DNA of 50,460 nucleotides from Puniceicoccaceae bacterium (GTDB lineage: Bacteria > Verrucomicrobiota > Verrucomicrobiia > Opitutales > Opitutaceae). This document shows, piece after piece, positions 1-50,460 of this stretch (within the stretch, counting starts at the first letter, position 1; each line of letters opens with the position of its first letter). Position numbers and translations under genes: made by a program. The notes below the pieces were generated by a model, which was given only the letters and a program-made list of their open reading frames with translations, was not told the DNA's origin and made no database searches. Location: positions 1 through 50,460 of the forward strand of contig REEB01000102.1 in assembly GCA_007695295.1 (NCBI GenBank), written 5' to 3'.

Positions 1-2083
1 TGCCGACAAAGTGGTTCGGCGCCGCGCCCGGGCCGCGGTAGCTGGAGGCGCCGAAGTGGTGGAAGGTGTTCTGAAAGACTCCGTGGAGAAACCCGTTGGC
101 GACTGAGGAGATGGCGGCGGTGTTGCAGAGCGGACTGTGGATGTCGTTGCTTTTCCCGACCGCGATGTTGTTGAAGAGGTATTGCTTGAAGGCCCCGTCC
201 ATGAAGAAGGCGAAACCGAAGCGCGCGGAGGCATGATTGCGCCCGGCCCCGCGGGTCCAACCACCGGAAACCGAACGGATCTGGGAGAAGTAGGGAAAGT
301 CCTCGGTGGGATACAGCCGGCCCATCTCATCCCACCAGGAGTCCCAGTTTGCATCGGTCACTTGGTCGAGGTAATGCCAATAGCCGCCGGGGTTGACGCT
401 GATGTTGCTGAAGAGGTAGGCCGGGCCGCCTTGCCAGGTTTCGATGCCGCCCCAGTCATTGGTGTGCAGGAGCGAATCCACCACTTTGTTGTGGTGCACC
501 AGCATGCGGACCAGCGGGACATCGTCGATCACCCCGCCGGGCTTGCCGCCCCAGAGCATGATGCCTGCGCCGTAGGTCCGCTCGAGGATGTTGCCGGCCA
601 CGTGCAGCAGCTGGGCATACTGCACGTTGAGGGTGTGGCCGTGGGCGGCGCGGCGGGGGCGCGAGCCGGAGTCGTGGATGAAGTTACGCAAGACGCTGAC
701 CCGCCCGAGATGGCCCAGCTGCGGCCCCTCGCGGCCGGGGCGGATGTCGATGGCATCCCAGTCGGCGTGGCGGATCTCGTTGTCGGTGACGGCGATGTTG
801 TCGATGCGGCTGTCAGCGCCTTCACCCTGGATCCAGATCGCGCGCACAATGTGCTCGAAGCGGTTGTTGGCAATGCGGATGTCCTCGGCCGACCCAAGCA
901 CTTTGACACCAGCGGGATCTTCATCGGCAATGTCCCAGAATCGATGATACCACTGTGGCACCCGCTGAAATCGGAAGGTCAGCCCGCTGATGTGGATGTG
1001 GCTCTGGCCACGAATGTCGATGAGCGTGACATGCCGGGCGACTTCGATGATGGCTTCGTTCGGATCGCGATCCTCCGGCAGGCGCAGGTAAAGCCGCTTT
1101 GAATCGGCGTCGAACCAGTACTCGCCCGGCTCATCGAGAAAACGGGGATGGTTTTCGAGGAAGTAGCGACAGGAGCGGACAGGGCGGCGGTTGCCGCTCC
1201 AGGGCGCGGCGAAGCGGATGGCGTTGCGCTCCGGGTCAAAGGCTTCGATGCGGTTGGGGTAGGGCGTGCCCATGAGGCCGGCGTACTCGGTCCAGACAGT
1301 GGCGCCTGCGTAGGCGTCAGGGTCCGTCTCTGTGAGCAATTCCGGGTCGATGCCCCAGGAGCGGTGCGGCCCCACCTGTGGTTCGGGCAAGTACCGCGGC
1401 TCGGCTTCATCGGCCTCCACATGCCGCCACTGGGCCCATTCCGCGCGAACATCATCGGGATCGCTGATGGTCCAGTTGGGCGTACGGGCGAGGTGGATAC
1501 GGATGATCTGGTCTTGGTGGAGTTCCCAGACGGCGGTGGGCAGGGCGTCCATGGTCAGCTTGCGGACCCAGACCCGTCGGGGTTCGGGCATCCCTGCCGG
1601 GGCCGTGGCCGGGTCGAGGCGCCGCCAGCCGCCACTGATCCGCTTGCTGCCATGGATCGCCGCCTCACCCTCACCCCACCGGGGATCGCTGGTCAGGCGG
1701 ATGGGATTGCCGGGCTCGCCCGATTCCGGCGCGACCAGCTGGCCGCGGTAAACGACACCACGACGGAAAACATAGGAGTCAACCCGGCGGCCAGTGGCGG
1801 CATTGGCCTCTGCGGCGGCGTCCCAAGGGTGGTGTTTCCAAGCACGGGCAGGGGTGCGGCCGTCGTTGGCGTCATCGCCGTTTTCGAAGTCGATGTAGCG
1901 GACCGAGTCGCCGGCCTCAAAGGCGAAGGGCCGCGGATCCCACTCCAGATCGCCGTGGGACAGGACACGGGCATGGGTCTCCTGCCATGGGAAGCGGGGC
2001 TCCCCGGCTTCGGCCCAAAGGGCGATTGCCGCGGTTGAAGCGGTGAGGATGCCGATCGAAAGGCGGGGGAAAAATGAAGCCAT
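1..2083 (-). CDS. Exported right-handed beta-helix protein, partial (C-terminus beyond window edge)
   Basis: The minus-strand frame is open from an ATG at 2083 to the left edge (about 694 codons, no stop seen). The N-terminus has a basic/hydrophobic start and an Ala-rich stretch ending near WAEAGEP, consistent with a signal peptide. After residue 60 comes FENGDDANDGRTPARAWK, the usual opening of exported parallel beta-helix (pectate-lyase-like) proteins. The middle and C-terminal half has repeated short strands with Asn/Asp turns (for example IRIANNRFEHIV, IAVTDNEIRHADWDAIDIRPG, LVHHNKVVDS), typical of the Beta_helix family acting on or binding polysaccharides outside the cytoplasm. No specific substrate can be assigned. 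Two long ORFs on the opposite strand (137-1102 and 1148-2038) are its codon-bias shadows. Confidence 0.85.
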   Translation of the reverse strand, partial: MASFFPRLSIGILTASTAAIALWAEAGEPRFPWQETHARVLSHGDLEWDPRPFAFEAGDSVRYIDFENGDDANDGRTPARAWKHHPWDAAAEANAATGRRVDSYVFRRGVVYRGQLVAPESGEPGNPIRLTSDPRWGEGEAAIHGSKRISGGWRRLDPATAPAGMPEPRRVWVRKLTMDALPTAVWELHQDQIIRIHLARTPNWTISDPDDVRAEWAQWRHVEADEAEPRYLPEPQVGPHRSWGIDPELLTETDPDAYAGATVWTEYAGLMGTPYPNRIEAFDPERNAIRFAAPWSGNRRPVRSCRYFLENHPRFLDEPGEYWFDADSKRLYLRLPEDRDPNEAIIEVARHVTLIDIRGQSHIHISGLTFRFQRVPQWYHRFWDIADEDPAGVKVLGSAEDIRIANNRFEHIVRAIWIQGEGADSRIDNIAVTDNEIRHADWDAIDIRPGREGPQLGHLGRVSVLRNFIHDSGSRPRRAAHGHTLNVQYAQLLHVAGNILERTYGAGIMLWGGKPGGVIDDVPLVRMLVHHNKVVDSLLHTNDWGGIETWQGGPAYLFSNISVNPGGYWHYLDQVTDANWDSWWDEMGRLYPTEDFPYFSQIRSVSGGWTRGAGRNHASARFGFAFFMDGAFKQYLFNNIAVGKSNDIHSPLCNTAAISSVANGFLHGVFQNTFHHFGASSYRGPGAAPNHFVG

Positions 2084-2258
2084 GATCACGAGTAGGGGTG
2101 AATGCGCCGTGGATATCCCATGGCGCGGGCCCGGTCAATCCATGGCCGCCGGCAGCAGAATTGATGCGTGTCAAAGCAAGCCTAGCCGCGGCCCCCGGTA
2201 AAAGGTGTCGGGCGGGCAGGAGATACTGCCGATGATCAAGTTTTAGGAAAATAGGAGT

Positions 2259-2275
2259 GCGGGTTGTCAACCCGC
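2259..2275. repeat. REP-like hairpin
   Basis: Arms GCGGGTTG and CAACCCGC are separated by a single base, making a perfect inverted repeat. It resembles the other GC-rich hairpins in the intergenic regions of this window. No T-tract follows, so it is more likely a dispersed repeat than a terminator. Confidence 0.5.
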
Positions 2276-2399
2276 TTTGGTGCCGCGGACTGGTTCCGAG
2301 CGAAGCGACCATGGCCGGGTACACAGCGAACCGCACCAAGTTCGCTCTCCGTTGCCAACAAGCAAATTCGGAAAACCTAATGACACATGGTATAAAAGC

Positions 2400-2416
2400 C
2401 CCGGCCTCGAGCCGGG
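2400..2416. repeat. REP-like hairpin CCCGGC-CTCGA-GCCGGG
   Basis: A six-base-pair perfect stem with a five-base loop. The same stem with a related loop (CCTTCGA) recurs at 42361-42379, so it is a member of a dispersed hairpin family. A T-rich stretch follows on the plus strand, so a terminator role cannot be excluded. Confidence 0.5.
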
Positions 2417-2485
2417 AGGATTTCTTTCACAAAAGGATCCGCCGTTGAACGATGCGCGATCGTCGAGCGAGCCGTGAAATCCTCC

Positions 2486-2555
2486 TCAGGCCTTCAGCTC
2501 CGGCACGTCCACCCAGGCGCGCTTTCCCAGGATGCGAGGCCCAGCTCGGCGAGCT
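2486..2555 (-). pseudogene. Relic of the 3' end of a Gfo/Idh/MocA dehydrogenase gene
   Basis: These 70 bp match 4819-4889, the last codons and stop of the intact Gfo/Idh/MocA gene, with two substitutions and one missing base. The missing base is in a T-run (three instead of four) and shifts the frame, so LASWEKRAWVDVPELKA is no longer readable. Homology fades after 2555, though GGGGAAGGG near 2611 may be a further trace. The relic and the intact copy are in the same orientation and bound the sigma-factor module. Confidence 0.8.
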
Positions 2556-2794
2556 CCCCTCCCCGCGCCACCTTGGCCTGGCGTCCGCCTCTCCGGCCCG
2601 CTCCCGCCCTGGGGAAGGGGGGCCTTGTCCGGACGCGTATTCCAGAAGCAAGACCTGACGTCTTCTTATGGGCCGTTCATGTAGGCCTTGGACTGACCCC
2701 ATTTCTGCTTCTCTGTCCCTGTTCGGTGCATGGGTGGCCCAATGGGGCCATAAAACAACTTTCGCGACAACAGATCGTGGAGCATCTGGACCGA

Positions 2795-3091
2795 TCATTC
2801 CAATCTGCGCTGTTCTTCCTCAATCCGGCGTTTGATTCGCATCCGAACCTGCTCGGAAAGCCGGTGCCGCAGCAATTCGTGCAAGCGCCCACCATACTCG
2901 CCCATGGCACGCCGGATGAAACGGAGATGGACTTTGTAGCGCCTGCAGAATCCACAGAGCACAAGATGAACTCGCATGAAAAATTGACGGACGATCGGCA
3001 GCGGCTCCTCTTGGTGCCGCGACAGTGATCGAACCACATCCTCGCACGTTGGCGAAACAAGCTTCTTGATTTCGCTCAGTCTCCGCTTCAT
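2795..3091 (-). CDS. Small zinc-binding anti-sigma factor (zf-HC2-like)
   Basis: The 98-residue protein carries C16 and an H42-x3-C46-x2-C49 cluster (in VHLVLCGFCRRY), the arrangement of the zinc-binding anti-sigma (ZAS) fold that holds an ECF sigma factor inactive. No membrane helix follows; the C-terminal third is highly basic and helical, so it is probably cytoplasmic. Its ATG overlaps the sigma factor's TGA (ATGA at 3088-3091), indicating translational coupling. Function is inferred from the zinc motif plus position directly after the sigma gene; the inducing signal is unknown. Confidence 0.75.
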   Translation of the reverse strand: MKRRLSEIKKLVSPTCEDVVRSLSRHQEEPLPIVRQFFMRVHLVLCGFCRRYKVHLRFIRRAMGEYGGRLHELLRHRLSEQVRMRIKRRIEEEQRRLE

Positions 3092-3723
3092 GAGTGAGAT
3101 TTCTTTTCTCTGGCCCGCGCGGTGAACCAGTTTGATTGCAGGCAGCGTTGTAGTGCGAGCCGTGCCCGATGCAGCATGACCCAGAGGTTGGATTGTGAAA
3201 TTTTTAGCGTCTCACAAATATCGCGGCTTTCCATGCCATCCATTTCGCGCAGGAGGAATACGCGAGCGAAAGCCCTAGGCATTTTCGAACAGCATTCGTC
3301 CAGAACCATCCAGAACTCTTTCTCGCATAAACTGTCCGCGGGCGAGACCCAGTCGTTGGGCACCTCTTCCTTGATCCAACACCCCTTCGAGAAACCGCTC
3401 GAGTGCATCCTCCGGCTCCCCTCGTCCTGATGGAGGTCCATCTCCTGCAGCACCTCCCGCGCTTTTCGGCGGAGGTAATCAAAGAGTTTGTGGCGGAGAA
3501 TCCCCACCAGCCAGGTTCGTTCGGATGACTGACCGCGGAAACGATCCCGTGACTTCAACGCCGCCAAAAAGGTGTCCTGCACAAGATCCTCCGCCACTGC
3601 ACGTTCACGCACCCTGGCCAGGGCGTACTGGTAAAGGTAGTCCCCGTAGCAATCTACCCACCGGTCAGGTGAGATTACCCTCTCGCCATCTTCCAATACT
3701 CTCCCGTCATTCATCAGATCCAC
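3088..3723 (-). CDS. ECF-type RNA polymerase sigma factor
   Basis: The 211-residue protein has sigma region 2 (about residues 20-85: YLYQYALARVR..AEDLVQDTFLAAL..F, then ERTWLVGILRHKLFDYLRRK) and sigma region 4 (about 140-200: LPRAFARVFLLREMDGMESRDICETL, with a helix-turn-helix ending NLWVMLHRARLALQRCL). Regions 1 and 3 are absent, as in ECF (sigma-E-like) factors. It directs RNA polymerase to a small regulon in response to a signal relayed by its partner anti-sigma, encoded immediately downstream with a 4-bp overlap. A second in-frame ATG three codons in (residue 4) is an alternative start. Confidence 0.9.
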   Translation of the reverse strand: MDLMNDGRVLEDGERVISPDRWVDCYGDYLYQYALARVRERAVAEDLVQDTFLAALKSRDRFRGQSSERTWLVGILRHKLFDYLRRKAREVLQEMDLHQDEGSRRMHSSGFSKGCWIKEEVPNDWVSPADSLCEKEFWMVLDECCSKMPRAFARVFLLREMDGMESRDICETLKISQSNLWVMLHRARLALQRCLQSNWFTARAREKKSHS

Positions 3724-3804
3724 CTTCCAACCCAGCCGTAGGAGACTGGGCGAGCCCGCGTTGCGCGCCCGCCTCAGTCTCCATGGTTCAAGGCAATTGC
3801 AGCC

Positions 3805-4275
3805 CTAGCGCCTGTGAGGCCCGCGAGGCAATAGCGGACATGAGAAATATATGTCAGTATCTACGATCGTGACAAGCCCCATCGCCTTGGCAGCAAATAA
3901 CTCCATTACGCTTTCGATTTCCATGTCAATAACGCCGGTCATTTCTGGATCAAAATACGCAAGCCCCGCCTCCGTGAAAATGACCAAGCTGACTGCCCAG
4001 CGCCCGCCATTGTAACCGGGATAGCCGGGAGCATCTCCGGCAATGGAGCGTTGGCCAGTCAAGCCACTCATCCCGAAGGAATAAATGGGATCGGTCGAGT
4101 GCTCCGGAGGATCCGCGAAAAACGCGGGTGCCACCACCGTGTCATACAAACGTCCATCGACCCAAACTGCATTCTCCCGGAGATCGGCCCTCCCGTGAGC
4201 CATAACGAGCCCAAAGCTCAGCAGCAGGGCTGGGATGATCCATTTCGCTTTGCCTGTCCATTTTGATGTCTTCAT
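3805..4275 (-). CDS. Small exported protein of unknown function
   Basis: The 156-residue protein has a classic signal peptide (MKTSKWTGKAKW, then IIPALLLSFGLVMAHGRA). The start at 4275 is preferred over the longer frame (4332) because AAGG lies about 10 bases upstream and the signal peptide begins there. The mature part is aromatic and Gly-rich (YDTVVAPAFFADPPEHSTDPIYSFG, then APGYPGYNGGRW). It ends in a hydrophobic helix and DTDIYFSCPLLPR. I do not recognise a named family. It lies 81 bp upstream of the sigma-factor gene on the same strand, so it is probably co-transcribed with, or controlled by, that sigma factor. Confidence 0.75.
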   Translation of the reverse strand: MKTSKWTGKAKWIIPALLLSFGLVMAHGRADLRENAVWVDGRLYDTVVAPAFFADPPEHSTDPIYSFGMSGLTGQRSIAGDAPGYPGYNGGRWAVSLVIFTEAGLAYFDPEMTGVIDMEIESVMELFAAKAMGLVTIVDTDIYFSCPLLPRGPHRR

Positions 4276-4337
4276 AGCTTTTACCTTTTTGCTTAGTGTT
4301 CCAATTGTCTCACGACACAATGGTCGCATCATTCCTT

Positions 4338-4363
4338 GGTCGATGGGCTGGACGAATCCTTAC
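4338..4363 (-). promoter_or_regulatory. Candidate ECF-sigma promoter of the exported-protein/sigma operon
   Basis: On the minus strand GTAAGGATTC (4354-4363) is followed at ECF-like spacing by CGACC (4338-4342), about 63 bp upstream of the ATG at 4275. A GGA/GTAAGG-type -35 box with a CGAC-type -10 box is typical of autoregulated ECF promoters, but I see only one instance, so this is an inference. Confidence 0.3.
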
Positions 4364-4658
4364 AAAAAAAATGAAGAAACTTGGAAAGGCTTCAGTCCTG
4401 ATTTGAGGCGGGTTTTCTTATTCTGATACTGATTTTTCAGGTTGGGTGGTCCGTCGGGACAAAGGGGTCAGTCCCCTATTCTTGTGGTCCTCGAGGGGAT
4501 TGAGGGGAAACCGAAGCCTTGGTATCCGAACGCCTGCGACACCTTCGTTGCACTACGACTGCCTCGTTTCGATCCGCTGTTCACCCTTTACCCGCAACCC
4601 GTTACCCATAACTCCTCCACCGCCACCCGCCACTCCCCGCAGGAGAACCCCGCGCCCT

Positions 4659-4792
4659 GGTAGGGCGTGCTCGCCGAGCGCGACGTCCTGCTACCCGTGC
4701 ACGGCGGCTTCGTTGCGCGGCGGTTTCGGCGTAACCGAGGCACGCAGTGCCGACCCCGCGGTCGCGGGGCGAACCGGACCAACCGCCCTGCC
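4659..4792. repeat. Foldback (MITE-like) repeat with 9-bp inverted ends
   Basis: The left end GGTAGGGCG and right end CGCCCTGCC are inverted repeats with one mismatch. The 134-bp interior is rich in short inverted GC blocks (GCGGTTTCGGCGTAACCG, CCGCGGTCGCGG). It has no ORF of its own and the size of a non-autonomous palindromic element. I see no other full copy in this window. Confidence 0.5.
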
Positions 4793-4818
4793 TTGTTGTT
4801 GCCGGGCCTCCGTGTGGT

Positions 4819-5970
4819 TCAGGCTTTCAGCTCGGGCACGTCCACCCAGGCGCGCTTTTCCCAGGATGCGAGGCCCAGCTCGGCGAGCTGCACCCCTTTC
4901 GCGCCTTCGAGCAGACTCCAGGGGAAGGGTTCGTCCTTGACCACGTGCCGCAGAAACAGCTCCCACTGCACCTTGAAGGCGTTGTCGTAGGCTTGGTTGG
5001 TCGGGACTTCATGCCACCCCTCGAAAAAGCGGATCGGGCTGTCGATGTCGGGATTCCAGACGCACTTCGGGGTCTGGGTGCCGTGCTGGATGACGCAGTT
5101 GCGCAGGCCCGCCACCGCGGAGCCTTCGGTGCCGTCGACCTGGAGGGTGAGAAGGTCGTCGCGCCGCACCCGCACCGTCCAGGAGCTGTTGAAGTGGCAG
5201 ATGACGCCGTTGGCCAACTCGAAGGTGGCGTAGGCGGAGTCGTCGGCGGTGCAGTTGTAGGGTTTGCCCTGCTCGTCCCAGCGCTTCTTCAGATGGGTCG
5301 CGCCGAGGCAGGAGACGCCTTTGACCGCGCCGAAAAGGTTGTCGATGAGGTAGCGCCAGTGACAGAGCATGTCGACGATGATGCCGCCGTCGTCCTCCTT
5401 GCGGTAGTTCCAGGAAGGGCGCTGGCAGGGCTGGAGCTTGCCGTCGAAAACCCAGTAGCCGAACTCGCCCCGCACGGAGAGGATCTCCCCGAAAAACCCG
5501 GAATCGATCAGAAACTTCAGCTTCATAATCCCGGGCAGCCAGAGCTTGTCCTGGACGACGCCGTTTTTCACCCCCGCGGCTTGGGCCTCGCGGTAGAGCG
5601 CGAGCGCTTCCTCCGAGGTCGTGGCGGTCGGCTTTTCGCAGTAGATGTGCTTGCCCGCGGCCAAGGCCTTGCGCACCCCGATGGGGCGCTGGCCGGTGAG
5701 GGTGGCGTCAAAGTAAACTGAATACGCGTCGTCCTTGAGCACGGCGTCGAGGTCGGTGCTGATTTTCTCGACGCCGGTGCGCTTGGCGAGAGCCTGGAGC
5801 TTGGCTTCGCTGCGGCCCACGAGGATGGGGTCAGGCAGGATGCGTTCTTCGGGGGAGATGACGATGCCGCCCTGGTCGCGGATGGCTTTGATCGAACGGA
5901 TGAGGTGCTGGTTGGTGCCCATCCGGCCGGTGACGCCGTTCATGATGATTCCGATGGTGTGCGTTTTCAT
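4819..5970 (-). CDS. Gfo/Idh/MocA-family NAD(P)-dependent oxidoreductase
   Basis: The 383-residue protein starts at MKTHTIGIIMNG; a longer in-frame extension to 6102 is low-complexity and rejected. The N-terminal Rossmann nucleotide-binding segment is at residues 5-20 (GIIMNGVTGRMG), and the family's catalytic EKP motif is at about 112-114 (YCEKPTA). A C-terminal substrate domain of GFO/IDH type follows (residues about 130-370). Such enzymes oxidise or reduce sugars, inositols or related polyols; the substrate cannot be told here. The gene is divergent from an AraC regulator, with putative operator repeats between them. Its last 71 bp are duplicated as a relic at 2486-2555. Confidence 0.88.
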   Translation of the reverse strand: MKTHTIGIIMNGVTGRMGTNQHLIRSIKAIRDQGGIVISPEERILPDPILVGRSEAKLQALAKRTGVEKISTDLDAVLKDDAYSVYFDATLTGQRPIGVRKALAAGKHIYCEKPTATTSEEALALYREAQAAGVKNGVVQDKLWLPGIMKLKFLIDSGFFGEILSVRGEFGYWVFDGKLQPCQRPSWNYRKEDDGGIIVDMLCHWRYLIDNLFGAVKGVSCLGATHLKKRWDEQGKPYNCTADDSAYATFELANGVICHFNSSWTVRVRRDDLLTLQVDGTEGSAVAGLRNCVIQHGTQTPKCVWNPDIDSPIRFFEGWHEVPTNQAYDNAFKVQWELFLRHVVKDEPFPWSLLEGAKGVQLAELGLASWEKRAWVDVPELKA

Positions 5971-6081
5971 GCGCTGGGGGGTTGGGCCGGTGCGCGGGTG
6001 GGAAATGGATTGAGTGGGAATGCCGCCGCGGCAACCGGATCGGCCGCCAGCATACGCCGACCCGGCCAAAACGGGTAGGAC

Positions 6082-6115
6082 TTTTCCGACCTTTATCTTC
6101 AATTTTCCGTCCTTT
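6082..6115. promoter_or_regulatory. Probable AraC-type operator: two direct repeats 21 bp apart
   Basis: TTTTCCGACCTTT (6082-6094) and TTTTCCGTCCTTT (6103-6115) differ at one base and start 21 bp apart, that is two helical turns. Tandem half-sites at this spacing are the classic target of AraC-family regulators. The pair lies 112 bp upstream of the Gfo gene start and 41 bp upstream of the divergent AraC-type gene start, so it could serve both. Confidence 0.65.
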
Positions 6116-6155
6116 TTAGATCGACCCCGGACGGAGCGCGGGCGAAAACCGAACC

Positions 6156-6959
6156 ATGCGCGGTTGGAGTCCGGTCCTTGTACAGCGCACCGACCTGCGG
6201 GTACGGGGCATTGAGCTGCTCAGCCTGCACGTCAACCGCCACCGCCTCGCGGAGGTACGCCCTCACACCCACGACCATGCGCAGATCATCCTCTACCTGA
6301 CCGGCGGCGGCTGCCAGCAGGTGGGGCCGCGCCGGCTGACGGTCGAGGCGGGAGCCTTGTTCGACCTCCCCCCGGGGTGCCGCCACGGCTTTTCCAGCGA
6401 TGCCCGCACGCGGCCGCTTTGCTTGGTCGCCAACTACCGCCGGCCCGCCCGGATTGGAGGGCGACTCCGCCGGCGGCGGCTCGAGCAAGAGGAACTCAAC
6501 CACTTGCACGGCCTACTTTCCCGCCTCCCGCCCAAAGGCCGGCTTTCGCTCGACGAGTTGGGCCTCGTGCTCCAGGTCCTCGATCCACTCCTTTCGCACC
6601 GCTCCCGAGGCGCCGCTATCCCGACCCGCCCCGAAACCCTCGCCAGCCGTCTTGAAGGGCTGGTCGCGGCCGCCCTCCCCGCCTCCCTGGCCCTCCCGGA
6701 AGCCGCCCGCCGTCTCGGCTATGAACGCGATTACCTCACCCGGAGACTTCGACGCGAAGGCGGTCGCGGCTTCAAGGAAATCCGCGACGGCGTCCGCCTC
6801 GCCGCCGCCCAGCGCGCCCTCCATGACGGCCTGCCGGTGGCGCGGGCGGCCGAGGACGCGGGCTTCCAGGATCCCGCCTATTTCTCGCGCTGGTTTCGCC
6901 GGCTCACCGGGTGCTGCCCAAGCACCTTCGCCCGACCTCCGCTTCCCGCCCGACGCTGA
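6156..6959 (+). CDS. AraC-family transcriptional regulator
   Basis: The 267-residue protein has an N-terminal cupin sensor (residues about 20-90, with RPHTHDHAQIILYLTGG and LFDLPPGCRHGF). The C-terminal double helix-turn-helix DNA-binding domain is at about 170-262 (LPEAARRLGYERDYLTRRLRR; then ARAAEDAGFQDPAYFSRWFRRLTG). The cupin probably binds a sugar or related ligand. It is divergent from the Gfo/Idh/MocA gene over 185 bp that contains the 21-bp-spaced direct repeats, so it most likely regulates that gene and itself. The N-terminal linker is unusually rich in Arg and Leu. Confidence 0.9.
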   Translation: MRGWSPVLVQRTDLRVRGIELLSLHVNRHRLAEVRPHTHDHAQIILYLTGGGCQQVGPRRLTVEAGALFDLPPGCRHGFSSDARTRPLCLVANYRRPARIGGRLRRRRLEQEELNHLHGLLSRLPPKGRLSLDELGLVLQVLDPLLSHRSRGAAIPTRPETLASRLEGLVAAALPASLALPEAARRLGYERDYLTRRLRREGGRGFKEIRDGVRLAAAQRALHDGLPVARAAEDAGFQDPAYFSRWFRRLTGCCPSTFARPPLPARR

Positions 6960-7250
6960 AGCGTCCTCCCACCGCACCCGCCGCCCCATCGGCACCGAGA
7001 GGCCGGCAAATTACACCCAAGGGTGTATGGACGAGGACCGCCCGGATTGAATAGACTGATAGGTATTATTAACCTTGCCGATACACTCTCCGATCCCCAA
7101 GGTGACCCACCTTCTTCCGAGGCGTTTCCAGCAGGGATCCGTCCCCGTTGACCCTCCCGTCATCCTCCGCCGCTTCCTCCCGCTGCCTTTTTATCCTGCC
7201 GCACTTTCTGCTCGTCCGACTGCACGGGCACGGTCCAACCCACTCCGCTC
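6960..7250. other. Upstream region of the giant gene
   Basis: The 291 bp between the AraC gene and the giant gene hold a palindrome (7012-7027) and an AT-rich patch around 7045-7072 (TTGAAT near 7047, TATTAA near 7067) that may be a promoter, although the spacing is short. No ribosome-binding site is evident in front of 7251. Confidence 0.4.
7012..7027. promoter_or_regulatory. Perfect inverted repeat TACACCC-AA-GGGTGTA
   Basis: Seven-base arms with a two-base centre, 50 bp after the AraC-type gene and about 220 bp before the giant gene. No T-tract follows, so it looks more like a dimeric-repressor operator than a terminator. The cognate regulator is unknown. Confidence 0.35.
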
Positions 7251-10200
7251 ATGGCTTCGATCCGACCGCCTCATCAACCATGGACCTGCTGCGCCCGCCT
7301 GCTCAGCCTCATCCTGGTCCTCCTGTGCGGCGCGGCCGCCCTGCACGCCACCCCTCCGCCCCACCCCCCTTTCGAGGAAACCATTACGCGCCTGCCCGGC
7401 GAAGGCTGGCGCCTCTCCTGGAACAGCGAGCCGGGCACGTGGTACCGCATCGAGCGCAGCGCCACCCTCGACGCCGGCAGTTGGAAAGAAGTCGCCACCG
7501 TCCAAGCCGAGAGCAACCGAACCGAGTGGCTCGATCCCAATCTCACCGCCCCCTCGCCCCGTTTCTGGCGGATCGTCACCATCCCGGTCGATGGCGGGCT
7601 GACGGTCTCCCAGGTCATGGCTTACGCCGACCCGGACACCCTGCCGCCGACAGCGGTCTTCGCCCTGCTGGCGTTTTCGGATGCAACCGTGGTGGAGGTG
7701 CGGTTTTTCCATGGCAACGGCCAACTCCGGGGCGTCGCCTCCCGAATCGAGGGTCCGCTCTGGGAGTGGCGCGAAACCTACGATCCCGACCACCCCGAGG
7801 CGGTTTCCCTCTTCGGCTGGGCGATCGACTCCCTCGACCGCACCGCCCAGACCCCACTGGCTGGATTTCTCCTCGCGGATCCCGAGCGCTTCATCCCGCT
7901 CGATGAAGCGGGCAACGCCCGGCCCGGCCACTTCGTGCCCATCGCGGCCGACGGCACCCTGGGGCGTTTTGAATTCCGCCCCGACGGCCGCGCCCCCGCC
8001 TCACGGCAGACCGGGCTGGCGGTGATCTTCGAGCCCGGCGCCCGGCTGGTTTTCCGGGACGGAGCCTACCAGATCGCTTTCACCGGCGAGGCCACCCTCC
8101 GGCGGGGCTGGTTCGATCCTTCTCCGCTCCCCCTGGGCGGAATTTTGGCCGGACCGGCCGACAGCCACTCCGGATCCCCGGAGTTTCTGCTCCCGATCGA
8201 CGGCGTCACTCCGGCTGTCCTGGTCGAGTTGCTCAGCCAGGAGCCGGGCAGCCCGATCACCCTCTGGACGCACGGTCAAGTGCCGCTGGAGTGGTTCGAG
8301 GGACCGCTCGGTGAAAACGGAGTCGACGGCCTCGGCACCGGCCCGGTCTGGTCGGCCATCGGCTTCGCCCCGCTGCCGGGTCAACCCCGCAAAGCCAGCC
8401 TCCTCATCGATCCCGCCACCGGCGAACCGATCTACCAGATCGAATACCACGGCGATTACATCTTTCCCGGCGGGCTCGTCTTCCGCATCCCGCGCCAGGC
8501 GCCCTGGCGGTTCCGGATCTTCAACGACTGGCGCATCGAACTGAGCGGCGAGGTTTTCATCTCCCTGCCCAACGGCGGCCAGCTCAGCGGTTCGGTCTCC
8601 TGGCGCAATGGCGCCCTCGCCGTCGCCCTCACCGCCCACCGCCTCCAGTTCGAGGGCCTCTCCTCCCTGCGGGAATTCCTTCCCACCGACCCCGCCGCCC
8701 TCGTCCCCGCCACCGCGGCCGACCTGCCCCTCGACTCCGCCGCCGCCGCCTTCGAAGCCTACCGCCTCGCCTACCGCAACTTTTCCGCCGGCGCGGTGAA
8801 AATCGACAGCGTCGACCGCGAGCGCGACCTCACCCCGATCCCCCTCCCGATCGAAACCGCCGCCTCCACCCTCGAAGCCTGGGCCTGGCGCTTGCTCGCC
8901 ATCGGCGGCGAAGGCCCGGGCGCCGCCGTCACCCCGCAGGCCGCCGCCGCCCTCCTCGCCCTCACCGGGCAGGCCCAGGCCGCCGCCCGCTCCGGCTACG
9001 AGCTGCCCGAAGTTCTGGCCTGGCAGCGCAGCCTCCGCCGCCTCCGCTCCTCCCTCCATGTCGCCGCCGAGGCCGGCCGGGCCGGCAACTCCGCCGCCCT
9101 CGAGGCCGAACTCACCGACGCCGAGACCCGCATCACCGCCGCCCTCGAGCAGCGCCTCGAAACCGCCGGCCCCCTTGAAATCCTCGGCCAGCTCGAGGAT
9201 GTCCTCCGCATCTGGCTCGACCTCATGGCCGTGGTCGAGGAGTCGGGCGAAGAACTCCCCGCCGCCAGCCGGACGGCCCTCGAAACCTTTCTCACCCTCG
9301 CCGGCGGTCTTTTCTTCGACCGCCTCGGCATCGAGCCCGGCGAATTCGACCCCACCCTCAACGACACCATTCTCGGCCTCGACCGCTTTTCCACCGCCGC
9401 CGCCCTCCGCAACACCCTCGACTTCTTCGCCCTCGCCACCCTCCTCGGCGAAGAGCAGGTCATCGAAGGCTGGCGCATGGATGAAACCCTCGGCCAGCTC
9501 GTGACCCGCTTCGCCGATGTCCATGAAATCGACCTCCGCGACGCCCTCCAGCGCCGCAGCTTCGATCTCGCCCTCATCGTCGCCCGGCAGCGCCTCGAGC
9601 TGATGGCGAAAATGCAGCTCCTCGGCGTCAACGAGTCGTTTCCCGAATTCTTCAACGACCCCGTCCTCCACGCCCGCTGGGACGAGATCGCCGAAGAATG
9701 GCTCAACAACCCCTCCCGCCCCGTCCGCCGCGACAGCCTCCTCGAAGCCCTCCGCTACCTCACGAAAATCCTCGCTTACGTCCCCGACAATGCCGGGGTG
9801 TATTCAGAAAGCGTCTACGGCGACCTCCAGACGATCCTCGAAACCTTTCTCCTGACCGGCCGCTTCAACGACGCCCTCACCCCCCGCGACTGGCTGGAAT
9901 GGATCCAGGCCGCCGTCCTCGCCGACCGCCTCGGCCGCCGCTTCTTCACTGCCACCCTCACCACCCTCGGCACCGGAGAGGAGCCGCGCAGTCCGCTCCA
10001 GATCCTCGTCGACGGCCTCGTCGCCCGCTCCGGCGGTCTGCCCGGCGCCACCCACGATCCCCAGTTCGCCTACCTTGACTTGGCGGCCGGCGCCCTCCTC
10101 GCCGAAATCCAATCCCTCCGCCTCGAAGTCGGTTCACTCGATGGCCCGGCCCAAGCCGCCCGCCGCGAGATCCGCCTCGCCTACGTCGAGGCCCTCGGGC

Positions 10201-13200
10201 GGCTCCTCACCGGCTACCAGCGCGTCGCCACCCGGCTCTACGACACCGCCGCCGCCACTCCGGGCACCTTCGCCTTCGCCGGCGACCTCCTCCTGCCCGG
10301 CGCCATCCGCATCCACGAGCTGGCCGGCGCCGCCCGCTTCGTTCCCTCCTCCGGATACCTCTCCGGCCGGTTCTCCGGGTCGGTCGAGATGCCCCGCTTC
10401 GACACCCGCCTCACCGTCGCCAACGCCTCCTTCGACACCCGCGGCAATTTCCAACTCTCCGCCTTCGGCCAAGCCGGCTTCCCCGGTGGCGCCCAAACCG
10501 CCGAAGGCCGGGTCTTGCTCCGGGTGCCGGCCCGTCGCCCGCTCTCCATCGCAGTGGCCGACAACGGCTCTTTCGCCGTCTCCGGGGGCGCCGATCTGCT
10601 CTTCCCCGGGGGCCACACCATCAGCGGCTACCTGTCCATCGACGACCCCGACTACATCTTCGAACTCGCCTACGGCGGGGCCATTCGCCTCGCCCTCATG
10701 AAGGAAGTCACCCTGTTCCGGCCCGTCATCGATCCGGCCGCGCTGCCCGATCTGGAAACCCTCGCCGCCGCCGGCCGCGTCTTCGGCGCCATCGGCACCG
10801 GTTTCGAAGCCTTCTTCGAAGATCTCGATCCGGCCCTCTTCCCCTCCCCGGCCGACCTCGATCCCGGGGCCCCGCCCGAGTTCAGCAACCCCGTCTCCAC
10901 CGTTCCCATGGATGCCTGGGACGCCTGGCTGACCACTTTTGCCAACGAAGAGATCATCCCCCTCCTCAACGCCCCCATCGACGACTCCTTCGACTTTCTC
11001 CGCACCCTCCTCGCCACCATTGGCGAGGAACTGACCGCCGCCCGGCGCGACCTCGCCCCCGATTTGCAGCGTCTCCGCCAGCTCCGCGAACGCCTCGATC
11101 GCCTCAGCCGCAACCGTGAAGTCCTCGATGAGATGGCCGAACGCGCCCTCATCGGCGCCGAAGATCTCGCAAGCCTCCGCAGCGAACTGGAGCAGAACGC
11201 CGCCGCCGCCATCGCCTTCGCCGAGGATTACCTCACCACCTTGCCCGCCGGCACCGACTTGCCCCACCGCCTCGCCGCCATCGATTTCGTCGTCGAGTCG
11301 GTCGCGAACGGCCAGCTCAACGGCCTCGAGGTCCAGGTCGACACCGCCCTGCTCGCCGCCGGACTGCAAGCGGGCGCCGTTGAACTCCTCGCAGAAGCGG
11401 GCCTCGGCCCCGACGGCACGGTCGTCAATCCCGCCCAACTCGAAGCCACCTCCTTTCGGCGCCTCATGGTCCTCGCCAATGTCTTCAGTGACTTTGCGAC
11501 CACCGAAACCCTGGGCAACCTTCCGCCGGGCGTCCCCCCCGTCAACTACCCGGCCCGGCGCGACCAGTTTTACGACCTCGCCATGGCTCGAGTGATGGAT
11601 CAGTGGCTGCAGGCCGATCAAAACCAGGATCTTGAGAATCTCGCTGTATCCACTGTTTGGTTACTAGAGTTCCATTCCTTGGCGGAACTCGGGTACGACG
11701 TCGACCCCTCCGCCATCCAAAGCATCGATGACGCCCTCGCCGCCATGCTTGCCATCCTCCAGGCCCGCTTCGCCGGCGCGGGCGGCCAGGATGTTGCCAA
11801 CAAACTCGCTTTCGATTTCCTCCAGGCCGCCGCCGCCAACGTCGATGTGGAGAGCCGCATCATCCGCCGGGAAACCCGCGAGCAGCTCGGCCGCACCCCG
11901 GAGACGCAGGTCGACCTCGACCGCGTGGCCGACCGCGGCAACGGCCCGGCCGGCCTACTCCGCCTCCTCGCCGCCCACTGGCGGGTCCTCGAGGACAACG
12001 GCCTCCTCGACCCGGCCCGCCTCGACTTGACCCGGCAAGGTCTGCGGGGCTGGCTCCAGGGTTCTCTCTCCGCGTTCAATCAGGCCGCCCTCTCGGCCGA
12101 AGGCGGCGCCATCGACATCGCCTGGGTCGAGGCCAACTTTCAAGCCGCCTTCAACACCCTCCTCGCCGCGGCCGACATCATTGCCTTCATCGAGGAATAC
12201 CTGCCCGAAGAATCCGGTCTGCTGGCGAATTGGACCGCCACTTGGCAGGCCCTCCACATCGAGTGGATCGGGGTGGCCCAAGCCCGCAAAGCTTGGTGGT
12301 TGCTTTCCGAATACACCCAAAACCTCGCTGTCGCCGCCGTCCGCTTCGGCGATGGCGTCGGCGCCGCCACCGCCGCCGCCTTCCACGCGGCCGGAGGCCA
12401 GGCCCTCGCCGGACTCCAGTCCGTCGCCGGCGACTTCGCCGCCCTGCTCGCGGGAGTGGATGCGCAGGCTTTTCTCTTTCCCCTCCCCGGCGACCTCGTC
12501 ATCGACCGGCTCTTCGGCCGGCTCGAGTTCAACCGCCAATCCGGCTTCTGGAAGGTTAACCTCGGGGGCGCGGTGCGTTTCCCCGATGCCAATCTCTTCT
12601 TCAGCCTCGACCGCGGAGAGCTGGCCTCCAACGGCGACTTCATCCTCGCCCTCCGCACCGCCGGCCCCGCTCCCTTCGGCCTCGACGACAGCCTCCGCCT
12701 CGACATCGCCAACGCCTTTTCCCTCAGCGGCAATCTGATCGACTTCACCCTCAGCAGCGCTTCCGCCAGCGGCACCCTCATCCGCCAGCTCTCGGGCGGC
12801 GGACAGGAGGTCTACACCCTCAGCCTCGGCTACGCCTACCTCCCCCCGCCCCCGCCCAGCACCGCCCGCGGCGAGCACCGCTTCAACTTCAGCCTCGGGG
12901 TCGGCGGCGATCTCGAGGTCTTTACCGAGGATCTGGTCGTCTTCCGCGGCGGCCTCGGCTTCGAGCTGGTCATCGGCCCCGACGGCAACTCCACCCAAGG
13001 CGCCTTCGAAGCCTCCGCGGTCGTCGGCATCCTCCTCAAGGACGGCGCCTCCGCCCCCTTCACCCCGGGCGATTTCGAGTTGCGCCTCGAAGGCCAGGCC
13101 AGCGTCCAGATCAGCGGCGAGGAATCCATCGTGACCCTTTCCGGACATCTCTTCCTGCCCCAGGACTTCCAGGCCGCCACCTGCGGCGCCCCCGGCATTC

Positions 13201-16200
13201 CCGACCCCGCCGCCGGACGCCCCGTTGTCTCCATCCCGGCACTACAACCCCTCAGCTTCACCTACCGCTCGCCCGAGCACCCCACGCCCGCCCTCCGCGA
13301 CACCGTCGCCTTCGCCGGAGCCCTCTCCCTCGGCAATCTCCGCTTTTCCCTCCCCGGTCTCGACCTGCTCTGGGTCGATGTCTGCAGCCTCACCCTCGCC
13401 TTCGGCTTCGACAGCGCCACCGGCCGCCCCACCGCCGTCCTTTCGGATGTCGCCGCCATCGTCAATGTGCCGCTGCCCGACGGCCAAACCATCCGCACCG
13501 CCATCCGCGTCGGCGAGTGGTCGCTCAACCGCCTGCCGCAGGACGCCTCCATCGGCCTCCTCGGCGATCTCGCTTTCCTCAATCTCGGCGGCTTCCGTCT
13601 CGAAGCCCTCGGAGCCGATCCTTTCACCGGGATTCCGCGCTCCTCCATCGCGATCGATCCGGCCGAATCGACCTTCGTCATCACCGGCACTTTCCGCGCC
13701 GTCGCTGAAAACTGGTTCCAGGACGCCGCCGGCATCCCGGTCCCCGTCGTCAACCAGTGGAACGATGTCTCCCTGACCGTCAATCTGCCCGCCGCCGGTT
13801 TCCCCTCGTTCGCCGACTTTAGCTTCGATCTCGGCCAGGTCTCCCTCGGCTGCGGTCCGTTTTTCAACCACCCCCCATGCGAGCTCTATCTGGTCGGCGG
13901 CATGTCGGTGGTCAACCCGGTCCTCACCCTCGTCAATCCGCTCCGCGCCCTCCGGCCCACCGCCACCAACCCCTTTGTCATCCGTCTCGACCTGGGGGTG
14001 AAATTCCAGACCGGTATCGACTATTCCATTACGCTCACGGGACAGTCGATGCAACTCATCTTCAACGGCGATCCCCGGGGGCCGCTGGTCGACGTCGACT
14101 CCCTCACCGGCTGCATCGAGGCCGACGGCAACCCCATCTCCCAGGAGCCGCTCTTTCAAGGCCTGCCGCTCTTCGTCAACGAGTTCTGCCTCACCCTCAA
14201 AAACGTCACTGGTGGTGAAGCCATCCCCCTCATCCCCGACGATGCGGCCGAGCTGCCGGCTTTCTCCATCGACAACGTCGAAATCAAGCTCAGCGCGGGC
14301 ATCAACTTCTCCGTCGAAGGCCAGCCCCTGATCTACGGCGAATTCCGCGATCTGGTGGTCGGCTTCGTGGACGGGGTGCCGCACCCGAATGTGGACGGGA
14401 TCGGCTTCGGGATCGACCTGACGCCTTTCCTCGGCGAGGAGCTGCCCTTCGCCGGCCAGGTTTTCATCGGTGGCTTTCAGACCGGCAATTATTACTTCTC
14501 CGGCCTGCTCAGCGCCAACATCAAGGGCAACATCGTCCAGGCCATCACGGCCTTCGATCTCTCCGGCCCGCGCGGTCTCTGCGTTGGCTTTGCCGGAGCC
14601 GAGGCCGCCATCCAGCTTGCCTATGGGTTTGTTCTCACCGGCGCCCGCGGCGGCTTGGCCCGCAGCACCGGCTTTGTTGATCCCTGCGCGTTCATCACCG
14701 AGATGGGCATCAACCCCATCACCGGCAGGCCCGCCCCCACCCTCGGCGACCTCACCGATCCGCCGGGGCCGGACTCCTGCACCGCCGCCCTCACTTCTTG
14801 GGAGGCTCTTCTCGCCATCCGCGAAGGCCAGACTCCCGAGCAGCGCGAGCAGTTCGCCCTCAGCGTCGCCCAGGCCGAAACTGTCCGCTGCCTCATCGCT
14901 GAAGCCGGGCTTGATGAAGCCGATGCCGTCGAGCTGGTCGACGGGGCCACACCCGAGGATCTCGCCGTCCTCAATGAATTTGTGGACGAAAACCGCCTCG
15001 AGCTGGCCGAGTTCTGCCCCGGGCCCAACACCTGCCCGCCCGCCTCGCTCGGCTTTCTCGCCCAGCCCCACCCGGAGTCCTTCATCAAGGACAGTCCCTA
15101 CGAAGGCCGCGCCATCATCAAGGGCACCTCGCTTGATGAGACCGCGCTGAATTTCTTCGGCATCAACCGCGACTTCGTCGATGCCTTCGTGCCCGACCTC
15201 GGCGTCGACCTCGATCTCATCGCCGCGCGTTTCGCCGAGCATGTCCGCCTCGGCGTCGAATTCGTCACCCCGCGCCCGCCCGCCGACTTGGCTGAGATCA
15301 TCGCCCCGCTGCCCGTGCCGGACTGGGCCCTGCAGTTTGAAGCCCAGCTCGAGGAGAACATGAACCGCCTCGAACTCGGCTTCTACAACGCCATCGTCTG
15401 CGCCCTCGAGGGACTCGGCATCCCCGGCACCCGGGAGGAACTCGTCGACACCCTTTGGGACATCGTGCGCGAGGCCGCCTACGCGGGGGTGCCCTACGAG
15501 GATGTCACGCTCCGCCTCGAGGGTTCTTTCTCTTACACCGGGATCTCGACTTTCGCCTCCGTCACCGCCGGGGTTCTTATTTCCACCACCGGCACTTCCG
15601 GGCTCTTCGGATCGATCAATGTCTTCGGCATTCCCTTCGGCACGATCAGCGCCTTCACCACCCAGACCGATGCCTATGGTCGTCCCAGCACCGGCATCTG
15701 CGGCGAGCTCGTCGCCGCCATCGGTCCGTTCGAAATCGGCCGCGGCGGCTTCATTTACGATTGCCCGGGCTGCGAGGCGCGCCTCTTCGAGGTTTTCTTC
15801 GACCTCGCCGACGCCCTCACCGGACCCTATGTCTACGAACGCATGCTGGAGGTCGCCCCGGAAAAGGCCCTCCCCGGCGTGCCGCCGATCCAAAATCTCA
15901 TCCTGCTCGCCACCGAGGATGAGAAGGGCGCTTTCCTCGCCGCCGTCCTCAACACCCCGCCCACACTCTCCTCCGGCCAGCTCACCTCGGCCTTCCGCGC
16001 CTTCCTCATCAAACTCGGCAACACCCTCGCCCCACGCCTTTCCTACTGCGCCGCCACCCAGCCCAAGCTCTTCGGCTTTTCCCTCAATGGTGAAAACGCC
16101 CTTGCCAGCTCGATCAGTTACATCGGCCCCAAGGACCCCGACAACATCGACGAAAACGCCACTTTTCTCTACGGCTCGCGGACCGCCTTCTCACCGTTCC

Positions 16201-19200
16201 AGATGACGGCCCAGACGCTCCTCGGCGCCACCGGCGGTGGATCGATTCTCGGCGCATTCGTGCCCGCGATCGACCAAGCCGCCCTTTCCACTGTATGGGA
16301 ACTTCCACTACCGGGAACCCTGCTCGGGGAACTCTTCGACCTCTCTCCGGAGCAATTTCTCCATCAGCAGGTTCACCGCTTTCTCACCACTTCGGCCAAC
16401 ACCTTTGATTACTCCCTCTCCCCGCTCGGCATGGAGCTGGGCCGCGCTTCCGGACGGCTCCTTTTCCCTTCCTATGACCACCATCCGGTCGGCTCCAACC
16501 CCCGCATCCCGCCCGCCGACCGCGGCCTGCCGCCGCCGCACGAGGTGCTGCTCGCCGCCCTCGGAAACTCGCCCAACGATCCCAATCTGCTCGGCAATCC
16601 GTTTTGGCTGGGCTCCTCCGCGGAGGTCGCCGCTCTCTTCGCGGACAACCCCGACTACGACTTCACCGGGCAGACCGCCTCTCTCGTCGATGACTACTTC
16701 CCCCACGGCGGCCTCCTCGGGGCGGCTTCTTTCGAAATCCCGCTCCTCCTTTCCCAAGGCCTGCCCGAAAGTTTCTTCACCGTCATCAACCCGGCTTCGG
16801 TCGAGGTCCTGGAGTGGCTCGCGGCCGTCGGCGAATTTATCATTTACCTCGGCTCGACCGAACGCGGGGGCGATCTCGGATTCTACCTGCCCGCGCCCAA
16901 CCCGCCTTCCCTCCTCGGCGATGGTTTCCCGACGTCGCCCCTGGCCTTGCTCGAATCCCTCCGCACTTTCGATCCGCTCGGCGAGCTGGAGGAGTTTTAT
17001 CCGTTTGACCGCGCTTTCTTCCGGGGCCGCACCGACATCAACTTGCTCGGGCTGCCGCTCGCCAGCGGCAGCCTCGTCCTCGTGCCAGCCGAGGGGATCT
17101 TCGAGCTGGAGGCCCGCATCCAGGCCGGCAGTTGGCTTGATGCGATGTTCGGCACCGCCGGCGCGCAAAGCCAGAGCCCGGGGAGCGGCCAGGCGCTCCT
17201 GACTGCGTCCCTCGACCTCGGCCCCGCCGCCGATGTGCCCGTTTCCGACCTCGTCGACGATCTCATCATCGAACTCGCCGCGCTCGGCTCCAACCCTTCC
17301 CCAGCCGAGATCCAGTCTTTCCTCGACGGGCTTCTCTTCGATTTCGAGCAGCGCCTGCCCCGCGTCGGTCTCGAAGCCAGCCTCGACTTTTCCGTCCCCG
17401 AGTTTCTCGAAACCTTTCTCTGGACCGAGGGAGCGGCCGAGGCGGTCCTCTTCGGCTTCACGCCCCGTTTCGATCCCGACTACGAGCCGGAGAACGACAG
17501 TCCTTACGCCGTCGCCCGCCGCCAGGGCGGCATCGGTTTCCGCGGCTCGTTCACCATCGGTTTTGAGCCGCTTGGTCTCGGTCTTGAAGTCGCCGATGCC
17601 TCCGTCGCCATTCTCGGAGACACCTCCCCGCTCGGGATCCCGCGCTTTGTCGCCAATCTCGAGGCGCCCGGCGGCCAGCTCGGCTACGCCGGCCTCGCCT
17701 TCGAGCAGGTGAGGGTGCGCTTCGACACCGATCCGGGACCGGACGGCGAACTGGTTGTCTTCACCGGCCAGTCCACCCCGCCGCAACTCGGTCCGCTCCT
17801 GCATGTGGAAGCGCTCGACGGCAGCCCGCTGCTCGGCGGCAGCGTGGCCGTGGTCAACTCCAGCCCGTTTCCCACCGCCACCGTCCGCTTCGACGCCGCC
17901 CGGGTCCTGCTGCCGTTGCTGGGAAATGCCGAGGCCCTCATCCATGGCGATGGTCCGAATGGTGAATGGAGCTTCTCCGCCGCCCCCGGCGAAGCTTGGA
18001 GCGCCACCCTCGAGATCCCGGGCACCCTTGAGTTCCGCAATCCCCTCGAGGTCCTCGCCGGCAATCTCCAGGGCGAGGTGCTGCTGACCCTCGATCCCAC
18101 TTCCCCCACCGGCGCTTTCTTCGCCGAACTCGAGGGCGTCGGCCTCGAAAGCTTCACCCTGCGCGTCGCCCTCGCCACCGAAGGCACGCTCACGCTCTTC
18201 CCCGGCCAACCCACCGAAACCAGCCTCACCCTCGGCCAAGGCGGGGCGGTGTGCCTGCTCGTGGACAGCAGCGGGCGCGCCTATGTCGATCTCGGCAACC
18301 GCACCCTCCCGCTCGCCGGCGGTCTCCTGGCCGCCTCCGGACGCGTCGAGTTCGGCTTCGAACCGCTCGATCTCACCCCCGGCCTCGCGGTTTCCACCGC
18401 CCAGCTTTCCTTCGGGGCCACGCCGCTCGGCAACAGCCAGACCGCCGCCCTCACGCTCTCCAACACCGGTATCGGTAGTCTCACCGTGGATACAACGGTC
18501 TCAGGGCCGGCAGGCGTCTTTCTCGTCGATACGCCCCGGGTCGTGCTCGGTTCTTTCGAATCGCGCGAGATCGAAATCCGCTTCCTGCCCGCGACACCGG
18601 GAGCGGCCGCGGGCACGCTCGGCCTCGTCGGCGCCGGCACCGGCCAGCCCCTCGCCTCGGTCCAACTCACCGGCAGCGGCGTCGCCACCCCGCTCATCCA
18701 CCTCAGCGACACCGCCATCGACTTCGGCCCGGTCGCCCGCGGCGACTCCGCCGAGCACCGGCTCGTCATCACCAATCCCGGCACCGGCAACATGATCGTG
18801 CAGTCCTCCTTCCAGCCGGCCACCAGCGTGTTTGAGGTCTTTCCGTCCGTCATCTCCGTTCCCGCCGGCCAACAGCGGGAACTGCAATTGACCTTCCGCC
18901 CCACCGCCACCGGCGCGGCCTCCACCGTGCTCCAGCTGAACACCAACGCGGGCGCCCAGTCGGTTTCTCTCTCCGGCTCGGGCATCAATCGCAACTGGCA
19001 CCAGCAGCGTGGCGGCGGCGAGACGCTCCGCGCCGCCCACTTCACCAGCGCCACCGCCGGCTGGATTGTCGGCGACGACGGGCTCCTCCTCCGCACGGAC
19101 AACGGTGGCGCCCTCTGGCGCCGCCAGCCCGGCATCGATGCCTCGCAGTGGCGCGCCGTGGCCTTCCACGTCAACGGCAACCACGGGCTCATCGCGGGTC

Positions 19201-20537
19201 ACTCCGGCCGCCTCCTCACCACCGCCAATGGCGGCGCCACCTGGACCGAAGCCGCCGCCGGCACCGTCACTGATCCGGACACGCACTGGCAGGCCGGCGC
19301 CCGGGCCGCCGAGGAAATTCTCACCCTCGCCGGCGAACGCGGGGACCGGGCCTTCATCGCCGTGCGCACCGCCCCGCAGACGTGGCAGACCTGGGCCTCG
19401 CCGACCGCTCCGGGGCTGCAGGGAATCGCTTTCGCTTCCCAAGATGAAAAATCGGGCGGGATCGGCATCGCCGTCGGCCCCAACCGCACCGTCCTGCGCA
19501 CCACAAACGGCGGCCTCACTTGGTTCCACCAGGACTTCCGCTCCTTCCCCACCGGCTTCCCGGATGATGTCAACCTCCGCGCCGTCGCCTCCAACCGCGA
19601 CCCCGTCAACCCGGTCTTCCTCATCGCCGGCGACAACGGCCTCATCCTGCGCAGCACCAATGGCGGCCAGTTTTGGGAGGTCTTCAGCCTTCCCGCCGGC
19701 AACACCCCGGACCTCGCCGCCATCCTGTTCGCCACCAATACCAACATCGCCTACGCCGCCGGTTCGGACGGCGTGGTCTGGCGGACACCCGGAGTCGCGG
19801 CCGGCCAACCCTGGGCGGTCGATTCCCATGGCTCGCTCGGCGGTGGCGTGCATGGCATGGCCCGCTTTCCTGTCGCCGGCGGCGCCTGGGCCGTCGGTGA
19901 TTCCGGCAGCGTTTACCGGAGGCAGGTGCTGAGCGGCGCCGCGCCCCGGATCGCGGGCGAGGACTTTTCCTTCACCGGCCTCGCTCCGGGCGAACAGGGC
20001 TTCGGCACCTACACCGTCCGCAATCCCGGCACCGCCGGCGCCACCGTGAACGCCTCCCTCTCCTCCGGACCGTTCGAGGTCACACCCGCCGCGGCCGACA
20101 TCCCTCCCGGTGGCGCGGTCAACTTCCATATCGTCTACAACCCGGACAAGGAAAACTCGCTCGAGGGCGCCCTCCTGACCTTCACCAGCGGCAGCTCCAA
20201 CCTCGGCGAATTTCCGATTCTCGGGCAGAGCAGCCCGGCCCGCTGGGTGCCGCTGCCCGCGCCCAACAACCAGGACTTGGTCGGCTTCCAACTCGTCAAC
20301 CCAACCACTTGGGTTGTCGCCACCACCCAGGGCGTTTACCGCACCACCACCAGCGGACAAAGCTGGTCCCAGGTCGCCAGTGGCGCCTTCACCTCCATGA
20401 GCTTCGGCAGCACCGGTCTCGGCTTTGTGGCCGGCGGCGAACCCGGCGCGGGCGTGGTTCTGCGCGGCCAACTCTCAGGAACGCTTTGGTCTCCCATCGG
20501 CCCGGCCTCGACTTTCGGTCGGGTGGTTTCCATTTAG
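7251..20537 (+). CDS. Giant exported multidomain protein, N-terminal 4428 residues (ends at in-frame TAG)
   Basis: The predicted 4428-residue product begins with a signal peptide (LLSLILVLLCGAAALHA). A small beta domain follows (residues about 42-110; WNSEPGTWYRIERSATLDAGSWKEV), seen in exported verrucomicrobial proteins. Residues about 500-1000 and 1150-1720 are mainly helical (long Ala/Leu/Glu segments). They alternate with beta-rich Gly domains that share a pattern such as GAVRFPDANLFFSLDRG and GNFQLSAFGQAGFPGG (about 1000-1145, 1737-2460 and beyond). Cys pairs (YDCPGCEAR and others) fit an extracellular location. Near the end are two ASH/anchor-D-like domains (about 3700-3815 and 3817-3913), a Ycf48/BNR-like propeller with repeated WIVGDDGLLLRTDNGGALW units (about 3914-4220), and a third ASH domain (about 4230-4327). 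The stop lies inside the next propeller repeats, and the same frame continues without another stop to 23159. Role unknown; surface or matrix function is an inference. Confidence 0.85.
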   Translation: MASIRPPHQPWTCCARLLSLILVLLCGAAALHATPPPHPPFEETITRLPGEGWRLSWNSEPGTWYRIERSATLDAGSWKEVATVQAESNRTEWLDPNLTAPSPRFWRIVTIPVDGGLTVSQVMAYADPDTLPPTAVFALLAFSDATVVEVRFFHGNGQLRGVASRIEGPLWEWRETYDPDHPEAVSLFGWAIDSLDRTAQTPLAGFLLADPERFIPLDEAGNARPGHFVPIAADGTLGRFEFRPDGRAPASRQTGLAVIFEPGARLVFRDGAYQIAFTGEATLRRGWFDPSPLPLGGILAGPADSHSGSPEFLLPIDGVTPAVLVELLSQEPGSPITLWTHGQVPLEWFEGPLGENGVDGLGTGPVWSAIGFAPLPGQPRKASLLIDPATGEPIYQIEYHGDYIFPGGLVFRIPRQAPWRFRIFNDWRIELSGEVFISLPNGGQLSGSVSWRNGALAVALTAHRLQFEGLSSLREFLPTDPAALVPATAADLPLDSAAAAFEAYRLAYRNFSAGAVKIDSVDRERDLTPIPLPIETAASTLEAWAWRLLAIGGEGPGAAVTPQAAAALLALTGQAQAAARSGYELPEVLAWQRSLRRLRSSLHVAAEAGRAGNSAALEAELTDAETRITAALEQRLETAGPLEILGQLEDVLRIWLDLMAVVEESGEELPAASRTALETFLTLAGGLFFDRLGIEPGEFDPTLNDTILGLDRFSTAAALRNTLDFFALATLLGEEQVIEGWRMDETLGQLVTRFADVHEIDLRDALQRRSFDLALIVARQRLELMAKMQLLGVNESFPEFFNDPVLHARWDEIAEEWLNNPSRPVRRDSLLEALRYLTKILAYVPDNAGVYSESVYGDLQTILETFLLTGRFNDALTPRDWLEWIQAAVLADRLGRRFFTATLTTLGTGEEPRSPLQILVDGLVARSGGLPGATHDPQFAYLDLAAGALLAEIQSLRLEVGSLDGPAQAARREIRLAYVEALGRLLTGYQRVATRLYDTAAATPGTFAFAGDLLLPGAIRIHELAGAARFVPSSGYLSGRFSGSVEMPRFDTRLTVANASFDTRGNFQLSAFGQAGFPGGAQTAEGRVLLRVPARRPLSIAVADNGSFAVSGGADLLFPGGHTISGYLSIDDPDYIFELAYGGAIRLALMKEVTLFRPVIDPAALPDLETLAAAGRVFGAIGTGFEAFFEDLDPALFPSPADLDPGAPPEFSNPVSTVPMDAWDAWLTTFANEEIIPLLNAPIDDSFDFLRTLLATIGEELTAARRDLAPDLQRLRQLRERLDRLSRNREVLDEMAERALIGAEDLASLRSELEQNAAAAIAFAEDYLTTLPAGTDLPHRLAAIDFVVESVANGQLNGLEVQVDTALLAAGLQAGAVELLAEAGLGPDGTVVNPAQLEATSFRRLMVLANVFSDFATTETLGNLPPGVPPVNYPARRDQFYDLAMARVMDQWLQADQNQDLENLAVSTVWLLEFHSLAELGYDVDPSAIQSIDDALAAMLAILQARFAGAGGQDVANKLAFDFLQAAAANVDVESRIIRRETREQLGRTPETQVDLDRVADRGNGPAGLLRLLAAHWRVLEDNGLLDPARLDLTRQGLRGWLQGSLSAFNQAALSAEGGAIDIAWVEANFQAAFNTLLAAADIIAFIEEYLPEESGLLANWTATWQALHIEWIGVAQARKAWWLLSEYTQNLAVAAVRFGDGVGAATAAAFHAAGGQALAGLQSVAGDFAALLAGVDAQAFLFPLPGDLVIDRLFGRLEFNRQSGFWKVNLGGAVRFPDANLFFSLDRGELASNGDFILALRTAGPAPFGLDDSLRLDIANAFSLSGNLIDFTLSSASASGTLIRQLSGGGQEVYTLSLGYAYLPPPPPSTARGEHRFNFSLGVGGDLEVFTEDLVVFRGGLGFELVIGPDGNSTQGAFEASAVVGILLKDGASAPFTPGDFELRLEGQASVQISGEESIVTLSGHLFLPQDFQAATCGAPGIPDPAAGRPVVSIPALQPLSFTYRSPEHPTPALRDTVAFAGALSLGNLRFSLPGLDLLWVDVCSLTLAFGFDSATGRPTAVLSDVAAIVNVPLPDGQTIRTAIRVGEWSLNRLPQDASIGLLGDLAFLNLGGFRLEALGADPFTGIPRSSIAIDPAESTFVITGTFRAVAENWFQDAAGIPVPVVNQWNDVSLTVNLPAAGFPSFADFSFDLGQVSLGCGPFFNHPPCELYLVGGMSVVNPVLTLVNPLRALRPTATNPFVIRLDLGVKFQTGIDYSITLTGQSMQLIFNGDPRGPLVDVDSLTGCIEADGNPISQEPLFQGLPLFVNEFCLTLKNVTGGEAIPLIPDDAAELPAFSIDNVEIKLSAGINFSVEGQPLIYGEFRDLVVGFVDGVPHPNVDGIGFGIDLTPFLGEELPFAGQVFIGGFQTGNYYFSGLLSANIKGNIVQAITAFDLSGPRGLCVGFAGAEAAIQLAYGFVLTGARGGLARSTGFVDPCAFITEMGINPITGRPAPTLGDLTDPPGPDSCTAALTSWEALLAIREGQTPEQREQFALSVAQAETVRCLIAEAGLDEADAVELVDGATPEDLAVLNEFVDENRLELAEFCPGPNTCPPASLGFLAQPHPESFIKDSPYEGRAIIKGTSLDETALNFFGINRDFVDAFVPDLGVDLDLIAARFAEHVRLGVEFVTPRPPADLAEIIAPLPVPDWALQFEAQLEENMNRLELGFYNAIVCALEGLGIPGTREELVDTLWDIVREAAYAGVPYEDVTLRLEGSFSYTGISTFASVTAGVLISTTGTSGLFGSINVFGIPFGTISAFTTQTDAYGRPSTGICGELVAAIGPFEIGRGGFIYDCPGCEARLFEVFFDLADALTGPYVYERMLEVAPEKALPGVPPIQNLILLATEDEKGAFLAAVLNTPPTLSSGQLTSAFRAFLIKLGNTLAPRLSYCAATQPKLFGFSLNGENALASSISYIGPKDPDNIDENATFLYGSRTAFSPFQMTAQTLLGATGGGSILGAFVPAIDQAALSTVWELPLPGTLLGELFDLSPEQFLHQQVHRFLTTSANTFDYSLSPLGMELGRASGRLLFPSYDHHPVGSNPRIPPADRGLPPPHEVLLAALGNSPNDPNLLGNPFWLGSSAEVAALFADNPDYDFTGQTASLVDDYFPHGGLLGAASFEIPLLLSQGLPESFFTVINPASVEVLEWLAAVGEFIIYLGSTERGGDLGFYLPAPNPPSLLGDGFPTSPLALLESLRTFDPLGELEEFYPFDRAFFRGRTDINLLGLPLASGSLVLVPAEGIFELEARIQAGSWLDAMFGTAGAQSQSPGSGQALLTASLDLGPAADVPVSDLVDDLIIELAALGSNPSPAEIQSFLDGLLFDFEQRLPRVGLEASLDFSVPEFLETFLWTEGAAEAVLFGFTPRFDPDYEPENDSPYAVARRQGGIGFRGSFTIGFEPLGLGLEVADASVAILGDTSPLGIPRFVANLEAPGGQLGYAGLAFEQVRVRFDTDPGPDGELVVFTGQSTPPQLGPLLHVEALDGSPLLGGSVAVVNSSPFPTATVRFDAARVLLPLLGNAEALIHGDGPNGEWSFSAAPGEAWSATLEIPGTLEFRNPLEVLAGNLQGEVLLTLDPTSPTGAFFAELEGVGLESFTLRVALATEGTLTLFPGQPTETSLTLGQGGAVCLLVDSSGRAYVDLGNRTLPLAGGLLAASGRVEFGFEPLDLTPGLAVSTAQLSFGATPLGNSQTAALTLSNTGIGSLTVDTTVSGPAGVFLVDTPRVVLGSFESREIEIRFLPATPGAAAGTLGLVGAGTGQPLASVQLTGSGVATPLIHLSDTAIDFGPVARGDSAEHRLVITNPGTGNMIVQSSFQPATSVFEVFPSVISVPAGQQRELQLTFRPTATGAASTVLQLNTNAGAQSVSLSGSGINRNWHQQRGGGETLRAAHFTSATAGWIVGDDGLLLRTDNGGALWRRQPGIDASQWRAVAFHVNGNHGLIAGHSGRLLTTANGGATWTEAAAGTVTDPDTHWQAGARAAEEILTLAGERGDRAFIAVRTAPQTWQTWASPTAPGLQGIAFASQDEKSGGIGIAVGPNRTVLRTTNGGLTWFHQDFRSFPTGFPDDVNLRAVASNRDPVNPVFLIAGDNGLILRSTNGGQFWEVFSLPAGNTPDLAAILFATNTNIAYAAGSDGVVWRTPGVAAGQPWAVDSHGSLGGGVHGMARFPVAGGAWAVGDSGSVYRRQVLSGAAPRIAGEDFSFTGLAPGEQGFGTYTVRNPGTAGATVNASLSSGPFEVTPAAADIPPGGAVNFHIVYNPDKENSLEGALLTFTSGSSNLGEFPILGQSSPARWVPLPAPNNQDLVGFQLVNPTTWVVATTQGVYRTTTSGQSWSQVASGAFTSMSFGSTGLGFVAGGEPGAGVVLRGQLSGTLWSPIGPASTFGRVVSI

Positions 20538-20765
20538 ACCACGGTTCTGCCCAATCTGAGCACCGGAGTCATTTTCTCCACCGAACCGGAGGGCGCCGTC
20601 CCCGCCGAGGTTTGGACTTCTAACAACAATGGCGGCGCTTGGTTCAACCAGGGGCGGCCCGTCGCCTCTGGTTACACAGGCGATCCGGTCTGGCGTAATG
20701 AGGACATCCTTTTCGCCATCCATCAAAACACGCTCCACCGGCTCCACCCGTCTGTCGGCCGTTGG

Positions 20766-23159
20766 GTGCTGACCTACACCGGCCCCCACCCCCTGCGTCA
20801 TGTCCGGTTCACGGGCTCGAGCAATGGCTGGCGCGTCGGTGACCTGGGCGGCTTTCACACCAGCACCGACGGCGGAGCCAACTGGAGCACCGGCAGCGCG
20901 CCACTCGGCCAGCACCGCCACGTCCTCTTTGCCGACACCAACACCGGCTGGCTCGTCACCCGCGGCGCCGGGCTTTCGCTGATCTACGGAACTGACAACA
21001 GCAGCGACTGGAACATCCAGCACCTTGAGATGGACGGCTTCGGCGGACGGGAAATCCGCGGCCTGCACCGGCGGGTTTCCGGCGGCACCCCCCACCTCAT
21101 CGCCTATGGCGATCGCGGCGGTCTCTGGCGCTTCGAGGAGGCCATCGCCGAACCGGCCGGCTTTCTCGGTCTGCCCGCCCAAGTCAATGTGGGTTCCGCT
21201 CCGGTCGGCGGTGCCACCCAAGTCACGTTCGAGGTTCCCAATCTCGGCTCGGCCCCCATCACACTCTTCGAGCCGGCCCTCGAGTCCGACGGCGGCAGCC
21301 CGCTGCCGTTTCTCGTCAATGGCGACACCTTCATCCCTCCGGGCGAGGTCGGCCGCTTCGAAATCACCTTCCGCCCCACCGCACCAGGGGATTTCCGCGC
21401 CACCCTCCGCCTCGCCGGTGACTCCATCAATGCCGAGGCGGAAATCGAACTCATCGGCCGCGGGGTGATCGTGCCCGCCACCATCATCGTCGATACCCAC
21501 CCCTCCGGCGGACTCATCCGGGTCAACGGCGTCACCACCCCCCTGCCCGCGGTCTACCGCGTGGTCGAGGGACCGGCCGAACCCGGCGAGTGGAGCCTCG
21601 GGGAAACCCGCTCCCTCGTGGCCGGCGCCATCAACCACCGCGATGGTCTCCACTACCGCTTCTCCCGCTGGCGCGATGCCGGCGGCGCGGTCAACCAAAG
21701 CGTCACCGCCGACGGGACCACCCAGTATTGGATCGCTGAATACCAGCCCACCCCCCCTCCGCCGCCTCCTTTCGTGGAACCTCCGGTCGCATCGCCCGAA
21801 CCCTGTGAGGTACACCCGCCGGAAGCCGGCGTTCTTCAGGGGCCGTGGATCCGCATCTCCAACGCCACCCTCCAACTGGTGCCGCTCGGGAACGACGGAC
21901 GCCTCCTTGCCGAGGGCGCCCTGCTCCTCGCACCCAACCGGGCTGAGGGACACCTCAAGACCAGCGCCCTCACCCTGACCCAGGGCGGCGCGGAGATTGT
22001 TCACCTCACGGCCGGATCCTTGAGCTTCGGCCTTGAGGATGGTCTCTTCACCTTCGAGGCCTTCCAACCGGGCCTGCGCGTCTTCACCCGGCCCGCATTG
22101 CCACCGGCCTCAATACGGCTCGCGGCCAATCCAAGTGCCTTCCGCTTTGAGGGCGATTTCGCCCTGCCCGAGGGTCTCCCCCTGCTGCCCGGGTTGATCG
22201 AGTTCGGACCCGCCGAGGCCGGCTTCCGATTCGGCGAATCGATCATCCCCTCCATCTCCGCGGAGGGCTCCATCCGGATACTCAAGCGGCCGAATGGCAC
22301 TTGGGCGCTGACCCGGGCCTTCGCCTTCGACAGCGCCGACGCGGCCAACTCCATCGGCCTCCCCTCCGCCTTCACCCTGATTGACCTCGGCGTCGTCCGC
22401 ATCCGCGGCGACCAGCAGTCCGGCCTCATCGTCCAACGCTCGGGCTCCGTCTTCACCCTCGGGGCGCAGGATCTGCTCTTCGACGGCTTCGGGATCAGCG
22501 CTTTCCGCTTTTCCCCCACCGTCAACAGCACCGGGCAGATCGCCGTCACCCTCGGCGGCGGCGGCATCGCCATCGGGCCGGCCGTTTTCACCCCCCAGCC
22601 CGGCCAACCCAACCCGGCCTTCGCCTGGAACGCCCTCTCCGGAAACGTCCTCATCACCGTCCCGGCCTCCAACGTATCGACTGGTCTGATACCGGGAGAG
22701 ACCTTCACCACCCCGGCTTTCGACTTCGACAGCACCGCGGATTTCGAATTCAAGTTCGACTTTCCCGACACCTTCGCCGGCCTCTCCCTCACCTCGGGCC
22801 CGGCGAAAAAGAATTACCTCATCTTCGAGCGCAAAGACGGCATCCCCGGCCTCCGCCTTCGCAACGAGGTATCCGGTTTCTGGGGACGCACCACCCTGCG
22901 CATGGAAGCCCGCGGCGCCCCGGCCTTCTCCCTCTCGGGCACGGTCGGCTGGCGGGTTGACTTCCCGGCCGGCAACCGGATCGGGAGCACCTCCCTCGGC
23001 TTCGACACCGGTGACGCCCCCTACGAATTCAGCGCCCGCCGCCGCCTCGGCGGCATCCCGGTCGAGCTGGGCTTCGGCACTGCCGGCATTCCACGCATCT
23101 GCCCGCTCGCCTGCCTGCCCGGCCAGGCTCTCGGAGATTGCCCCGGCGGCTGCCCATGA
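20766..23159 (+). CDS. C-terminal continuation of the giant protein after the amber codon
   Basis: This is in the same frame as the giant gene. Translation directly after TAG (20535-20537) reads TTVLPNLSTGVIFSTEPEG and joins this 797-codon ORF without a gap, so 20538-20765 also belongs to it. It has no signal peptide or ribosome-binding site; the GTG at 20766 falls inside a propeller repeat and is only the first formal start. Content: the rest of the Ycf48-like propeller (FTGSSNGWRVGDLGGFHTS), a fourth ASH domain (21170-21470), an InlB/Big-like repeat (21480-21750), a Pro-rich linker (PTPPPPPPFVEPPVASPEP) and a 430-residue beta-rich C-terminal domain ending in a Cys-rich tail. No PEP-CTERM or LPXTG sorting signal is seen. 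It is probably part of one gene of about 5300 codons. Confidence 0.75.
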   Translation: MLTYTGPHPLRHVRFTGSSNGWRVGDLGGFHTSTDGGANWSTGSAPLGQHRHVLFADTNTGWLVTRGAGLSLIYGTDNSSDWNIQHLEMDGFGGREIRGLHRRVSGGTPHLIAYGDRGGLWRFEEAIAEPAGFLGLPAQVNVGSAPVGGATQVTFEVPNLGSAPITLFEPALESDGGSPLPFLVNGDTFIPPGEVGRFEITFRPTAPGDFRATLRLAGDSINAEAEIELIGRGVIVPATIIVDTHPSGGLIRVNGVTTPLPAVYRVVEGPAEPGEWSLGETRSLVAGAINHRDGLHYRFSRWRDAGGAVNQSVTADGTTQYWIAEYQPTPPPPPPFVEPPVASPEPCEVHPPEAGVLQGPWIRISNATLQLVPLGNDGRLLAEGALLLAPNRAEGHLKTSALTLTQGGAEIVHLTAGSLSFGLEDGLFTFEAFQPGLRVFTRPALPPASIRLAANPSAFRFEGDFALPEGLPLLPGLIEFGPAEAGFRFGESIIPSISAEGSIRILKRPNGTWALTRAFAFDSADAANSIGLPSAFTLIDLGVVRIRGDQQSGLIVQRSGSVFTLGAQDLLFDGFGISAFRFSPTVNSTGQIAVTLGGGGIAIGPAVFTPQPGQPNPAFAWNALSGNVLITVPASNVSTGLIPGETFTTPAFDFDSTADFEFKFDFPDTFAGLSLTSGPAKKNYLIFERKDGIPGLRLRNEVSGFWGRTTLRMEARGAPAFSLSGTVGWRVDFPAGNRIGSTSLGFDTGDAPYEFSARRRLGGIPVELGFGTAGIPRICPLACLPGQALGDCPGGCP

Positions 23160-23436
23160 CTCCCCATAACGCGCCTCTCGTTGGCAGGAGAACTCCAAAA
23201 CCGCGGAGGGCCTTCACCTGCTGTGCCCATGTCCACGCACCCACCGGTCCGAATCAGAAAAGCAGGAATGCCGACCCTTCTCTTAACCCGGTCGGAAGTT
23301 TGCTGCATCCCCCCTTCTCCAAGACCCATAAACCCACCTCAAAGAGGATTTTTTCACTTTGCATGGGCCGAATTCAGCAGCCTAACTGGTGGGCGATCCG
23401 ATTCGAAACCATTGAATTTCCTATCATCACTCCCCG

Positions 23437-25512
23437 GTGAGCGCGGATCCGATGCGTAGAGGCGGGGTCCGGGCCATCCTCCGGGCCCTGGGGGAGGAGC
23501 TCGCGGAAACGTTGGCGTTGGTTCGCCAGACCTCCGTTCCCTTCTGGACCGGCGTCCTTGTCCTCTTCGGCGCTCTGGCCTTCGCCGGCCTTCTCCCCCT
23601 GGGTCGATTCTCACTCTACCTACAGTGCGTCACCCTCTCCTGCTTCGGACTCTTGGTCTTCCAAGCCGACGGACTGGCCCGGGAATTCCGCCGGGATGAC
23701 GCTATGGAACTCCGGGAACGGGAAGGCGAGCTGGTGGTGGCTCGCCTCCCCACCCTCCTGGTCCTGGCGGCCCTCCCTCTCTACTTGGCCGGGCAGGCCA
23801 TCCTCTTCCAGCGGGTGATGCTCCACCTGCCCGGCGTCCTGGAGGGCACCGGTTGGGGGGATGCCTGGCGCCTCTCTCTTCACAATCTCCTCTACACCGA
23901 AATCCTCCTGGATGCGGCGGACCTCTTCCACCTCAGGTTGGCCCCGGATCCGGAGCATCGCTTGGGACAGGTCCTGGTCTTCGTGACCCGGGCTCTTTTG
24001 AGCCTGGCCTTCATTCGGGTCCTGATCCAGATCGGTCGGGCCGCTTACTTTCGGGCCCACGGCCTGGGTCGGGGAGTAGACCATGGAAAGGCCCTTGAGC
24101 GCGCCGTGGAGCAGGATGACCTTCCCGGCATCCGCCACGCCCTCGACAGCCTCTTCCTAGGGCTGCAAGAAGCCATCGACCCGCTCCTGGACCGAGCCTT
24201 GGAGACCGACCAACGCACTCCCCGCCGCTGCCTTCACGCCCTTCGAGTCTGGGCGATACCGGTCTTGGAAGCCCGCCTGGCGGAGGCGGCGGAGCCCGAT
24301 CCCAGGGCGGAGGCCTTGCTGGCGGAGCTGTTGGAAGGGAAGCCCCCCGACCCACCGGAAGCCGGCCGGCCGACTTGGCGACGTCTCACCGTGCCCCTCC
24401 TGCCTCCCGCCGTGCTCCTCCTGGGTCTCGGCGCGGTCCACCACGTAGGCGGATGGCCCGGCCTGGGTCTTGGGTTCGCACTCCTCCTTCTCCTGGCCGG
24501 ATTCCTCCTCCGACCCAAGGCGTCGCTGGAGCGGGGAGTGGAGTTGGGGGTTTTCCCCCCTTTTCCGGGGCGTCATCTCGCCCGCCACACGGTGGCCGTG
24601 GCACTGGGGCTCTCATTGGCCTTCCTGGCCACGGCGTGGGTGGTCTTCGGGGTGGCAGCGACTACTGTATCCGAGATCTTTCTCACCTCTCACCCTCCGG
24701 ATCGCGGCGAGATCGGGCGGTTCCTCCTCGCGAACGTCCTCCGCCTCCAGATCTTCTTCAGCGCCCCCGACCTTTTCGCCCTCTGGCTCCCTCCCTTCGA
24801 ACAGCGCCCTTTCGTCGGAAGCGCGCTCACCTTCCTTGTCCGCACCGCCCTCAACCTTGGGCTCGTGGCGGTGGCCTTGGGCGCCCTTTCGGTGAGCTTC
24901 AGCCGCCTCTTGGGTGGGTCGCGCCTCCTTGGGAATGACGAGTTGGCCATCCGCATTGAGGCGGATCGGGGCGGGCGTTTCGCCCCGGAGCTCATCGAGC
25001 ACCATGCAGGCGCCCTCATGGAGGAGCTTTGGAACCTCATGCGGACCGCCCGCCGCGCCCGCCACCGCCGGGCGGTGGCCGAAGGGTGCTCCTGGATCGT
25101 CTTGGAGCCCCCGGAGGACCCGGCCCTGGCGGACCTCCTCCCCACCACCGTGGTGGCGTCCCGCGTGGCTCAAGAAGAGGGGGCCGACCACGCCGCCCTC
25201 GAACTATTGGAAAGAGTGCGGGTGGATGGCCGGATCCCGCACCTCTTCCCGGCGAGCCGGATCCAGTTGGCGGCTCATCTCGCGGTGGCCCTCCACGGCA
25301 CGGGAAACCCCTCCGACGCACTGGAGATCCTGGCCCTGGCGGAGGAGGAGTTCCATGCATGTTCCGGCACCATGGTGCCCCCCGACCGGGAGGATGCCGA
25401 GGCGGAGCTGGCGCTGGCCCGGGAAACCGTCAGGCCCGGGGAGGATCCGGGTCCGTCTCCGGCCGATAACCCGCCTTCGACCCCTCCGCCACCTCAGGCT
25501 GAAGGGAGCTGA
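23437..25512 (+). CDS. Multi-pass membrane protein of unknown function with an internal repeat
   Basis: A 691-residue ORF with a GTG start; an ATG at 23452 is an equally good start and no clear ribosome-binding site decides. Membrane helices cluster in two groups (residues about 30-75 and 105-205; about 340-365 and 385-500). The groups share a motif: NLLYTEILLDAADLFHLRL at about 150 and NVLRLQIFFSAPDLFALWL at about 432, each followed by an R..G..L.FV.RALL-type helix, which suggests duplication of a membrane module. Residues 500-650 are soluble and helical, perhaps TPR-like; the tail is Pro-rich. Gly codons favour GGG and Glu codons GAG more than neighbouring genes, hinting at separate origin. 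It converges on, and overlaps by 83 bp, the next gene. I do not recognise the family. Confidence 0.7.
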   Translation: MSADPMRRGGVRAILRALGEELAETLALVRQTSVPFWTGVLVLFGALAFAGLLPLGRFSLYLQCVTLSCFGLLVFQADGLAREFRRDDAMELREREGELVVARLPTLLVLAALPLYLAGQAILFQRVMLHLPGVLEGTGWGDAWRLSLHNLLYTEILLDAADLFHLRLAPDPEHRLGQVLVFVTRALLSLAFIRVLIQIGRAAYFRAHGLGRGVDHGKALERAVEQDDLPGIRHALDSLFLGLQEAIDPLLDRALETDQRTPRRCLHALRVWAIPVLEARLAEAAEPDPRAEALLAELLEGKPPDPPEAGRPTWRRLTVPLLPPAVLLLGLGAVHHVGGWPGLGLGFALLLLLAGFLLRPKASLERGVELGVFPPFPGRHLARHTVAVALGLSLAFLATAWVVFGVAATTVSEIFLTSHPPDRGEIGRFLLANVLRLQIFFSAPDLFALWLPPFEQRPFVGSALTFLVRTALNLGLVAVALGALSVSFSRLLGGSRLLGNDELAIRIEADRGGRFAPELIEHHAGALMEELWNLMRTARRARHRRAVAEGCSWIVLEPPEDPALADLLPTTVVASRVAQEEGADHAALELLERVRVDGRIPHLFPASRIQLAAHLAVALHGTGNPSDALEILALAEEEFHACSGTMVPPDREDAEAELALARETVRPGEDPGPSPADNPPSTPPPPQAEGS

Positions 25513-26167
25513 GGGCCTCCTCCCTAAGGCGGGCCAGCATCCATTGAAGCCGGTCTTCGGCCTTCCGCACGGCGAAGCGGCAGTACCAGCGGTACCAAAG
25601 GAGCACGACCACGAGCACAGCCAATCCGGCCCCCGAAGCCAAGATGGGAAGCGAGATCCCGTCCAGCACTGGAGCGAAGGAAAGCAGGCGAGGGACCAGG
25701 AAAACAGCGCCACCTACTCCCAAAAGAGCACCCCCCAGGAGCACGAAGGGGAGAAACCAGAGGCCCAGGGTCACCTCCCGGTCCAGATCGGCGCCGACCT
25801 CCAGTGCGGCCCCTCCCGCCACCGGGGAGATTCGGAGTTCCAGGATCTTGATCAAGACCCTGTTGAGGCGGCCTTCGAATAATATTCGTTCCATCAATTG
25901 ATCCCTCGACTCGTAGGAAGCCAGCAAGGGCGGCAGGTGGAACACAGCGGCCCCCCCCTCTGCCGGGTGCCCACCGAGGGTGTCGTGGAGCTGGAGGGAG
26001 AAGGGCGGATGGGGCAGGACCCGCCCCGCGGTGATCCACACCCAATGGGGTTCGGCGGGCACTTCCTGACGAACGACGAGGGTTCCCCCTGTGATTCCGT
26101 AGAGGAAGCGAGCCACTCTCTCCGCCAAAGGGTGCCGCCCCGGAGAGTCCTGATGTGCCTGAGCCAT
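25430..26167 (-). CDS. Membrane protein of unknown function, convergent with the preceding gene
   Basis: The 245-residue protein starts from the ATG at 26167 (MAQAHQDSPGRHPLAERV). The frame is open further upstream, so a non-ATG start is possible. An N-terminal soluble alpha/beta region (residues 1-130) is followed by two membrane helices (about 150-172, WFLPFVLLGGALLGVGGAVFLV; about 185-205, LPILASGAGLAVLVVVLLW). A short charged cytoplasmic tail carries an amphipathic helix (VRKAEDRLQWMLARLREEALSSL). The last 83 bp overlap the end of the opposite gene. Similar base and codon character to that partner suggests the two arrived together. Not assigned to a family. Confidence 0.6.
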   Translation of the reverse strand: MAQAHQDSPGRHPLAERVARFLYGITGGTLVVRQEVPAEPHWVWITAGRVLPHPPFSLQLHDTLGGHPAEGGAAVFHLPPLLASYESRDQLMERILFEGRLNRVLIKILELRISPVAGGAALEVGADLDREVTLGLWFLPFVLLGGALLGVGGAVFLVPRLLSFAPVLDGISLPILASGAGLAVLVVVLLWYRWYCRFAVRKAEDRLQWMLARLREEALSSLQPEVAEGSKAGYRPETDPDPPRA

Positions 26168-26886
26168 GAATCGTGCATGGCTCGAACCCAACACCAGGTC
26201 AACAACGGCACCAGGGAAGGGGGAAAAGGGCCAGTCCCAGGATTCATGTTTTAGAATTTCTTCCCAAGGTCTGTGCGATTGTATTGGCTTGGGCCTTGTG
26301 GCGGCTGACCGTACTTGGCACCAGCGACACCACTGCCATGCAAAGTTGCGCGGTGATCCATCGATGAGGCGCGAGGCCGCGCCCGTGCACCGGTCTCGTC
26401 GTCGTGGCGTTAAATGAAGGCCCTTCGGGCGTGCCGGGCAGGCCTTCCTCGGGTCGTATCGGCAAGGCCACAAGCGGAACTGAGAACCGCATAAAACAAA
26501 GACAGCAGGGGTGTACTTTCAGAGAATGCCACCAACGATGGCAACTGCCCGGCTTGTAGCTTGGCATCCCGGAGCAAGCCCGCAGGTTCGCGCGAACCGG
26601 CTTCCGAAGAATGGTGTGGCTGACTGCTCCGAGAGCACCGGCATCCAGTAGAATCGCTTGTTAGCAACCTTGGGATACATATCCGCTCTCCTTGCGGAAC
26701 GGGCTGAAGCAATGGGCGATGGCCGTTTGCAGCCAAGTCATTCCTTCCACCGGCTTCGGCGGCGGTGTTTCCATGCATGGATGGTGGCGATACCCCATCA
26801 GCACCCATGCATGAAGGATCCGGCCCGGTTGACGGAGAGCCCGCCCGGCCTGTAGTCTCTCCGCACGCCTCACCCCGGCCATCCCC
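26168..26886. other. Long region without a credible gene
   Basis: About 720 bp before the MFS gene. It contains a hairpin with arms GAAGGCC (26416-26422) and GGCCTTC (26441-26447) and a palindrome CCATGCATGG near 26772. The small ORFs on both strands have implausible composition. It may hold decayed sequence; I see nothing I can name. Confidence 0.5.
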
Positions 26887-28287
<1,401 letters not shown>

Positions 28288-28450
28288 CCCATGATCACGC
28301 AAAGGGGTAATTGAAAATTCGAGCTCGGAAAGGGGTTCGCGCATCTCGGCCGTCTCAGTTATGTGATGCGCACGATCGTTCCGAAACCCGGTCTCCGCCC
28401 TCAGACATCCGGCCTCTGGCCTCAGTCCTCCGGCAATCCCTCCCCCGTCT

Positions 28451-29938
28451 TCAGGTCCCGCAAAAGGTCCGGTAATCCGCCCCGCCCCGCGGGTCGGGCT
28501 GTTGGTCTTCAATAGTGGCGGCTTCGTGATCATAGGGACGCCGCACCACTTCGATCAACGTCTCAAAGGGCCGCAAGTCCCCGGCCGCGGCCGCGGCCAG
28601 GGCCGCTTCCACCCGCTGGTTGCGAGGGATGACGGCTGGGCAATTCGCCCGCCGCAGGGCGGCCGTCTCCGCTTCACTCTGCGGCTGCCGTGCAAGCCGC
28701 TGCTTCCAAGCCGCTTCCCAGGCCCGGAAGGCGTCATCCTCGGGCGGCACCCCTCCCGCCGCCGGAATCCGCCCCGCCGCCAGAAAGGCAAAGGTGTTGG
28801 TGTAGTCGGCTCGCCGCTCCCGCATCCAGTTCAGCAGCCCTTCGATCAAGGCGGGGTCATCGCCTTCCGCGGTCAACAGCCCCAGCTTGGCCCGCATCCC
28901 CTTCAGCAGGGCGGCCTCGAATCGCGGCCCGAAAGTTTCCAGGATCGCCTTCGCCCGCTCCACCGCCTGCGCCTCCCCGGGGGCCAGCTCTCGCAGCAGG
29001 GTCTCGGCCAGTCGGGTCAGGTTCCAGAGCGCGATCGCGGGCTGCCGCCCGTAGGCATAGCGCCCGTGGTGGTCGATCGAACTGAAGACGGCTTCCGGAT
29101 GATACACCTCCAGAAAGGCGCAGGGACCATAGTCGATCGTCTCGCCGGAGAGGGCGAGGTTGTCAGTGTTCATCACGCCATGGACAAAGCCGACCCGCAT
29201 CCACGCCGCGATTAATCGCGCCTGCTTTTCGACGACCGCGTCCAGCAGCGCCGCCGCCGGCTCAGGCTCGCCCCTCCTTTCCGGAAAATGCCGCTCCAGG
29301 GTATGAAGCAGCAGCGACCGTAACACCCCGGGGTCGGCCTCCCGCACCGCCTGTTCGAAGGTTCCGACCCGGATGTGGCTGGCCGCGATCCGCGTCAGCA
29401 CCGCCCCGGTCAGCTCCGTCTCCCGCCAGACCGGCAGCCCGGTCGTCGCCACCGCCAAGCCACGGGTGGTCGGTATTCCGAGGGCATGCATGGCCTCGCC
29501 GAGGACGCACTCCCGCAACATCGGGCCCAGTGCCGCCCGCCCGTCTCCACGCCGTGAATACGGAGTGCGCCCCGCGCCTTTCCACTGCACATCCCGGAGC
29601 GATCCGTCCGGCCCGCGGTGCTCCCCGAGCAACAATGCCCGGCCGTCCCCGAGAGTCGTGAAATGACCGTACTGGTGGCCCGAATACGCCTGGGCGATGG
29701 GCCGGGCGCCCGTCGGCACGGCGCTGCCCGCAAAAACCGCCGCTGCTCCCGCCAGCACTTCCGGGTCGAGGCCCAGCTCCACGGCCAGCTGCCGGTTCAG
29801 CCAGCGGAGTTCGGGCCGCGGCCCGGGCTCGGGTTCGACCTCGGAATAAAGGACCGCCGGCAAGGCCGCATAGGTGTGCTCCCAGCGCCAGCCGGCACCG
29901 GTCATCGGAAGGCGGGAAACGGTGGATCCCATGCTCAT
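28451..29938 (-). CDS. selO: SelO-family protein AMPylase (YdiU/UPF0061)
   Basis: The 495-residue protein is close to the usual bacterial length. Pseudokinase-fold motifs are present in order: AQAYSGHQYGHFTTLGDGRALLLGE (about 83-107), WKGAGRTPYSRRGDGRAALGP, the catalytic-loop HGVMNTDNLALSG, IDYGPCAFLE (metal-binding DYG), and the conserved C-terminal YRTFCGT with Cys in place of the selenocysteine of animal SelO. The family transfers AMP from ATP to Ser/Thr/Tyr of target proteins and is linked to redox stress. It lies 52 bp downstream of the TonB receptor gene on the same strand and may be co-transcribed with it. GGTGG just upstream supports the start. Confidence 0.95.
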   Translation of the reverse strand: MSMGSTVSRLPMTGAGWRWEHTYAALPAVLYSEVEPEPGPRPELRWLNRQLAVELGLDPEVLAGAAAVFAGSAVPTGARPIAQAYSGHQYGHFTTLGDGRALLLGEHRGPDGSLRDVQWKGAGRTPYSRRGDGRAALGPMLRECVLGEAMHALGIPTTRGLAVATTGLPVWRETELTGAVLTRIAASHIRVGTFEQAVREADPGVLRSLLLHTLERHFPERRGEPEPAAALLDAVVEKQARLIAAWMRVGFVHGVMNTDNLALSGETIDYGPCAFLEVYHPEAVFSSIDHHGRYAYGRQPAIALWNLTRLAETLLRELAPGEAQAVERAKAILETFGPRFEAALLKGMRAKLGLLTAEGDDPALIEGLLNWMRERRADYTNTFAFLAAGRIPAAGGVPPEDDAFRAWEAAWKQRLARQPQSEAETAALRRANCPAVIPRNQRVEAALAAAAAGDLRPFETLIEVVRRPYDHEAATIEDQQPDPRGGADYRTFCGT

Positions 29939-29990
29939 GCCGCCACCATGGGCGAGGTGGGCGGTCTAGCCAATCCCGGGAAGGGTTTTC

Positions 29991-32177
29991 CTAAAACTGC
30001 AGCTCCGTGGTCAGGATGAGGTTGCGGCCGGCCAGCGGGGCCAGATCGCGCACGAACGAGGTCGCCGGCCGCGCTTCTTCGTTAAAGAGGTTCTCCAGGC
30101 GCAGGCCGATCCGCAGGCGGTGCTGGGGATAGGACCGGCTCCAGGAGGCCCGCAGATCGACCACGGTGTGGGCCCGGCTGGGGGGTTCGAAGGCCGGGAC
30201 CCGCTGCTGCTCAAAGGCGTGCCGCAAGGCCGCGCCAAACCGGAACGCCCCCGGCTGGTAGTCCATCTCAATGCCAATACGCGCGGGAGGAATGCGGGCG
30301 AGGGGCTCGCCGCTGCTCCGATCCTCGGTCCGGACGAGGTCACCGTGCAGCGTAAGGTCCAGGATGCCGTTCTCCCCCCGAAGCAGGTGCAGGGTGGCCC
30401 GGGCCTCTCCGCCGTAGTAGCGGGCATCGGAAGCAGTGTAGCGGGTCACCCCCAGGAATTCAGGTTCTTCTCCGGCGGCTTCCCTGGCCGCTAGAAAGGC
30501 TGCGTCGATGGCCTCCCGCTGGACCAGGGTGAAGGTCCCGTCCTGGTTTTCAAAGGCCAGCTCACCGGTCCGGAGGAGCTGCAGATAATCGGAAAACCGA
30601 ACCGCAAACACCTCCACATCCCAGGTGATCCAGTCGGTACTCCCGTGCAGTCCGAGGTCGAGCGAGAGCGCCTTTTCCCGGCGAAACGATTCCGTCGCGA
30701 CGTGATCGCTGATCTCATAGGCGAAGGTGCCGATGTGCGGGCCGTCGGCATAGAGTTCCTGGGCATTGGGCAGGCGTTGGGTCGCGTTTACGGCCACGTT
30801 GAACCGCAACTGCTCCGTCAACCGCCAGACCAGGCCGGTCGCCGCGCTCATTCCGCCGGCCCGGTGGGATCCGGGAATGGTTTCCCGGCCCTCGATCTCA
30901 TCGCGCTCGAAGCGCTCCGGCCGGATCGTCTGGTGCTCAAGGCGTCCGCCAAACTGCCAGATCCAGTCGTCGAAATCCAATTCCTCAAAGGCAAACACCG
31001 CCCACTTCCGCATCGTGCTCGGCCGCAGAAACGCCTCCTCCCCAGTCGCCTCGAAGGCGCTTGATGCCTGCTGCACGCCCCAGGCGCCGGAAAGGCGGCC
31101 CGCCGGTCGGTGGACCAGTTCCAGGCGCAGCTCGTGAGCCCGGTTTGTGAAGGTGGTGCCGACTTCCCCGTCCTCCAGCTCGTCGTGATGGTAATCCCCA
31201 AAACCCAGTCTCAACCGTGCTTCCTCCACCAGACCGGTTTCAAACCCCCACCCGGCCCGGGCATCGAGCCGCCACTGCCGCAGGTCGATGGTCACTTCGT
31301 CGTCGAGTTCCCGCTCGATCAGGAGAGTCCCATCCGGGCCCACGCCAACGACTTCTTCCTCCGTCTCCCTTCCGAGTCCGTAGCGGGTCGCAAACCACGA
31401 AGCCGCCAGCCCCCCGAAGCCGCGCTCATGCAGCCGGGAGATCCCCAGACTCAGGTTTTCGGAACGGACGGCACTGTTTTCCAACCGGCCGCGCCGCTGC
31501 TGCTCCTGCAGCTCGGGGTCGGTGGCGGCAAAACCGGGGATGGAGAGGTCTCCCTGCCGCCGGACCGCCCCCGACACCTGCCACGCCCACCGGTCACCGT
31601 CGCCGCCCGTCGTCTCCACCCGCCCGGCGCCGCCCCGCGCCGCACCGGTGAACTCCGCCCCCGCCACGCCCCGCACCCGGGGCCCGGCCGCCCGCCGGGG
31701 CACGCGGCCATCGATCACGTTGACCACCCCGCCGACCGCGTTGCTCCCATAGAGCAGCGTCGCCGGCCCACGGATGATTTCCACCCGCTCAACCGCCAAG
31801 GGCTCCGCCGCAACCGCATGGTCGAGGCTGCCCACCGAAGCATCAAAGGTATCGATGCCGTCCGCCAACACCCGGATGCGGTCGTTGGAGAATCCGCGGA
31901 TGATCGGCCGGCCCGCCCCGGGAAAGTAGTGGGTGGCGGAGATCCCGGGCAGTCCGTCCAGAGTTGCTCCCAGGGTCCCCGCCCGCCGGTCCGCGTAACG
32001 GTCGCCCAGGACCAACTCGGTCGGCTGCGCCAGGTCCTGGGAGGCGCGGGCAAGCGGGAGCGAACGCACCACCAGCGGATCCAGCTCGACCAGCTTTTCG
32101 CTGCCGTCATCAAAGTCCGCCGGGAGAAGCGACGGCAAAAGCATCAAACCAAAGACCAGGCCACGGAACAGTTTCAT
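29991..32177 (-). CDS. TonB-dependent outer-membrane receptor (metal or siderophore type)
   Basis: The 728-residue protein has a signal peptide (FRGLVFGLMLLPSLLPA). The plug domain spans about residues 45-155 (GTLGATLDGLPGISATHYFPGAG; IIRGFSNDRIRVLADG; VERVEIIRGPATLLYGSNAVGGVVNVID). A 22-strand barrel follows, ending in a C-terminal Phe after aromatic-alternating strands. An acidic/His loop with GDYHHDELEDGEVGTTF resembles loops in ZnuD-like zinc receptors, so zinc is a reasonable guess, with iron chelates as the alternative. The family uses TonB/ExbBD energy (genes not in this window). An AT-rich inverted repeat lies upstream, consistent with Fur/Zur-type control. SelO follows 52 bp downstream. 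Confidence 0.93.
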   Translation of the reverse strand: MKLFRGLVFGLMLLPSLLPADFDDGSEKLVELDPLVVRSLPLARASQDLAQPTELVLGDRYADRRAGTLGATLDGLPGISATHYFPGAGRPIIRGFSNDRIRVLADGIDTFDASVGSLDHAVAAEPLAVERVEIIRGPATLLYGSNAVGGVVNVIDGRVPRRAAGPRVRGVAGAEFTGAARGGAGRVETTGGDGDRWAWQVSGAVRRQGDLSIPGFAATDPELQEQQRRGRLENSAVRSENLSLGISRLHERGFGGLAASWFATRYGLGRETEEEVVGVGPDGTLLIERELDDEVTIDLRQWRLDARAGWGFETGLVEEARLRLGFGDYHHDELEDGEVGTTFTNRAHELRLELVHRPAGRLSGAWGVQQASSAFEATGEEAFLRPSTMRKWAVFAFEELDFDDWIWQFGGRLEHQTIRPERFERDEIEGRETIPGSHRAGGMSAATGLVWRLTEQLRFNVAVNATQRLPNAQELYADGPHIGTFAYEISDHVATESFRREKALSLDLGLHGSTDWITWDVEVFAVRFSDYLQLLRTGELAFENQDGTFTLVQREAIDAAFLAAREAAGEEPEFLGVTRYTASDARYYGGEARATLHLLRGENGILDLTLHGDLVRTEDRSSGEPLARIPPARIGIEMDYQPGAFRFGAALRHAFEQQRVPAFEPPSRAHTVVDLRASWSRSYPQHRLRIGLRLENLFNEEARPATSFVRDLAPLAGRNLILTTELQF

Positions 32178-32222
32178 CCCGCCAGAAGCAACGATCTTTT
32201 TTCAGTTGGTCAATAGGTAATT

Positions 32223-32248
32223 TTGACTTATCAAATTAAATTATTTGA
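32223..32248. promoter_or_regulatory. Candidate Fur/Zur-type operator upstream of the TonB receptor
   Basis: The AT-rich stretch contains TTGACTTATCAA (ends inverted) overlapping TCAAAT-N6-ATTTGA (32231-32248), about 46-71 bp upstream of the receptor ATG at 32177. Overlapping AT-rich inverted repeats are typical of Fur-family boxes. The specific metal cannot be read from it. Confidence 0.4.
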
Positions 32249-32433
32249 AGACAAAGCGGTCCCGTTCTGTTTGCCCAAAACCTCAGCCCTCCCGGGCCGT
32301 TGCGGCACAGTCGGGCTTTGCCCGTTGCGAGCCGGGCCGGCTTCCATCGCGCCAACACCGGCCAAGCCCGGCAAGCCTCCGCGGCCCGAAGAAAAGGGCC
32401 GCCCGGCAGGCAACCGTCCGTACGTGGCGGGGT

Positions 32434-32458
32434 GTCTCCGGCCCTGGCGGCCGGAGAC
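32434..32458. terminator. Strong hairpin downstream of the CAP-domain gene
   Basis: GTCTCCGGCC and GGCCGGAGAC form a perfect 10-bp stem with loop CTGGC, 52 bp after the stop of the minus-strand gene. No T-tract follows, so it may be a factor-dependent terminator, an mRNA-end stabiliser or a repeat. Confidence 0.4.
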
Positions 32459-32510
32459 GGGTTTCCCAATCGATCAACCCGGACGGTCCGGACTGCTCAC
32501 CGACGGGATC

Positions 32511-35207
32511 TTAATCCAGGGGGAGGATGAAAACCTCCACGATGCCGATGCCGGTGGTCTGGCCGACGCCGGCCACGATCGCCGTGTAGACTCCCGGCGG
32601 CAGGGTCGCGAGAATGGCACTGTCCTCTTCGTCGGCAGGCGTGAAGGGCGAGGCCTCGATCTCGGCGGCGCGGGGGTGGGTCTGCCAACCGACATTCATT
32701 TCCATCATCTGCCCCTGGGCATTCATGAGCCGGAGTTCCGGCTGGCCGAGCAGGAGGTCATGCTGGCTTTCCGGGAAAAAGGCTTTCAAGCCCGGGCCGA
32801 GTCCACGGATAAGCACGTCGCGGTCACCCTGCCCTTGGATGACAAAGCCGCCGATGATCCGGTCGTTGCCCGTTCCCACGAAACCGCGGGTGGAGAGATT
32901 AACGGGCAAAGCCGTGGTCGGCTCGCCGTCAATGGGATCGAGCATGAAGACCTCGACCCGGCCGATTCCGGTGTCACCGGCGGTGCCGCCGCGCACATGG
33001 GCGGTGTAGACTCCGGGCGGAAGATCGACGAGGAGAGCAGCGTCATCCGGATCGTCGGGGGCGAAGGCGGTCAGGGCGATTTCAGCCGCCCGGTCGGCCT
33101 CGCTCCACCGAATGTTCTCCTCCAATAGGTCGCCGCCCTCGAAGAGCCGCAACCACGGAAGTTCCAGGAGGCTGTCCGGATCGAGAAACTGAGCCAGCCC
33201 CGGACCGGTGCCACGGATCAAGACCCGCGTGGTGCCGGTACCTTCGAGGACAAAGCCACCAATCATGATTTCCGCCCCGGTGCCGACAAAGCCGCGGGTC
33301 GAGACATTGACCGGGCGGGCCGTGGAGGGCGGCGGGGGCGACCCGTCACTGGCCGTCAGGGACAGCACCGTTCCCCACTCCAGGGGGACATCCCAGGCCG
33401 CCGGCCGCACTTGGAGAATAAACGGATCCGTCGAGGTCGCGGTATGGTTGAAACTGGTGGCGGCCTGGACTCCAAAAACGGTTTCATCGACCAGCTCCTG
33501 CGCCCCGCTGATGGTGATCTCATCGATGAACCAACCCGTGGAGTTGTCGGACTGGGGAAAAAAGGAGCCGCTTTGGGCGCGGGCATAAAGAAAGCGCACC
33601 CGGATCGTCTCCCCGGCATAACCGCCGAGCTGGACCGTCCGCAGGTGGAAGGTCGACTCCCCCGGATGGCCGCTGCCGGCCTGTTCGTAGTGGGTGTTCC
33701 ACGACGTGCCGTCGTCGCGCGAAACCTGCACCCGGGCCACCTGGTTTTCCGATGCCGTCGCCAGCCGGCTCCAAAAACGAAGCTCCGCGGACGCTCCAGG
33801 CACGATGGTGCGGTCGATCTCGATCCACTGGTTTTCGAAGACCGGATGGGCGAGTTGAAAACTCGAGGTCCCGGAATGGCGCACATTGGGATTGATCACG
33901 TCATACCCTCCGGAAGATGAGACGAGGACGTGGACCAGCCCGTCCTCCGCCCCTTCCACGTGATCATAGGGCACCAACCGCCCGCTGCGCACTTCGTAGC
34001 CCTCCGCGTAGGGCGGCAGAGTGAGGGTATAGGTGTGGGGATGGCCGACCAAGGGCCCGCCCGGGCCCGGGGTCAGTTCCGCGGTTACGAAGTCCGGGCC
34101 GAGGATGGCGGGATCGAATACGGTCACGCTGTAGTTGAAATCCTGCGACTGCCCGTTGATATCGACTCCGGTCACCGAGACGGTGTAGGTCTCGTCCTCG
34201 GCGGGCACGTCCCAGTTGGCATTGTCCGACATGCCGTCGGGACGCCAGACAATGGTCGGCTCAGGCAAGCCCCCGGAGGTGGAGCGGTGGTCGATGACAA
34301 GGGGGATGTCCTGCCCGTCCGGACCGGTCAGGGTGACATCGGCGTTGGAGAAATCCGCCCCGGCGTGGGACAGGGACCAGCGCGGATAGACCACTTGGTA
34401 CGGCACATGGCCCGGAGGGGGCCAGGCCACGAAACCATCCCGGGGTTCGCCGCGGGGATCAAAAATGCTGTCCTCGTCCACCACCCAGAAGACGTTGGCG
34501 GCAATCTGGTCGCCGGAGGGGATGTCGCCCGTGCCGACGTTCCGCAACTGAGGCAGGAGGATCCAACGGCGGTGGCCGACGGCGTCGTTGTTGGCTCCGG
34601 GGTCTTTCATGTAACCAAGCGAGATGGCGTCGGCACCGAACCGCCCGAGCGCGAGGTTGGATTTCTCGGCAGCCTCCCGGCCATCCTCGGTATACCAGGT
34701 CCAGGTGTCGGGCGGGAAATGAGTGAGGCCATTGTTCGCGCTGATCATCAGGGCCATGTCCTGGGCCTTGTCACTGTACTCTTGACGCAGGACGAGGTTG
34801 CCGGTCAGTCCAGCCATCGCCCGGAAGTAGTTGGCGCGCCGGAGCACGGAAAATTTGAAGTGAGCCGAGGTGGTGCCTTTGTCTCCGGCGGCCACATCGC
34901 CGTCCCACTCGATCGGAACGCCCACCGAGGCCCGGTAGACCCCGAGGTAAAAGGCCCGGGCCGCCGCCCGGCTGTCCACGTCCACCACCAGTCCCGGATC
35001 TTCGCCGTTGTCGGCAATCCGGGAGACGCCTTCCGGCGGGGCCGGCGGCGCCCAGGGACCGTCACCGAGTTGGGGCTCGGGAGCGTGGGACGGCTGCGCC
35101 AAGGCAAGCGGGAGGCCAGCGAAGAGGAGGCCGAGAGCGAGGGCAAAAACCCGCGGAGCGGGCGGAAAAACCGGAGCTGTCATCCGGAGGTCGGTCATCA
35201 AGTTCAT
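32511..35207 (-). CDS. Large exported CAP/SCP-domain protein with C-terminal repeats
   Basis: About 898 residues, with the start taken at ATG 35207 (ATGs at 35198 and 35183 are possible; no clear ribosome-binding site). The signal peptide is VFALALGLLFAGLPLALA. Residues about 80-230 form a CAP (SCP/PR-1-like) domain: LRRANYFRAMAGL, then LTHFPPDTWTW with the His, AAEKSNLALG with the Glu, and VGHRRWIL. A middle region (about 440-590) resembles a jelly-roll/MAM-like module (FENQWIEIDRTIVPGASAE; GWFIDEITISG). The C-terminus has two repeats of about 130 residues (STRGFVGTGAEIMIGGFVL and STRGFVGTGNDRIIGGFVI), each ending in GIG-x-VEVF. Probably a secreted or surface protein; no activity can be assigned. 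Confidence 0.85.
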   Translation of the reverse strand: MNLMTDLRMTAPVFPPAPRVFALALGLLFAGLPLALAQPSHAPEPQLGDGPWAPPAPPEGVSRIADNGEDPGLVVDVDSRAAARAFYLGVYRASVGVPIEWDGDVAAGDKGTTSAHFKFSVLRRANYFRAMAGLTGNLVLRQEYSDKAQDMALMISANNGLTHFPPDTWTWYTEDGREAAEKSNLALGRFGADAISLGYMKDPGANNDAVGHRRWILLPQLRNVGTGDIPSGDQIAANVFWVVDEDSIFDPRGEPRDGFVAWPPPGHVPYQVVYPRWSLSHAGADFSNADVTLTGPDGQDIPLVIDHRSTSGGLPEPTIVWRPDGMSDNANWDVPAEDETYTVSVTGVDINGQSQDFNYSVTVFDPAILGPDFVTAELTPGPGGPLVGHPHTYTLTLPPYAEGYEVRSGRLVPYDHVEGAEDGLVHVLVSSSGGYDVINPNVRHSGTSSFQLAHPVFENQWIEIDRTIVPGASAELRFWSRLATASENQVARVQVSRDDGTSWNTHYEQAGSGHPGESTFHLRTVQLGGYAGETIRVRFLYARAQSGSFFPQSDNSTGWFIDEITISGAQELVDETVFGVQAATSFNHTATSTDPFILQVRPAAWDVPLEWGTVLSLTASDGSPPPPSTARPVNVSTRGFVGTGAEIMIGGFVLEGTGTTRVLIRGTGPGLAQFLDPDSLLELPWLRLFEGGDLLEENIRWSEADRAAEIALTAFAPDDPDDAALLVDLPPGVYTAHVRGGTAGDTGIGRVEVFMLDPIDGEPTTALPVNLSTRGFVGTGNDRIIGGFVIQGQGDRDVLIRGLGPGLKAFFPESQHDLLLGQPELRLMNAQGQMMEMNVGWQTHPRAAEIEASPFTPADEEDSAILATLPPGVYTAIVAGVGQTTGIGIVEVFILPLD

Positions 35208-35363
35208 GGGCAGGTAAAGGGCTCCGCGGTCCGCAAGGGGCGGAGCCGATACGGACACCAAGGGTTGGGGTTGGGTGTTTGCATGGGCTTCCAGGGGCCT
35301 GGCATACGTAAAAAACGTCCCATTGCTTTAGCTTTCATCGGGTCGGCAAGACAATCATTAAGT

Positions 35364-35376
35364 CGGGAATTTCCCG
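35364..35376. repeat. Palindrome CGGGAATTTCCCG
   Basis: A perfect 13-bp inverted repeat followed closely by GGGAATCTCCC (35382-35392), together 36-64 bp after the sulfatase stop and upstream of the CAP-domain gene. It could be a weak hairpin terminator or an operator. No T-tract is present. Confidence 0.3.
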
Positions 35377-35427
35377 GACGTGGGAATCTCCCGGTCGCCC
35401 GCCCGGAATTGACGGGTCTCGGGGCCT

Positions 35428-36837
35428 CTACTGCCGGTGGTCGTCCTTCCCGGGCAGAGCTTCCCAGGGATCGCGCGAGTTGTGCGGGAGCAGGGTCTCC
35501 ATGTTGGTCCCGGCTTTCGCGGGGATTTCATGGCGCGCGAAAAAGTCCGCCATGATCGCATCCAGTTTTTCAATACAAGCTGAGTGGGCGGGGTCCCCGA
35601 TCACATTGCGGGTCTCGCGGGGGTCGGCCGCGAGGTCGTAAAACTCGTCCGGCCAGTGCGTCACCCGGTTGGGATAACGGCGGATCAGCTTGGCCGACTC
35701 CGTGCGGATCATGCGCGAGTAGGCGTGCTCACAGATCTGCCAGGTCCGCCAGTCCAGGCGGCCGCCTTGGAGCAGGGGCAGATAGGACCGGCCCGGAGAG
35801 CGGACATCGGCGGCGATGGCACCGGCATCGAGGCCGGCGGCATCGAGCAGGGTGGCGAAGGCGTCGCAGTGGTCGACCGGCTCGGCCACCGCGCGCCCGC
35901 GGGGCTCCGCGCCCGGAAGCCGCCACAGCGCCGGCACCAGGATCGATTCATCGAGAAAGTTGGTCGGAACAGTCGCGTTGCCTTTCGTGTGGAGGCCGTG
36001 GTGGCCGTTCATGTGCCCGTGGTCACTGGTGTACAGGATGACGGTCTCATCGGTGAGGCCGAGGTTTTCCAGCTCCGCGAAGATCCGGCAGAGTTGCCGG
36101 TCGACGACATCGACGGCGGCATAATACTGCGCAAGCTGCTCCCGCCGGCCGGGATCCTTCCGGTCGAAGGGCGCGATGCGCGCATGTCCGTGCTCGCCTC
36201 CGTAGGTTTCGGCCGGGATGTCGTCGAACCGGCACCGCCGGTAGTGCTCCACCACCGCTTCGACTTCACCGGCATGCGGAGTGTGGGTGTTGGTGTAGCC
36301 TACGAAGAGGAAAAAAGGATCTGCTCCATCCGCTGCCTCCTGCAGAAACCGCACCGCCCGGTCCGTCAGGATGGTTTCCTGGTGCCCGTTAAAGGTCCGG
36401 CGCTCCTCGTCCTCGAAATACTCCTGCCGACCGAAGCGGGCATTGGTTCCGAGCGCACTGGTGAACCAGGTGTCGAATCCGGGCTGTTTTTTCCAGTATT
36501 TGCCGCAGTGCCACTTGCCGACCAGTCCGGTCTTGTAGCCCGCTTCCTTGAGCAGCATGGCCAGGGTTGTCTGCCCTTCGATCCCGGGATGCTCCGGCCT
36601 TTCGTTGGGCTCCTGGAGGAAGTCGTGAATGCCGTGGGCACTGGGGATGCGCCCGGTGAAAAAGGAGGCTCGGGCCGGCGAACAGACCGGCAGCGGACAA
36701 AAGGCCCGCTCCATCCGCACCCCGGTATCGGCCAGCCACTGCAGTGCCGGCGACCGGATTTCCCGATTCCCATAGGGGCTGGAAGCCCACTGGCCATGGT
36801 CGTCAGTCATGAAAACGAGCAGATTCGGCCGGCCCAT
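35428..36837 (-). CDS. Formylglycine-dependent sulfatase
   Basis: 469 residues from ATG 36837; the longer frame to 36960 adds Arg-rich non-conserved sequence. The N-terminal NLLVFMTDDHGQW carries the two metal-binding Asp (12, 13). The C-S-P-A-R motif with Cys52 is the formylglycine site (CxPxR), requiring an anaerobic or aerobic sulfatase-maturating enzyme encoded elsewhere. GYKTGLVGKWHCG (Lys and His), TSDHGHMNGHHGLHTKG (Asp-His and the Lys near the active site) and the C-terminal subdomain are all present. No obvious signal peptide, so it may act in the cytoplasm or periplasm. Substrate (sulfated polysaccharide or sulfate ester) unknown. Divergent from the GDPD-type gene. Confidence 0.93.
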   Translation of the reverse strand: MGRPNLLVFMTDDHGQWASSPYGNREIRSPALQWLADTGVRMERAFCPLPVCSPARASFFTGRIPSAHGIHDFLQEPNERPEHPGIEGQTTLAMLLKEAGYKTGLVGKWHCGKYWKKQPGFDTWFTSALGTNARFGRQEYFEDEERRTFNGHQETILTDRAVRFLQEAADGADPFFLFVGYTNTHTPHAGEVEAVVEHYRRCRFDDIPAETYGGEHGHARIAPFDRKDPGRREQLAQYYAAVDVVDRQLCRIFAELENLGLTDETVILYTSDHGHMNGHHGLHTKGNATVPTNFLDESILVPALWRLPGAEPRGRAVAEPVDHCDAFATLLDAAGLDAGAIAADVRSPGRSYLPLLQGGRLDWRTWQICEHAYSRMIRTESAKLIRRYPNRVTHWPDEFYDLAADPRETRNVIGDPAHSACIEKLDAIMADFFARHEIPAKAGTNMETLLPHNSRDPWEALPGKDDHRQ

Positions 36838-37003
36838 GAATCCGACTCTGGATTCGATCACTCGTTCCGCAAGCCTGCAACGCCAACGCAACCCGGTTTC
36901 CGGGCAGCGTAGTTCCCGGGCGGGCGCCGCCCCCCGGCTGCTCCCGGGCCGGGACTTCAAGGCCTGGATTGCCGGCCGGACCGGCGGCGGCCACTTTCAC
37001 GCC

Positions 37004-37699
37004 ATGCCTCCCAGCCTCGCCCTCCGTCCCTATGCCCACCGCGGCCTGCACGACCGCGCCGGAGCGCCGGAAAACAGCCTCGCCGCCTTCCGGCGGGCCG
37101 TCGCCGCCGGCTACGGCATCGAGCTGGATGTTCATCTCCTCGCCGATGGAGGACTCGCGGTCTTCCATGATGGCGACACCAAACGCATGACCGGCGAACC
37201 GGGCTCCGTCGGGGACCACACCCGGGCCTCCTTGCAACCGCTCCGGCTCGCCGGCACGGATGAGGCCATCCCGCTCCTCGAAACCGTGCTGGACCTGGTC
37301 GGAGGCGCGGCCCCGCTTCTGATCGAGCTGAAAAACCCGCCCGAAAACGGACGGGCGGAACGGCGGCTGGGCGAGGTGCTGGCCGGCTACGCCGGTTCGG
37401 CCGCCTGCCAGTCGTTCGTGACCGCGAGTCTTCCGCTCCTGCGCGCCGCCACCGGCCGGCCCTGCGGCCTGCTGCTTGAGAACCCCGCCGGGTTTGACGC
37501 CGCCGCCCGCTCCGCGAGCCCGGACTTCCTCGGTCTGCGTCATGACCGGCTGGCGCTGTCCGGCCGACCTCCCGGTGCCGAAGCCATCCCGGTCCTGGCC
37601 TGGACGGTGCGCTCCTCGGCGGAGGCAGAGGCCGTGGCGGACCGGGCGGATGCGTTCATTTTCGAAGACTTCCGCCCCGATCCCGCCGGCCGGGCTTAG
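37004..37699 (+). CDS. Glycerophosphodiester phosphodiesterase-family protein
   Basis: 231 residues from the ATG at 37004 (MPPSLALRPYAHRG); the upstream extension overlaps the sulfatase gene and is rejected. GDPD hallmarks: the catalytic HRG near residue 12, the PENS motif, IELDVHLLADGGLAVFHDG with metal-binding Glu/Asp and second His, LLIELKNP, and a C-terminal WTVRSSAEAEAVADRADAFIFEDF. The enzyme hydrolyses glycerophosphodiesters to glycerol-3-phosphate and an alcohol. No signal peptide, so it is likely cytoplasmic. Confidence 0.9.
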   Translation: MPPSLALRPYAHRGLHDRAGAPENSLAAFRRAVAAGYGIELDVHLLADGGLAVFHDGDTKRMTGEPGSVGDHTRASLQPLRLAGTDEAIPLLETVLDLVGGAAPLLIELKNPPENGRAERRLGEVLAGYAGSAACQSFVTASLPLLRAATGRPCGLLLENPAGFDAAARSASPDFLGLRHDRLALSGRPPGAEAIPVLAWTVRSSAEAEAVADRADAFIFEDFRPDPAGRA

Positions 37700-37781
37700 C
37701 GCCTTCTTCCCCCGGAAAGTTTGGGTCTGGGAAAAGGTTTTGCCGCCACTCAAGGGAACCGGTTGCCAGCGCGATGGTAAT

Positions 37782-37807
37782 GGTTGAAACTAATTTCTTT
37801 TTCAACC
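37782..37807. promoter_or_regulatory. Inverted repeat just upstream of the DUF2062 gene
   Basis: GGTTGAAA (37782-37789) and TTTCAACC (37800-37807) are perfect inverted arms with a 10-base AT-rich spacer, ending six bases before the ATG at 37814. They could be an operator or an mRNA hairpin masking the start region; no separate ribosome-binding site is visible. Confidence 0.35.
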
Positions 37808-37813
37808 GATCGA

Positions 37814-38353
37814 ATGACTGCAGAACAAAGAGAGAGGGAAGAGCGGTGGCTGCGCATCCGCCGGACGAAGTTCCTGCTGCGCAAGCTTCCCCGCAAAGCC
37901 AACCTCCACCGCTACCCGATTCTGAAGTGGTTTGCCGCCAAAGCGCGGAAACACCCGGAGCTGTGGTCCTTCCGGGTCGAGCACATGGCGCCGGCCTTCT
38001 ACGCCGGCTGCATGCTGGCGTTTCTGCCCGCCTACGGCTTTCAGGTGGCCCTGGCCTTCTTTGCCGCCCTGCTGTTCAAAGCCAACCTGCCGGTAATCGT
38101 CGGCCTGCAGTTCATCAGCAATCCGTTCACCCTCGTCCCGGTCTACTACGCGACCTACAAGGTCGGCAACACCACCATCCACTTTCTCGGTCTCGGCGAG
38201 ATGACCTCCGTGATTGGGTCCACCGCCTACGCCCTCGTCCTGGGCGGCCTGCTCGTCGGCGCCGTCGTCGGCGCCGTCCTCGATCTGGTCTATCGCTTTC
38301 TGGCCTGGCAGGGAGCCCGGCGCGGTCTCATTCGCCCTCGTGCCGTCCCCTAG
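37814..38353 (+). CDS. DUF2062 membrane protein
   Basis: 179 residues from ATG 37814 (MTAEQREREERW); a TTG start ten codons earlier is possible but unlikely. A basic N-terminal segment (about 1-55) is followed by the DUF2062 core: membrane helices at about 60-88 (FYAGCMLAFLPAYGFQVALAFFAALLF), the signature NLPVIVGLQFISNPFTLVPVYY (about 90-111), and a C-terminal helix with AYALVLGGLLVGAVVGAVL. The domain is widespread and uncharacterised, sometimes linked to glycosyltransferases. It follows the GDPD-type gene on the same strand by 114 bp. Confidence 0.85.
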   Translation: MTAEQREREERWLRIRRTKFLLRKLPRKANLHRYPILKWFAAKARKHPELWSFRVEHMAPAFYAGCMLAFLPAYGFQVALAFFAALLFKANLPVIVGLQFISNPFTLVPVYYATYKVGNTTIHFLGLGEMTSVIGSTAYALVLGGLLVGAVVGAVLDLVYRFLAWQGARRGLIRPRAVP

Positions 38354-38420
38354 CGGCGCCTTCCCGCCCGTCCCCTCGGGGTCGATGGAAAGCGCAGCCG
38401 CTCAATCGACCGGACCCGCG

Positions 38421-39146
38421 CTAGGTGCGGAGGCTGGCCGGGCGACACCACTCCGGCAAGGTTTGCCAGAGATCGAAGAACAGGTGCTCGTGGAAAAAAT
38501 GATGCACCGGCGGAAGCCCCCGCACCAGAGTCACCAGGCCGAACAGCACCAGCAGCCCCCCGGCCAGTCGCATGAGCAGGCGGCGGCGGTTGACCCCCGC
38601 CATCGCCCCGACCGCACCGAAAACCACCAGCCCCGGAGCCGTTGCCAGACCGAAGGCCGCCGCTCCCGTGGCTGCTCCGAGCGGATCGCCGCGGGCGCCC
38701 AGGTAGAGCAGCACCATCCAGAGCAGCCCGCAGGGCAGGAGGCCATTCACAAGCCCCATCACCCATGCCCCCAGGGGTCCTTCACCCGCCCGACGGAAAC
38801 CCGCCGTCAGGCAGGCCCCGGGTTTTCCAGCCCAGCCAGGCAGCCGCCGCTCTCCGACCAGGCTCAGGCCATAAAGGATCATCGCCAGGCCCAGCACCAC
38901 CGAAAGCGCCAGACTCACGCCGTGCACCAGGGAACTCTCCCGCAGCAGCCAGCCGCCCAGCGCCAAGACCGTGGCCAGCACGACATAGGTGGCCGTTTTG
39001 CCCAAGTGGTAGCAGGCCTGTCGGCTCCAGAAAGCCCCCGCCCCGGCCGCCCCGCGCGAAACCACGAGGGCAAAGCCACCGCACATTCCCATGCAGTGGC
39101 CCGCGGAGAGCAGCCCCAGCAACCCGAGGCCCAACAGATCGATCAT
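38421..39146 (-). CDS. TauE/SafE-like (cytochrome-biogenesis DsbD-type) membrane protein
   Basis: 241 residues from ATG 39146, which has GGAAGGA upstream; the frame to 39413 is rejected as it overlaps thiG. Six or so membrane helices; the first carries [14 protein letters not shown], the His/Cys signature of the sulfite-exporter TauE/SafE group (UreH-like domain), and a mid-protein [18 protein letters not shown] with another conserved Pro-Cys. Members are proposed to export sulfite or metals or to serve heavy-metal handling. No neighbouring copper or cytochrome oxidase genes are in the window to decide. Divergent from the thi cluster. Confidence 0.82.
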
Positions 39147-39222
39147 ACTCACGTCCTTCCTTGATTTCCCACCCGAGCGATCCCATCTTGCCGGGTCTAC
39201 GTCAACGCGTCCCGCGCTTTTC

Positions 39223-40020
39223 ATGTCCGAATCCATTCCCAACGAACCTTTGCGGATCGCCGACCGCACTTTCTCCTCCCGCCTGCTCGTCGGCACCGGC
39301 AAATTCAGCAGCAATGAGCGGATGCGCGAAGCCCTCCGCGCCAGCGGCACCGGCCTCGTCACCGTCGCCCTCAAGCGCGCCGACCTCTCCGGCAAAGCCG
39401 ATCCTTTCGCCAATATCCTCGAATTCCTGGAGAGCGACCGCTACCTCATCCTCCCCAACACCGCCGGGGCCATGGATGCCGAGGAGGCCGTCCGCATCGC
39501 CCGCCTCGCCGTCGCCGCCGGACTGCCCAACTGGGTCAAGCTGGAGATCCATCCCGATCCCAATTACCTCCTGCCCGATCCCATCGAAACCCTCCGGGCC
39601 ACCGAGATCCTCGTCCGCGAGGGCTTCACGGTCCTGCCCTACATCAACGCCGACCCCGTGCTCGCCCGCCGCCTTCAGGACGTCGGCGCCGCCACCGTCA
39701 TGCCGCTCGGCTCCCCCATCGGCAGCAACCGCGGCCTCGAAACACGCGCCCAGATCGAGATCATCATCGAGCAGGCCACCGTCCCGGTGGTGGTGGATGC
39801 CGGCCTCGGCGCCCCCTCCCACGCCGCCGCCGCCATGGAAATAGGTGCGGACGCCGTCCTCGTGAACACCGCCATCGCCATCGCCGATGATCCTTCCATT
39901 ATGGCCCGCGCCTTCGCCCTCGCCGTCCAGGCCGGCCGCGCCGCCTACGAGATCGGCCCGGCCGAGTCGTCCGCCACCGCCCGGCCCACCAGTCCGCTCA
40001 CAACTTTTCTCGACGCATGA
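39223..40020 (+). CDS. thiG: Thiazole synthase ThiG
   Basis: 265 residues from ATG 39223 ([17 protein letters not shown]). (beta/alpha)8 barrel with [45 protein letters not shown] (Lys forming the imine with deoxyxylulose phosphate), and [17 protein letters not shown] followed by [30 protein letters not shown] (phosphate binding). It condenses deoxyxylulose 5-phosphate, dehydroglycine from ThiH and the ThiS thiocarboxylate into the thiamin thiazole. First gene of thiG-thiH-thiS, overlapping thiH by 4 bp. Only 76 bp separate it from the divergent gene, and no TPP riboswitch is visible there. Confidence 0.97.
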
Positions 40021-41177
40021 GCGGAGAACTCTTTTCCCGCCGCCTCCCGGGCATCGACTTCGGGCCGCTCCTCCGCCAGTCCCGGGAGGCCGATGCCCGC
40101 ACCGTCGCCGCCATCCTCGCCCGCGGCCGCGCCCGCGACCTGACCGAGTTCGCCGCCCTCCTCTCCCCCGCCGCCGATGAGCGCCTCGAGGATCTTTGCC
40201 GTCTCTCCCAGGCCGTCACCCGGCGGCACTTTGGCAAAACCATCCGCATGTTCGCGCCCCTCTACCTCTCCAACGAGTGCGTCAACATCTGCAAATACTG
40301 CGGCTTCTCCCGCCACAACGCCATCCCCCGCATCACCCTCCCGGTTGAGCGGGTCGTGGAAGAAACCCGCCTCCTCGCCGAGCGCGGCTTCCGCTCCCTG
40401 CTCCTCGTCGCCGGCGAACACCCGAAGTATGTATCCAATGGATACGTCGAGGAGGTGGTCCGCCGTGTCCTCCCGTTCATGCCCTCCGTCGCCCTCGAGC
40501 TGGGCCCGCTCGAAACCCAGGAATACCTCCCGCTGGTCCGCGCCGGCTGCGAGGCCCTCGTCGTTTACCAGGAGACGTATCACGAACCCACCTACAAGGA
40601 TCTCCACACCGCTGGTCCGAAAAAGCACTACCACTGGCGCATGGACACCCCCGAGCGGGCCTACCAGGCCGGCTTCCGCCGTCTCGGCATCGGCGCACTC
40701 TTCGGCCTCTACGACTGGGAATACGAAGCCCTGGCCCTCGCCGCCCACTCCCTCCACCTGACCCGCACCTGCTGGAAGGCCCAAATCACCCTCAGCCTCC
40801 CGCGCATGCGCCCGGCGGCGGGCGAATTCCAGCCGCGCTATGTCCTCCCGGACCGCGCCATGGTCCGCCTCCTCTGTGCCTTGCGCCTGCTCCTGCCCCA
40901 CGCCGGGCTTGTCCTCTCCACCCGCGAGCCGCCCGCCTTCCGGGACGGTCTCTTCACGCTCGGCATCACCCACGCCAGCGCCGGCTCCTCCACCGAGCCC
41001 GGCGGCTACACCAGCTTCGACCCGGAGGCTTGGAAGCCAACCCGCGCCCAGGAAGGCGAACAGTTTCACATCGCCGACGAACGCCCGCCCGAGGTCGTCG
41101 CCGCCGCCATCCGCCGCCTCGGCTATGAACCGGTCTGGAAGGATTTCGACCAGTCCCTCGTCCTTTCCGAAAACTGA
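40017..41177 (+). CDS. thiH: 2-iminoacetate (dehydroglycine) synthase ThiH
   Basis: 386 residues; a radical SAM enzyme with the CxxxCxxC cluster at Cys88, Cys92 and Cys95 ([17 protein letters not shown]), AGEHPKYVS, the [13 protein letters not shown] region and the C-terminal [11 protein letters not shown]. It cleaves tyrosine to 2-iminoacetate (dehydroglycine) and p-cresol for thiazole formation. This is the anaerobic-compatible route, in contrast to glycine oxidase ThiO. The start overlaps the thiG stop (ATGA, 40017-40020), and its stop overlaps the thiS start by one base. Confidence 0.97.
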
Positions 41178-41377
41178 TGAAGATCACCGCCAACGGCAAA
41201 CCCTACGAAGTCGCTGAAGACACCTCTCTGGACGATTTCCTCGCTTCGCTCGACCTCGAGCCGGTTCTCGTTGTGGTGGAGCGAAACCGTGCCGCCCTCA
41301 CCCCCGGCGAAGCCCGCCGCACCCGCCTCGAAGACGGCGACTCCCTCGAAATCGTCCGCATCGTCGCCGGCGGCTGA
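41177..41377 (+). CDS. thiS: Sulfur carrier protein ThiS
   Basis: 66 residues with the ubiquitin-like fold pattern ([12 protein letters not shown]; a central VVVERN strand; LEDGDSLEIVRIVAGG). It ends in the obligatory Gly-Gly that is adenylated and thiocarboxylated. It donates sulfur to ThiG. Its ATG shares a base with the thiH stop (TGATG), so the three genes are translationally coupled. The adenylating enzyme ThiF is not in this window. Confidence 0.95.
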   Translation: MKITANGKPYEVAEDTSLDDFLASLDLEPVLVVVERNRAALTPGEARRTRLEDGDSLEIVRIVAGG

Positions 41378-41488
41378 ACGGCTTCGGCCGAACGCATCCC
41401 CGGGGCTGCGACCCGACCCGCAATCCGGTCCCTCCGGCCTCCGCCCTTCCGCGTATTCCGATCCGTCTCTTGTTGCTCCACCTTCTCC

Positions 41489-41956
41489 ATGCGCCCGCTA
41501 GCCCTCCTCTTTGCCTTGTTCATCGGCCTGCTCGGATCCGGCTGCGAAACCGACCCGCATCCCATCCCCCCGCCCCACCCTCCCGCCGGATCCTATCCGG
41601 GGGATGACACCGTCCACCACCTCTATGAGCCGGAGCGGATCATTCACCGCGCCTACCGTGACCTGCTCGGCCGCCGGCCCGACGAGGAGGGTTTGCGCAA
41701 CTATCGCCGCCGCATCATCGACCAAGGCTGGACCGAGGCCCAGGTCCGCGACGCCATCCGCAACAGCCATGAATACCGCGTCCTCCGCGCCGAGGTCGTC
41801 ATCCGCCGCGCCTACCAGGATCTCCTCGACCGCGATCCCGATCCCGAAGGCCTCGCCACCTACACCCGCCTCTGGCAGCGCGGCTACACCGAGCGGATGA
41901 TCCGCGACCGCATCCGCAACAGTCGCGAATACAAGGAGCTGCAGCGCCGACGCTGA
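41489..41956 (+). CDS. Lipoprotein with two DUF4214-like repeats
   Basis: 155 residues. The signal peptide ends in a lipobox (IGLLGSGCETD), predicting a lipid-anchored Cys19. A Pro-rich linker is followed by two similar units: IIHRAYRDLLGRRPDEEGLRNY and VIRRAYQDLLDRDPDPEGLATY. Each continues into a helix ending RNSHEYR or RNSREYK. This is the pattern of the DUF4214/phycobilisome-linker-like repeats found in surface and S-layer proteins. It lies 112 bp after thiS on the same strand but is functionally unrelated as far as I can tell. Confidence 0.85.
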   Translation: MRPLALLFALFIGLLGSGCETDPHPIPPPHPPAGSYPGDDTVHHLYEPERIIHRAYRDLLGRRPDEEGLRNYRRRIIDQGWTEAQVRDAIRNSHEYRVLRAEVVIRRAYQDLLDRDPDPEGLATYTRLWQRGYTERMIRDRIRNSREYKELQRRR

Positions 41957-42204
41957 GTTGGCTCCTCAGAGCTCTGGAGTGCGGACATCTTTCAGCACCG
42001 AAGGTACGGCAATGCCATAGATCGGACAACACGACGTTGCGGCCTGAATGGCTTCGATTCACTTGGTGCTCAACACCATATGGGCAAGGAGGCTGGAAAG
42101 TGACGGTGCGATTTTGAAAAACGGGATGGCAGGCTTTCCCCCCGCAGAAAGTCACCTTTCTCAAACCCAAGACCTGGACCAGCCGAGTAGACACATTCTC
42201 TGAA

Positions 42205-42223
42205 GCGCCAAAGGCGCGTTTTT
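42205..42223 (+). terminator. Hairpin with T-tract
   Basis: GCGCC-AAA-GGCGC is followed by GTTTTT on the plus strand: a short GC stem plus T-run. It is about 250 bp after the lipoprotein stop, so it could end that transcript, but the stem is only five base pairs and may be part of the repeat cluster. Confidence 0.4.
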
Positions 42224-42266
42224 CCATAGCCAGTCCGAAGGGCTGGGTACCCTGACAATGAAACCA

Positions 42267-42340
42267 GCGGGCTGAAAGTCCGCGATACAGCCGACGTATC
42301 CGGGAGGTGCGCCTGAGAGAATTGCGGGCTTTCAGTCCGC
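42267..42340. repeat. REPIN-like pair of inverted REP hairpins
   Basis: GCGGGC-TGAAA-GTCCGC (42267-42283) and GCGGGC-TTTCA-GTCCGC (42324-42340) are inverted relatives. Each forms a six-pair stem with one G-T wobble, and their loops TGAAA and TTTCA are complementary. Two REP units in opposite orientation 40 bp apart are the structure called a REPIN in other bacteria. Confidence 0.6.
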
Positions 42341-42360
42341 GGCGATTTTCCCTCTTTCCA

Positions 42361-42379
42361 CCCGGCCCTTCGAGCCGGG
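42361..42379. repeat. REP-like hairpin CCCGGC-CCTTCGA-GCCGGG
   Basis: Same six-base arms as the hairpin at 2400-2416 with a related loop, so both belong to one dispersed family. It lies in the same cluster as the REPIN-like pair. Confidence 0.5.
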
Positions 42380-42510
42380 CTGTTGAATTTTGGCCCTTGG
42401 GGTCAGATTACAGGCCTTTGAAAAAATGGGGATACTGGTCAGGCCGTTGGCTTGGGCTATGGGGTTTTTACGCCCTTGGCGCTTGTGAACTGTCCAAACT
42501 CCAGGGCCCC

Positions 42511-42876
42511 TCAGAGCTGGCAAAGCTCGATCCGATGCCCGTCAGGATCGTTCAAAAAGATCTGGAAGGCCCCGTCGGGCCGGCGATGCGGCCCTTGGTG
42601 CTCGACTCCTTTCTCCTCCAACTCGCGGCGCACCGCCTCCGCATCCTTCACCTGAAGGGCGAAATGAATGCCCCGGGAGCGCGTTTCCGGCGGCACTTCA
42701 TCATTTATGATCAGGTGCAGCTCTTGGTCCGTCCCGATGCGGAACCAGGCTCCGGGAAACCCGAAGTCCGGCCGCTCCATCTCCGCGAAGCCAAGAACCT
42801 CACGGTAGAAGCGGCGGCTGCGTTCAAGATCGGCCACGTGGACGGCAACATGATTGAGCTGAAAGGGTGGGGTCAT
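42511..42876 (-). CDS. VOC (glyoxalase/dioxygenase superfamily) protein
   Basis: 121 residues from ATG 42876 (MTPPFQLNHVAVHVADLERS). The longer frame to 42948 adds a non-conserved stretch. One VOC domain with two beta-alpha-beta-beta-beta halves: NHVAVHV with a metal-ligand His; RFYREVLGF; ELHLII; GIHFALQVKDAEAVRREL; and the closing FLNDPDGHRIELCQL with Glu. Metal-ligand positions appear conserved. Members include glyoxalase I, fosfomycin-resistance and dioxygenase proteins; this one cannot be narrowed further. Confidence 0.88.
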   Translation of the reverse strand: MTPPFQLNHVAVHVADLERSRRFYREVLGFAEMERPDFGFPGAWFRIGTDQELHLIINDEVPPETRSRGIHFALQVKDAEAVRRELEEKGVEHQGPHRRPDGAFQIFLNDPDGHRIELCQL

Positions 42877-43132
42877 GCCGGCCAGCCTGCCTCCGGGCCA
42901 GCGGCCTGTCGAGTGCCGGAAGGCCGGAAGTTTCCAGTGAGATATCATTCCAAAAAGTAATTTGTAAAAATTTTGTTCAATTATTTTCGCAATATTCTGG
43001 TGGGCTCGCCCAGACTGAGCTTGGCAAAAGCCGCCTAAGGCGACCCATATACGAAAGTGATTGGGCGGCCATCGGCCCTGTTCCTCACCTCACCCCTAAC
43101 ATCCATCCCAAAACAAACACCTACGTAACGTT

Positions 43133-43933
43133 ATGAAGTTTAAACATCTCATCCTCGGAGCCGCCTCCGGTGCGCTCCTCTTCGGCTCCTCGGCCTTCGC
43201 CCAGGTTGCTGTCCTCGACTGGGAAAACAGCGGGTTTTTCTCCTACTCTTATATCGACGAAAACCCGACTGTGGAACCATCGGAGTTGTTTCCCGACCCT
43301 GTTGGCTCCAGCGCTTCCGCCAGTCATCAGGAAAATGTCCCGGGAGTCGGCGTTGGCGGATCCACTGGTGCCACGATGACTGTGGAATGGTCCGAAGCCG
43401 ACCCCAACCTCGAGGACCGGCCTTTTTGGAGCGGCTTTGGTTTCGGCGTCGCCATGTTTGTCGATGCCGGCACCATCACTGAAGCCAACGTCAGCGGCCT
43501 CATCGGCGAATTGACCTTTAAGTTCGATGAATCCAGCTTCAACAAGCCGAACGGCATCGACGACGTTGATCCCAACCAGGGCTTCAACTTTTCGGTCCGC
43601 TTCCGCAATGATGACACCGACATCGCCCGCTACCGACTCGGATTCAACAACGAATATCCGATCGAATGGACCACCTACTCGCTCGCGATTGCCGACGCCA
43701 GTTTTCACTCAGGTGATGGCTGGCTGAACGATCCCTCGCTGCTCCATACAGCCACCATCATCGACATCCTTGTTGAATACAACATGTCCAGTGTGCTGCG
43801 GGACTCCTTCGGGCCCGGAACGATCAACCTGACGGTCGACTCAGCGTCCATCATTCCCGAGCCTTCCACCTACGCTTTGATCTTCGGTGGATTGGCGCTG
43901 GCGGGAGCTTGGTTTTATCGCCGCCGGCGGTAA
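43133..43933 (+). CDS. PEP-CTERM exported protein (choice-of-anchor-like)
   Basis: 266 residues. Signal peptide KHLILGAASGALLFGSSAFA; a beta-rich body with W-E-N-S-G-F-F and SFGPGTINLTVDSASI. The C-terminal sorting signal IIPEPSTYALIFGGLALAGAWFYRRRR is a PEP box, a membrane helix and a basic tail. Such proteins are processed by exosortase and anchored or released at the surface, often with exopolysaccharide. The internal domain resembles anchor-type beta-sandwiches (choice-of-anchor K or similar). A strong terminator follows at 43962-43988. Confidence 0.9.
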   Translation: MKFKHLILGAASGALLFGSSAFAQVAVLDWENSGFFSYSYIDENPTVEPSELFPDPVGSSASASHQENVPGVGVGGSTGATMTVEWSEADPNLEDRPFWSGFGFGVAMFVDAGTITEANVSGLIGELTFKFDESSFNKPNGIDDVDPNQGFNFSVRFRNDDTDIARYRLGFNNEYPIEWTTYSLAIADASFHSGDGWLNDPSLLHTATIIDILVEYNMSSVLRDSFGPGTINLTVDSASIIPEPSTYALIFGGLALAGAWFYRRRR

Positions 43934-43961
43934 TTCCAGTTTGGATTGTTGGTTGTTTTTT

Positions 43962-43988
43962 GCCCACCGGTTCGCCGGTGGGCTTTTT
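43962..43988 (+). terminator. Rho-independent terminator of the PEP-CTERM gene
   Basis: GCCCACCGG-TTCG-CCGGTGGGC is a perfect nine-base-pair stem with a stable TTCG tetraloop followed by TTTTT, starting 28 bp after the stop codon. Confidence 0.92.
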
Positions 43989-44006
43989 CCTTTTCAGACC
44001 AAAACT

Positions 44007-44058
44007 GCCCGGCACAGACTTCGGCCGAACGCTTTCCGCCCCCGCCCTCCATCCCCTC
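44007..44058. repeat. Left 52-bp direct repeat flanking foldback element 1
   Basis: Identical over 52 bp to 44319-44370, beginning GCCCGGCACAGACTTCGG and ending CCCTCCATCCCCTC; the bases outside differ. The right copy ends exactly where the downstream ATG begins. Confidence 0.9.
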
Positions 44059-44318
44059 CCGAGTTCAACAGAACCTCCAATTGATTACGTAAGTCCTTGA
44101 TTACCAATGGAGAGATTGCCGGATCGGATGTCCCGCAGCCCATCCTAATCGTAATCCTGCTCGTAATCCTAATCGACGGATCGAACGCTGTTGACGGCAA
44201 TGACGTGGCATCGGGGTACGGCGCTGGACCTGCGGAATGACGGGAAGAGGGATTACGATTACGAGCAGGATTACGACTACGGGCTTGGACAGGGTGACCC
44301 AATGTTGCACTCAGGAGA
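44059..44318. mobile_element. Foldback (MITE-like) element, copy 1
   Basis: A 260-bp segment flanked by 52-bp direct repeats, similar along its length to 49131-49378. Its ends are imperfect inverted repeats (GAGTTCAACAG left; complement of the right end TGAGTGCAAC). The interior holds inverted blocks made of CCTAATCGTAATCC-type and GGATTACGATTACG-type units. Shared core TCGGGGTACGGCGC is near 44211. No transposase; presumably non-autonomous. It has about 18 bp that copy 2 lacks near 44111-44130. Confidence 0.75.
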
Positions 44319-44370
44319 GCCCGGCACAGACTTCGGCCGAACGCTTTCCGCCCCCGCCCTCCATCCCCTC
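44319..44370. repeat. Right 52-bp direct repeat, immediately upstream of the next start codon
   Basis: Exact copy of 44007-44058. It forms the current 5' leader of the propeller gene at 44371, so the insertion kept the immediate leader sequence of that gene intact. Confidence 0.9.
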
Positions 44371-45648
44371 ATGCCCGCCCCCGCCGATCTCGATCGCTGC
44401 TTTCCCCGCTACCGCGACTTTAATCCGGCCGTCCCGGTCTGGTGCCTCACCCCGGACTCCACCGGCTGGATCCATCGCTTTTTCGACACCAACCCAATCA
44501 GCCCCTCCGGTCGCTTCCTCGCCGTCTTTCGGCTGCCATTCGAAGACCGCCAGCCCAAGCCTGGCGAACCCGGCGAGGTCCACCTCGTCGATCTGCAGAC
44601 CGGATCCAGGCGGCGCCTCGCCGAAACCATCGGCTGGGAGCCCCAGCTTGGCGCCAATCTCAACTGGGGCGGCAGCGACGAAGCTCTCTTTTTCAACGAC
44701 GTCGATCCGGAATCCTGGACGCCGTTTTCCTGGATGCTCAATCCCCTCACCGGCCACCGCCAGCGCATGGAGGGTCCCGTTTACCATGCTTCCCCCGATG
44801 GTCGCTGGCTCGTCGCCGCCGATCCACGCCGCATGCGCAAGACCCAGCCCGGCTATGGCGTGCAGGTGCCGGACGAGGCCGTCCGCCAGCACCGCGGTGC
44901 CGTCTCCGATGACGGGTTTTATCTGACCGACACCGCCACAGGAAAAACCCGGCTCGCCTGGTCGTTCCAAGACTTGCTCGCGCGAGCCGATCCTCCGGTG
45001 GTCATCGAAACACCCGATCGGATGGAGGTTTGCGCCTTCCACAGCAAATTCAGCCCCGGCGGCGACCGGCTCATGCTCAGCCTGCGGTGGTTTCCCGCCC
45101 TAGAGCAGCCGCGTTGGAATCTCTTCGCGACCGATCCGAAAGCGGTGCGTTTTGCCTGGGTCACGGTGAGGCTCGAAGGTGGACCCGTCCATTGCGTCGT
45201 CGGCCCTGAGCAGTGGATCAAAGGCGGCCACCACGCCACCTGGTATCCCGACGGGAAACGCATTTCCATGAACCTCAACCTCCACGGCGACGGCCTGCGG
45301 TTTGTTTCAGTGTGTCCGGATGGCTCGGATCTGAGCGTCATGGTCGACGGTCTTCCCGGCTCCGGCCACCCCTCACTCCATCCTTCCGGCCGTCATCTCC
45401 TCACCGATACCTATACCTTCGAACCAACCGCCTTCGGTGATGGCACCATCCCCCTCCGCTGGATCGACTTGGCCAGCGGCGGGGAACGTACCCTGGTGCG
45501 AATCAACACCGCGCAACCCTGCTCCGACGGGGTCCTCCGGGTCGACCCCCATCCCGCCTGGGATCGCTCCGGCCGCTTCGTGACCTTCAACGCCCATGCC
45601 GACGGCGCACGGCGGGTCTACCTCGCTGACCTCGCCACCGTCCTCTGA
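44371..45648 (+). CDS. TolB-like beta-propeller protein, oligogalacturonide-lyase-like
   Basis: 425 residues from ATG 44371 (MPAPADLDRCFPRYRDF). An in-frame extension to 44191 runs through the foldback element and is rejected. Repeated blade motifs such as ISPSGRFLAVFRLPF, ASPDGRWLVAADPRR, FSPGGDRLMLSLRWF, WYPDGKRISMNLNLHGDG and LHPSGRHLLTDTY resemble TolB/WD40-type and PL22 oligogalacturonide lyase propellers. His in HHATWYPDG and HPSGRHLLTDTY could be catalytic or metal-binding, but activity is not proven. No signal peptide, so cytoplasmic, consistent with action on an imported oligosaccharide. It precedes the ABC importer genes by 122 bp. Confidence 0.75.
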   Translation: MPAPADLDRCFPRYRDFNPAVPVWCLTPDSTGWIHRFFDTNPISPSGRFLAVFRLPFEDRQPKPGEPGEVHLVDLQTGSRRRLAETIGWEPQLGANLNWGGSDEALFFNDVDPESWTPFSWMLNPLTGHRQRMEGPVYHASPDGRWLVAADPRRMRKTQPGYGVQVPDEAVRQHRGAVSDDGFYLTDTATGKTRLAWSFQDLLARADPPVVIETPDRMEVCAFHSKFSPGGDRLMLSLRWFPALEQPRWNLFATDPKAVRFAWVTVRLEGGPVHCVVGPEQWIKGGHHATWYPDGKRISMNLNLHGDGLRFVSVCPDGSDLSVMVDGLPGSGHPSLHPSGRHLLTDTYTFEPTAFGDGTIPLRWIDLASGGERTLVRINTAQPCSDGVLRVDPHPAWDRSGRFVTFNAHADGARRVYLADLATVL

Positions 45649-45770
45649 GCGCCTTTCGCTGACGCGGCTGAGAGCGGCACCGGTCTTCAGTCCGAAATTA
45701 CCGATAAACCGCCGCCGCTCCAAAACCGCTTGTCTCCACGGGTTGCGCTCAGCAAGGTGGCAGTTTCTCC

Positions 45771-47141
45771 ATGATTTCCGACTTCCCCTACGGAAAAGCC
45801 CCTTTCTGGATTCTGGTCGCCGCCATCCTCTCCGGCCTCGTGGTCTGGGGGGCCTCCTACCTCCAGACCCACGAGGAGCCCGACCTCATCTTCGCCACCT
45901 TCGCCCAGAACCACTACGAGGTTTACCGCGAGGTCATCCCGGAGTTTGAAAAAAAACATGGCGTCCGGGTCCAGCTCCAGCTCGTCTCCATCCGCGCCCT
46001 GCAAAGCCGCCTCCAGTCCGCCCTTCTCGCCGGGACCGACGTCCCCGACTTGGTCGAACTCGTCAATCCCTCCATGGGCTACTTCACCCAAGGGCCGCTC
46101 GAGGATGTCGGCTTCATTGACCTCACCGACCGCATTTTCGCCGAAGGACTCGACCAGCGCATGGTCTGGGAGCGCTTCAGCATCTGGTCCTCCCGCGAGC
46201 GCATCTTCGCCATCCCCCACGATGTCCACCCCATGGGCTTGGTCTACCGGCGCGACATCGTGGAGTCCCTCGGCATCGATGTGGACGCGATCGAGACCTG
46301 GGACGACTTCCTCGAAGCCGCCCACATCATCACCCGGGATCTCACCGGCAACGGCGTCATCGACCGCTATGCCCTCGACCTTCCTTCGGACGGCAACTGG
46401 GCCCTGCGCGGGCTGCTCATGCAGCAGGACATCCAGATGTTTGACCAGCAGGGGCGTCTCACCTTCAACCAGCCCGCCACCATCGACACCATCATCTGGT
46501 ACCTGCGCGCCTCGCGCGGTCCCGACCGAATTTCCTTCCCCGCCGGCTGGGGGCAGACCTTCAGCCGGGCCTTCAACGACGGGCTCGTCGTCTTTGTCTT
46601 CACGCCGGACTGGCGCACCCGGCAGTACCAGATGGACCTTCCCGGCCTGCACGGCAAACTCGCCTTCATGCCGCTGCCCGCGTGGGAGCCGGGCGGCCGC
46701 CGCACGAGCGTCTGGGGCGGCACCGGCCTCGCCATCACCCGCCAGACCGCCAGGCCGGAGCTGGCTTGGGAGCTGGCCAAGTTCCTCTACCTCGACGTCG
46801 AGACCGCGGGAGCGTTTTTCCTCCAGTCCAACATCGTCCCGCCCTTCAAGGAAGCCTGGGAGGAGCCCGAGTTCGACGAGCCCAATCCCTACTACAGCAA
46901 CCAGCGGCTGGGACGAATTCTCGTCGATCTCGCCCGCCAAGCCCCCCCGGAATACGTCACCGCCTACACCGAGCTCACCCACTCGAAGTTTTCCGAGGTC
47001 TTCCTCAACGCCGCCCTCCACTTCGACCGCCGGGGCGAAACCGGCCTCCGCGAGTACATCCAGGAGGAGCTCGACAAAGCCCAAGCTTACCTCGAGCGGA
47101 TCATGGCCCGCAATGTCTTCCTCTTCGAGCCCGCCCAATGA
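45771..47141 (+). CDS. ABC transporter extracellular solute-binding protein (sugar type)
   Basis: 456 residues. An N-terminal membrane segment (PFWILVAAILSGLVVWGA) with no lipobox suggests a membrane-anchored binding protein. The family-1 SBP body has YREVIPEFEKKHGVRVQLQLVS, ALLAGTDVPDLVELVNPSMG, FAIPHDVHPMGLVYRRDIVESLGI, TWDDFLEAAHIIT and SVWGGTGLAITRQTARPELAWELAKFL. It binds an oligo- or monosaccharide for the permeases encoded next. The stop overlaps the first permease start (ATGA). Confidence 0.92.
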   Translation: MISDFPYGKAPFWILVAAILSGLVVWGASYLQTHEEPDLIFATFAQNHYEVYREVIPEFEKKHGVRVQLQLVSIRALQSRLQSALLAGTDVPDLVELVNPSMGYFTQGPLEDVGFIDLTDRIFAEGLDQRMVWERFSIWSSRERIFAIPHDVHPMGLVYRRDIVESLGIDVDAIETWDDFLEAAHIITRDLTGNGVIDRYALDLPSDGNWALRGLLMQQDIQMFDQQGRLTFNQPATIDTIIWYLRASRGPDRISFPAGWGQTFSRAFNDGLVVFVFTPDWRTRQYQMDLPGLHGKLAFMPLPAWEPGGRRTSVWGGTGLAITRQTARPELAWELAKFLYLDVETAGAFFLQSNIVPPFKEAWEEPEFDEPNPYYSNQRLGRILVDLARQAPPEYVTAYTELTHSKFSEVFLNAALHFDRRGETGLREYIQEELDKAQAYLERIMARNVFLFEPAQ

Positions 47142-48103
47142 ACCCCGCCCCGCCGACCCAGACCGCCGCCGCCACCGCGGCCGGAGTTCCGGCCCGGCTC
47201 CCCGGCCCGCCGCCCCGCAAACGCTTCCAGCGCACCTGGATGGCCGCCTACTTCTTCCTCATCCCCTACATCCTCCTCACACTCGTCTTTTTCCTGTATC
47301 CGTTTTTTAACGCCGTCGTTCTGGCCTTTCACCAGACCAACGGGCCCTACACCCGCGTCTTCGTCGGCTGGGCCAACTTCGCTTTCGTCCTCGGCGACCC
47401 CACCTTCTACCTCGCCCTCAAAAACACCGCCATCTTCGCGGTCTTCTCCGTCTTTCTTCAACTGCCGCTTTCCCTCGGCCTTGCCCTCCTCCTCAACCAG
47501 GGCGCCGACAAGATCAAGGGCTTCTTCCGCCTCGCCATCTTCTCCCCGCACCTCGTCGGCCAGATCTTCGTCGGCGTGCTCTTCAGCGTGCTTTTCGTGC
47601 CGCGCTACGGGCTCGTCAACCGCTTCCTCCATGAGCTGCTTGGCTGGGGACTGGAAAACCGCTGGCTGGAAAATCCCGCCCTCGTCATGCCCGCCATCAT
47701 CCTCACCGCCCTCTGGATGTACGTCGGCTTCAACATGATCTACTTCCTCGCCGCCCTCCAGAATGTCGACCAGAACCTCCGCGAGGCCGCCATGATCGAT
47801 GGAGCCGGCCCCTGGCAGCGCTTTCTCAATGTCACCCTGCCCGCGATCAAGCCGGTCGCCACTTTCGTCGTGGTCATGAGCACGATCGGCTCCTTCCAGC
47901 TTTTTGAGCTGCCCTATGCGCTGCTCGACGGCTTCGGCCCGGCCAACTCCGGCCTCACCGTCGTCGGCTACCTCTACCAGTACGCCTTCAATACCGGCGA
48001 CCTCGGCACCGGGGCCACCGTCGGCTGGATTCTCGCCCTCGTCATTTTCATCGTCAGCCTCGTGCAGATCCGGATCAGCCAGTCCATGAAGGGGGAGACC
48101 TGA
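47138..48103 (+). CDS. ABC sugar transporter permease (MalF/UgpA-like)
   Basis: 321 residues from ATG 47138, overlapping the binding-protein stop. A Pro/Arg-rich N-terminus is followed by six membrane helices (first: AAYFFLIPYILLTLVFFLYPFF). The EAA loop REAAMIDGAGPWQRFLNVTLPAIKP (about residues 215-240) is the ATPase-docking motif. Forms the channel with the next gene product; the ATP-binding subunit (MsmK/UgpC type) is not encoded here and must be shared from elsewhere. Confidence 0.93.
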   Translation: MNPAPPTQTAAATAAGVPARLPGPPPRKRFQRTWMAAYFFLIPYILLTLVFFLYPFFNAVVLAFHQTNGPYTRVFVGWANFAFVLGDPTFYLALKNTAIFAVFSVFLQLPLSLGLALLLNQGADKIKGFFRLAIFSPHLVGQIFVGVLFSVLFVPRYGLVNRFLHELLGWGLENRWLENPALVMPAIILTALWMYVGFNMIYFLAALQNVDQNLREAAMIDGAGPWQRFLNVTLPAIKPVATFVVVMSTIGSFQLFELPYALLDGFGPANSGLTVVGYLYQYAFNTGDLGTGATVGWILALVIFIVSLVQIRISQSMKGET

Positions 48104-48107
48104 ACCG

Positions 48108-49037
48108 ATGAGCCCGCTCCACTTCACCCTCGGGCTGCTCGCCCTCATCTTCATCGGCCTCTTTCTGGTCAACCCGCGCCAACCGAGGCTTGCTTTAACC
48201 TACCTGCGCTACGTCCTGCTCTGCCTGGCCGCGGCCACCATCCTGACGCCTTTTGTCTGGCTCATCACCGCTTCTTTCAAATCCCCCGATGTGCTCATGC
48301 AGTACGTCTTCCTCCCGCCGCTCCCGGATATTAATTTCGACACCATCAACCTCGGCAACTTCCGCCGGCTCTTCGAGCCCGAGCCCACCCCGCAGGGCCA
48401 GGTCTACTTTTGGCAGTATATCTTCAACTCCCTCTTCCTCGCCAGCGCCACCACCGTCATCCAGCTCTTCTTCTGCTCCATGGGCGGGTATGCGCTCGCC
48501 AAATACAATTTTCCCGGCAAGACCGCCCTCATGCTCTTCATGCTCGGCTCGCTCATGATCCCCGGCATGATCCTGCTCGCCCCACTCTACGAAATGATCG
48601 TTCGTATCGGATTTGTCGATACTTACTGGGCCTTGCTACTTCCCGGCGCGGTCACGGCCTTCGGCATGTTCCTTTTCCGCCAGGCCATCATCGTGGTGCC
48701 GGACGAACTGATCGAGGCCGGGCGGATCGACGGCTGCAGCGAGTTCAGCATCTACCTGCGGCTGGTCATGCCACTGGTCCGGCCGATGAGCGGCGCCTTC
48801 TGCCTCATCACTTTCCTCGCTTCGTGGAACAACTTCCTCGGCCCCCAGATTTTCATCCACACCCAGGCCAAGCTCACCCTCCCGGTCGTCCTCACCCAAT
48901 ACGTCGGCGTCTACACCCAGCAGTACGGAGTCTTCCTGGCCGGCACGCTGCTCGCCATCATCCCGCCGGCGATCCTTTTCTTCGCCCTCCAGCGCGAGTT
49001 CATCAGCGGGCTCACCAGCGGCGCCGTCAAGGGTTGA
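48108..49037 (+). CDS. ABC sugar transporter permease (MalG/UgpE-like)
   Basis: 309 residues, starting four bases after the stop of the first permease. An extra N-terminal membrane helix (HFTLGLLALIFIGLFLV) precedes the standard six (AAATILTPFVWLITASFK and following). The EAA loop is ELIEAGRIDGCSEFSIYLRLVMPLVRP, and the usual FLASWNNFLGP motif follows. Partner permease of the importer. No ATPase gene follows; instead the strand switches beyond the second foldback element. Confidence 0.93.
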   Translation: MSPLHFTLGLLALIFIGLFLVNPRQPRLALTYLRYVLLCLAAATILTPFVWLITASFKSPDVLMQYVFLPPLPDINFDTINLGNFRRLFEPEPTPQGQVYFWQYIFNSLFLASATTVIQLFFCSMGGYALAKYNFPGKTALMLFMLGSLMIPGMILLAPLYEMIVRIGFVDTYWALLLPGAVTAFGMFLFRQAIIVVPDELIEAGRIDGCSEFSIYLRLVMPLVRPMSGAFCLITFLASWNNFLGPQIFIHTQAKLTLPVVLTQYVGVYTQQYGVFLAGTLLAIIPPAILFFALQREFISGLTSGAVKG

Positions 49038-49093
49038 AACCCCATCCGGCCCGCCCGGACCGGTCCTCCGCCGTCTCACCGGGCCCGGTCATT

Positions 49094-49130
49094 TGTTCCG
49101 GCTTTCCTTCCAATCCGCGAAGCAGGAGTT
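49094..49130. repeat. Left direct repeat of element 2: duplicated 3' end of the kinase gene
   Basis: Identical over 37 bp to 49436-49472. Read on the minus strand it encodes NSCFADWKESRN and runs straight into a TGA, mimicking the kinase C-terminus. The adjoining 49047-49093 is an imperfect match to 49379-49435, so the full duplication is about 84-94 bp. Confidence 0.85.
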
Positions 49131-49378
49131 CCTGACTTCAACAGCACCTCCCATTGCGTACGTGAGTCTTTGGTGTCCCACGTCCCATCCTAATCGTAAT
49201 CCTGTTCGTAATCCTAATCGACTTATCGAGTGCTGGTGGCTGCAATGACGTATCATCGGGGTACGGCGCGGGACCTGCGGAAGAACGGGGAGTGGGAATA
49301 CGATTACGAGAAGGATTAGGATTACGATTACGAGAAGGGTTACAGGCTTGGGCAGGGTGTCCCACTGTTGCACTCAGG
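49131..49378. mobile_element. Foldback (MITE-like) element, copy 2
   Basis: About 248 bp, a diverged relative of 44059-44318. Inverted ends CCTGACTTCAACAG and (complement of right end) CCTGAGTGCAACAG match at 12 of 14 positions. The interior shows the same TAATCGTAATCC and GATTACGATTACG inverted blocks, here with an extra GATTAG/GATTAC unit on the right arm. No coding gene of its own is convincing. Confidence 0.75.
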
Positions 49379-49430
49379 CGGCCCGCCCGCCCGGTCCGGT
49401 TCTCCGGCGGCCTCATCGGCCCGCGGCCGC

Positions 49431-50460
49431 TCAGCTGTTCCGGCTTTCCTTCCAATCCGCGAAGCAGGAGTTGAGCACCGTCAGTGCCTCCGGAAGGGCC
49501 GCGGCATCCTCCTCCTCCGCCAGCCGGTACACTTCCCGGCAGGGTTCGAGCAATCCTTCCATACGCAGGGCGAGCACGGTGTTGGAAAGGTAGTGGGAGG
49601 TCTCGCGGATGCGCTCGTAGTCACGGTTGTCCAAGGCCTCGCTCATGTCGTTGAGCAACACCGGGATTTCGTCCAGCGCGAGGTAGATGAGGTCCTTGCC
49701 GATGATTTTCTCGGTCTCGGCGTCGACCGGGGTCGCGGCTCGTTCCTCCTCGCCATTAACGGTGGTGTCCCCGGCAAGGTCCGGGGCGGAAACGGCCGCC
49801 ACCTCAGGCTCCCCGCGGGCCAAGTCTCGCCGCCGCCGCACCACCAGGGGACTGGCCTGGATCGCCTCGACCAGGCTTTTGGAGAAAAAGGGCTTCCCGA
49901 GGAAGTCGTTGCATCCTGCATCCATCGCGCGCTGGACTTCCGTTTCGGATAGCGTCGCGGAAACGCCGATGATCCAAGGCTCGTCCGTCACGCCGGACTC
50001 GGCCCGGATGCGCGTCACCGCCTCGATGCCGTCCATCTCCGGCATCCGCAGATCCATCAGGATGAGGTCCACGCCCCGCCAGTTCGCCACCGCCTGAGCA
50101 CCGGAATCAACCAGACGCGCCCGGTAACCGAGAGCCTTCAGGTACGAATCAACCAAGGTGCGGATGTAGGGGTTGTCGTCCGCCACCATAATCTGCAAGG
50201 GCAGGATCGATGCCAGCTCCACCCCGAAACCTTCCGGTTCCTGCTCGCCCGAAGCAGCTGAGACCTCTGTCGCAGGCGGGGACATCTCACCGTCCATCAG
50301 GGGCAGGATCAGCTCCACCCGGAATTCCGTGCCTTCGCCCGGCTCGCTGGAAACGCCGATGGATCCATTCATCAATTCGCAGAGGCGCTTTACAATGGCC
50401 AGACCCAGCCCAGCCCCTTCCCGCGGGAAATGGACCGACCGACCGATCTGGGTGAAGGGC
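49431..50460 (-). CDS. Hybrid sensor histidine kinase, C-terminal part (N-terminus beyond window)
   Basis: At least 343 codons open to the right edge. In order: the end of a HATPase_c domain (GLGLAIVKRLCELMNGSIGV, then PGEGTEFRVELIL), a receiver domain (LQIMVADDNPYIRTLVDSYLKALGY; phospho-acceptor Asp in LILMDLRMPEMDG; GKPF near its end), an acidic linker, and a C-terminal helical bundle with RETSHYLSNTVLALRMEGL, which fits an Hpt domain with phospho-accepting His. This gives the last three steps of a multistep phosphorelay on one chain. The input and DHp domains lie outside the window. Its 3' end has been duplicated by the adjacent foldback element. Confidence 0.92.
   Translation of the reverse strand, partial: PFTQIGRSVHFPREGAGLGLAIVKRLCELMNGSIGVSSEPGEGTEFRVELILPLMDGEMSPPATEVSAASGEQEPEGFGVELASILPLQIMVADDNPYIRTLVDSYLKALGYRARLVDSGAQAVANWRGVDLILMDLRMPEMDGIEAVTRIRAESGVTDEPWIIGVSATLSETEVQRAMDAGCNDFLGKPFFSKSLVEAIQASPLVVRRRRDLARGEPEVAAVSAPDLAGDTTVNGEEERAATPVDAETEKIIGKDLIYLALDEIPVLLNDMSEALDNRDYERIRETSHYLSNTVLALRMEGLLEPCREVYRLAEEEDAAALPEALTVLNSCFADWKESRNS
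49436..49472. repeat. Right direct repeat of element 2, inside the kinase gene end
   Basis: Identical to 49094-49130; includes the last codons of the kinase gene. The imperfect extension begins at 49379, directly after the element. Confidence 0.85.

Follow-up and report, generated by a model that had tools for sequence, protein, structure and literature searches.

A dispersed family of hairpin repeats in a Puniceicoccaceae genome, probably emptied copies of a mobile element with a four-helix-bundle gene

Some 40 hairpin repeats scattered through the genome of a Puniceicoccaceae bacterium are quite probably non-autonomous copies, with internal deletions, of a small mobile element in which a four-helix-bundle gene was once present. 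Two of these repeats, referred to below as elements 1 and 2, lie in the window, i.e., the whole stretch of 50,460 nucleotides that was analysed. What is new here is the presence of long direct repeats around dispersed copies, far above the level reached by controls.

The two elements of the window

An earlier note, made from the letters of the window alone, had described two related copies with shared inverted ends, a conserved core and GATTA-type arms, and without a transposase, a description that stands in every part. In a genome search the two elements proved 79% identical over 205 nt (E 8e-49); they have in common inverted ends of the CCTGAGTTCAACA class and the core, both carry arms of TAATC/GATTA repeats, and no transposase is found inside either (Table 1). 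Both are located between protein genes. The 52-bp repeats around element 1 are flush with both of its ends. To the left of element 2 lies a fossil duplicate of the 3′ end of the convergent response-regulator/kinase gene on the other side of the element; the duplicate encodes NSCFADWKESRN on the minus strand, the peptide in which that gene itself ends. The earlier note had missed these flanking direct repeats, the nature of the core as the 3′ end of a gene, and the existence of about 40 copies, some of them with gene remnants.

Table 1. Coordinates of the two window elements, their parts and their flanking repeats
Feature	Positions	Strand	Remarks
Element 1, probably an emptied four-helix-bundle hairpin element	44059..44318	+	member of a family of about 40 copies
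Inverted ends of element 1	44058-44070 / 44303-44315		
Left arm of element 1, TAATCGTAATCC repeats	44142..44175	+	93% complementary to right arm over 29 nt
Conserved core CATCGGGGTACGGCGC of element 1	44209..44224	+	remnant of the 3′ end of the four-helix-bundle frame (..EESSGYGAG..)
Right arm of element 1, GATTACGATTACGAG..	44249..44281	+	inverted repeat with left arm
52-bp direct repeat, left copy, flanking element 1	44007..44058	+	like a target-site duplication; 52/52 identical to 44319-44370
52-bp direct repeat, right copy, flanking element 1	44319..44370	+	
Element 2, same family as element 1	49131..49378	+	left part 28 nt shorter, right arm longer
Left arm of element 2	49187..49220	+	inverted repeat
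Conserved core CATCGGGGTACGGCGC of element 2	49254..49269	+	remnant of the gene 3′ end
Right arm of element 2, GATTA hexamers	49291..49343	+	
Direct repeat left of element 2	49049..49130	+	73/88 identical (83%) to 49385-49472
Direct repeat right of element 2	49385..49472	+	includes the genuine 3′ end of the gene 49431-50375 (minus strand)

Copy number and distribution

A search of the whole genome, available as a 4.6-Mb assembly of 278 contigs, recovered at least about 40 copies at 71-89% identity; that there might be many had been surmised in the earlier note from the occurrence of two copies within five kilobases. The count is a lower bound, the number of candidates having been limited and many copies being situated at contig ends. 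The elements measure 244-600 bp, and no Rfam family could be assigned to them. In a set of 95 genomes (this one and its relatives), the only DNA match outside this genome was a single 45-nt fragment in G048, so that the family is a lineage-specific expansion and not a conserved regulatory element; neither a lack of further copies nor conservation at orthologous places, which the earlier note had named as grounds for refutation, was seen. Among the short copies two kinds of deletion are met repeatedly, one joining GACTGCAATGAC to GAATCATC and the other retaining CTTCTGCCAGCCGCATCGATGAAGAATCATC, and since each is present in several dispersed copies, the gutted copies must themselves have moved and multiplied. 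Of the 12 copies that could be scored, seven have convergent genes on either side and none has divergent ones; orientation bias relative to the neighbours is uninformative in this genome, because most copies have convergent neighbours.

A REP-like palindrome, GGGAGCANNNTGCTCCC, separate from the elements, occurs at 50 sites in this genome (e.g., C15:32263-32309, C22:404-451, C109:53829-53876, C265:35958 and C272:2814-2862). About six of these sites show it attached to an element copy at the left end, through one and the same junction (..GCTACTTTC|CTGAG). It often stands between two copies of the element there, which looks as though a composite of element, palindrome and element had moved.

That the transcript would fold into a long hairpin, as had also been proposed, is supported for copy 1, where the predicted RNA fold is significant (z -3.6), and not for copy 2 (z -0.9). 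Over 17 copies the folding z averages -3.2, with 12 values below -2. Covariation is weak, compensatory change being found at 3 of 37 consensus pairs only. Together with the non-significant fold of copy 2, this indicates that the hairpin was inherited from the parent and is slowly decaying here, rather than being clearly maintained by selection.

Remnants of a four-helix-bundle gene

The earlier note suspected that the elements were emptied derivatives of an element carrying an S23-like four-helix-bundle gene, and proposed looking for longer versions with an open reading frame. Three longer copies exist (L017, L019 and L024), in which decayed frames, such as MKTHINHEKLDGCQDAIGCVSRVDEVLAGIPKNPAVYHQLDRAS, are found between the arms. 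An intact four-helix-bundle protein from another genome, G277 (L079), used as an independent tblastn query, matches these three copies with E-values of 4e-18, 9e-11 and 8e-10. This protein belongs to PF05635, the family of the 23S rRNA intervening-sequence protein (E 1e-21), to which intact proteins of related elements are also assigned (E 4e-17 to 1e-21). The conserved core of the short copies corresponds to the end of the four-helix-bundle frame (..SRIDEESSGYGAG..); in the longer copies the segment reads HEESSGYG or HEESSGHGAG and can be aligned to the C-terminal end of the G277 protein. The suspicion thus proved largely well founded, all the more so as full-length and deleted copies occur together in a second genome, G432 (see below). 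No intact four-helix-bundle gene was found in the present genome by a PF05635 model search, the model failing to match because the reading frames are broken, and the family is therefore probably dead or inactive here.

Intact genes in relatives and other phyla

Genes of PF05635 are common in the order and class, 62 of the 95 genomes carrying between 1 and 15. Many of them lie between inverted arrays of short tandem repeats, the sequence of which varies by element (AAAGGCAC, AGTCAGG and GGGTTCT types). The subfamily closest to the window elements (..HEKL..) has GATTA/TAATC hexamers; its 74 loci come from Verrucomicrobiota, Planctomycetota, Lentisphaerota, SAR324, Desulfococcaceae and others, and at 55 of them TAATC precedes the start codon and GATTA follows the stop. 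Intact genes of this subfamily thus stand between hexamer arms of the same kind in many genomes, in agreement with the statement in the earlier note that similar GATTACG runs occur near S23-like genes in other bacteria. The contrast between own and swapped left and right arms is weak, since the hexamer is common to all members of the subfamily. Orientation bias is strong at gene-bearing loci of the subfamily: in 47 of 51 cases the gene downstream shares the strand of the bundle gene, as do both neighbours in 38 of 51, which places the genes inside operons. No rRNA match was obtained in 20 loci searched with their flanks.

Four-helix-bundle genes of other subfamilies (L031-L060) also lie between inverted arrays of tandem repeats of about 7-8 nt, with quite different sequences. 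They are often found at the same operon junctions in different genera (rfbB-rfbA, pheS-pheT, livK-livH and cysD-cysN).

Long direct repeats flank the elements

Direct repeats scoring at least as high as the best of 342 swapped flank pairs (score 18) flank 12 of the 19 copies with two ends, a score that none of 400 random window positions reaches. If the length is taken from the first base of the left copy up to the element, these repeats span 22-219 bp; in 11 of the 12 cases the right copy directly adjoins the element. At seven of the 19 two-ended copies, a long direct repeat is absent. The flanking repeats look like very long and variable target-site duplications, unlike those of ordinary transposons. 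This inference of insertion was made for the present genome without empty sites from congeners.

Gene-bearing elements can be flanked in the same manner. The repeat of 40 bp (39/40 identical) around L237 adjoins both arms without a gap. It covers the upstream gene's stop codon (after ..GMKG) as well as the beginning of the downstream one (MKIVCAASVLAGE..), so that both genes remain whole. A direct repeat of 46 bp surrounds L084. In a member of the Planctomycetaceae (L255, SYJV01000117.1), one gene end (..GRDYRLTDVYGSVVKEIL) is present in three copies with successive elements in between, which suggests an insertion hot spot that was hit repeatedly. Most older gene-bearing loci are without a long direct repeat, and we infer that this fits decay of the spare copy.

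A target-element-target-element arrangement is found at L220, and likewise at a contig end of the present genome (L003, C67:1-490), where tandem duplication or the assembly may be responsible for it.

A parallel expansion in another family of the class

G432 (contigs CAMBEJ01), from another family of the same class, contains six near-full-length gene-bearing copies, at least two of them with an open frame, and more than 30 copies with a mid-gene deletion that has two recurring breakpoints. Its four-helix-bundle homologue belongs to TIGR02436, with a match to the solved S23p structure 2gsc. Although the record bears the title 'Akkermansia muciniphila', a different family of the class is where it is placed, so the title may be a misassignment. 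Two congeners, G446 and G447, have one similar full-length copy (86%) and a few fragments. G432 is an independent case of the same process and a younger expansion; given families of gutted elements in both genomes, such expansion has taken place at least twice.

A 20-bp inverted repeat, GTGCGCATCTCAGATTTTTC, forms the ends of the G432 copies; flush direct repeats of 8-11 bp flank about 12 of the 27 copies with this end. The end sequence occurs 150 times, and the sites examined all belong to this element except one that is truncated or chimeric. At one site (L297, C190:9300), the left end and arm are followed by an unrelated interior up to the contig end, representing either a truncated copy or a different cargo. 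Orientation bias relative to neighbouring genes is absent among the G432 copies. When ten joined flanks were compared with the two congeners in search of empty sites, only one-sided matches were obtained.

How may the elements have spread?

The parent element would have consisted of an inverted end, a hexamer arm (TAATCG..), the S23/IVP gene, a complementary arm (GATTAC..) and a second inverted end. It may have been copied around the genome, and deletion derivatives reduced to the ends, the arms and the final codons of the gene would have kept multiplying, moved in trans as we infer. The direct repeats are inferred to be target-site duplications, which could be made at insertion by two widely staggered nicks; the duplication would leave the ends of the neighbouring genes whole and thus let the element fit between tightly packed genes and into operons. 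The most speculative step, which we put forward only tentatively, is that the bundle protein could act in the manner of Avd and hand the hairpin RNA to a reverse transcriptase from another element.

Cut-and-paste transposases make short duplications of near-fixed length, and such duplications fit G432 and not the present genome, the long and variable duplications of which are more readily accounted for by target-primed reverse transcription or by repair. A homology of PF05635 proteins to Avd has been reported, the latter being essential for the retrohoming of diversity-generating retroelements (PMC10053308), and in view of this homology an RNA route that borrows its reverse transcriptase is an attractive idea. 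G432 has six reverse transcriptases; the only RVT_1 match in the present genome is a truncated fragment of 77 aa with one TGA (C98:307-534), and the flanks of the window copies contain no reverse-transcriptase or template/variable-repeat genes. An autonomous transposon with the same ends was found neither among 33 end sites of this genome nor among about 20 further end sites of G432 (drawn from 100 of the 150 sites).

Of the possible routes, the RNA-mediated one is favoured, while remaining a tentative choice. Insertion by recombination or replication, with the hairpin DNA being taken up in the course of repair or at stalled forks and the repair event leaving the long repeats behind, must be called unlikely without being dismissed: the great length and variability of the repeats, the tandem arrangements at L003, L220 and L255, and arms that are perfect substrates for slippage all speak for it, but the flush, complete ends of most copies and the dispersal of about 40 copies, among which subtypes recur, speak for a process that is end-specific. 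A further possibility is a cut-and-paste transposase acting in trans on the inverted ends, which would make the elements ordinary MITEs, the bundle gene a passenger and the long repeats the product of later events. Both families have inverted ends, trans-mobilised MITEs with repeats are known, e.g., BrickBuilt (PMC4596501), and G432 resembles them in its 20-bp inverted ends and short, exact, flush duplications, as well as lacking orientation bias; its ends and duplications point to a transposase in trans, not to RNA, and are evidence against the explanation that we prefer. Against the latter also stand the mere remnant of a reverse transcriptase in the present genome, the weak covariation in the arms, and the lack of long direct repeats at seven of the 19 two-ended copies and at most older gene-bearing loci. 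We nevertheless consider the transposase reading rather doubtful, as the repeats in the window genome are variable in length, far longer and flush with the element, long repeats are also present around gene-bearing elements in other phyla, and no longer, transposase-bearing element was encountered in either genome among the end sites examined.

It appears very improbable that the elements are fixed hairpins with a regulatory or terminator function for which gene ends are under selection. Their hairpin potential and the predominance of convergent over divergent gene pairs around them would agree with such a role; however, essentially no DNA matches exist in the 95 related genomes, gene remnants and target duplications have no place in it, and covariation is weak. 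Returning to the RNA-mediated route, a wider reading, which at present we regard as possible and little more, is that of a transposase-free class of elements combining a hairpin RNA with an Avd-like protein, inserted by a borrowed reverse transcriptase with long duplications that spare both neighbouring genes; the intervening sequences (IVS) of 23S rRNA would then be members that landed in 23S genes.

Comparison with known systems

REP sequences are palindromes of 20-40 bp spread by Y1 (RAYT) transposases. The window family resembles them as dispersed, palindromic, intergenic repeats, and a separate REP-like palindrome is joined to some copies, but the elements are ten times longer and built from a gene-bearing element; judged on size (244-600 bp) and content (a four-helix-bundle remnant), membership in REP/RAYT is rejected. 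Diversity-generating retroelements are connected to the family through the reported homology of Avd to PF05635, yet the window elements have no reverse transcriptase, template repeat or variable repeat.

MITEs such as Correia and the BrickBuilt elements of Porphyromonas gingivalis (PMC10969869, PMC4596501) are, like the window family, short, non-autonomous, intergenic, multicopy and hairpin-forming with inverted ends, and BrickBuilt also carries tandem repeats. The window family thus meets the definition of a MITE in being short and multicopy, with inverted ends and no transposase, whereas a short duplication of near-fixed length is seen in G432 and not here, where repeats of 22-219 bp occur and the parent gene encodes a four-helix-bundle protein instead of a transposase.

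The IVS of 23S rRNA with an S23p frame, e.g., in Coxiella and Leptospira, have been known for more than 25 years, their arrival there being unexplained (PMC4990558); in the Coxiella IVS, tandem heptamers (GACAGAT) precede the S23p start and the gene is being lost (PMC4990558). As in the window family, complementary ends form a long stem, and the loop holds a PF05635 gene, decayed here and intact in related elements. Of the features that define an IVS, the gene in the loop and the complementary termini are therefore present and the location in 23S rRNA is not: the window elements lie between protein genes, in about 40 copies, without an intact gene and with long direct repeats. We found no report of dispersed S23/IVP hairpin elements outside rRNA in the literature, coverage of which was partial, with most subscription journals missing.

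The 'four helix bundle protein' family TIGR02436 is one of the commonest uncharacterised protein families of bacteria, and the present analysis gives it a role to test. A long duplication that restores both gene ends is a possible reason why its genes sit in operons without breaking them. The gene-in-hairpin design of the 23S IVS is thus found dispersed outside rRNA, in many copies and with insertion scars, and this points to genomes in which its mobility can be studied.
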